Of a stretch of 52,500 bases of DNA, positions 1 to 52,500 are shown piece after piece. Positions within the stretch are counted from its first letter, which is position 1; each line of letters begins with the position of its first letter. The notes under the pieces were generated by a model. It worked only from the letters and a program-made list of their open reading frames with translations. It had not been told where the DNA came from and made no database searches. The position numbers were made by a program, and so were the translations under genes. This DNA is from Halichondria panicea. Its lineage: Eukaryota > Porifera > Demospongiae > Suberitida > Halichondriidae. The stretch covers positions 6,549,639 through 6,602,138 of the forward strand of contig NC_087383.1 of NCBI RefSeq assembly GCF_963675165.1, given 5' to 3'.

Positions 1-6
1 GTTAGT

Positions 7-672
7 TGCATCTTTCTTTGCACGAGGCGAATGCTGAACAAGATAAAAATAATTGAATATCTAACCGTGTAGACTACACTCTAAAAAAGGGTCTGTAAAC
101 TTACTTAGCTACTACTAAACTATACTCTCCACACTCTGAGGCATCTAAGTAGGTATCTAAGTATAGTACATTAGCTAAGAAGGCTTATAAAGGCTTCAAT
201 AGCTACAAGTACGATCGTTTTACGCACAAAAAGCTTACCTCTGAATTAATCCTTCGCTGTGGCATTGGCGGTAGACTGTTCCATTGGAAACCAGGAGATC
301 CTGGCAGAGTAACTGCTGTAGACTAGTTTGCTAGGAAGTTACCTAAAGAAAACGGTTATAGTTTCAAAGTTATGCATCTTTCTTTGCACGAGGCGAATGC
401 TGAACAAAAAGATAAAATGAATATCTAACCGTGTAGAGTACACTCTAAAAAAGGGTCTGTAAACTTATTTAGCTACTACTACTAAAGTATACTCTCCACA
501 CTCTGGGGCATCTAAGTAGGTATCTAAGCATAGTATATCAGCTAAGAAGGCTTATAAACGCTGCACAAGCTACAAGTACGATCGTTATACGCACAAAATC
601 TTACCTCTAAAAGGATCCTTCGCTGCGGCCTTGGCTGGTTGACAATTCTGTTGTAGTCCGGAGATCCTGATC
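7..672. repeat. Two-unit diverged direct repeat, period about 366 bp
   Basis: The stretch starting GCATCTTTCTTTGCACGAGG at about 7 recurs at about 373, and the match continues for some 300 bp with small indels (shared blocks include CTAACCGTGTAGA and GCTACAAGTACGATCGTT). The two units lie head to tail with a short non-matching spacer. I see no coding frame in either unit. It could be an old tandem duplication or a pair of element ends; no target duplication is visible. Confidence 0.75.
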
Positions 673-938
673 CGCGGTTGGCGGTACTACGTATGAAATC
701 ATAACCGCGGCTATACGGTTAAAGCCTCCATACACACAACAAGTTATTATAGTTTTAAGAGTGACAGACTTTTAATGCTAAAATTAATTTTCAAAATCCT
801 GTATGACACCCTGGATAGATATACTGTGAGACTTTTTATAAAAATTCATGACTTGAAAAAAGTTGTTCTAGGAAGCAGTGTACTGATGATTGTGTGTCAC
901 CATAGCAACAGATAGGGTTATATAGTGACAGGGCTCAC

Positions 939-1059
939 CAAGGAGACAGGTTTGACAGACGTTCTTGAGTTGGGCACATGATTGGCAGACCTCTGTTCTC
1001 TTGTAGTGCATCTTAGCACCAGGACACCATCGGAACACAGTGTAGGGCCGGGCACAGAT
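939..1059 (-). pseudogene. RBM22: Isolated exon of splicing factor RBM22 (gene fragment)
   Basis: Read on the minus strand from 1059, a 121-bp frame encodes [20 protein letters not shown] and then a segment rich in Cys-x2-Cys pairs (CQSC, CQTC). This matches the N-terminal zinc-binding region of RBM22/Slt11, a U6-contacting pre-mRNA splicing factor of the activated spliceosome. The exon is bounded by an acceptor (CCCCTCAG, 1067-1060) and a donor (GTGAGC from 938), ending in phase 1. The known N-terminus and the downstream RNA-recognition exons are not found in the flanks, so I treat it as an orphan exon. The exon itself has no stop. If the other exons lie beyond very long introns or outside the window, it could instead belong to a live gene. 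Confidence 0.8.
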
Positions 1060-1165
1060 CTGAGGGGACACTCTGGGTAACAATGACATCATTACAATGA
1101 CACTTCATTATAATATTTCGGGCACTTCTAAAAAATGTTTAGCTGAGAGGGGGAAGCGTTTAATT

Positions 1166-1196
1166 CAGGGGGTCAGGGGTCAGGGGTCAGGGGTCG
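1166..1196. repeat. Short tandem repeat, GGGTCAG unit
   Basis: About four head-to-tail copies of a 7-bp G-rich unit (GGGGTCA) lie about 110 bp upstream of the RBM22 exon on its strand. The G-runs could form a quadruplex; that is inference. Confidence 0.85.
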
Positions 1197-1416
1197 TTCC
1201 CCAGAACAATTATATGATTATCTGAGGTGTTTTTCCATGATAAATTTAAGCCACGTATACGATGACTACGTAACGATAATACACAAGGGATCTAGTACAC
1301 TTATTTTAATTCTTGTACATCATGACATCATTAATCGGGGGAATCCCCTCCCCTCTCTATGAAACCCTGCCCAATAGTTGCACCTAACAAAGTCAGTTCT
1401 CATCAGAGTACATCTA

Positions 1417-1640
<224 letters not shown>

Positions 1641-1643
1641 CTT

Positions 1644-1742
1644 GTGTGTGTGTGTGTGTGTGTGTACGAGGGTCGGGTGTGTGTGTATGTGTGTAGGAGG
1701 GCCGGGTGTGTGTGTGTGTGTGTGTGTGTACGGCTGGGTGTG
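1644..1742. repeat. GT microsatellite, interrupted
   Basis: Three (GT)n blocks are separated by near-identical spacers (ACGAGGGTCGG, AGGAGGGCCGG, ACGGCTGG), giving a minisatellite of about 45-bp units. It abuts the acceptor side of the RPS6 fragment. Confidence 0.85.
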
Positions 1743-1811
1743 CTGTGTACGATCTTACAGAACTGGAATATCTACAAATAACATGCCCAAAGGTAGGGAG
1801 ATTAGATCCTA

Positions 1812-2034
1812 CCTACCGTATAAGCTCTATTTAAGGCGCCACACAAAAATATTTACGCTGGTATAGGTGGTTGTATTCAGAGGTGGAAAATTACTTTTGA
1901 GGCTGGATGGTGTGTCTTTAGAGGGCGGCATTCTAATTGGAGATAAAAAAACAGCTTTTCCAACCTCTAATACGGCTACCTTTACCAGCATAAATATTTT
2001 TATGTGTGGCGCCTTAAATAGAGCTGATACTGGT
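1812..2034. mobile_element. Small inverted-repeat element (MITE-like)
   Basis: Left arm 1814-1863 (core GCTCTATTTAAGGCGCCACA) and right arm 1983-2032 are reverse complements over about 45 bp with few mismatches, around a loop of about 120 bp. No ORF. No target duplication is clear, so the superfamily is not assigned. Confidence 0.7.
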
Positions 2035-2082
2035 AGGGTTTGACAAGTGCATTCAGTATGTACTACTGAGACAATTGTTTAC

Positions 2083-2270
2083 CTCTCCACTGTTGTATGA
2101 AGTCCACACAACGACCTTTAAACCTCTTAGTATTTGCGACAACCACATTGCCCGAGCCTTCGTCCTCCAGCCAGTTGTCATCACTTCGAAGGCGTTTCTT
2201 CATTTTTAGCTTGTTTAGTCTGGGTATTTGAAATGCTGAGCTGGGTTCTGCTCCATAGTGTGTTCCTCAG
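2083..2270 (-). CDS. Candidate coding exon, unrecognised protein
   Basis: A minus-strand frame beginning near 2270 reads THYGAEPSSAFQIPRLNKLK, then MKKRLRSDDNWLEDEGSGNV, then VVANTKRFKGRCVDFIQQWR, and ends in phase 1 at a donor (GTAAAC from 2082). The composition (basic stretch, then acidic, then KRFKG) looks like real protein. A stop lies just upstream in frame, so it is an internal exon or starts at the Met at 2203. I recognise no family. It lies upstream of the RPS6 and RBM22 fragments on the same strand, but nothing shows that they form one gene. Confidence 0.35.
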
Positions 2271-3159
2271 TACGGCTAGACCAACACCACCTCACTCTTG
2301 CCCCGCTATACTCTACCCTCACTGGGTCTTCACCAGTTTCTTCCCCAGTCGAACCGCAATGGTTCCAGCACATGCTCCTACGTGGAGTTTTATTTTCTCA
2401 TGAATATAATTATTAATGAGCTATTCGCAATTGCTTGCGCAAAAGTAGCATTTTTTTATAACTCTCTTCCCTTTGCAGTTTGTTTCCTGCTTCCCGCACC
2501 AATCTATTATATGCACATGGCAGGAACTAAATATAGCCACAAAGCCGCCATGTGGCTTTGCTTAGAAACTTCAACACTAACAAATTTATACAAATTTACA
2601 TGCCACAGCAAACTGAACTGACAAATTGTTGCAAAAATATGAGATGAATTTGAACATGTTCAGTGCTATCTTATAGGATTGATGAACATCTATACGTAAT
2701 TGTTTAACTTTTTCGTGTCGATCCATTGAGAGTCGAGAAATGCATCGTTGAAAATGCTGTATAAAAAACCACAAAATAGTACTAGTTGGAGAGATGTGAG
2801 CACACAATAAGCCCTTATTTTTGTGTATTACATCCAACAGATGTCCTCCTCAATACATTCCAAGCATCGTCCAAATCAGTCGTACTTGTATTCTGTGTGG
2901 TACGAAAAATATGCTAATATTACAGGTCAAAAATTTTTTTAATCAGGAATTGCCTGAACAGACCACTGTATATGCTTACCCCACTGTAGAGAAGCTCAGC
3001 TAACCTACCCAGCTTATTTAGTATACCTAGCAAGTGGAATAAACCTGTAATGTTACTCATAAATTATTCCTGAACATCCAACATTAACGAGCAACAGGTT
3101 AATTAATCTCACCGTTATTTGCCACATAATAGCGAGTTTTTAAGCATTTCTAAATGTTA

Positions 3160-3291
3160 TAGCAGCAGTGGGATACAGCCATTATTACTGTGGCTGTGGA
3201 CCAGGGTGTACTTCTGGTCCATTTGCAGAGAGATTGCTGAAACGAAAGAGCCGGAAATTGAATTGGACTCAGACAGCGAAGACCAGTGACA
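3160..3291 (+). CDS. Possible C-terminal exon with acidic tail
   Basis: After a plausible acceptor (ATGTTATAG at about 3162) a plus-strand frame runs to a TGA near 3291 and ends in KEPEIELDSDSEDQ, a typical acidic C-terminus. A second frame is open for about the same length, so choice of frame is uncertain. No start or partner exon was found and no family is recognised. Confidence 0.2.
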
Positions 3292-4645
3292 GTGACAAGG
3301 AGAATATAGAGACAAAAGTCATCACTGGCCTGGAGTAAAAGACGAATTGATAGATATGCAAACATGACTGAACATTTAACCATACATAATGTTTTAACTA
3401 TGCTCTTTGTATTGTTTACACACTATTTATGATATATTCACATGTAGTGCCATCTACAAAACTCAACTGACAAATTGTTGCAAAGAGAATACACTTACAA
3501 AACTCTGCATACACTTAGCTTAATAACATTGGAACAGACTAGAAGTTGTGTCCCACCCGTAACAGACTAGCAACTCCATGTAAAAGCCCAAAATCATGTT
3601 ACATTACTCAACAAAACTTGCTTCAACTTGAAGTATACGCCTAATTACTACAAAACCAACTTCTGTACTTACCTTCTGAGCTTTGAACAGCTTCTAACAG
3701 TGGTCTGGGTCTATGCTACACAGCTCTAACTACAGGCAGCTACTCACATAATGGCACCAGCTATTTGCTTCCGGACACGCCCACTTCCTTGAAAATAAAC
3801 TTCTCGCATTTATTCCAGTTGCTGTTCGACTGTCCCGTGTTCCATCAATGTCCCTGATGGCAAGACTCCTCGCGACACACTTAGCCTCGAGACCACGCCA
3901 ATTTTTCAATCGGCAATCATAGTCCAATCATAGATAGTGTAGAAAGAGGGATTGGAAACGGATCCAGGCTGCGCAGGAAGTTAATTCACTGCACCGGAAG
4001 CTAATAATAGTTTCTTCACATCACCTTGGGATATATGGGATGGCAGCACAGATTACAGAGCAGACAGACAGCATATGAGACTTGAGAAGAGCTAGAGCTA
4101 AAGAGCAGTGATGAGGTATAAGTCCAAAATACCAGTCTACATTAATTTGTATAGCTTGCTTGTCCAATTTAATATTGTCCCTTTTAATTAATATTAATTA
4201 ATACAGAGAAACACTCTACTGAGATCGAGAGAAGCCACTAAGCCTCTGTTTGTGAAGACGAAGGATTCAAGATATTTAGCAGTGCCAGCATCATGTAATT
4301 GCACTGACTTTAGCAACAAAGTTGTAGCTATGAATGTATGATTTACGAGGGAAATACAATTTAATAGCTTGATCACTTTAGCGTATTGTGTATTCACACT
4401 CTTTAGTATTATAGTTCATTCGATTCATAATTATAATTATGGTTGTTTGATCACACGTAAAAAAATAATTATGCATCAAATAGAAATGTATAGTTAAACG
4501 CTTTGAGAGGGTTCTAGCCGATTCGCTCAGATCACTCAGAAAGGCACTTGCGCCAGGGAGGATGAACAGGTCCCCTACCATGTCAATGAATGATTTGACT
4601 GCAAAGGGACGAGGGGAGTTTTAGGTTTACAATACACATTGTATA
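3292..4645. other. No gene recognised
   Basis: AT-rich sequence with scattered short ORFs lacking splice context. Near 2608 and 3460 a short phrase (ACTGACAAATTGTTGCAAA) is repeated, suggesting repeat debris. I see no RNA gene. Confidence 0.5.
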
Positions 4646-4835
4646 TTGAATTGAATTGAATTGAAATAATTTTATCCATGCATGTATACGTACATACATG
4701 GAAAGGGTTACACAAAAGGTAGTCCTCTTCTAGGTGCTTCCCATAACATATACACACACACAACGAACAAAACAAACGGAAATAATTAAGAGAAGTTTTA
4801 AGTACTGTAAGTAAAAGAACCTATTGACAAATGAC

Positions 4836-5735
4836 TTAATAAATTTTGTTTAAAGCTAGGTCCTTGTGATTGTACAACTGAAAATGGTAACTTATTCCAT
4901 ACATGGGTGGCATTAACAAAGTAGGAGTATCTGAAGGCATTGATACTTGATTGAGGAATAAAAAGATTGTGAGCCGGTTGGATCTGAGGTTACCCTTGTT
5001 CTGTTTGAAGTAGTCTTTAAAATTAATACAGTCCAAACCATTGATTATTTTAAATGTCTGATAACAGTCCAAGTACGTCCTTCTGTTTACGAGTGATAGC
5101 CATCCAAGTTTGAGGCATGTTGTGTTATATGATTCTGTCCAGCTTTTAGTCGAGCTATCCCAGCGAACACCACCCACCCACCTTGCAGCTCTTTTCTGTA
5201 CCTTTTCTAAATCTTGGATGTATTTCTTTTGGTGGGGATTCCAGACTGGTGAGCAGTACTCCAAGTGAGGTCTTACCAAAGCAATGTATGCCAATTCTTT
5301 TGAGGTGTTGCTGGTGCCATGCATGGTTCTACGTAGAAGATTTAACACTTTCATGGCTTTGGAGGACCCTTGAAGGATGTGGTTACTCCATAATAGTTTC
5401 TTGTGAATGATCACACCCAGGTATTTATACGTCTCCACCCAATCAAGTTGGTTGCTGTTGATGGAATATGCTTTCAATGGTGTCATATTTATCCTTTTGT
5501 TGGAGATAATCATTGCTTTGCATTTAGTAATGTTCAGTGCCAAATGCCACTTCTGAGTCCACTCAAATAGCTGGTTCAAGTCTCTTTGTAATGATATCTG
5601 ATCTTGTTGTGAGGAAACATTCCTAAAAATTGTACAGTCATCTGCATATAGTCTAGCTTGAGAGGAGAAGGTATTTCCAATGTCGTTGACGTAGATGATG
5701 AACAATAGGGGGCCAAGTATAGAGCCCTGTGGCAC
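4836..5735 (-). pseudogene. Reverse transcriptase portion of the LINE (longest open part)
   Basis: A 299-codon open stretch carries the catalytic core: PQGSILGPLLF near the start, YADD about 30 residues in, and the post-RT segment WNPHQKKYIQDLEKVQKRAA. It ends in a natural stop about 170 bp before the TTCAA tail. It lacks the N-terminal half of the RT in the same frame; FSKAFD lies in another frame upstream at about 5,900. Confidence 0.88.
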
Positions 5736-6209
5736 CCCTGAAGGAACATTGTCCCAATCAGATGTGACCCGGCCGTCACATAGGACCCGCTGCTTGCGAT
5801 TAAGCAGGAAACCTCTAATCCATTCAAGTAGGTCACCCCTTATACCAATGTGGTCCAGTTTGAGTAGTAGACGTCCATGTGGTATACAGTGTCGAATGCT
5901 TTTGAGAAATCTAGGTATACGACATGTGTGCTGCCCTTATTATCGAGTGTTTTTGCCCATTGATGAACAGTTTCCAGCAGTTGCGTCTGACACGAGTGGC
6001 CACTACGAAATCCATGCTGAAATGGGCTTAGTTTTTTATTTGTTGTTAAAAATCCAGTCACATGGTTGAATATAATACGTTCAAGAAGTTTAACTGTGAT
6101 GCACGTTAGACTGACTGGTCTATATAGTTTGATACAGAGTGCTTGTTTTCCTTTTTGAATATAGGAGTGATATTAGCTGATGTCCAATCTTGTGGTAGCT
6201 TTCCCTGTG

Positions 6210-6638
6210 CTATAGAGATAGTGAGAATAATTTGGACAGGGGGCTAGCAATCCACTGAGCTCCTTCCTTCAGAAGCCTGCCAGGAAGTTCATCAGGTCCA
6301 CTAGCCTTCAATGTATCTATTTTGCTCAACAGCTTGTAAACTTCATCTTCAAGTATGACAATGTCTGATGTCTTCATTTCACTGGTTGTTTTGTCCAGGT
6401 CTTGCTTGATATTCTTCAGGGAGCTTGTATCCTCTTTTACCAATTTTGACACAAAGAATCTACAAAATGTCTCTGCCTTCTGAAAGGGATTGGTGAGGGT
6501 AGCACCTCCATGATGGATTTCAGGAATCTGATAACTGTGTCCTCTGATGTTTTTCATCCATCGCCAGAAGGGTCTTTGATCAGTGCTTAGGTTGGATGTT
6601 ATGACCTGCAAATGATCAAGGTGGTCTCTTCTGGTCAT
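6210..6638 (-). pseudogene. LINE ORF2 fragment between endonuclease and RT
   Basis: An open fragment starting MTRRDHLDHLQVITSN contains FWRWMKNIRG and the LLSKIDTLKASGPDELPGRL block that normally precedes the RT fingers. It is separated from the RT core by frameshifts. Upstream, MYNFKRADFKAFRELL and KKKRIAYKLAKRTQKS occur in shifted frames. Confidence 0.8.
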
Positions 6639-7240
6639 GTTGCGGACTTTATCAGAGATAGCCCTATATTTACTAAAGTGATGTGATTTTTGAGTGCGTT
6701 TGGCCAGCTTATAGGCTATTCTCTTTTTCTTTATGACTTGTGTAGAAGTGTTTCATCCGAGAGCCAAGACGTCCTCTTTTTCGGTTTCAGGGTGACTTTG
6801 GGAATACACTGATCTGCCGCCAATAGAAGAACATCCTTAAAGTGTATCCAACAGTCCTCAATTGATTCTGTGCATGAGGAAGCAGCAGTTCCATGGTATT
6901 TTGCTTAGGAGCTCCCGAAAAGCTTTAAAATCAGCTCTTTTGAAGTTGTACATCAGCCTCCTGTGTCTAGTGATCTTTTTCTTGGTAAGGTTGATGGAGA
7001 ACTGTACTGATTCATGATCTGATCCAGGTATTCCATCTACAACTTCATTTTCTTGGATAATGTCCTCCGTATATTTGTAAGGAGCAGGTCTAAATATATA
7101 CGTACCTGACTGTAAACTTCAGTCCTTGTGGCATCACTACAGCGTCTTAAGCTCCTTACGGCTATAGAAACAGATTTTTCCCCCTATCCCAGTCGTCCAG
7201 GTATTCATTATCCAACCCTATAGTATAATTATATCACCCA

Positions 7241-7852
7241 TGGGTAAGTAAACAAGACAGTAGTAACATAATAACGTATGACCAGTATATACATGTACGT
7301 ACGTTAATTTGTAAATATACATGTAGACTAAACATCACAGCTACTGCCAAAATAAGGCTTTGTTCAGTCAAATAAGGGTGCCCAATATACAGTACTCACT
7401 ACAATATAAAAGCATAGAAATACCCAAGACAAATTATAAGCCAAAGAGAGGTACGGAAAAGTGAACATAAATTCCGGTAAATTTTGCCATTTTATCACAT
7501 GTTGTGAACTTTCCTTAGTACTTAGCAGTCAACACCATTCCATTCCTCACCTAATTCTCTATTCAACAAAGTCAAAATGGTAAATATTGCTTGTATAACA
7601 ACGAAGATATAGGTACAGAAAGTCATTCCCAGTTGATATAATATAATATTATAATATTATAATATAGGCCTGGAAATCCAGTAACATAAAGAAATGATGG
7701 CGTTATGACGTTTGAATGTTATAACATGACATACATGACCTTATTGGAGTTATAGCATGACCGGTACGTGACCTTATAACGTGGCGTACGTAGTGTAGCC
7801 AAGGGAGACTTTGAACCTTGACCTTGCCTTCCTTATCACCTTGCCTTTTCAT
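7241..7852. other. Intergenic, AT-rich, no gene seen
   Basis: Contains an ATAT/ATTATA run at about 7638-7665 and a set of near repeats of the phrase GACCTTAT/ATAACATGAC at 7715-7780. The last part forms the presumed promoter region of the integrase-like gene. Confidence 0.5.
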
Positions 7853-7869
7853 ATGCGCATGCGCATAAG
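7850..7869. promoter_or_regulatory. NRF-1-like palindrome TGCGCATGCGCA upstream of 7914
   Basis: CATATGCGCATGCGCATAAG holds a perfect 12-bp TGCGCATGCGCA palindrome about 47 bp upstream of the ATG at 7914. It equals the NRF-1 consensus found in many metazoan core promoters. The same palindrome recurs in mobile elements in this window, so its role here is inference. Confidence 0.4.
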
Positions 7870-8699
7870 CAACCTTGCATGCCTTAGCTTGCTAGCTATA
7901 ATTATAGCTAGAGATGGCTGAGCAGGATGAATTGTTTGGAGCATGGAGTCAATACTCTATTGATGTCAGCAGATTCCTAGAGAACACAGAACATCATCGT
8001 GGAATAGCGAATCGAGAATTTTGTGACTATGTTTTGCCAAGACTAGAAGTTTGTCTGAGTACTTGCATGCAACTATCTGGTCAAATGCTGCAAGGGGGTT
8101 CTGAAGTTGGAGAAGAAGATGAGCTAGTAATTAATGAGTTTCAATCGAATTTGGCTCATCTACTAGAGTGCCTGAGAAGTGTACACAGACAGTGGGTGCA
8201 ATATGAAGAGATGTTAGAAACCAGCAAATTCCAGTATCAAGCTGCTAGAAGAATCTTTGGAAGAGGAAGATCTAAGTTTGAAATTGAAAAGGAGCAACTA
8301 GTGTACCTATCATCACTAAATTTTAGCTGGACTGAAATTGCGGCCCTGCTTGGTGTGTCTTGTATGACCATTATTATATAGGTAAGTTTTTGACTGATAA
8401 ACATAAGTAATCTTGTGTATACAGAAGACGAGTTGAGTTTGAATTGCTGGATGACTCTGCAACAACTTTATCAGATCATGAGCTCAACAGGATTGTGAAG
8501 GAATTCCATTCAGAATCCCCGACGTTAGGAGTCATTATGGTATGTGGAAGGCTGAGAAGAATGGGATATAGTGTGTCAAGGGATAGAGTCCGATGTTCTC
8601 TAAGGTCATCTGACCCATTAAGTGCAGCTTCAAGATTGATAGGTGGTCTTAGTCGACGACAGCCTTACTCAGTTGCTGGCCCAAACCTCTGGCATATTG

Positions 8700-11008
8700 G
8701 TGGGTATAATTATTATTTGTACAAGTTTTTGTAAATGCATATTGATAACTGGAACCATACATGTAGATATAATTATAGGAAAGAGGGATTGATCTTGTCC
8801 CCTGCAATAACTTTAAGGCTTTACAGGCCTTCTTTAAGTTCCCAAAAGCTTGATTTCCGTGCCCCACGTATCGTGTGGAAATAATAAAAAAATATTCTTG
8901 ATTGTTGGAAAATAGCTAAAGGTATCCATGTAAAGCAACCCTCCAAATATGCGAAACCCTCCATAATATGCAATTTTAATTGTAACCTCTAAAAGTACGT
9001 GTTATTTAGTCAACAGGGTGTCATTTACAGGACTTTGAAGTAGAGAGTGGAAATAAGGGGGGGTCTAAAAGTCACCATTATTTCAACACCCTGTTTAATA
9101 ATTAATAACATCGCCGGCCATGCAGAGACATGACTGGTGTTCATTCGAAGGTCTATAGGGTGAATTCTATTGGGTTTTGAGATTGCCTATGCATATACTC
9201 AGTCATACAACTATAGTACCTGAATGCAGATGTTTAGGGGGGGAGGGGGAGGAAGTCCATTCATGGATCTTATTTTCATAGTTTCTGCTTGCACTGCAGG
9301 TAAAGGTAGTCAAGGTCGCTGGGTAAAATATTCGTGGTCCGGCTATATACTGTAGCAACTGCTGTGTTGACAATATTTTTGTATGTCACGTTCTAAATAG
9401 AGGTCAAACTATAGCCTCTAGAGAAATAATGATCAAATATGCAACACCAAGACTTCAACATAATTTTTCAACCTCCAAAATTAGGCTTTAAAAGTGTCAC
9501 CTTAGATCGAATAAATATATACGGTATCATCCTTTTGATATTCGTCAAAATATTAATTATGCTTGATCAGAGGCCGCTCTTGTATAAAGCCCACACTCAA
9601 ATAGTAGCCTCTAAAATTAATCCCCATCTTCAGTGCGATAAAAGCTGCTCTCAAATAGTAGCCTCAATAAACTTTAACCGTAATCACCTCTGAGTCATAT
9701 TGATACTGCAGTGGTATCTACAGTAGCAGCTTGTTAGTGCAGACTCTCACATGGCAGACTTTGAGTTTGTGCAGGTGAAAAGAACTTACCTGCTAAACCA
9801 CTTCCTGTTTGCCTTCAGAAAGGAACTGGTATGCTACTTATCAAAGAGTTGTCCCAGCGTAGAACTAACCACAAATTACATTATGCGTGGATGGATGCCA
9901 AACATTTGGTCACGACAAGCAGCCATAGATGTGTTTGTAATTGAGTCTGCATGGTAACATTAATAAATAAGCGCGAGTATTAATTTGTGACTTGTGCATT
10001 CTTATCAAAGAAGAGTTATTCCGTGCGTGAGATTCTTTACGGAGTAGCCCTTTCTAAAGGCAAAAAAGGAAGCGGTCTCATTTTACTGGAGCGTTAGTAG
10101 ACGTAATGAACACCTTTCTGGTCTCTCGAATTCTAATTGCTAGCAAAATATCGTATATAGCTGCAGCCTCTGATCAAGTAGTACGAGTAACAAGCAATGG
10201 CAAGGCTTCTAATTGGCCCTTGCCTGTGTTTGTTATGAGTGTTCTTAATCCCTTATACGAGTAACCTAATCGTTTATGATGCCGTTCTTAGCAATTTTAA
10301 TAATATTTTTAGCCGCAGCTGTTGTTTGAACCCTGTACAAATACTGATCCGTATGTGATACGCTTTTAATTACCCCGGGCGGCCCCGTAAACCCAAACCA
10401 GTTAGACCATTATTATGCCTCGGTGCGCATGCATGCGCAAGCGAGGTATACGTTTGTGTGTCTATGTGTGTGTAGACTGCAATCAAGTGCAAGTAAGAGT
10501 TTCTATAGGCTTCTATAGTCATGTTTACTTGGATTTTAATTCGTGGATTTGCAAAATAATGCTTCGTTCTCGAGTTACGCCTAGTTTTGCTTACTTGGAA
10601 TGCCATTGCAGTCTTTTCAGAAGCCGGGCACGTAGCCAAACTTATTTACCGAGTGTTGCTACTCTACTTAGTAGTTAGCTCTGCACTAGAATGCTAGCTA
10701 TTGGTAGCTGCATTACAAGAGTGAGAAGAGAGCTGCAAGGCTCTGCTGATGCAGCCATTAATTTTAGACTTGAACTTTTGGCATCGATTGTTTTATTGTT
10801 TAACAATAATCATGGTCAATCATTACCCACTCATGCATGCAGCAAAATCAAAAATGTTCATCATGTGTATAAAAGCTATTAGTAGCTTTATGTTATGTAG
10901 CTTTGGCATCTCCATCGAGGCATCAGCACCTGCGGTGCTTTCATTATAGTATTGACTAATTTCATCACATTAAAATTAATTATGGTTGAATTATCTTAAT
11001 TGTTTCAG
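8700..11008 (+). other. Second intron of the integrase-like pseudogene, filled with repeats
   Basis: Begins GTGGGT and ends TTTCAG. It contains repeat debris (phrases such as CTCAAATAGTAGCCTC repeated at 9598 and 9652) and one copy of the 0.5-kb R1 element at 10415. A block near 9200 (CAGTCATACAACTATAG) recurs near 18950. No exon of the host gene is seen inside it. Confidence 0.6.
10415..10950 (+). mobile_element. R1 dispersed element, copy A
   Basis: R1 is a non-autonomous family of about 0.5 kb. It starts ATGCCTCGGTGCGCATGCGC, a foldable CCTCG...CGAGG end, followed by a GT-rich stretch. It closes with a partner ATGCCTCGGTG in reverse (here CATCGAGGCAT, one mismatch) and an AGCACC-TGC-GGTGCT hairpin. 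Five copies occur here (10415, 20231, 29966, 37381 and 50336, the last inverted). No protein is encoded. The superfamily is not assigned because no target duplication is clear. Confidence 0.8.
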
Positions 11009-11781
11009 ATTCACATCATAAGCTTATTAGATGGAGAATCGTCACTCATGGCTGCATTGACGGCTAGAGTAGGCTGGTGACTTTCTTGAAGTGTTGTGGC
11101 AATAATAAATCGCCAACAGTGTACGAATTATTTTTGTGTGCAGTTCAAAAGCATCAGCTGCCATCTCGTATATAAGAATGGACCAAGGTGGGGAAAATGT
11201 ATTGGTCGCACGTCACATGTTAGAAAAAAGAGGACATGATAGGAGGAGTGTGATTGTAGGAGCCTCGGTCCATAATCAACGCATAGAGCGACTATAATTA
11301 TGAAGGGACATGCACCGCTGTGACTATTCTCTTTTACAAGCTGTTTTACTTTATGGAACAAGTGGATCTATTAGACTGTTTGAATGAGACGCATCTGTAT
11401 TCCCTTCATTATAATGTGTTCATTCCACGTATTAATCAGGCACTTGCACTGTTCATTGGTGGATGGAACCATCACTCAATCCGAACTGCACACCGTAAGT
11501 CTCCACACCAGTTGTTTACAACAGGGGCACTACTTTTGCAGCACTCCGGACTCGCAGCTTTGGATTTTTTTGAGAATGTGGAGGAAGAATATGGAATTGA
11601 TATGGAAGGCCCCATCCCGTCTCAGGGACGTTCTATAGTTGTGCCTGAGGTGCCAATAAGGCTAAGTTCAGAGAATTTTGCTCTCCTACAGCAAGCTGTT
11701 AATCCGTTAGCACCTTCTGATGAGTTTGGCATTGATTTGTATGAACAAGTTTTGCAGTTTATGTCAACGATTACGGTATAA

Positions 11782-13768
11782 AACATGACCATGATGACTC
11801 TCATAATTTTATGTTATTCTTACATAATTATTATTTTGATGCATGCCATTGTGATGCTCAGTAAACAAAGCTCATAATTATCAACATGAAAAATGATTAA
11901 TGAGAGTATGCATGCAGTACAATAGCTATAAGCCAAAACAATACTACCTATATAATTAAAGGGAGTTATTGTTAGAATTGACGATAATCATATAATTATT
12001 ATGAACATCCATGAAGGTGATTGATTGAAATGAAGGATGACACTGAGAGTAAGCTAGCTATAGCACAGCAAAAACACAATTATGTTATATGGGATGCATC
12101 ATCGTATTTTAGTGTTAAAATGACAGAAATTTATGTCATTTCTACATTAAAATAATTTCAAGTGATGCATTTTATTTGAGATGTTTTATGTTATTATAAC
12201 ATAATTATCTGTTTTTACTGTGTATATAGCCAAAACAATTATGACGTGATCAGCACAAATAATTAAACTTAAGAAGTTCAAGGTCCATTCAGGGAATAGT
12301 AACATAATGATAATGACGATACTTAATTAAGAAGTTCATGGTCCATTCAGAAAGAAGTTACAAACAGTTCATTACCCAACAAAGGTCATTGTCGTTGAGG
12401 ATTGCCATCCACTTTCCGTGAAATTCGCTATAATTGGCATACGAGATTGGTAGCTTTAGCAAAGCATCACATGTGTTGTGCGCACAGGGCCTCCTGGCCC
12501 ACTCAGACGATTGAATTGTACGATGATACTGCTGACAGACAATACACTGCTCCCAGTTGTGAAGTGAAGAAATCGCTGAAGCAGATTAGTCGACATATTG
12601 CCAATCAATATCTACAAGATAGCCACCAACACGCTCCTCAGCAGGATTCACCAACACGGGCAGTTTGATAATGCCTAAAACTTTCTTTGGTGAGACCGTA
12701 TAAGCATCCTATAAATGGAGTACATGCATGCACACCTTCAACAGATTGCACTGATAATAGGCACTTTTATAACATTTATGAGCTAGAATAATAGGGAGGT
12801 TTTGAAATACAGGTCAATATACGAGTCATAATTATAGTATAAACATATTTTGTAGGCCCGAAGTACTGCATGGTGGGTAATTATCTCCTATATATTGTAG
12901 AATTAATAGATAGAGGTCATATGCATAAATTATGGCCATTATTAGTTTGTGTTACTTGTGCAACGACATGGGGCCTATATGCCGTGTTTTGGAGGCAATT
13001 AATATAGGCTGTTAACTTGAGCATAAAAGAATAGCTAGCATGCATATAAATATATACTATAAGTACAGTTCAATATACATGTACCAAAAATGAATTTTTT
13101 ACGAGCATCGTATAATTATAGTGGGTATACATAAACTTCGCAGGATGACTGTTTAATAGAAAGGTTTTCGCAGATTTAATTTTCGCGGAATAGCGCAGCC
13201 TTTCTGCAGCATACATGCATGCATGCGTTAATCTTGCATATAAATGTTCGCGGTACATGCTTATATAATCAGCGAATTTAATCAGTTTATTAAATAATCA
13301 ATTCTCAACAATAACGCAAAACCTATAGTACTGGTAAGTGTACCCGATATCCTTGCATACTGCATGCTAGACGGGGAAAATATCTTTCAATAAAGTAAAA
13401 CATGTAGTAATATCATGCATGTTACAACAATTAATAACGATTAACACACCACCAGGGATAGGTGTACAAGTGTATAAATTATTACAAGTATAATAGTGTA
13501 AAGATAAAAATTAATAGTTTAGTATTCGTGAGGAATAGTAAGTCCAACTTATAGTCAATGGCAGCAGATATAGAGTTAATGATCATTGATGTTTCTTCCT
13601 GCGTGTTAAATGAGATGCGGCCAATACAATCGTGTGCATGTATAGATTATAGACTCATGCATAAAAAAACTGTTTTGCATGCAATGTATGCGTGTGCATG
13701 TTCAAGACATGGCAAGGTACATTCCAGATTTAATCTACATCTGAATCGTCGTAGCTTTATATTATAGC
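11782..13768. other. No confident gene; AT-rich
   Basis: Many ATAATTAT and TGCATGCATGCA runs. One weak coding trace lies at 12358-12600 (minus) and is listed separately. Nothing else has splice signals or recognisable protein. Confidence 0.45.
12358..12600 (-). pseudogene. Possible transposon-type Cys-rich exon remnant
   Basis: The minus strand reads HNWEQCIVCQQYHRTIQSSE, then WARRPCAHNTCDALLKL and a further ISYANYSEFHGKW, to a stop at 12358. Cys-x2-Cys followed by C...C spacing resembles the cysteine-rich N-terminal exons of some invertebrate transposon ORFs. A stop interrupts the frame upstream. The other strand is also open here (12402-12668), so this is a weak call. Confidence 0.2.
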
Positions 13769-15035
13769 TAGCCTCGATCCCAGGCCGAGTTTTCGCTTTA
13801 AATAAAATTTATAACGTTTAGGTGAACAACTATAGGCCTGCACTAGTTGTCTGCGCATGCATGCGCCAGTCATTCAAGTAGACTAAAAATTAGACTAATG
13901 GATATTTTTGTTCACATTTATATTCGTGTACTATCGTACTAGCAGTCAGTATCCCGTTTATCATTAATCGATTGGAATGGCTCTTAATTATTTTGAAAAC
14001 ATTATTCTGAAGACAGAAGAACAAGTGAAGAGGCTACAAATCTTGACAATTAAAGCTCGTCAAGGTCAGATTTGTTGTGTGGTTCTATCATATCAAGTCA
14101 TTTTTGTTTGGAAAGATCTAGATCCATCATTGGTATGATTATCTTATGGTGGATGAAGTGAAGAGTGCATGTGAGCTAGAGGACTTGGTGGTGCCATCAT
14201 CAGAGGGATTGACAATGACCTGTTTAATACGACACATTTAATTTACATCGCATGTACACATATATTAATAGAATGTCTATACTTCTCTGCACAAGAGCAA
14301 TGGTAATATCCAGCTATCCCAACAGTGCTAGCTCCTCTTTTCTACTAAGGGAGGAGACTGGACAGTGTGAGGTAAGGTTGAAACCCTCTTTTTGTCTTTG
14401 ATAATCTTTCCTATACTCACAGGACTGGAGTGTATATGTATACCTGTCATTCGAGTGTTGTTTCTGGCAGCTCAGAGCCATGAATCGAAGAGAATCTACC
14501 TTTCTCAAACATAAATTATGAGTTACAAATAGAGGTCTAGAATATCAGAGAGGTCCAGCAGCCTGCTAAACCTTCATAATTTGAGGCATTCAATCATCAT
14601 CCATGAAGTTACATGCCCTAGCTGGGTCACTATAATCATGCTGTAGCACAACTGGCAACTCTCCTTGTGAAGCAGCTCCCTTTAATGTGTATACTATACG
14701 TACCATACGGGTGGAAAATTTTCAATATTTAGAACATTTCGCGGGTATAGTAGGGTGTTGTGGCACCTATCTTGCATGCGCATATGAAGCCTTCCACGGG
14801 TTCTAATTTTCGTGTTCTGCATGCAGCCACCCACAAAAAACGCGAAATTAAAAAACACCTCAAAATTTTCCACCGGCATACAGTATCTGTGAATTTTCTA
14901 TACAATGTATTATTGGTTATTTAGCCGACACAAATACAATGAAAATTTTAAGCATGCGCTGACAACTATATAGGACCAGGCCTATAGTTGTTCGCCTAAC
15001 CGTTATAGTGAAAACTCGGCCTGGGATCGAGGCTA
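13769..15035. mobile_element. Mutator-like inverted-repeat element, 1.27 kb
   Basis: Both ends carry the same terminal repeat of about 60-70 bp, starting TAGCCTCGATCCCAGGCCGA and running to AACAACTATAGGCCTG. The right flank AGCTTTAGC matches a left flank AGCTTTA-tattata-GC, that is, a 9-bp duplication whose left copy has gained 7 bp. A related element at 28880 has a clean 9-bp duplication, which points to Mutator-like elements. Only fragments of frames lie inside, with no recognisable transposase. Confidence 0.75.
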
Positions 15036-15118
15036 AGCTTTAGCTAGCTATATTATATAGTTAGTTCTGAGACACCAGTGACAAATTAAATCTTATTTCA
15101 GAAAACACATGCATGGCA

Positions 15119-15178
15119 TTAGCCTCGATCCCAGGCCGAGTTTTCGCTTTTATAACAGTTAGGCGAACAACGAGGCTA
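15119..15178. mobile_element. Relic of the TAGCCTCGATCCC family, about 60 bp
   Basis: Starts TAGCCTCGATCCCAGGCCGA and ends AACAACGAGGCTA, so both ends survive but almost the whole interior is gone. Further single ends of the family occur at about 18421-18441 and 19450-19492. Confidence 0.65.
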
Positions 15179-15370
15179 GCATGGCATAAACACAAAAATC
15201 ACGTGAGGATAAAATATACATAATAATAATTTATAAGTAAAATAATAGGTTCAACGAGTTTAGAGTTCAGTTACTATACAGTTTATTATTCCAGAGTGAA
15301 CATTAATTTTATGAGCTAAAAATATAGCATAACATTGCAGCCTTACCAGGATTTCTATATAGCTTTATAG

Positions 15371-15673
15371 TACAGTAGAACCTCGATTATCCGGACATCT
15401 TGGTTCCAGAAGCAGGCCGGATAAGTGAATATGCCGGATAATCGAATAGATAAACCACGCCTTGATCCACCCACTTTATTGATAAACAGCAGTGCCACAT
15501 GGTTGTCTGCGCATGCGTAGAAAATAAGCAGGCATGTCTCCATGGTAACAGCTGCAGCGCGCATGCGCGTTTGAGGGACACGCCCATTTTCTAATCTGAT
15601 AACAAGAAAACTGCCAAGCCGGATAATCGAGGTTCCGGATAATGGAGGGCCGGATAATCGAGGTTCTACTGTA
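15371..15673. mobile_element. pogo/Tc1-mariner-like MITE
   Basis: Ends are TACAGTAGAACCTCGATTAT and its reverse complement, each bounded by a TA that fits a TA target duplication. Inner copies of CCGGATAATCGA repeat near the right end. The 303-bp length with no transposase marks it as non-autonomous. Sequences of the type CAGTAGAACCTCGATTATCCG are typical of pogo/Tigger termini. Confidence 0.85.
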
Positions 15674-16553
15674 GTTGCATAATTATTATCCTTGTGTATA
15701 ATATATAATTGCATTAAACGACAGATTATCGTTTCTTGTTGGTAGTGTCCTATACACCAATTTCAACAGTAGCATAATATCTGACAAACCACTTTAAAGA
15801 AACTCAGGTACTCAGATTTGCTTTGCTTTCTTTCTCTATCTTTATTACCTGGAGTATTCTTAAGAACGGTTAGTTCTAACACTTCCATTCATATTGGATA
15901 CAATAAGTCTTAAAAAGGAGTGAAGGCTATTGAGGGTGCATATGCATGGTATAGCAGCTATAAGGTGAATCAACAAATCTTAGACCTGGTATACATAATT
16001 GCTGATGGATCAGTGGACCAAAGTGGCCAACTTCAATTTAGAATCTGGTGGGTATATGAAATTAGGTTCTGCTGCCAGGCTATGAGCTTTTACACAGTGC
16101 ATGCGCAGTGGACCAAAGTGGCCAATTAGGACTGCCATCACAGAATCTGGTGCTATCAGCTCGTGTATGTATAGCTATCACTGGACCATGCAAAGTGAAG
16201 TGAGCTCTGACAGTCTGTGCATGAGGTTAATTCCATTCAGCAAGGGTGATCATGCAGTTATACCAGGAACAGCTAATATAATTCTAGCTTCCTGTAAAAG
16301 GTATAAATAATTATAGCAGATTAAATATATTGTATCTATAGACCAATCGTTACTGCATGAGCTGGACTTGATCGAAGCATAATTATAATTATATATAAGC
16401 GTATAGATCTTAACACAACAATCTACCTAGTGACCATGTCCACTCTATCAGGCAAGCTGCTATTTCAGAAAATAGCCACGGCTTAAAAACTCACGCTGGA
16501 TACAGCATTATTATTATAAATGGCCGCACACTACCATGCATCTCAACAGCTTA
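15674..16553. other. No gene recognised; local duplication
   Basis: Two phrases are repeated about 100 bp apart: CAGTGGACCAAAGTGGCCAA at 16010 and at 16108, with matching downstream words (AATCTGGTG). This suggests a small tandem duplication. No splice-supported coding frame. Confidence 0.45.
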
Positions 16554-16560
16554 ATTCAAT

Positions 16561-17084
16561 CATAGATTGAAGAGTTATAGGGATAGGAAACGGTTGGTAT
16601 CTCGAGTAACATCTGCGCTATATACGCTGCAGTTTAATCGAGGCCATCACAACAATATCTATTTCTACACCCATGCAGTGCATAATAAACTACAAGTAAC
16701 TGTGCTTAGTCTGTGTAACTCACTTATATTTCAAGGTCTATACCTATTGTAGTAGTCATAACCAGCACGCTTACACGTTACATGTTCCAATAGCTCTAAA
16801 ACAGCCTTGGGAACATATAACTTTATTGGAAAGTCTGTTTTTACTGGGTGTGGTCAGTCATTAGCAAGTACTACACGTGGCTCATGGACTAGGCGTGTTA
16901 TAAGTTGCTGAAAGAGATGATTTCTCGAGGAAACACAGCTTTGGGAGTTACCCGGCAAAAATGTGCTTAATAGCCTCGTTCATAGGGAGTAACGCGGATA
17001 ATTTTCGAGGCTCCACTGCAGATTCAATGTAAAATCATCACGTGCACCACTCCGTTTCCTATCTCTCTAACTCTTCAATCTATG
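16561..17084. mobile_element. MITE with 7-bp target duplication
   Basis: Terminal repeats CATAGATTGAAGAGTTA and its reverse complement extend with minor mismatches for about 38 bp. Both flanks are ATTCAAT (16554-16560 and 17085-17091), a 7-bp target duplication. Internal sequence has no gene. A single matching end lies at 18820. The superfamily is not assigned. Confidence 0.85.
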
Positions 17085-17194
17085 ATTCAATCAACTCAAA
17101 AACCTGAATGGAAAACACAACGATAAAACACGCTTTATTAATTTGCACACACACATGCATGCAATGCCATGCAAAGATAATGCTCTTGTCTGCC

Positions 17195-17420
17195 AAACTA
17201 TACCCAAAACGTCACATCCGGCCGTAATAAAAATAAAAACGTATATATCACATAATTATAGTTAGGGGCAGCCAGAACTGGCAGGTATACATTTCAGGGC
17301 AAGTGTGGTAGTATAAACAACTATAGCTAGCAATCCGTGCCAAACCAAATGGCGGGTATATTGAGGTGGCTGTACTTCAGAGAGCCAGAATAGCGAGAGT
17401 CGATGATACTGTACACACAT
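17195..17420. mobile_element. R3 (pogo-like) element copy, degraded
   Basis: Carries the family marks CCCAAAACGTCACATCCGGC, GGGGCAGCCAGAACTGGC and, at the right end, GAGAGCCAGAATAGCGAGAG. The same marks occur at 19536-19831, 34376-34960 with its duplicate at 41220-41830, and 50881-51321. The best-preserved ends read TACAGTAGACTCTCG. Confidence 0.6.
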
Positions 17421-17530
17421 AACATACTTTATACCCACCTCATGATAGAGTTCTCCTCCGTGGATCATTCAGATCACCACAGTCTTGTGTAGTCAGAGAG
17501 GGAGCCGATTTTAGAGGCTCTGCCTTCAGT

Positions 17531-17785
17531 TTAGAAAGCTACTGTAAAAGGTTTCTTCACAGGGCACTTGCATTTCCTCCACAAGGAGATTAATAACCAG
17601 CCAAATAGCACATTCACCAATGCTAGTATATACATCAGTGTTGTGATGATTGAGGGGAAAAATGAACTGCACTGCACTTGTGAAGAGTTGAGAGTAAGGC
17701 TTCCACTGTCTGTTTGTACATCAACGGTTATATATGATTTAAAGTTGAGCCGCTTACACCTTTTGCATCATCACAACACCATGAC
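17531..17785 (-). CDS. Terminal exon of a putative single-pass membrane protein
   Basis: On the minus strand an open frame without its own Met runs from about 17780 to a TAA at 17531. It reads NFKSYITVDVQTDSGSLTLN, SSQVQCSSFFPS, then a hydrophobic helix IITTLMYILALVNVLFGWLL, then ISLWRKCKCPVKKPFTVAF. The order is extracellular stub with an NSS glycosylation site, one membrane span, and a short basic Cys tail that could be palmitoylated. The exon start is probably the AG near 17785, but the acceptor is weak. A signal-peptide exon lies upstream on the same strand (18544-18682), so the two may be ends of one gene; middle exons were not found. No family recognised. Confidence 0.45.
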
Positions 17786-17975
17786 ATCAGGAAAGAGAGT
17801 TAACAGTCTCTGATATAGAGGGACATCCAGCTACCATGTATAACTGCAGTAACACTCGTGCTCCTTGGAGGTCCACATACCTTTTCCACTTTGCGCATGC
17901 GCGGTTCCTTGCACATCCATTACGTGACGTGCTTTACAGCATGACGGCACGTCAACATCATAATAATACTTATGT

Positions 17976-18399
17976 GTGACAGGGCCTATATAGGAAAACA
18001 ACCCTTATGGAGCAAACTAATTAATTGTATTTTATTGCTTAATTAAATAAAGCAGTGCTTAAGCTTCAAATTGATTACAATATCACTCACTTTGCACCTT
18101 CCTACCCCAAAATATTTTCGGGTGAAAGGGGGACAGTATTGACCTACCATTTTGAGAAACTAATGTTCGAAGTTCTATCCGTATACAAGAACAGCATGAA
18201 AAAATTCAATGGCTGCCTTGTAACGGCTATACAAAAAAATTTTCGGATAAAAAAATTTTTTATTTAGTTAGAGGAGATATTGAAGTTACTTCTTATGAAA
18301 GAAAACCAAAATCCTAAAATAGCTCTAAATATTTTACTTTGTAGTGTACTGAACATTATTTGTTTGCTCCATAAGGGTTGTTTTCCTAGGCCCTGTCAC
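17976..18399. mobile_element. 424-bp MITE of the GTGACAGGGCC family
   Basis: Both ends carry GTGACAGGGCCTA...GGAAAACAACCCTTATGGAGC. The left copy has 4 extra bases (TATA) inside the repeat. The flanks are ATGT on both sides (17972-17975 and 18400-18403), a 4-bp target duplication. Termini and target-site length match the 6-kb element at 44213-50212, so this is likely a deletion derivative mobilised by it. The ORF-like stretch inside is not recognisable as protein. Confidence 0.88.
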
Positions 18400-18543
18400 A
18401 TGTTACAAACCGCTTGCCATACGGCCTGGGATCGAGGCTAAGCCACGGAAGGCTAATTTGCACAAAAGGGTTATGATCGTCACACAGATTAACTACTGAC
18501 AAAACAAGGAAGAAAGCTGTTCCATAGTTTTGATGATCCTTAC

Positions 18544-18682
18544 CATACACACCCACACAGTTGGCGATCCCTATAGGAGCTTCCGCAAGCTCGGGAATTG
18601 TGGGATACTCCAGTAAATAGCTAGTGGCAGTAGATAATGTGGCAACGAGCATCGCAGCGAGTACAAGTGAGTGGTTAGTCAT
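18544..18682 (-). CDS. Putative first exon with signal peptide
   Basis: Starting at the ATG at 18682, 46 codons begin MTNHSLVLAAMLVATLSTAT and continue SYLLEYPTIPELAEAPIGIA, NCVGVY. The exon ends in phase 1 at a good donor (GTAAGG from 18543). The first 20-22 residues form a standard cleavable signal peptide, so the product would be secreted or type I. The downstream partner may be the membrane exon at 17531-17785; the 424-bp MITE would then lie in an intron. An in-frame upstream Met exists, but the signal peptide is best placed from this one. Confidence 0.45.
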
Positions 18683-19535
18683 GATCGACAAGGAACTATT
18701 CAGTGGAGCTAGTGTATAGGATGCATGCTTTTGATGGGTGGCAATCAACATAATTACGGTATAATCAGAGAAGCTTCTGTGATAAAGATACTCGTCACTA
18801 TAAAAACGTGCAGTTAGACCATAGATTGAAGAGTTGGTTAGACCTACTTCATTGCGTACTAGAATTTGCAGATGATGGACGAGTTACTGCGTACAATCCA
18901 AGGTGACACCGTGGAGGATGCTTGAGGACGACTCATTAGCTTCCCTCAGTCATACAACTATAGCTATAGAGTACCTGCATGAATGCAACTTTAGGAGGGA
19001 ATTGAATATCCTCCCCCTGTATGACACCCTAGCGTGCACTGGCATGCATGGTCATCACTTTTTTGCGTACCATAACTTTGATCTGATTATACCAAGTGAT
19101 AGGGCCTTTTGTGACGTTTGTCACACTTTATTCGGAGGTGTTGTTTGTTGAAAGAATGTTACATCATCCTTAATTGTCTTTTCTAGCACTAGCATCCATT
19201 CTCAAACTGTAGCTAAGAAGCCCGCGATCGCTTTTGCAGGCTACGCAATTCTACTTAACCTCACGCAATTTTTGGATCACGTGGAAAAATCAATGAATAA
19301 TCTCTACCCAAATTCTGGTAGAGACAGAAGCTATAGCCCAGAGTCACCAGTCCCTTTTCTCCTGTCCCCGTCCAATCAGAAAAGGTAGTGGCTTGCGAGT
19401 CTACCACAACACAATGAAAATTTGACGCATGCGCAGCGCGCCTAACCGTTATAAAAGCAAAAACTCAGGCTGGGATTGAGGCTAAAGCAAGCCATGCAGA
19501 ATTGCATAAGAGTGAGGACATCAAATTACTAAGTA
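18683..19535. other. No gene recognised
   Basis: Contains one end of the CATAGATTGAAGAGTT MITE (18820), a phrase shared with the region near 9200 (CAGTCATACAACTATAG, about 18948) and a TAGCCTCGATCCC-family end at about 19450-19492. The 82-codon frame at 18903-19151 lies in this repeat material and is not called. Confidence 0.5.
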
Positions 19536-19831
19536 CGGCCACTCGCTATTCCGTTTACCGGGGCCAGTACTAGTGCTCTGAGTAAGGTATAATAATTATG
19601 AGTAAGGTATAATATAATCATATAATTATACGTGTATTACGGCCTGATATGACGTTTTTTGGGTGTGGTTTAGCAAATAAACATTATCCTTCATTATCCT
19701 CGAGACAAGACCCGCAAAATAATTCATTAGAATCGAGGTAAGCCGCGGCTATTTCCTGAGATACAGCCACCTCGCTTCCGGCCAAGCTGCATGGTCCCAA
19801 GGGTAACCGGATCAACGAGAGTCTACTGTAT
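19536..19831. mobile_element. R3 (pogo-like) element copy
   Basis: Starts GTACGGCCACTCGCTATTCC. Inside it has TATTACGGCCTGATATGACG, GGGTGTGGTTTAGCAAATAA and CATTATCCTCGAGACAAGAC, and it ends with CAACGAGAGTCTACTGTA. It matches the R3 copies at 50881 and 34376. No protein frame. Confidence 0.65.
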
Positions 19832-20230
19832 AATTATAATGTCAATAATAAGTTAATAAAAGAACTACAAAAATATAGTGCATAATTATAGAAACAGAAT
19901 AAAAAAATTATGTTCTTGGATGGTAAAACTTGAACATAATTATTATAATTATTACACAATAATTTATTAATTAATGAAGCTACTAACAAACTAAATTGTG
20001 AGTAATAAGGTGAGTAGTAATACTATTGAGCAAGCTAGTGTTAACATTCCTGTACACCAATGTAATCTCCACACATGACAGACAGTGGCACCTCCTGTAC
20101 AATAAGAATAGAGACAATCATTGTTTGATAACAACACCAGTACAATCTAGAATAATGACATATACCCAACACAAGACAATAATGCATGTTTGTGGTAAGC
20201 ATTTACATCACTAAAACTATAATAATAATT

Positions 20231-20281
20231 ATGCCTCGAGGCGTAGCCGCACGAGGGATACGGTAAAGCTGACTGTGTGTG

Positions 20282-20328
<47 letters not shown>

Positions 20329-20600
20329 GTGTGTGTGTATTCCAGCTATAACTGCTCAACGGTTGCAATGCGACGAAAACTAACAGCTTCTATAGGCTTC
20401 TAGCCACGTTCTCTTGGATTTTGATTCGTGGATTAGCAAACTAAAGCTTCTTTCTCGAGTTATGGCTAGTTTGACTCACATTGAAGGCTGTTTCAGTCTC
20501 TTCAGAATCTTTCATAGCATCATCTGTCCGCACAAACTTTCTATTCAACATATGAGTTAGCCTTGCACTAAAGCGCTAGCTTTTTGTTAGCTACAATACT
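20231..20600 (+). mobile_element. R1 dispersed element, copy B (3'-truncated)
   Basis: Starts ATGCCTCGAGGCGTAGCCGC and shares the downstream R1 blocks (TTCTATAGGCTTCTAG, CTTGGATTTTGATTCGTGGA, CTTTCTCGAGTTATGGCTAG) but stops short of the closing repeat. It carries a (CTGT)n tract at 20282-20328 where other copies have GT repeats. Confidence 0.7.
20282..20328. repeat. (CTGT)n microsatellite
   Basis: About eleven CTGT units inside an R1 copy, flanked by GT repeats. Confidence 0.95.
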
Positions 20601-20739
20601 CAGAAAATATCTGTTAAAACAGCTAGCTAGCTAGCAGTAGCCATTTGTGAAATTGATCTCTTTGGACACACCCTTTAATTATTCCTGTGGATGTAATGCG
20701 CATGCGCGCTCATTCCCCATGTGTGATATCCAAGATCCA

Positions 20740-20990
20740 GATCCAGATTCTCCTGGCAGAATCATCTTTGTCTTGAGGGCCTGGTAAGCCACAAAACACT
20801 ACCATATAACAATATAGATAACAATATGCATGTACACAGGTCTTTTCTTCTTAGATATTATATACACTGAACTACAGATCCTGGAAGAATCAATTTTCTT
20901 CTTTCTTGAGGTCCTGGTAAGCCACATAATACAATAAATAACAACAATAGATGCATGTAAATAAGTCTTTTCTTCTCAGTGACTTTATAT
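20740..20990. repeat. Tandem pair of exon-like units, about 125 bp apart
   Basis: Two units share CCTGG(C/A)AGAATCA, then CTTGAGG..CCTGGTAAGCCACA and, after a short gap, TCTTTTCTTCT(T/C)AG. On the plus strand each unit looks like donor (CTG|GTAAGC) plus intron plus polypyrimidine acceptor, that is, an exon duplicated with its intron. Neither yields a recognisable peptide. It lies just 3' of the death-domain exon on the opposite strand. Confidence 0.55.
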
Positions 20991-21039
20991 AGATAAGCTA
21001 ACTTTAATATAAAATTCATTATAGATAACACTCTAATAG

Positions 21040-21107
21040 AAAGCAAAAACATGGCGAGAGGCATTAGCACAGCGCCAGCTTGAACACTAGTTATAGTATT
21101 GATTCTA
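21040..21107. repeat. Short dispersed motif shared with 43788-43850
   Basis: GAAAGCAAAAAC(A/G)TGGCGAGAGGCATTAGCA is found here and again at about 43791, followed in both by GCGC..GCTTG.AACACT. It directly follows the death-domain exon on the minus strand. Read there it gives a hydrophobic stretch (LMPLAMFLLSI here, LMPLATFLLSL in the other), so it may be coding in both or just a small repeat. Confidence 0.5.
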
Positions 21108-21114
21108 TACTCAC

Positions 21115-21456
21115 ATTGAGTCAAGTGCTGACAGATATCATCAGCTATCTTGTCTTTTCTCAGTCTCAGTAACAACTCCAGTACAGCTTTGTAAGTTGCT
21201 GCGTAAGGATTATGTCTTTTCCAGATAATCAAGCATTCAGTCATGGCTACTTGAGTTCCATTTTTATGGTACAACTCATTCACATCGGCCTGTTCTGCAG
21301 GAGTTAGTCCCATTGCATTCGCATAGATTTTTGACCCGTCGAAATATTCGGCCACGTAGAGAATATCTGAGTCCCCTATTTCACTATTGAGCTGCTCGTC
21401 AGTCAGACTGTATCTGCTCACTAGATCTTGGAGAGTGGATCGATTAGCAGCTGGTC
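21115..21456 (-). CDS. Death-domain exon of the ankyrin-Roc-COR gene
   Basis: The 342-bp exon enters in phase 1 after ATTGTAG and leaves in phase 1 at GTGAGT. It encodes LQDLVSRYSLTDEQLNSEIG, then YFDGSKIYANAMGLTPAEQA, the conserved Trp block CLIIWKRHNPYAATYKAVLE, and LLRLRKDKIADDICQHLTQ. Spacing, the central Trp and the six-helix pattern fit a death domain, a homotypic adaptor module of apoptosis and innate immune signalling. It is preceded by the linker exon 21812-21893 with matching phase. If the donor is not used, the frame reads on into a hydrophobic segment and stops at 20858. The final exon or exons are therefore uncertain. Confidence 0.75.
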
Positions 21457-21811
21457 CTACAATAATGCAGGTGCAATAAAACTAATTTAGTTCCACAAAA
21501 AAATTTATTTTACTTCCTCTCTCCTCTCTGGGAATTCAATATTTGCGATTTTTACCAGTTTACTTAAACTTAAATTTTAATGCCATACGCATGCATTCAT
21601 GCATGCATGTATGTATGTAGAAAGTACTTGGGGCGCAGCTTCAGTCCAATACATACTGCATGGGCTTAATACATTACTACAAACCATAAATCTACACACA
21701 CCAGGCAAAAGTATATAGAAGGTGGGGGTTGATATGGGTGGTTCAACGGCTACGGTACAATTATACGTACATCTACACACACCTATATAATTAAGGTATA
21801 TATGGCAGTAC

Positions 21812-21893
21812 CTGTACTTGGACAGTTTGCTGTTGGTCTGGGGGCTGGTAGTAGATCATCACTAGTCTCCTTAGCAGCAACACCAGCCAGTTC
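21812..21893 (-). CDS. Linker exon between COR and death domain
   Basis: An 82-bp exon, bounded by CTATACAG and GTACTG, encodes ELAGVAAKETSDDLLPAPRP and then TANCPST. It enters in phase 0, matching the end of the Roc-COR exon at 24129, and leaves in phase 1, matching the death-domain exon. Low-complexity Pro/Ser content suits a flexible linker. Phase agreement on both sides is the main support. Confidence 0.65.
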
Positions 21894-22079
21894 CTGTATA
21901 GAGAGACCAAATCAACAAATCCAGTAACAGTAGGATCATTAACCGATTATACGCCATGACGTCACGTTGCGGAAACACCCCCGCAGCCATATTGATTTTT
22001 AAAAAATGCACAAATTAATCAGTTCTTAGAAAACTGTTCGTAACTTGAAAGCGCTTCGACTTTTGATCGTGCAAGTTAG

Positions 22080-22830
22080 ACTAGGAAGAGAGACCAGTCA
22101 AAGATCTACAAGATGATGCCCGAATCGCTTACTATCTCGAAGGATTGGCTGTGATCTGCTTCTGTCAAGCGGTAAGTAGTAGTTACGTATAATACTGCTT
22201 TGTTACATGGCTTTTTAGATTCGCTAGAAGCTTCATACAGCCTAATACTTATTGTAGTAAGTATATAGGACGTAGCTGTAGAGTTTGTAGTGCTGAGAAG
22301 CGTTGCTTAGCCTTTTTCTGTGCAGCTACACAAGGTACTGGGTGTGGCTTATAACCTGAGGCAGCTATGTGTAAAGAGAAACAGTGACAGTGGTAAAAAG
22401 GTGAGTACAAGCTTCCTAAGCTGTATGTTGACTCTACTGAATGTTTAGAGTCTACTTTAGGGCCTGCATCACCTATTATAGACTTCAATTTATTTAAAAT
22501 CAGGCCCATAAAATTAATATTAAAAATACAACCGGTTGTAGTTGCTACAGTACTTGTTCGTACTTGTTGCATGCGTTTGTAGAATTGCTAGAAGCTCTAT
22601 GGTCTGGTACTGACTGTACATGGTAGATAGTAGTTGTATCTAGAATTGGTAGTGCTAAGCAGCATTGATTAGCCTTCTTTGTGTACGTATGTACACTACA
22701 TGTAGGTGTGACTGGATCCAATAATCAGAGGTGGGGCCACGTATGTACAGTGAACAGAGGAACAGTGGCAGTAGCAGCGAGGTGAGCCAGGATACGTATT
22801 ACGTTTGTTGACTACACCAACATTATGTTT
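22080..22830 (+). repeat. Two diverged exon-like modules inside the TTAA element
   Basis: Module 1 (about 22200-22470) and module 2 (about 22575-22830) share order and words: GCTAGAAGCT, TAGTGCT(G/A)AG, TTAGCCTT, AACAGTG(A/G)CAGT and a GTGAG(T/C) donor, then TGTTGACT. Module 1 contains an open exon-like piece (LHKVLGVAYNLRQLCVKRNS) between GTGCAG and GTGAGT. Upstream another piece (LQDDARIAYYLEGLAVICF) ends at GTAAGT. The repetition is clear; coding is a guess. Confidence 0.35.
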
Positions 22831-23102
22831 AGAACTCGTGTGTATAACCTATTATGTAATTATAATTATATAGCCCTTGAATAGTAAAATAATAGCCTCG
22901 CCTTTTGTTCTTCGAACCTTGAAAAACATTTTTTTTACCATCAGTAACGATTATAATTCTTTGCGTAACTAACAATAGATATAAAAAAGTGTCTGATGTC
23001 TGTGGCTACTGCTGATACTTTGCTGTCACACTATGCACTGCCACTGGGTCCCTTTTGGAGTACCTTGGAGTCGCCTCTGTCAAGAGTAGAATACACGGTT
23101 AG

Positions 23103-23104
23103 AC

Positions 23105-23136
<32 letters not shown>

Positions 23137-23255
23137 GCAAACACACACACACGCATGCACGCAAACACACACACATACGCACGCACGCAAACACACACAC
23201 ATACGTACGCAAACACACACACACACATACGTACGCAAACACACACACACACATA

Positions 23256-23309
<54 letters not shown>

Positions 23310-23366
23310 AATCCACTTACACACATACACACACACACAAATCCACTTACACACATACACGCGCAC
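23103..23366. repeat. (CA)n tract with phased variants
   Basis: CA dinucleotides are interrupted by ATACGTACGCAAA and CACGCACGCAAA units spaced 20-30 bp apart and by a doubled AAATCCACTTACACACATA unit near the right end. Several long frames cross it, but they are artefacts of the repeat. Confidence 0.95.
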
Positions 23367-24128
23367 AGACAATGCCATGTACAGGAAGGTTGACGTTGGT
23401 GGTAGGACCTTCACAACAGTGCTCAGCTCATGCAGTGTCAATGTCCTATCCAGATCTACATTTTTGATAATTTATTGTTGTAATTATTGTTGTACTGTAC
23501 CGGGTATTTGATAATCTTCTTTTTATTCTATACATTGAGTGAAGCCATTTTATTTGTTGCATTTACCTTCAAGCTCCTCTCCAAACTGTTCTCAATCAGA
23601 AAACTCATCATCACTGCCCTCCATGACTGGCACATCTCTGTTACCTTGCTGTACTCTGGCTACTGGGTCTTCTATGTCAATCTGTGCAGGTCCCAGAGCT
23701 AGTGGGTAGCCTACAATTTCATGCAGCACCTCCTCACTGATCTAGTGTGGCCTCTTAGCCATGCTAGTAGCTCTATATAATATTTTGATAGTGTTTGTTC
23801 ATGCCAATAATTAATATTTAATTTGTAAACTAGCTACATATTCAAGCGTGTATTGCCAAAATATTTTCTGCACAGTAGGAAGTTTTGACTGCATATAATA
23901 CTTACCTGAACAGTAACTGGACGTAGTAGTAGCGTTAAAATAGCAGCAGCCGCTCCCTGGTTTCTTTAGAGCAGAGAGAAGCCGGATTACTGCGGTTGAC
24001 GCAAAAATGCGTCTATGGCGTCATACCGACATGACGCATAAATGCGTCTGCGGCGTATAATCGGTTAAACATTTTCAACACAATACAATTCAGTAAATCA
24101 AAGCAATCTATCAATCCTTTCAACTCAC

Positions 24129-26338
24129 GAGAGGGTTTCGTCCAGCAAACACACTAAGTGGATCCAGAATTCTTCTCAGTGCTCCACCACTGGAATCTCC
24201 GGTGCTTTTCCAGACTTTTAGAACATCATCGATATTATTGCACTCCTGAAATGCAGTGCTGGCATTCTCAGTAATAGCTGTGCGTACGATATCAGCCAGT
24301 CGAGGATTCTTGTTCCAACAAGTTGCAAGGGCCGAGATGAATCGATCAGACAGTTCTTTGTGTGCTGGATTGAACAGAAGCTGTAGAATATTCTCACCGA
24401 GATCAGCGTACACTTCAGCTTGGAGCAGATCACTCAATCGCAAGTTCTTTGCTGTTTCAGTTGATACGACAAACATTTTTTGGTTGCTTACGCTTTTAGC
24501 AAGGGACTTGAGATCAAAGACGTGTGTATCTTCCAGAGGGTAGGTCACACTGTGAGGAGGAAGGAAGGCCTCCTCAGTGACTACAGTAGAGCATAACTCA
24601 GTGGAGGTGTCAACAACTTTCTTCATCACAGTAGAGCGCAGCTTGAAGAGATCCAGTGAGATACGGTGAGCTTGAATCAAAACAACCACTTTCTTCTTGT
24701 CAATGACCTCCACTAGCACTTTGTCACCGTCATCAGTGCTCCAGCAAACACCAGTCTTCCAGACCGAGCAGTGATGTTGTAGGGAGGGGATATGAGCTTT
24801 GATCACCGGAGCATGACCAAGCGAGAGGGATAATCGAAGCAGAAGAACGTGGAGAAATCGAGCGTCTAGAAACTGGTTCTTGTGAGAGCATGACATCACC
24901 CAACCAAAATGATAAGCAAGGTCATCGCAATGCTCGAACACTTTCTTGACAACTTTTAACCGGATGAGGGCAGGACAGAAGAGATATTTCTCGTCAGATG
25001 ATACGGATTCACAATCGCCTGTTCGATGCTGATCAATAAGACGAAGGACTTCCGGGTCTTCAATGGGCACAGCAAACTCTAGATTAATCAAGAATCCAGT
25101 GAGCATGTTAGTGTCCAAGTCAAAAAAGTGAGCAGCCAGCTTGGAGCAAGGTACAACACCGGTACTGGTGGAGAGTTGACAGTGCTGATCAAAATCTTTT
25201 GGAGCAAAAATGGAACCATTAATTTTACCTAGGAGCTCTTCTTTCTTGAGTACAATGAAGCTCTTTTCTGGTGAGCTGGTGTTGTGTAGGAAGAAGATGT
25301 GAGCTTTGTCATTGAGCTGAACACAGATTTCAACAAGACGAGGAATGGTTGTCGGAATGAATGGTACAACTTCTTTGTGCTTCTTGGAGAGGGCTTGACT
25401 GGATTCCTCTTTTATTTGCTGCTGAATTTGCTCCAGTGATAAGGCAATCTCATCCTTGCCAACAAGGTAAATCAGAAACATGTGTGCATTTAAAGAAACA
25501 GCCAACGTTGATCGAATGCGGGCGCAAGCAGGGCCGACAGTGGCTCGCAGTATCTTCATGCCACTAGAGTTGGAGAAGCGATTATCCATGGGAATGAACT
25601 TCAGTAGATCCAGGGTCGGATATCTCGATACAGCTTCCAAAACAATCTCTTCTTTCTTTGAAATCTTCCGTTCGTCAGTTACGCAATCAGCATGGCTACC
25701 TACCACAATGAGTGGTGCTTTCCCCTCCATACTGGCACACTGATTGGCAATGATGCCCAACCAATAGGAGACAGAGTGAGTGGTGAAGGTGTCATCTTTA
25801 TGGAGCCCTAGGACTAGGACAATAATGGGCTGACACGCATCAACTGCTGACTTGATAATGGCAGCGTGACTGCTGTAGTAGACCTCTTGACCAGCAAAGT
25901 CGCACACCAACACATCTCCAAAGACACGGCTCTTGAATAATCGAGGGATGATTCCAGCTGTTTTCTCGCTGACTCCATCGACTTCTTTAGGAGAGACGAA
26001 GATGTTGACTAGAGATGTGAGTGCAGTTGGCTCGTGTTCCATTGCTTCAATGAGAGTGCTCTTTCCTTCTCCACCGTGACCGATAACAAGCATCTTCACT
26101 GGATTTTTCAGGGGATCCTTTGAAAACACTTTACCAAGAGCTTTGCGATGCTGGGAATATGCATTTTCAGCAGTAGCTCCGTGTTGCAGCAAGAGTAGAA
26201 TAACGTCCTTGTTCCCTGCAAGAAAGAGTGGTGTGTGTCCATCGTCATCTTTGATATTGGGATCACAGCCAACAACGTCATTCAAAAGATATTCCACGAT
26301 TTTGGTAACCCCATACTGGCTGGCAAGTAGAAGAACAT
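24129..26338 (-). CDS. Roc-COR GTPase exon of an ankyrin-Roc-COR-death protein
   Basis: A single 2,210-bp exon of 736 codons runs from TTGCAG to a GTGAGT donor, entering in phase 1. It opens with ankyrin sequence (CDPNIKDDDGHTPLFLAGNK, then LLLQHGA). The Roc GTPase follows: P-loop GHGGEGKST at about residue 86, DFAGQ at about 146, and the Roc-type G4 GSHAD at about 213. The COR region comes next (about 300-640). The P-loop and switch glutamine are intact. ROCO proteins are large GTPases; DAPK1 and relatives share ankyrin-Roc-COR-death order, but I see no kinase domain. Upstream ankyrin exons lie at 33377-34088 and 40241-40950, and downstream linker and death exons follow with agreeing phases. 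Expected role is a cytosolic scaffold or GTPase in stress or immune signalling (inference from family). Confidence 0.9.
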
Positions 26339-26784
26339 CTGCAATGGATATGCATCAATAATCATTGAGCACCTAGCTGAAAGTACATGTATATGCAGTG
26401 CTCTATAATAATAATAATTATTAACCTGATCATGATTCGTTCATACAAGTTTTGGTTGTTCGAAGATATCTCATCATAATTATATCATTCACGTGTTGTG
26501 TAATGCATGATTATAGTTAATTGTATTGTGATTTACTTATTATTGCCTTGCGTCATCTCTACGACGTACATCAAATAAATTGCGAGTACTACAAAATAAT
26601 AATAATGACAGAACTCATTGAGCCGTGACCACAAGGGCAATAACGAATGCGTAAAGCCAAGCGTCGTGCTACAATACGCCTACGCCCATGTTTAAGATTA
26701 ATTTTAATTACAGTAACGTTAACCATAGAAATCACACATTGACAAGTTATAATGTCATGAAATTCAATAATTATACATGTACAG
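26339..26784 (-). other. Start of the long intron upstream of the Roc-COR exon
   Basis: AT-rich, with several ATAATTAT units and no ankyrin-like frame. The intron continues with repeats up to the nearest ankyrin exon at 33377. Confidence 0.5.
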
Positions 26785-27597
26785 TGCATCCAGCTTAGAG
26801 AGTAGATTACTACATTTGTGTGAGTGGCTGAACTTAAATGTTGATATCTTTTGATTAGAAATGGTTCTGATACCATTGTGTATAGGTGAATGAATAAGCT
26901 ATACATACAACATATCCCAAAAAATTAGAATGCCGCTTTAATCAACTACAAACTTAATTAAGAGTGGGTGTACAGTTATTGTAGCCCACTTATGTGGTTG
27001 AAGCGTGATTGGTTTGCGGTTAGCAGCTGCTGATGTCATCAAAACAGTAGAAAATAGTAAAATTTGTAGTTTTTCACTGTTATTACAGCAATGGAATAAG
27101 TATAGAGGATGTTCTTGGTATCAAAACGTAGCCCATTAATTTTATCTGTAAACTTATTACAGAAATTTGAAAGCTACAAGCTATTAATTTTTCAAAAGTT
27201 ATTACTCTAACTAAAAGTATACCTAAAAATCAGTAAATCATGAATTATATACACTGTGAACATAATTATTATAAGACCCATGAAGAATAGCCAGGATACC
27301 TAAACCATTCAACATGCAACTATTTTATGAAGCCTGAGACCATAGCTGTTTAAGGTTAATGTTTTATTACTCTAACCGATTACCCACTATAACAATTTGC
27401 TGTTGTTCTTATTAATCCCCAAACCCACCACCTCATGTTTTCATGGAAAGTTTTTGGGATAATTATGTTGTAGCTTATTCATTCACCTACACAATGGTAT
27501 CAGCACCATTTCTTAGAAAGGTTCAAATCAAAAGATATCAACATTTAAGTACAGCCACTCACACAAATGTGGTAATCTACTCTCTAAGCTGGATGCA
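26785..27597. mobile_element. Foldback element with 120-bp inverted arms
   Basis: The arm from TGCATCCAGCTTAGAGAGTA (26785 onward) reappears inverted ending at 27597, and it covers CACTCACACAAATGT, GATATCTTTTGAT and CATTCACCTA words over about 120 bp with few changes. The 570-bp interior has no ORF. No target duplication is obvious. Confidence 0.75.
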
Positions 27598-28879
27598 ATA
27601 ACAATAGAGATAAAATAATTGTTCCTTTTTCGATACTGTATATTGGGAGATGTCTGAAACACATTCACATGAATTGAATAAAGCAGATCCAATGTTCTAA
27701 ATCAGTTTTGTTGTAGCTGTTGCTTCTGTGAGCTGTTTATAGGAAGGAGCTCTATAATTATATAGCTGTCTCACAGCATAATTAAACTTCGTAGCAAGTC
27801 AGAGAGCCATGCAGAACACACGAGCCATGGAGAGAATCAGAGCACAAAAATCAGAGAGCCACAAACAGGGCCAGGGGGAGCAGACCTTTCAACATGACAG
27901 TTAACATTTCCCAGCTCAAAATACAGACACCTTTTTCTTAAAAAATCCATATCTTATGAAATCACTTGTAACTAGTAACCCAGGCCCCAGCTATCTTGAC
28001 ACTATAGAGAGCATCGATGGAACACTTATAACAGCTGAGCAGTTTGAGAGAGAACTCAGAACCCACTAATATTATAGAAGATCGACCAAAGATTCCAACG
28101 TTCGGTCACAAAATTATTGACCGGGCAGAATTATCACGTGGCTTGTGTTAAGATAAAAAAATAGGAAATGTTATGAAAAAAGAAAAAACAGATATCACGT
28201 GATTGATTGAAATAGTTTGATAAAACCAGTGCATGCATGTATCATGCTAAGTCTCGATTCCAGGCCGCACTTCACATCAGGGAAGTGGCCGGTGAAGGAG
28301 GCTAGCACATCATGCTATGATAGCTAGCTCTAGCAAACAAGCAAGAGACAAGCTACTATGGCTACTTTAGAGTGAGAATTAAGGACTTCACATTTCAACT
28401 TCTTGACCGACCACTTTGTGCTATTATATAGTCTGACATTTGTCACTTCACGTCCATTTGTGTACTAACTAGACTAGACTAGACTAGTATTAGCTATCAA
28501 GACCACATAATTTATAATTATGATGTTCTATACAGGTCCAGGACTTGGTCTATAATTATATATGCTCAAGAGCTTTTTCCTCTGGCTCTCCATGTTATAG
28601 CTTGATCTCTGAAAAGCATAGATTCCTATATCTGTATAATTATAATTATAAGCATCGCTGTTTAGCTGCCCTAGAACCCCCTGAGGTTGCATGTACTACG
28701 AAGATATTGGAGCCATTATCAAACGGTCACTAATCTTAGCCTCGATCGTTCCCAGGCCTTTTTTTCTTGCCGTTGTTCATCCATAAATAGAAGGTAGCAA
28801 AAAAGAATAGGCAGCATGCAAAAAAAGAAATTGGGGTACAGTTAAGAAAAAGTAAGGCCTGCATGGTTTAGGAAATGGC
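27598..28879. other. Intronic or intergenic repeat debris, no gene
   Basis: Includes a relic at 28249-28312 with AAGTCTCGATTCCAGGCCGC at one end and GGTGAAGGAGGCTA at the other, from the same Mutator-like group as 28880-29337. A further single end lies at 28738. Nothing codes convincingly. Confidence 0.5.
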
Positions 28880-29337
28880 TAGCCTCGATCCCAGGCCGCA
28901 CTTCCCACTTGAAGGAAGTAGATAGAAAGTTCAATTGAAGGTTTCTAGCCCATCAGATAGCATTCTCTGATAGCTACCCTTAGCCTGCTATGTTAACAAA
29001 AGACTCACAGCCTGCAACAGTGTGGATGACAATCGTGTGAACGGAGTGAAAGCTGACAAGAGCCTATCCTATATGGACAGGCCACGCCCATTTAACATTA
29101 ACTTGGGTGAAAGTCTACTATACTACTGCTACTACCAGAAGAAAATAGCTGTACAACAAACCTACACAGCTCTGTCTCTAGCTATAATTATAGCTCTGTG
29201 TACGACGTTTAAGATATTTTCTCTAATGAATTCTGTATTATAGGAACTTTTACGGGAAAAAATATCTAATAATTTTGCGCATGCGCAAGCAGTCGATAGC
29301 AGGCCTTCTTTTCTATGAAGGCCGGTGAAGGAGGCTA
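28880..29337. mobile_element. Mutator-like MITE with 9-bp target duplication
   Basis: Begins TAGCCTCGATCCCAGGCCGC and ends GGCCGGTGAAGGAGGCTA. The flanks are GGAAATGGC on both sides (28871-28879 and 29338-29346), a clean 9-bp duplication as made by Mutator-type transposases. The 458-bp interior has a short frame only. Confidence 0.82.
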
Positions 29338-29965
29338 GGAAATGGCGTGAACCATAAGGATGTTTATAAATGTGGGCACGATATTATGTAGCCCACAATC
29401 GGGACGTAAGGTATTCTCCGACGCATTCAGAGTTAATAATATAAGACTTGTACTGAGACACTGCCAACAAGCTACTGCATGCAAAGTCAGGGAACCAGCG
29501 TGGCCAGCTCTGGTGGCAGTAGCTACCTGCTATAGATGATAATGATGACTAAGCTATAGTTTAGATCTAAGACACAACAAAAATATATTAGATATTCTAT
29601 GGATAGAATCTAAACACACAATACAGACTGGTAGAACATCTCTAGCACTGCATACCCGCACTCATTTTCACCCTTCTACCGTCCTTCTACCCTCACATGA
29701 CTTCCCGATATAATTATACATGCTCTCCTTTTTGCTAACTCTATACCTCTATATTCCTCCATTCCTTCCGTATTTTATTGAACAATTACAGCTAGTATAG
29801 AATGTATTGCGATCATCAAACATAATTATAATTATGTGAACTTTGCGAGGGTTAATCAATTTGCAATAATAAAATCGCAAAATCTACTAGTAAATACACA
29901 CGATCCTTACCAGAACGCAATAGTTACATAGCAAAGGGTCAACTTTTCTGCTGCTTGGGCTCATT

Positions 29966-30520
29966 ATGCCTCGGTGCGCATGCGCAAGCGAGGTATACGG
30001 TAGTGTGTTTGTGTGTGTGTGTGTCTAGATCTGTGTGCATGTGTGTGTGTCTGTGTAGACTGCTATACAGCTGCTCAAGGATGAATCAAGTGCAAGTAAG
30101 AGTATCATGTTTACTTGGATTTTAATTCGTAGATTTGCAAAATAATGCTTACTTGGAATGCCATTACAGCCTTTTCAGAAGTGTGCGTAGCGAAATTTGT
30201 CCATGGAGTGTTGCTACTCTACTTAGTATAGTTAGCTAGAATGCTAGCTATTGGTAACTGCAACACTGAGAAGAGAGCTGCAAGGCTCTATACTGATGCA
30301 GCTATTAACCTTGGCTTGAACTTTTGGCATCGATCATTTTTAACAACAAACATGGTCAATCATTACCCACTCTTTGAGTTTGCATGCAGCATGCAAATTA
30401 ATGTTCATCATGTGTACCGCATAATAATTATATATGTGTATAAGCTTTAAGTTATGTAGCTTTGGCATCTCCACCGAGGCATGCATGCATGAGCACCTGC
30501 ATGCGGTGCTTTCATTCAAA
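29966..30520 (+). mobile_element. R1 dispersed element, copy C
   Basis: Starts ATGCCTCGGTGCGCATGCGC. CACCGAGGCAT at 30472-30482 is the exact reverse complement of the first 11 bases. The AGCACC...GGTGCT hairpin follows. It lies in duplication copy 1; its counterpart is at 37381. Confidence 0.82.
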
Positions 30521-30600
30521 TTGATGACACCTATATAATTTAAATTATTCAACATTCACAGCAACGAAATAAAACACCTACAAATTATATATGGGATTAA

Positions 30601-32395
30601 CCCTTTTCCGGCTTTAACCCTTTCCCCGCTTTAGCCGACTATAGTCGGCATGGCTACTGATAAATTTCAAAAAATCGTTGTGCACACTGTGTTGGAGCTA
30701 TGCGCACACTGCAGGTACCAGCACATGCGCATTGAGCTGCTCTTCCACATGGTATTTTTAATATTTTGCTTCGAGGTACGGTTTGATCAGAATTGTCGAA
30801 AGAAAAGTGACCGTTTTATAATTGCTACAAGATCTTCGTAGTACAACCTCAGGGAGGTTCTAGGGAAGCTAGAGAGTGAGAATATCGATGCCTATGGCCT
30901 TGTAGAGTGAGAGGACAGTGACTGGGATCATAGCTAGGTAGGAAGCTTCCTTTCAGAGGTCAAGCTAAAAAGAAAGAGCCTGAGAATCCTGAGGAAGACG
31001 CACTTGAGGTGGACCATCTTCCTGAACCTGGTAAGTCACTATAGAGAAGCATTTGTAGTCTTGATAGCTTCACTATAGGTTTGTTTAGGCTAGTTAGTAC
31101 AACAGTGGACATCATGAGCCACCATTAAACTTGTAAACCTGTGTGTAGGTGAAGAAAATATATCCCGGGAAAAGGGCGTCTGCCGATAGAACCTCAAATA
31201 CAAGTTTCTGCAGATCCTGATTGAGTCCTGAGTCAGCCATGTCACCGTGAGAACATTCTGAACACTTATATCATGTGTTCAGTCACTTCGTAACATCACA
31301 CAATTATTGTTTGTGTACATAATTATGAATTTTTGTTAACAATTGTTATTTGTGGGGTGGTGGTTGGTTGCTAGGCAACAATGATGATTCCATGAATGCG
31401 ACAGGTCCGGTTCTACCTGTGGAACTTTGTTACAAGTGTTTTTAATATACGGTTCATGAGTTATAAATTTTTTAAACAAAATATGCGAATATTCACTTTT
31501 AATTAAAGCAGGGAAAGGGTTAATTAAAAAACAAAATACAGAATAAATCTTTAAAAATACATATCTCATGAACAATACATTGTAATCACTTGCAACTATT
31601 TCCAACAGGTAGCCCAGATCCTGGGGGTACCATGACATCATCATCATTACCTAGCAACTGACCACTCCCCACTAATTAACAATTTTTTTACACATTAATT
31701 TTCACAATTACAATAATTATTGTATGAAGGCATTAAGTAACTAAAGACACTAAGTAAGTGTTCTCAATGTTCTCTCACGGTGACATGGTTCAATCAGGAT
31801 CAGCAGAAACTTCTCTGCGAGGTCGTATCGGCAGACGCTCTTTTCCCGGGAAATGTTTTCTTCACCTACTCACAGGTTTACAAGTTCAATGGTGGCTCAT
31901 GATGTCCACTTGTGTACTAACTAGACTAAGCATACCATACTGAAGCTATCCTGACTACATTATGATGCTCCATAGTTACTTACAAGGTCCAGGACTTTGG
32001 TTCATGCTCAGGAGCTTCTTCCTCCGGCTCTTCAGGCTCTATATTTATAGCTTAACCTCTGAAAAGTAGTTTACTCTCTTGGTATGATCCCAGTCACTGT
32101 CCTTTTACTCAACAAGGCCATAAGCATCGTTATTTCCACTGTCTAGCTGCCCTAGAACCTCGCTGAGGTTGTACTATGAAGATCTTGTAGCCATTATCAA
32201 ACGGTCACTTTTCTTTTGACAGTACTGCATGAAGTGTGCCTCGAGGTAAGATACCACGTGAAAGAGTAGCCCAATGCGCATGTGCTGGTACCTACATTGT
32301 GCGCATAGCTCCAACACAGCGCCCACAACGATTTTTTGAAAATTATCACTACAGCTGCCGTCATAATAATTATGACGGCTAAAGCTGGGAAAGGG
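30601..32395. mobile_element. piggyBac-like element P2 (with nested P1)
   Basis: TTAA lies on both sides (30597-30600 and 32396-32399). The ends read CCCTTTTCCGGCTTTA and, reversed, CCCTTTCCCAGCTTTAGCCG. TTAA targets and CCCTTT termini fit piggyBac-like elements. The interior resembles P1 in inverse orientation and has no intact transposase. Its counterpart is P3 at 38020-39265. Confidence 0.78.
30618..31519 (+). mobile_element. piggyBac-like element P1, nested in P2
   Basis: TTAA, then CCCTTTCCCCGCTTTAGCCG; the right end CTTTAATTAAAGCAGGGAAAGGG is followed by TTAA. The duplicate copy at about 38033 has only GCTTTAATTAAAAA, the empty site, which proves insertion at TTAA. A short frame from ATGGCTACTGATAAATTTCA and acidic patches (EDALEVDHLPEPG) suggest a decayed ORF with introns. 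Confidence 0.85.
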
Positions 32396-32639
32396 TTAAG
32401 CCATTACTTTTTAATTTCAGCAGCTAATAATAAATTTTTATTGGCACACCACATTTTTTCAAATGTGATTGGAATAACAATTAGATTTACTGATACGTAA
32501 AATGTGGGATATATTTTCACAGTGATTATTTTATTATTCACATTGTAAAAAAGACTGCCTATAATTCAAAAAATTATTCCGGAATATTTGGTACAGGCCT
32601 ATAGTCCCAGTCCTGCACCTGAGTATGAGGCGCTTTATA

Positions 32640-33376
32640 GGGCCGAGTGAAGCGAGTCTCTATAATAATTATAGTCATCTGTCTGTCTGTGATGGACGTA
32701 CGGCACGGATTTTATCGTGATCCTACAGTAGCGATCAATATAAAGTACCCGTTCCGTTTACGTAGCACACCCGTAGTACGTTTCATAACGTTTCTGTTTT
32801 TACACCATCATAATTATTAAAAACGTTGAAATTTACTGTACCGTTTATTTACCGTTACATGTTGCAAGTACGTTGTAGAAAAGTAGCAAACAAAGAGACA
32901 ATCCTAGTCATCTCAATTACTTAGCTATGCTATGGCTTATGTCTAGCTGTAATTAAGCCTATAGCTCTTGATCTATACATAATTATAACGCACCATTCAC
33001 ACTTCTCATTCAACTTCTCATTAAAAAGATATTAATGTCTGCAGTCTCTATAATTATATAAATATGAGTCCTATCTCTGTTCTGCAAGGTTATAGAAAAC
33101 GCTAATATCTATATAATTATACAGCTAACTATAACTTTACAATAATTATATAGCTATATATAGCTGCGTGCAGAGCTGCATGCATGGGTATGACAATGGT
33201 TGAATAAGAAAAAACGCATTATACGCGTACTACGGACGTACTACGTAAACGGAACGGGTACTTTATATTGGCTGCTACTGTAAAGTATCATTTGAGACGT
33301 ACACGCAATGGGTTGGGATATAGAAAGGTCAGGTAATATATGTCATTACAGTGCATGCATGCGTATACTAACTTAC
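32640..33376. other. Intron of the ankyrin gene in copy 1, no exon seen
   Basis: Contains a pair of inverted phrases, GTACCCGTTCCGTTTACGTA (32746) and TACGTAAACGGAACGGGTAC (33243), with AGTACG/CGTACT words. These mark an inverted-repeat element of about 0.5-0.6 kb (approximately 32690-33280), repeated in copy 2 (39552-40144). No coding frame. Confidence 0.55.
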
Positions 33377-34088
33377 TATTGATATCCACATTGCACTCTG
33401 TGATGAGGTACTTGATAGTGTCCAGCTTCCCCTCTCTGACTGCCATTCCCAGTGGAGTTAGTCCATCACTGGTCACAGCTCCTATAGTGGTGAGTCAGGA
33501 CAGTGTCAGGAATGCACAATACATTGTCTCAGAAACCATAACTAATGAACGTCACCAACAACTATTGCCTGAACACCTCTATATGTCCCATACTGCACCT
33601 ACCCAACTATACCCACAGTAAGTGGTGTATATATAATTATACTCAAGACATACACAATGAGTTATGGGGGGCCTAACATTGCATAAGGTATAAGATATCA
33701 ATGTTGAGACATACACAATTAATGGGTAGAGGTAGAAAGGTAAAGTGATGCATGCCATTAGCAATCAGCGTACAAACATATTCACTCACTATTGACATCC
33801 ACATTGCACTGATTGATCAGATAACAGACAATTGCAGTGTACCTAAACTTGCAAGCAATAAGAAGTCGATTGTTCTCTGGAGAAAACGATAAAAAGTGGT
33901 TAATATGAAGCACTATAGACCCTTGTGAGGGGTGGATTAATACTATAACAAAAGGAGCATCTGTTGCTAGTCAGTAAATGACCGCCACTCAGTGTACACC
34001 TAATAATGAATCTCACCGTTAACTTTGGTGGTTACATCACCTTCATTTTTCAGTGTCAGCTCTAGGATACGAACTACTTGTGCAGAAT
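33377..34088 (-). CDS. Three ankyrin-repeat exons, copy 1
   Basis: There are three minus-strand exons, all phase 1 to phase 1. Exon a (34017-34088) encodes SAQVVRILELTLKNEGDVTT KVN. Exon b (33790-33876) encodes NNRLLIACKFRYTAIVCYLI NQCNVDVN. Exon c (33377-33481) encodes AVTSDGLTPLGMAVREGKLD TIKYLITECNVDIN. Each has a clean acceptor (CTCAG, TCCAG, ACTATAG) and donor (GTGAGA, GTGAGT, GTAAGT). DGLTPL and the CNVDIN turn are ankyrin hallmarks. The phase also matches the Roc-COR exon at 26338, so they are probably the same gene, giving the ligand-binding part of the protein. The protein start is not in sight. Confidence 0.78.
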
Positions 34089-34375
34089 CTGAGGTGAGAA
34101 CAACAATTGCACTGTGAATATACTACGATAATAAATATGCATGCATGATAGAATGTTCAGCGCAAAATGGATCACATGCAGTCTACTGGATATGGTCACA
34201 AGAGCAAGGGCTTAATTGATAACCTCATAATTATTTTTACAAATTAACAAGCCTATACTGCATGTATGATTCTACATCAGGGTCTCACATCAGGGTCTCT
34301 GAATTAAGTAGTCACTTCAATATACCAGTCGTTATAAATTGCTAGCTTGATCAGACCTGAAGTGCGGCCATGCCT

Positions 34376-34486
34376 CCGTATATACTGTAGTTCTGGCTGC
34401 CCCAAGCTAGGTTTTTAATGTACGTTTATTACGGCCGGATATGACGTTTTGGGTGTGATTTGAAGTATGAAAGTTTAAATAGAGAG
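34376..34486. mobile_element. R3 (pogo-like) element, left part, copy 1
   Basis: Has TACTGTAGTTCTGGCTGCCC, TTTATTACGGCCGGATATGA and CGTTTTGGGTGTGATTTGAA. It is interrupted by the hAT-like MITE and continues after 34858 with GATTCGAGATCAACC and AATAGCCGCGGTTATAATTT. The copy 2 equivalent is at 41225 onward. Confidence 0.55.
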
Positions 34487-34857
34487 CAGTGGCGTAGGCA
34501 GGGGGTGGCAAAGGGGGCAAATGCCTCCCCTTTTTCTGGATCTCTACTACTCAGCTCAGGTTAGTGTAGCTGATTATCTTGCTGAGCACTCCCTTTCTAC
34601 CCAATCTTGCTGCAGTTAGCTAGCTAGTACGCAAGCAAAACGATTTAGTCCCTAAACTGTGAGCTATTCTGGTCTAAATCTATAGACAGTTCTTGTTCTT
34701 TGCTAAACTAGCTTTCTAAACATTAGGCCACACCCAACTAAATAGAGAAATCAATTATGACATCATAATTAAGAGGCGTGGCTTCCGGTCAAAATTTCGG
34801 CGCTGCGCGGCTGATAGGTTTTGCCCCCTCTTCCAAAAAATCCTGGCTACGCTCTTG
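34487..34857. mobile_element. hAT-like MITE, copy 1
   Basis: Starts CAGTGGCGTAGGCAGGGGGT and ends CCTGGCTACGCTCTTG, the degraded partner. CAGTGGCG ends are usual for hAT-type MITEs. The interior is non-coding. The counterpart in duplication copy 2 is 41345-41720, so this insertion predates the duplication. Confidence 0.75.
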
Positions 34858-35563
34858 GAGAGCATAACAATTCAAGACAAAGTCGCAAATTAGTCATTAG
34901 ATTCGAGATCAACCTGCACAGTCCCAATTAACCGAATAGCCGCGGTTATAATTTCATACCGCCCACCGCGTAACCAAAATCTAGTCAAATCGCTTGTTAC
35001 TCGAGACTTTTCTTCTGCTTATAATGATATCTAAGAATTGCCGACAAACACTCAATGCCTATAGATGCATGTATATAGACTTTACATGTGTAATAGAATT
35101 TTGATCATCAAAACGTCCATCCTCTCTAACCACCACATGGGTTTCCGTACACTCTTGTTATAATTATTACTACGATAATACACAAATTGAATACTAGGCC
35201 TTATCAAGATCAAGCTATAATAATTATTATTGTACAAACTTGATTACTAATAGTTCCCAAGCTTATAGGGGGTGTTTCAGCACCCTGAGTCCCTAGCTCG
35301 ATACGAATGCACATAATCAAGCAATGATAATCAGCTAACGTAACCAACAAGACAATATTTTGGTTTTATGATAATACAGTATACATGCATCTATAATTAT
35401 AGTTCATCAGAAAAGACGAAAATTACGTAAAACTACTATGAGGCTGCTCAGTGCATGGGTAGCTAGCTGAAGATCAGAGTATAATCCTGACTGCACATGT
35501 AACATAACATAATATTGCATAATTATTGCTAAATCATTAGGCTATCATTGATTGAGCCTTTAA
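34858..35563. other. Non-coding part of duplication copy 1
   Basis: R3 right-hand remains, then AT-rich sequence with a small hairpin (GGGGGTGTTTCAGCACCCTG, 35268). No gene. It is duplicated almost unchanged at 41721-42428. Confidence 0.55.
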
Positions 35564-35635
35564 CCCTTTCCCCGTTTTAATTAAAACACAAACAATTTTC
35601 TAAAAATTCATAATTATAATAATTATCATGAACCA

Positions 35636-37018
35636 TGTAATGTTCTAGTTACGTAATGTTTATTTATGTAATCATTATTAGTTTATGGTACTAGCTATAT
35701 TTATCTATTTCTATTTTTAGCCAGGTCCTAGTACTTATTTGATTGGTGTAATTATTAGATAGCCACATGCTAATACTGATAAATGATTTATTATCGATGC
35801 AAAACTATTAACTGTTCACTAGAGTGTAGAACAGTATAACTGGCGACAAGGATACCAGGATGGCTGAAGCAGGGCTGAGCCTATAATCTCTTACTCCATT
35901 TGACCCAATCTCAGACCCTACCTCGCTAGGACAGCGATGGAAAGCATGGAAACGGCGTTTTGAAACATACTTGGCAGCTCTCAACATCACAGATGGAGGA
36001 AGAAAGAGAGCTCTTCTCATATATCAAGTTGGGGAAGATACACAGTCAATTTTTGATACCCTGACAGACACAGGAGATGACTATGACACAGCTATAGACA
36101 AGCTGGATGAATACTTCGCCCCCAAGAAGAATGTTGATTACGAGATCTTCAAGTTTCGCACTGCTGCTCAAAACACTGGAGAAACTATTGATCAATACAC
36201 AACAAGACTCCGGAAGTTGGCCCAGAATTGTGAGTTTAACGATTTAAACCGTGAAATAAAATCGACCATTATTCAGAACTGTTTATCGAAAAGACTCCGT
36301 AGAATAGCGCTTCGTGACGATCTCACACTTGATACTCTGATTGGCAAAGCCAGATCAATGGAAATGAGCGAGACCCAGGCTAGTGGATGGAACAACTCTC
36401 TGCGTCTGTGAACCAACTCCACGTGAAGAGACCTCCACGTAAATTCCCGATGAAGCAAACTCACACCCCTTCGAACCAATGTCGAAAGTATGGACTCACA
36501 TGGCCCCACAAGGAAGGTCCGTGCCCCGCAATCGGAAAAACTTGCAAGAAATGCGACAAACCCAACCATTTTGCTCGAGTATGTTTGTCCAAAACAACAA
36601 TGCCACGCAGTAAACAACAATGGAAAGGAACTAGACGTATACGACAAGTTGGAACTGCACCCAGACCAGACACAGAGTCAGATAATACAAGCAGTAGCGA
36701 CGACGAGTACCTATACGTACTCGGAAACTCTACCCATTCCAAAGCACCAATGGTCACTAATAGTTACATCGCAATAATAGTTACATCGCTAATAATAGTT
36801 ACATCGCTAATAATAGTTACATCGCAAAGGGTAAACTTTTCTGCTGCTTGGGCTCATTATGACATCCCTGTTACAGTGATGATAGATACAGGTGCATCAG
36901 CCAACATCATTGATGAAGACAGTTTCGAGGAAATACAAAAACATTGTACAATAGAACTGAACTCACCCACAAAGCGCATGTTTGCGTATGGATCTGACTC
37001 ACAACTCACTGTCCTTGG
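35636..37018 (+). mobile_element. Gypsy-type LTR element fragment: LTR, gag, protease start
   Basis: The insertion edge is exact: copy 2 continues through ATCATGAACCATACATTG, while here TGTAATGTTCTAGTTACG begins at 35636, the expected TG start of an LTR of about 200 bp. A primer-binding region (about 35838, TGGCGACAAGGAT) and a gag reading frame follow, then an abrupt join to duplication copy 2 at 37018. The rest of pol and the 3' LTR are missing. Gag has a nonsense codon near its start and one frameshift, so the copy is dead. Confidence 0.82.
35904..36411 (+). pseudogene. gag capsid region of the LTR element
   Basis: The frame reads SLGQRWKAWKRRFETYLAAL, then KRALLIYQVGEDTQSIFDTL, IDKLDEYFAPKKNVDYEIFK and TIDQYTTRLRKLAQNCEF. 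This is the retroviral-type capsid segment of Gypsy gag (former UBN2/retrotransposon gag family). The presumed start near 35861 is followed by an in-frame TAA at about 35883, and the frame is lost by a 1-nt shift near 36388. Confidence 0.82.
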
Positions 37019-37040
37019 ATATTCTATGGATAGAATCTAA
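36387..37040 (+). pseudogene. gag nucleocapsid and start of retropepsin, chimeric end
   Basis: Encodes a zinc knuckle (CKKCDKPNHFARVC, the CCHC spacing 2-4-4) and then the aspartic protease start VTVMIDTGASANIIDEDSF with the catalytic DTGA. Between them, 36757-36862 hold four tandem TAGTTACATCGC units and a segment found in the duplication flanks. The last residues (YSMDRI) come from duplication copy 2, so the C-terminus is not native. Confidence 0.78.
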
Positions 37041-37380
37041 ATACACAATCTAGACTGGTAGAACATCTCTAGCACTGCATACCCACACTCATTTTCACCC
37101 TTCTACCGTCCTTCTACCCTCACACGACTTCCTGATATAATTATACATGCTCTCCTTTTTGCTAACTCTATACCTCTATATTCCTCCATTCTTTTCGTAT
37201 TTTAATAGCTAGTATAGAATGTATTGCGAGCATCAAACATAATTATATGTGAACTTTGCGAGGGTTGATCAATTCGCAATAATAAAATCGCAAAATCTAC
37301 TAGTAAATACACACGATCCTTACCAGAACGCAATAGTTACATCGCAAAGGGTAAACTTTTCTGCTGCTTGGGCTCATTAT

Positions 37381-37935
37381 ATGCCTCGGTGCGCATGCGC
37401 AAGCGAGGTATATGGTAGTGTGTTTGTGTGTGTGTGTGTCTAGATCTGTGTGTGTGTGTGTCTGTGTAGACTGCTACAGCTGCTCAAGGATGAATCAAGT
37501 GCAAGTAAGAGTATTATGCTTACTTGGATTTTAATTTGTAGATTTGCAAAATAATGCTTACTTGGAATGCCATTACAGCCTTTTCAGAAGAGTGCGTAGC
37601 GAAATTTGTCCATGGAGTGTTGCTACTCTACTTAGTATAGTTAGCTCTGCACTAGAACGCTAGCTATTGGTAACTGCAACACTGAGAAGAGAGCTGCATG
37701 CAAGGCTCTACTGATGCAGCTATTAACCTTGGCTTGAACTTTTGGCATCGATCGTTTTTAACAACAAACAAGGTCGATCATTACCCACTCTTTGAGTTTG
37801 CATGCAGCATGCAAATTAAAAAATGTTCATCATGTGTACCGCATACTATACGTGTATAAGCTTTATGTTATGTAGCTTTGGCATCTCCACCGAGGCATGC
37901 ATGCATGAGCACCTGCATGCGGTGCTTTCATTCAA
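37381..37935 (+). mobile_element. R1 dispersed element, copy D
   Basis: The 5' end ATGCCTCGGTG is exactly complemented by CACCGAGGCAT at 37888-37898. The AGCACCTGCATGCGGTGCT hairpin follows. It is the duplicate of copy C. Confidence 0.82.
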
Positions 37936-38019
37936 ATTGATGACACCTATATATTATTCAAATTATCCAACATTCACAGCAACGAAATAAAACACCTACA
38001 AATTATAAAGCACCATTAA

Positions 38020-39265
38020 CCCTTTCCCGGCTTTAATTAAAAAAAAAAAATACAGAATAAATACACATTTTTCTTCAAAAATACATAATATCTCATGAAC
38101 AATGCATTGTAATCACTTGCAACTATTTCCTACAGGTAGCCCAGATCTGGGGGTACCATGACATCATCATCATTACCTAACAACTGACCACCCCCAGTGG
38201 CGGATCCAGGGGGGATCCCAGGGTGCCATGGATCCCCCCTTTCAGACTAAGCTATTGTGGCTTTACTACAGCTACCAGCTAGCTATTTATCAGTATTGTA
38301 GCTATTATTTTATCAGTGTTGTAGCTTGATTCAATGATTGTACCTGTTGTTCTGATGCATCAACTGCCAAAGGAGTGTTCAGGTTAGCCTAGGTTAGCTA
38401 GTTGACTGTTCGTAGCAGAGCTAGTTAGCTCTACGCAAGTTTATTATGGGACCTTCCCCTGGGATTTTACCTAGTCACGTGTGACCGGAAGTGGGCGTAA
38501 CCCCAAAAAATTTCGCGCTACGCGCGACTTTCACTACTCACACTGCGCGCTCGTAGTTTGGAACCCCCCTTTCATATTTCCTGGATCTGCCACTGACCCC
38601 CACTAATTAACGATTTTTTTTACACATTTCACAATTATAAACATGCATTAACAATAATTATTGTATGAAGGCATGAAATAACTAAAGACACTAAGTAAGT
38701 GTTCTCAATGTTCTCACGGTGATATGGTTCAATCAGGATCAGCAGTTCAATGGTGGCTTATGATGTCCACTTGTGTACTAACTAGACTAAGCATACCATA
38801 CTGAAGCTATCCTGACTACATTATGATACTCCATAGTTACTTACAAGGTCCAGGACTTTGGTTCATGCTCAGGAGCTTCTTCCTCCGGCTCTTCAGGCTC
38901 TATATTTATAGCTTGACCTCTGAAAAGTAGTTTACTCTCTTGGTATGATCCCAGTCACTGTCCTCTTACTCAACAAGGCCATAAGCATCGTTATTCTCAC
39001 TGTCTAGCTGCCCTAGAACCTTGCTGAGGTTGTACTATGAAGATCTTGTATAATTATAGCCATTATCAAACGGTCACTTTTCTTTCGACAGTACTGCACG
39101 AAGTGTACCTCGAGGCAAGATATTAAAGATACCACGTGAAAGAGCAGCCCAATGCGCATGTGCTGGTACCTACAGTGTCCGCATAGCTCCAACACAGCGC
39201 CCACAACGATTTTTGAAAATTATCACTACCGCTGCCGTTATATAACGGCTAAAGCCGGGAAAGGG
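38020..39265. mobile_element. piggyBac-like element P3
   Basis: TTAA at 38016-38019 and 39266-39269 flanks CCCTTTCCCGGCTTTA and its reverse partner GCTAAAGCCGGGAAAGGG. A hAT-like MITE is nested at 38196-38596. The element is non-coding as it stands. Confidence 0.8.
38196..38596. mobile_element. hAT-like MITE nested in P3, absent from copy 1
   Basis: Starts CAGTGGCGGATCCAGG and ends CCTGGATCTGCCACTG. At the matching place in copy 1 (about 31672) the sequence reads straight through ACTGACCACTCCCCACTAAT, giving an empty site. The flanking 8-mers ACCACCCC and ACCCCCAC are near matches, as expected for a hAT target duplication. The insertion is therefore younger than the segmental duplication. 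Confidence 0.85.
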
Positions 39266-40240
39266 TTAAGCTATTATTAATTTTTTTAATTTCAGCAGCT
39301 AATAATAAATTTTTATTAGCACACTACATTTTTTCAAATGTGATTGGAATAACAATTAGATTTACTGATACGTAAAATGTGGGATATATTTTCACAGTGG
39401 TTTATTATTCACATTGTAAACAAGACTGCCTATTATTCAAAAAATTATTCCGGAATATTTGGTACAGGCCTATAGTCCCAGTCCTGCACCTGAGTATGAG
39501 GCGCTTTATAGGGGCGAGTGAAGTGAGTCTCTATAATATAGTCATCTGTCTGTCTGTGATGGACGTACGGCATGGATTTTATCGTGATCCTACAGTAGCG
39601 GTCAATATAAAGTACCCGTTCCGTTTACATAGTACACCCGTAGTACGTTTCATAACGTTTCCGTTTTTACACCATCATAATTATTAAAAACGTTGAAATT
39701 TATTGTACCGTTATTTACCGTTACATGTTGCAAGTATGTTGTAGAAAAGTAGCAAACAAAGAGACAATCCTAGTCATCTCAAGTACTTAGCTATGCTATG
39801 GCTTATGTCTAGCTGTAATTAAGCCTATAGCTCTTCATCTATACATAATTATAACGCACCATTCACACTTCTCATTCAACTTCTCATTAAAAAGATATTA
39901 ATGTCTGCAGTCTCTATAATTATATAAATATGAGTCCTAGCTCTGTTCTGCAAGGTTAGAAAACGCTAATATCTATATAATTATACAGCTAACTATAACT
40001 TTACAATAATTATATAGCTATATATAGCTGCGTGCAGAGCTGCATGCATGGGTATGACAATGGTTGAACAAGAAAAAACGCATTATATGCGTACTACGGA
40101 CGTACTACGTAAACGGAACGGGTACTTTATATTGGCTGCTACTGTAAAGTATCATTTGAGACGTACACGCAATGGGTTGGGATATAGAAAGGTCAAGTAA
40201 TATATGTCATTACAGTGCATGCATGCGTATACTAACTTAC

Positions 40241-40950
40241 TATTGATATCCACATTGCACTCTGTGATGAGGTACTTGATAGTGTCCAGCTTCCCCTCTC
40301 TGACTGCCATTCCCAGTGGAGTTAGTCCATCACTGGTCACAGCTCCTATAGTGGTGAGTCAGGACAGTGTCAGGAATGCACAATACATTGTCTCAGAAAC
40401 CATAACTAATGAACGTCACCAACAACTATTGCCTGAACACCTCTACATGTCCCATACTGCACCTACCCAACTATACCCAGAGTAAGTGGTGTATATATAA
40501 TTATACTCAAGACATACACAATGAGTTATGGGGGGCCTAACATTGCATAAGGTATAAGATATCATTGTTGAGACATACACAATTAATGGGTAGGTAGAAA
40601 GGTAAAGTGATGCATGCCATTAGCAATCAGCGTACAAAGATATTCACTCACTATTGACATCCACATTGCACTGATTGATCAGATAACGGACAATTGCAGT
40701 GTACCCAAACTTGCAAGCAATAAGAAGTCGATTGTTCTCTGGAGAAAACGATAAAAAGTGGTTAATATGAAGCACTATAGACCCTTGTGAGGGGTGGATT
40801 AATACTATAACAAAAGGAGCATCTGTTGCTAGTCAGTAAATGACCGCCACTCAGTGTACACCTAATAATGAATCTCACCGTTAACTTTGGTGGTTACATC
40901 ACCTTCATTTTTCAGTGTCAGCTCTAGGATACGAACTACTTGTGCAGAAT
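40241..40950 (-). CDS. Three ankyrin-repeat exons, copy 2
   Basis: Exon a 40879-40950, exon b 40652-40738 and exon c 40241-40345, with the same lengths (72, 87 and 105 bp), phases and splice sites as copy 1. Exon c is unchanged at protein level (DGLTPLGMAVREGKLDTIKY). All open. Because every exon is phase 1-1, the two sets can be joined in one transcript without a frameshift. Whether both sets are spliced into one protein, or one set belongs to a truncated gene copy, cannot be told from sequence alone. Confidence 0.72.
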
Positions 40951-41344
40951 CTGAGGTGAGAACAACAATTGCACTGTGAATATACTAAGATAATAAATAT
41001 GCATGCATGATAGAATGTTCAGTGCAAAATGGATGACATGCAGTCTACTGGATATGGTCACAAGAGCAAGGGCTTAATTGATAACCTCATAATTTTACAA
41101 ATTAACAAGCCTATACTGCATGTATGATTCTACATCAGGGTCTCACATCAGGGTCTCTGAATTAAGTAGTCACTTCAATATACCAGTCGTTATAAATTGC
41201 TAGCTTGATCAGACTTGAAGTGCGGCCACGCCTCCGTATATACTGTAGTTCTGGCTGCCCCAAGCTAGGTTTTTAATGTACGTTTATTACGGCCGGATAT
41301 GACGTTTTGGGTGTGATTTGAAGTATGAAAGTTTAAATAGAGAG

Positions 41345-41720
41345 CAGTGGCGTAGGCAGGGGGTGGCAAAGGGGGCAAATGCCCCCCCTTTTTCTGGATC
41401 TCTACTACTCAGCTCAGGTTAGAGTAGCTGATTATCTTGCTGAGCACTCCCTTTCTTCCCAATCTTGCTGCAGTTAGCTAGCTAGTAGGCAAGCAAAACG
41501 ATTTAGTCCCTAAACTGTGAGCTATTCTGGTCTAAATCTATAGACAGTTCTTGTTCTTTGCTAAACTAGCTTTCTAAACATCAGGCCACACCCAACTAAA
41601 ATTAATAGAGAAATAAATTATGACATCATAATTAAGAGGCGTGGCTTCCGGTCAAAATTTCGGCGCTGTGCGGCTGATAGGTTTTGCCCCCTCTTCCAAA
41701 AAATCCTGGCTACGCTCCTG
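41345..41720. mobile_element. hAT-like MITE, copy 2
   Basis: Counterpart of 34487-34857, with the same termini CAGTGGCGTAGGCAGGGGGT and CCTGGCTACGCTCCTG. The interior differs by a few substitutions and an AATTA-type indel. Confidence 0.75.
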
Positions 41721-42428
41721 GAGAGCATAACAATTCGAGACAAAGTCACAAATTAGTCATTAGATTCGAGGTCAACCTGCACAGTCCCAATTAACCGAAT
41801 AGCCGCGGTTATGATTTCATACCGCCCACCGCGTAACCAAAATCTAGTCAAATCGCTTGTTACTCGAGACTTTTCTTCTGCTTATAATGATATCTAAGAA
41901 TGATTGCCAACAAACACTCAATGCCTATAGATGCATGTATAGACTTTACATGTGTAATAGAATTTTGATCATCAGAACGTCCATCCTCTCTAACCACCAC
42001 ATGGGTTTCCGTACACTCTTGTTATAATTATTACTATGATAATACACAAATTGAATACTAGGCCTTATCTAGATCAAGCTATAATAATTATTATTGTACA
42101 AACTTGATTACTAATAGTTCCCAAGCTTATAGGGGGTGTTTCAGCACCCTGAGTCCCTAGCTCGATACGAATGCACATAATCAAGCAATGATAATCAGCT
42201 AACGTAACCAACAAGACAATATTTTGGTTTTATGATAATACAGTATACATGCATCTATAATTATAGTTCATCAGAAAAGACGAAAATTACGTAAAACTAC
42301 TATGAGGCTGCTCAGTGCATGGGTAGCTAGCTGAAGATCAGAGTATAATCCTGACTGCACATGTAACATAACATAATATTGCATAATTATTGCTAAATCA
42401 TTAGGCTATCATTGTATTGAGCCTTTAA

Positions 42429-43665
42429 CCCTTTCCCCGTTTTAATTAAAACAAAAACAATTTTCTAAAAATTCATAATTATAATAATTATCATGAACCA
42501 TACATTGAAATGACTTGTAACAGGTAGCGCAGACCCCAGAGGTATCTTGACACCATCTTCGTTACCTAGCAACTGACCACCCCACTAATTAGCAATTGTT
42601 TACAAACATTCACAATTATGTACACAAACAATAATTATTTGTATGAAGGCACAGAGTGGCTAAAGACGTGTTCTCAATGTTCTCACGGCGACATAATTAT
42701 ATAGTTCAATCAAGATCTGCAGAAAGTTATCTGCGAGGTCGTATCAGCAGACGTCCTTTTCCCGGGAAATGTTTTCTTCACCTCAGGTTTACAAGTTCAA
42801 TGGTGGCTCATGATGTCCACTGCTGTACTAACTAGCCTAAATACAGTTATACTGAAGCTATCAAGACTACATGCAGATGCTACTCTAGACTTACCAGATC
42901 CAAGAAGTTGGTCCATCACAAGAGCTTCTTCCTCAGGCCTTTCAGGCTCTATATTTTCTAGCTTGAGGTAGCTCGTTATCTAGCTATGATCCCAGTTACT
43001 GTCCTCTCACTCTACAAGGCCATAAGCATTGATATATTGTCACTGTCTATAGCTTTCCTAGAACCTCATTGAGGTTTTACTACAAGGATCTATCAAACGG
43101 TCCCTTTTCTTTCCACGTTATAGTTGTGACACATGCAGGAGTGCCACATGCATGGGATATAATTATTGGCTCAGTAGTGACTTAGGCCCATGCAAGGGCC
43201 ACAGGCCTCGAGGGCAAAGGCACTACTGAGCCAATAATTATATCCAATGTGTGCACGAGTAAGCTGTGTAACAACTGATTTGTTGCATTCCTTGTTGCAT
43301 TCCTTTCGGTGTACACATCACTTCTTTTAGAGGACAACTAGTTTCAACTACTTGTGGTGGCTGTGGAATGCTCCAGACGCATGAAAAACATTTTCTGCCT
43401 ACCACTGAATCTGTTTAACAGTGTTATATAAAAGGGACCGTTTCAGGTTACTAGGTGGAGGGTGCATGGGCTTTAGGTAACTTCAGCCATACTATGGCTT
43501 GACCTGTGCCATATAGCAGATATTGGCACAGTATTTCCTTTGATCTGCCCACTCAAAATGCAACAAATTACTGTACGAAGCGTACCTCGAGGCGGCTTAT
43601 TAAAGATACCACGTGAACTTTTGAAAATCACTACTATAATTATGACGGCTTCAATGGGAAAAGGG
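42429..43665. mobile_element. piggyBac-like element P4, diverged
   Basis: TTAA at 42425, then CCCTTTCCCCGTTTTAATTA; the right end reads GACGGCTTCAATGGGAAAAGGG followed by TTGG where TTAA is expected. Internal words match P1-P3 (CTTTTCCCGGGAAATGTTTT, ATGGTGGCTCATGATGTCCA). The first 72 bp also exist at the end of copy 1 (35564-35635). It carries the hairpin element at 43155. Confidence 0.68.
43155..43245. mobile_element. 91-bp hairpin element with perfect 25-bp inverted repeats
   Basis: The arm at 43155-43179 (core ATTGGCTCAGTAGTG) is exactly the reverse complement of 43221-43245, with a 41-base loop rich in GGCC words. It lies inside P4. It may be a miniature element or encode a hairpin RNA. 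Confidence 0.85.
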
Positions 43666-43930
43666 TTGGCTACAGGCCATTTAAGACGATCAGTATGCAC
43701 CATTAACTGTGCTGAACACCCCTTTCTTGTGAAACAATCAAAGCACATTGCAATTTATTTACCTATTCTATAACACTAATACTTTTGAGCGAAAGCAAAA
43801 ACGTGGCGAGAGGCATTAGCAAGCGCACGCTTGCAACACTCGTTGTAACTGTATACATGTGTGTAATAGTCTGCTAGTACTGCATGCCTCAAGACCACTA
43901 ATTACTACGTAGCCACCAGCGAACAAAAAT
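43666..43930. other. No gene; short dispersed motif at 43788-43850
   Basis: Contains the GAAAGCAAAAACGTGGCGAG motif shared with 21045. No splice-supported frame. Confidence 0.5.
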
Positions 43931-44003
43931 TCATCCAATGTGGGGCTCAAACCCATGATCCTCAGATTAAGAGTCTGATGCTCTACCGACTGAACTTGAC
44001 TTA
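43931..44003 (-). tRNA. tRNA-Lys (CTT)-like sequence, probably a pseudogene or SINE head
   Basis: Minus strand: D-arm GTTCAGTCGGTAGAGC, anticodon arm TCAGA-CTCTTAA-TCTGA with anticodon CTT, T-arm ATGGG-TTTGAGC-CCCAC and 3' acceptor strand ATTGGAT. The 5' acceptor strand (ACTAAGT) pairs poorly with it, one T-stem pair is A-C, and the T-loop has TTTGAGC for TTCGAGC. The internal A and B boxes survive. Decay in the acceptor stem argues against a working tRNA, though the body is clearly tRNA-Lys. Confidence 0.6.
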
Positions 44004-44605
44004 GTAGCAGATCCAAGAAAAAGAAAAGGGGGTTTTCAAATTAACAAGCGCGCAGTACGAACATTTTTGGGAGTTACGCCCACTTCCGGTCACACGTTGT
44101 GTAAAACTATAGGGAAATCCCATGCATTCTTAGCCAGGGTAAGTCCCATAATAGACCGGCCTGCGTAGAGCTATAGCTAGCTGCTATGAACAGTCAACTA
44201 ACTAACTTATATGTGACAGGGCCTAGGAAAACAACCCTTATCGCGCGGGTGGTAATATTTTATTTTATTGTTGGATCAAATTAAGCGTTGTTTTAGCGTC
44301 AAAATGATACCAAGATCGCCTACTTAGCACTTACCAATCGAAAGATAATGTTTGTGGGAGCGGTTAAACTATTGCAACGCCCTTTGAGAAAACCGCGTTT
44401 AAATTTCAATGATTATTACCACGTCATTTCAATGATTTCTGTGAACCTCCGTATACCTGGATAAATCGTCGCCGCCCTCTACCGTTATCCTACGAACCCT
44501 CGTGGTTCCGCAGAAAGTTAAGGGCTGCCTGGCCAGCTAGCTATAGGCTCTTCACTGCTTTTCAGGAGTATATTTAAAGGATCACCGACTCACAAGACAA
44601 TAATT

Positions 44606-44917
44606 ATGGGTAAGCAAAAAGAGAGAACTTTTGTGTGAATATTTAAGCTGTAGAGCTAGAGATGCTTATACAAAGTTTTTTATTAAATTTTATAAAAATT
44701 ATCTTGTATGAATTTAGAACACTCTGATCCTGTGCCCATCATGAAGGTGTGCTCATCATGTAAGGGTAAGTTGCTTGATGCCTCATCATGAAGTAGTATA
44801 AGACTGTGTGTATTTAATTTTACGCACCCCTTCGATAATGTTGTAGGTGAGGCTATTAAATGTACGCACCCCTTCTGTTGTACACAGCAAATTCTTTTGT
44901 TTGTTGGCAGTTCTTAG
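44606..44917 (+). CDS. Possible 40-codon spliced ORF of the transposon
   Basis: Exons 44606-44609, 44718-44765 and 44847-44917 are bounded by GTAAGC/TTTAG and GTAAGT/TTGTAG. Joined, they read MEHSDPVPIMKVCSSCKGEA, then IKCTHPFCCTQQILLFVGSS, stop. The Cys/His pattern (C-x2-C...C-x2-H-x3-C-C) suggests a small zinc-binding protein. It would converge on the main gene, its stop being about 40 bp from the main stop. A 4-nt first exon is unusual and chance splice sites are possible, so this is tentative. Confidence 0.25.
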
Positions 44918-44955
44918 AAGAACTAAAAAAAAAAGGTTTAAAGGGTTGTGAGAGC

Positions 44956-47285
44956 TCAATTCGAGGGACAGTTCCTCTTGTCATGTCCCACTGTCCTGCA
45001 AATTCCGCATACACGCTGCCTCTTAGGTGGAGGTGGAGCAGGTGACAACGGGGACGATGGTGGAGTGGGAGTGGGACTGATTTCACGTTGGGGGGTGTTC
45101 TGTCTGCTGAACGGTCGAGGATGAGATGGAAGAGGACATGTGACGTCTCTATCCTGTTCTGGACAAAACTCCCGAATTTTGTCGTACAGATACCATTGTC
45201 TCTGCAGGGACAGACCCGCTGGGTGTATCTCTGATGGTAGCTCGTTCTCGTCAAAGATGACACCAGGTTTGAGAAGAGTGTGCTCATTCTCCTGGCCATC
45301 TGATCTCTCCTTAACATACACCTTCCCAGGCATAGAAGACGTCATCCTGAGGTGGTGGTACTTCTTCAGCGATGGTAGTTTCTTGAAACTGGTGGCGAAG
45401 AAGTCTGTCCAGTCGTAGGTCGGGACGATGACTTCTCCGTCATCACCTACCACCAATTGCACTTCATTGCACACTGCAGAGCGCTCCACAACTTGGCTCA
45501 TGTCCTTGAGGCTACCGATGGAGGTGCGACGGTACAGGCGCTTAAACAAGCCGAAGCACCAGTCTGGAGTGAACTTGGTGTGCCCAACAACCAAGAAGGA
45601 CAAGGTGATCTTGGTGTGTCTCTTCGTCAGGACTCTCCAGGCAAGGTACTGTATCATGGCGTTGTTCTTGTTTTGCCCAGTACAGTTATCAGCATGGAGA
45701 TACACTTCTTTCTCTCCTATAGTAAAAACAATCATTGTAATAATAATTACGGTTTTTCAATTTTTCTATGTTGTTGCTCACCCAGGCTGTGGTGCTCGAA
45801 GAAGTAGTGAAGCTGGCTGATAACCGTGTTGGCCCCTTTCCCACAATCACCAGCTTCATCACACAGAAAGTTGATCTGTCTGGGAATGGCCTCACATGCA
45901 ATTCCAAATACAGCACACTTCCTAGGGGTCAAGAAGTAGATGGGACCTGGTTGGAGAGGGTTACTTGGGAAGTGCACCTGAAAAGAAAAAAGGTTCGTTA
46001 AATCACACACACGCATACATGTACACACGCCTACACACGCCCACACACATGCCTACACGTCCCTCTCCCCACACATACGAACTCCTCCCACACAGACACA
46101 CACATACTTAGTTACATTCTTTTCAACTCCTCCCAACTCCTCCCACACACACACACATACTTAGTTACATTCGTTTTAACTCCTCCCACACAGACACATA
46201 CACACACACACACATGCACACTCGTTCCAACTCCTCCCACACACACACACACATACTTAGTTACATTCTTTTCAACTCCTCCCAACTCCTCCCACACACA
46301 CACACACACACATACTTAGTTACATTCGTTTCAACTCCTCCCACACAGACACATACACACACACACACACACACACACGCGCACACACTCGTTCCAACTC
46401 CTCCCACACACATAGTTACATTCGTTCCAACTCCTCCCACACACACACACACATACTTAGTTACATTCTTTTCAACTCCTCCCAACTCCTCCCACACACA
46501 CACACACATACTTAGTTACATTGGTTTTAACTCCTCCCACACAGACACATACACACACACACACATGCACGCTCGTTCCAACTCCTCCCACACACACATA
46601 CTTAGTTACATTCGTTTCAACTCCTCCCACACAGACACACACACACACACACACACACACGCGCACACACTCGTTCCAACTCCTCCCACACACATAGTTA
46701 CATTCGTTCCAACTCCTCCCACACACACACACACATACTTAGTTACATTCTTTTCAACTCCTCCCAACTCCTCCCACACACACACACATACTTAGTTACA
46801 TTCGTTTCAACTCCTCCCACACAGACACACACACACACACACACACACACACGCGCACACACTCGTTCCAACTCCTCCCACACACATAGTTACATTCGTT
46901 CCAACTCCTCCCACACACACACACACATACTTAGTTACATTCTTTTCAACTCCTCCCAACTCCTCCCACACACACACACATACTTAGTTACATTGGTTTT
47001 AACTCCTCCCACACAGACACATACACACACACACACATGCACACTCGTTTCAACTCCTCCCACACACATAGTTACATTCGTTCCAACTCCTCCCACACAC
47101 ACACACATACTTAGTTACATTCTTTTCAACTCCTCCCAACTCCTCCCACACACACACACATACTTAGTTACATTCGTTTTAACTCCTCCCACACAGACAC
47201 ATACACACACACACACATGCACACTCGTTTCAACTCCTCCCACACACACACACTTAGTTACATTCGTTTCAACTCCTCCCACACA

Positions 47286-47318
<33 letters not shown>

Positions 47319-49844
47319 GCACACACTCGTTCCAACTCCTCCCACACACATAGTTACATTCGTTCCAACTCCTCCCACACACACACACACATACTTAGTT
47401 ACATTCTTTTCAACTCCTCCCAACTCCTCCCACACACACACACACACACATACTTAGTTACATTCGTTTCAACTCCTCCCACACAGACACATACACACAC
47501 ACACACACACACACGCGCACACACTCGTTCCAACTCCTCCCACACACATAGTTACATTCGTTCCAACTCCTCCCACACACACACACACATACTTAGTTAA
47601 ATTCTTTTCAACTCCTCCCAACTCCTCCCACACACACACACACATACTTAGTTACATTGGTTTTAACTCCTCCCACACAGACACATACACACACACACAC
47701 ATGCACGCTCGTTCCAACTCCTCCCACACACACATACTTAGTTACATTCGTTTCAACTCCTCCCACACAGACACACACACACACACACACACACACACGC
47801 GCACACACTCGTTCCAACTCCTCCCACACACATAGTTACATTCGTTCCAACTCCTCCCACACACACACACACATACTTAGTTACATTCTTTTCAACTCCT
47901 CCCAACTCCTCCCACACACACACACATACTTAGTTACATTGGTTTTAACTCCTCCCACACAGACACATACACACACACACACATGCACACTCGTTTCAAC
48001 TCCTCCCACACACATAGTTACATTCGTTCCAACTCCTCCCACACACACACACATACTTAGTTATATTCTTTTCAACTCCTCCCAACTCCTCCCACACACA
48101 CACACATACTTAGTTACATTCGTTTTAACTCCTCCCACACAGACACATACACACCTGTTGTGCATAGTCAAAGCTGTAGTGGGCCTTGATTGGCACTGAG
48201 TTAGCAGGGGGAGTTGAGAAGAGAGGGGGTGGCTGAAACTCCACAGCTGCTGTAGTGAAGTGCTCCCTTATCGACTCTTTGCACTGATCCAAAGTCGTCC
48301 GATAGTACGATCGCTCGAGCTGCACCAGTGTCAAGTGATCCTCGAAGGCCTTGAGCGTGGAGGATTTGATACTCTCGGGATCGTTGACTGCTCGCAATAC
48401 AGCTGTGCTGTTTTTTTGGCACACCCAGCACAGGTCAGTCATTGGCTTCATCAGAACAAGGTATGGTAGTAATTGCTGCCATAGTCGACAAAAAGTCCTG
48501 TAAGCGGCTGCCCGACTTTCCTCCTTACCCATTGCTTCAATGTACAGCTTCCATATACACCGCTTAGATGTGCTGGATGGCAGCAGCTTGATATCAGAGC
48601 TACTGTACCCAGGTACTCGCCCGGGCAAAAGAACTCCGTTTGCCTCCGAATAGTTCAGGAGGAATTGAAGGATGTTCTTAATATCTTCATGAGATAAGGT
48701 GTTCTTCGGAAGGCGGTGCGTGTTCCCATGCACCCTTGGCACAAGCCCATTATCCTTCAGGTTTGAGATCAGATTGTCCAGTCTACTCTCACCTGTTGGG
48801 TAAGTGTTTTGCAATGATGGTGTTTTATAATTATGTTCTCCTTTGCTAGTCTTTAACTCACCAACAACGTTGAGGAACCGATACATACGAGCGCACACAG
48901 GGTGTCCTTGATGATGGTAGGCAATCCTCACCCGTTTCCTGGGAGTCCCTGGGTGCCTCGATTCCGTTACCACCTGTTCCGACATATTCATTGAAGCCAT
49001 GAGTTGCCCCAACAACACCATGTCCAAGTCATGCTTGGTTAACTCAAAACAACTACATCGCATCGCTAGCAGGTACTCGATGGTGTAGTGTTTTGAGCAG
49101 TCAGTTCCCTTGTTTTTGTGGCACCCACATCCACCTTGAACAAATTTTTCCACAGTCTCCTTCTCCTGCTTCTCCAGCTCCTCTGGAGTGAGTGCCCTCG
49201 GTGTGGTGGGAGGCAGATTCCGGGGTAGTCTGGAAAGGGCATCATCTAACTGCTGCTGTGACGTTAGTGGTTGATCATCGTTCTCATCCTCATCACTAAC
49301 GCCTGAAAAAATGTTTCATGTCACTTATTGCATTTATTCGTTGAGGAGGAAGCTTACCACTGCCATCAAGATCACCTTGTTGCTGACTACCACTGGCACC
49401 TGAAATAAAGTTTGTTGCACCTGTTACTTATTGCATTTGTTTATTTAAGATTTGCAGAAAGCTTACCTCTGTCATGAGGACTGCCTGATGAGGGTCCGTA
49501 GCCACCTTCCTCCATCTCATCCAACCCGTCCATGTCCAACCCATAGTCATCTGAAAACATTAATTATTTTTTGAAAAGTATTGCTATTTTTTTTGTTTAG
49601 TTTAATAGCATACCTGTGAAGTTGAGACTCTCATCATGATCATGAGATGGTTCATCTTCTATTAGTGTTTCAATGTAATAATTATCTCTTAGTACAAGTA
49701 GTAGTGCTTACCATCTTCAGACGGTGACGTGCAGTCCCAGTCATCAAAATAGTCCTCTATGACCTTGAGTAGTTCTGATTGGTCACTCTGCCCAAACTGT
49801 ACCATTTCATTAATGGCCTGTGCAGCTTTCTTGGAGCTAGACAT
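44956..49844 (-). CDS. Putative transposase, 779 codons, eight exons
   Basis: Exons (5' to 3'): 49844-49712, 49658-49614, 49550-49467, 49399-49358, 49302-48862, 48792-48155, 45977-45782 and 45716-44956. All introns are GT-AG, all phases agree, and the total is 2,340 bp including the stop. The first 150 residues are acidic and low in complexity. A Cys-rich patch (CGCHKNKGTDCS) lies at about 160-171. The middle holds LVPRVHGNTHRLPK and MKPMTDLCWVC. The conserved C-terminal half has LPRQ-like IPRQINFLCDEAGDCGKGAN, YLHADNCTGQNKNNAMIQYL and VGHTKFTPDWCFG, where the Asp residues could form an RNase H-type active site. A Pro-rich tail and a zinc knuckle (CGICRTVGHDKRNC) close the protein. It resembles the widespread uncharacterised HADNCxGQNKN proteins (I believe DUF7869-like) of cnidarians and sponges. 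Transposase function is inferred from sitting alone within matched terminal repeats. The start could lie slightly upstream. Confidence 0.85.
46000..48152. repeat. 2.1-kb CA-rich minisatellite with higher-order structure
   Basis: Units have a CA run plus TACTTAGTTACATTC(G/T)TT(T/C)CAACTCCTCCCACA. A longer variant, CTTTTCAACTCCTCCCAACT, recurs about ten times at spacings of roughly 150-290 bp, with GCGCACACACTCGTTCCAAC and ACATGCACACTCGTTTC variants in order, so there is a higher-order repeat. It occupies nearly the whole intron between exons 6 and 7 of the transposase gene. The long frames crossing it on both strands are repeat artefacts. Confidence 0.95.
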
Positions 49845-50212
49845 CTTTTTAAAGAGTTGCCAAGCGCTAGAAGAAGATGCACCTGCAAGTCTTGCATGCA
49901 GCTCGCACAAACCTTGAATTTTAGCCGCGGGGAATTCCCCTTGACAACGGAATACTTATCGGATATTTCTCCGTGTTACGTGAATTTAATTTCGTGATCG
50001 TGCAACGTTTTAGTGGCTGTCTTTAGACTGCTCGCTTGGCCATTGCTTAGCGTTTTTAGGCCTAAAAACTTCGCACAAGTGTAGAGGAGGCTTTCAAGTT
50101 GCATATTATGAAAGAAAATCAGAAGGTGGGAAAAATCAGCAAGTTTATATTTTGTGTCATAAATGTTTTTATTAGTTTGCGCGATAAGGGTCGTTTTCCT
50201 AGGCCCTGTCAC

Positions 50213-50335
50213 ATATGGGAGAACACATTTGATACATCAAAACAACAGGTACAATTAATACAAAAAGCTAGGTAGTATAGTTACATGCAATAAAGCCAGC
50301 TAGCACTATAATTATAGTGCAGAGCTATATAAAAT
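50213..50335. other. Right flank of the 6-kb transposon, no gene
   Basis: Starts with the ATAT target copy and is AT-rich. Nothing coding. Confidence 0.6.
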
Positions 50336-50590
50336 TATCTACTAAGTAGAGTAGCAACACTCCATGGACGAGTTTTGCTACTCACTCTTCTGAAAGGCTT
50401 CGATGGCATTCCAAGTAAATAAACCTATAATTATAGCTATAACTGCAAATCTGCAAATTACAATCCAAAAAAACGATACTATAGATGCCTATATATTATT
50501 ATAGAAACTCTTGTTAGCACTTCATTGATCCCTGAGCAGCTGTAGCAGTCTATACACACACATGCACACAGTATACCATAATTATACCTC
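50336..50590 (-). mobile_element. R1 dispersed element, partial, inverted (copy E)
   Basis: On the minus strand it shows the GT-rich start, CTGCTACAGCTGCTCAGGGA, CTTGGAATGCCATCG, AGAAGAGTGAGTAGC and CATGGAGTGTTGCTACTCTA blocks of R1 in order. Both termini are missing. Confidence 0.65.
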
Positions 50591-50880
50591 TCTGAGCACA
50601 GTGGTGTTTCTAGGAAATGCAGCTAGTAGGAGGGTGCTGAGAGCAAGCGCAAAAAAAATGTTTGATTGCTACTATAATAATTACATGCATGTATACAGGC
50701 TAGATACACTTGAATAACTCTTTGATCATCAGAACATTCATCCTCTTTATATAATTAATAATTATTATAGCTACCATCACATGGGTTTCCGTATATACAC
50801 TCATGTTTTAATTGTTATACACTAACAAGTTACTATAATAACAATGCAAAACAGTGACCAGTGCAGGCCCTATACCAGTA

Positions 50881-51199
50881 CGGCCACTCGCTATTCCGTT
50901 TACCGGTCAGTGCTGGCTGTCCCAAACAAGGTTCAATGTAATTTTATACGTATATTACGGCCAGATATGACGTTTTGGGTGTGGTTTAGCAAATAAAATT
51001 GGATTACACTTAAATAGAGAACATAATGATTGATTATCCTACATTATCCTTGAGACAAGAACCGCAAAAGTAGTAATCCAATTTTATTTGCTAAACCACA
51101 CCTAAAACGTCATATCCGCCGTAATATACGTATAAAATTACATTGAAAACCTTGTTTGGGACAGCTAGCACTGGCCGGTAAACGGAATAGCGAGTGGCC
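50881..51199. mobile_element. Foldback pair of R3 sequences, 127-bp arms
   Basis: CGGCCACTCGCTATTCCGTT (50881) through AAATAAAATTGGATTAC is repeated inverted at 51199-51073 with about 94% agreement by eye, around a spacer of about 65 bp holding CATTATCCTTGAGACAAGA. To its right lies a normal R3 end (GAGAGCCGGAATAGCGAGAG, then TCTACTGTA to 51321). It is likely a foldback derivative of the pogo-like R3 family. Confidence 0.82.
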
Positions 51200-51363
51200 G
51201 TTCTTCAGGGTGAGTTTTGTGCAGTAAACATAATTATAGCTAGCATTCCGTGCTAAGCCAAATGGCCGGTATATCGAGGTGGCCGTACTTCAGAGAGCCG
51301 GAATAGCGAGAGTCTACTGTACACAGCAGAACAAATTACAGTGTGTTATTATAGCGTATAGCA

Positions 51364-51396
<33 letters not shown>
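51364..51396. repeat. (ATT)n microsatellite
   Basis: About eleven trinucleotide units without interruption. Confidence 0.95.
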
Positions 51397-51683
51397 GACT
51401 TTACAGCCTGTAACGTGAATGATATAAAAACAAGTGATTGTTGTAGCAAAGACTATAGCTGACAGACTGTGCCGCATTGAGCGACACAGCTGGATAATTT
51501 AATGATTACATGTGAAGCTAGCTATAATTACGTGTGTAGCATCTGTTGCATGGGCACATTAAGTGGTAGGTACATGGGATGTCAGAGACAAAGTTTTGTT
51601 TGAAGTGCTCCCAGAAGTAATGGTGGAGTGTATTCTTTGTTGAAGTTAGTGGTGCGCTGATATCCATCAAATTGCTTAACTGT
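51397..51683. other. No gene recognised
   Basis: Includes one short inverted frame without splice context. No RNA gene seen. Confidence 0.5.
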
Positions 51684-51687
51684 ATAT

Positions 51688-52500
51688 GTGACAGGGCCAA
51701 TGAAAACAGACCTTAACGCGGGCATTTTCGAATCAGTTTTTATTGTTGAATCGGATAGGGCGTCCTTTAAGCTTCAAAATGATACCAAGATCGACCTCCT
51801 AGCTAACTTTCTTTCCGGAGATATGTTCGAGGGAACGCTACGAAGGTATTGCAATGCCCTCTTGAGTAAACGTCTTGATAATTGAAGTTCAATTATTGGC
51901 TTCCGGGCACTTCCGTATAGTCATAAAGCTTAGTAAAAGATGTTCTGGAGAAGACAAGTTAGTTAGATGAAGGCTAGGCGTTCTAGGACTCTCTAGCTAT
52001 AGCTAGTATAGCTATGTAGCTGGATTGCTTGGCACCTAGGAAGGATCTTCGAAGAAATAAAGAGACAAAGACTCCCGTCGCTCGAATGGTAAGCTCTCAT
52101 GTCTTGTTATAAGCTTGTACTTATTATCTGTGTAATGTATCAGTCTTATAAAAGATCCCTCACTTGTATGGAGCCTACAGAAAGTGTCTCTGTCCTTCAT
52201 ACAGCTTAAAGGAAGCCTAAGTAATCTATTATAGGTAGTCTTTCACTTAGTATTCGTCCGTATCGATCTAAGGCTTGATCCAACTTATTAGTAGCCTTAT
52301 AAGAAGCTTTCCTCCTTTAATTTAGTACTGGTATCACTGCCATTGTGCTTAGTAGTAACAGGCCTGATGGGATGGGTGATCACATCATGGAGGGCCCAGG
52401 AAACTGCGTGGAATTGTCGTATAACATTTATATTGATGGTTCCCCCAGGTGGTGGTAAGTGTCGGAGGCCTGAGAAACGCTAGTCTATTGGCTAGAATGT
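51688..52500 (+). mobile_element. Third GTGACAGGGCC-family element, left end, runs off the window
   Basis: Starts GTGACAGGGCCAATGAAAAC after ATAT (51684-51687). Internal words line up with the left end of the 6-kb element (TTATTGTTGAATCGGATAGG; CAAAATGATACCAAGATCG; GCAATGCCCTCTTGAG). No right end occurs before 52500. An ATG followed by GTAAGC near 52085 parallels ATGG|GTAAGC at 44606. The right boundary is not visible, and the interior beyond about 51910 no longer clearly aligns. Confidence 0.65.

Follow-up and report, generated by a model that had tools for sequence, protein, structure and literature searches.

The window analysed here, a 52,500-nt stretch of the genome of the sponge Halichondria panicea, raises the question of whether the single gene inside one of its repeats, which encodes a protein with a domain of unknown function (DUF7869), is the transposase of that repeat, and if so to which group of transposons the element belongs. 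We find that positions 44213-50212 form a complete DNA transposon of 6.0 kb. Its terminal inverted repeats of 34 bp lie at 44213-44246 (plus strand, on the 3' side of the gene) and at 50179-50212 (minus strand, on the 5' side) and agree at 33 of 34 bases, and ATAT stands directly outside both, at 44209-44212 and 50213-50216, in the sequence as two copies of a 4-bp target duplication, a rule that is confirmed family-wide. The matched ends, the ATAT flanks and an eight-exon gene of 779 codons had all been part of the original prediction, and each is confirmed here. Because ATAT is self-complementary, adding it lengthens the arms to 38 nt with a 97% match, and the window locus alone cannot separate a duplication from a longer inverted repeat, so that other copies have to decide.

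The window holds two further members of the same family. A non-autonomous relative of 424 bp (17976-18399) has ends of the same type, carries ATGT on both flanks and matches other small copies at up to 98.8% identity, and the left end of another relative (51688-52500, plus strand), preceded by ATAT, runs off the window. Elsewhere in the window, the stretch 38481-44093 is bounded by inverted ends that agree at 20 of 20 bases (GTGACCGGAAGT...) with the palindrome ACGT on both sides; this pair could represent a further element or an inverted repeat of greater age. Between 30800 and 39100, several stretches recur in opposite orientation (30807/32208/39077 and 30918/32097/38958), in what looks like an inverted repeat cluster.

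The gene of the 6.0-kb element lies on the minus strand, and its eight exons splice in phase into 779 codons and a stop. Exon 1, with the start codon (49712-49844), is followed by exons 2 (49614-49658), 3 (49467-49550), 4 (49358-49399), 5 (48862-49302) and 6 (48155-48792), then by an intron of 2,177 bases (intron 6, 45978-48154) occupied over most of its length by long-period CA-rich tandem repeats, by exon 7 (45782-45977) and by exon 8 with the stop codon (44956-45716). The protein equals in length, at 779 residues, the product of H. panicea RefSeq LOC135338462 isoform X2, to which it is 100% identical in the part searched. The profile search that had been proposed for it matched Pfam DUF7869 (PF25273) at 64.9 bits, well past the curated cut-off of 26, and this was the sole supported match in the Pfam scan; a C-terminal zinc-knuckle-like motif in exon 8 gave a weak match (E 0.11).

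Whether the ends are those of a mobile family was addressed by searching the 131-Mb genome with a 21-base pattern made up of the element's initial 20 bases and the T that precedes them, allowing at most two mismatches. This search returned 298 matches, 149 on each of the two strands, and none for the reversed control, while within the window the 21-base end at up to three mismatches gave four matches, where 100 shuffled versions averaged 0.00; for both reasons a chance origin of the ends is excluded. From 100 places among the matches listed, all of them exact, we drew 34 end pairs, which account for 68 of the places and enclose 398-422 bp (17 pairs), 1,254-1,645 bp (16 pairs) or 7,945 bp (one pair). 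Identical 4-bp flanks were present in 30 of these 34 pairs. The left flanks were mostly ATAT (18), followed by AAAT (4), AATT (4) and ATTT (3). When left and right flanks of different copies were cross-paired, 391 of 1,122 combinations also matched, because ATAT dominates, and it is therefore the copies with other flanks that carry the evidence. Leaving ATAT aside, 12 of the 13 left flanks that fit ANNT matched the right flank (AAAT 4/4, ATTT 3/3, AATT 3/4, AACT 1/1, AGTT 1/1); TTAT, TAAT and TGAT, found in one copy each, did not.

The T in the search pattern forces a T before and an A after the element in all 34 pairs, but the outer bases also conform to a duplication of 4 bp, with A at left position -4 in 31 of 34 pairs and T at right position +4 in 34 of 34. 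Flanks found without the T requirement were AAAT (locus L085), ATAT (L087) and ATGT (the small element of the window), and when all sponge loci examined were taken together in this way, with shared flanks collapsed, 32 of 37 family pairs matched. Three copies in a satellite unit have their flanks in common and were counted as a single insertion; the same unit also occurs 19 times without the element and with a single ATAT, which represents the uninterrupted target site. We also considered ends of TGTGAC...GTCACA with a duplication of only 2 bp (TA), and rejected this reading because the outer bases agree and the uninterrupted satellite has a single ATAT. Thus the 4-bp duplication originally read from one locus holds across the family, and the genome search suggested at that time did recover both duplicated flanks and empty sites.

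We then asked how regularly the gene and the ends occur together. A protein search of the sponge genome gave at least 81 exon-level matches, a lower bound with 58 of 118 candidates scored, which were grouped into 32 places. The DNA was read at nine of these, and in five, the window element included, the gene is enclosed by inverted ends whose 4-bp flanks are identical, so that copies of the gene do not consistently lack termini, a finding that would have spoken against the original reading. L046 (7,945 bp, ATAT flanks) has both ends and stops in the gene, L085 (3,293 bp, AAAT flanks) has perfect 32-bp ends around an open frame of 683 codons, and L087 (4,059 bp, ATAT flanks) again has both ends. 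L086, a copy 98.6% identical to L085 at another place, has ATAT on both sides and misses about 7 bases at one end. At L083/L023, 5' exons lie beside one intact end in the same arrangement as in the window element, and L088 and L089 belong to a duplicated segment, 99% identical, that retains one degraded end. The ends of L087 and L085 define repeat families of their own, with 319+290 and 20+27 matches, respectively, and none in the controls; the DUF7869 gene recurs inside sponge elements with three end types. Around the gene at L090 the family ends were not found. This gene lies between opposed sequences of 169 bp (L090:397-565 and L090:5459-5627) that are 91% identical, have poly(A) facing outward and are unlike the ends of the window family. 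At L079 a gene fragment lies at the edge of the locus.

The predicted structure of the window protein contains an RNase H-like core resembling retroviral integrases and Mos1. In this model D457 (YSFDYAQQ; codon 48167-48169 in exon 6, placed from exon lengths) lies on the first strand, D536 (HADNC; codon 45688-45690 in exon 8) after the fourth strand and D578 (TPDWCFG; codon 45562-45564 in exon 8) at the start of a helix. D457 is conserved in 86 of 86 sequences, and all three residues are kept in an alignment of eight bacterial and six animal proteins. The catalytic triad proposed originally consisted of the aspartates in CDEAGDCGKG, HADNC and TPDWCFG. The last two agree with the model, and the core that had been expected is predicted; D501 of CDEAGDCGKG, conserved in 85 of 86 sequences, is modelled within strand 3 and was rejected as the first aspartate, for which D457 is the more likely residue. 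The most likely triad, as judged from the model, is therefore D457/D536/D578. Of the three outcomes named in advance as speaking against the original reading (gene copies consistently outside these termini, no second element with such ends and duplications, a fold with no RNase H-like core), none was observed. A fold search of viral structures (BFVD) gave nothing at E 0.001, and viral carriers were set aside, none of 13 pattern matches among viral contigs being a relative.

A scan of prokaryote genomes identified 13 loci whose products are relatives, with 32-48% identity in the best segment, and bacterial homologues reach up to 38% identity over most of the protein. Desulfocicer vacuolatum DSM 3385 (L091) is a strain record, and most of the other loci come from metagenome assemblies. 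All seven bacterial ORFs scanned (635-693 codons) matched DUF7869. Inverted ends surround the ORF at 7 of the 13 loci (L091-L095, L100, L102), with 30 to 35 of 35 bases matching, and form intronless, IS-like elements of 2.0-2.7 kb in which, at the loci seen, no other large ORF accompanies that of DUF7869 between the ends. No convincing inverted ends were found where we looked for them at L096, L098, L099 and L101, and the loci L097 and L103 start at a contig edge. Taken from their initial GG, the bacterial elements have ANNT on both flanks in 7 of 7 cases, with identical flanks in 3 of 7 (AATT, AAAT, ATTT); several of the inverted repeats extend into the flank, and ANNT may thus be partly end sequence. 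Sponge and bacterial ends have one box in common, AAAA at positions 16-19, which is present in 22 of 22 ends of 11 elements (4 sponge, 7 bacterial). When the 11 left ends were shuffled 20,000 times, not once did six of them share a place; the ends compared are partly non-independent, those of the window element, L046 and L087 being alike.

Contamination by sponge DNA is an unlikely source of these sequences, because the eight bacterial members of a 32-sequence tree, labelled Thermodesulfobacteriota, Pseudomonadota, Nitrospirota and Myxococcota, group on their own side of a branch with support of 100/99. Each of the seven bacterial genomes searched yielded one match, so that the argument for mobility in bacteria comes entirely from the structure of the elements. 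In the phylum of Desulfocicer a relative was present in 1 of 395 genomes, that of Desulfocicer itself. A search with the Desulfocicer protein returned at least 740 proteins at E 0.001, and among the 120 matches listed the entries named by their source are hypothetical proteins, except for one 'chaperonin' and one that is unreadable. Within the same 120, 67 lie on contigs of 2.0-2.5 kb; the collapsed multicopy elements inferred from this were set aside, as short metagenome contigs give a similar picture.

Taken together, we are highly confident that the window element is a TIR DNA transposon and that the DUF7869 protein encoded by its single gene is a DDD transposase, as the original prediction had proposed and as the association of gene and ends, the predicted RNase H-like fold and the conservation now support. 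As we infer its biochemistry, its protein-DNA contacts, its route and its present mobility, the element would be autonomous and of the cut-and-paste type: the transposase would bind the 34-bp ends, perhaps at the AAAA box (16-19) through its Cys-rich N-terminal part, pair two ends, cut by means of D457, D536 and D578 with bound metal ions, and join the ends to the target 4 bp apart within ANNT (mostly AWWT), which would leave the 4-bp duplication. In this view, relatives of the window transposon also mobilised the short copies with internal deletions, which number in the hundreds.

Most copies of the end family are without the gene (33 of the 34 pairs span at most 1.65 kb), and this, like the locus L090 with its DUF7869 gene outside family ends, is what one would expect if the gene were a captured host or accessory gene, carried as cargo by a non-autonomous element that another transposase moves. 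We regard such a passenger as very improbable, because the gene recurs within elements of three end types, is the sole large ORF in the bacterial IS-like elements at the loci seen, and has the fold and acidic residues that the model assigns to a transposase. A gene that does encode the transposase could still reside in a copy that is structurally complete yet immobile, and to a fossil of this kind we give real weight, if somewhat less than an even chance. The ends differ by one mismatch, an intron of 2.2 kb is filled with repeats, and the other gene loci are well diverged from the window gene (identity 52% for L085, 55% for L087 and 36-81% by segment for L046); the frame, on the other hand, is open, the splice sites are consistent and the ends are nearly perfect. 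Moreover, identity among 18 small copies reaches 99.8% and exceeds 98% in 45 of 153 pairs, a sign that the end family was moved recently by some family transposase that identity by itself leaves unnamed.

That DUF7869 marks a transposase family is very probable under either of the classifications weighed below, because of the association of gene and ends, the fold with its triad, the bacterial IS-like elements and the common AAAA box. A 'domain of unknown function' would thereby become a probable transposase whose active site, ends and target can be put to the test, and animal 'uncharacterised host proteins' as well as bacterial hypothetical proteins with DUF7869 could be regarded as mobile DNA. 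For biochemical work on the group, the intronless bacterial members (about 2.1 kb) would be the easiest to use, and the AAAA box common to sponge and bacterial ends makes end recognition directly testable.

The original prediction also assigned the protein to a TIR superfamily of transposases; its role as a transposase is upheld, but a new superfamily is not established, and the features fit Sola/Sola2. A Repbase superfamily is defined by similarity of transposase sequence. An independent DUF7869 superfamily, hidden so far behind the DUF label, would join an animal transposon lineage to a family of bacterial IS elements, the two having a DDD transposase and a terminal signature in common. In its favour, our literature search found no paper naming DUF7869, no NCBIfam model reached its cut-off for six bacterial ORFs and the window protein, and the likeness to Sola is drawn from published descriptions. 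The literature searched on Sola and on new superfamilies yielded no Sola transposase sequence, and no paper pairing QNKN with transposase and no listed title on H. panicea transposons turned up. The DDD residues, the 4-bp AWWT target, the 6-kb size, the 34-bp ends and the range from bacteria to animals nevertheless all fit Sola/Sola2 as described (PMC3627910, PMC10741241), and we therefore consider an independent superfamily unlikely. It is equally doubtful that the signature of AAAA at 16-19 of ends of about 35 bp and a 4-bp ANNT target delimits an undescribed superfamily across several bacterial phyla and animals; were a separate superfamily real, DUF7869-labelled animal genes and bacterial hypothetical proteins would be transposases of an unnamed lineage.

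Among known systems, the RNase H-like core of the model is shared with Tc1/mariner elements (Mos1, Sleeping Beauty) and retroviral integrases, whereas mariner duplicates a 2-bp TA and the present family a 4-bp ANNT. The target of piggyBac and Kolobok is TTAA, which is absent from all 34 left and 34 right flanks. The bacterial DUF7869 elements (such as L091, L092 and L094) resemble those of the sponge in a transposase that is homologous along most of its length, in ends of about 35 bp with AAAA at 16-19 and in ANNT on both flanks, but they are intronless, measure 2.0-2.7 kb, begin with GG rather than the sponge GTGA and have identical flanks in 3 of 7 cases. The Sola superfamily, with its Sola2 group, reportedly goes back to Bao et al. 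2009. In one account, Sola elements carry a DDD transposase and ends of 11-1124 bp, produce 4-bp duplications, mostly measure 2-9 kb and occur in bacteria and metazoans (PMC10741241); in another, dictyostelid Sola2 elements duplicate AWWT, such as ATAT, AAAT and ATTT (PMC3627910). The sponge family agrees in its 4-bp duplication (30 of 34 pairs and an uninterrupted satellite site), in its ATAT, AAAT, AATT and ATTT flanks, in a predicted DDD transposase (D457, D536 and D578, by model and conservation), and in size and ends (6.0 kb and 34 bp, with relatives of 3.3, 4.1 and 7.9 kb), and DUF7869 elements likewise span bacteria and metazoans. We found no feature that differs from Sola2, to which the family is likened through published descriptions and not through transposase sequences. 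Placed by these descriptions, the window element probably belongs to the Sola group and is of the Sola2 type; an independent superfamily comes second, and another Sola group takes most of the small probability left after these two.
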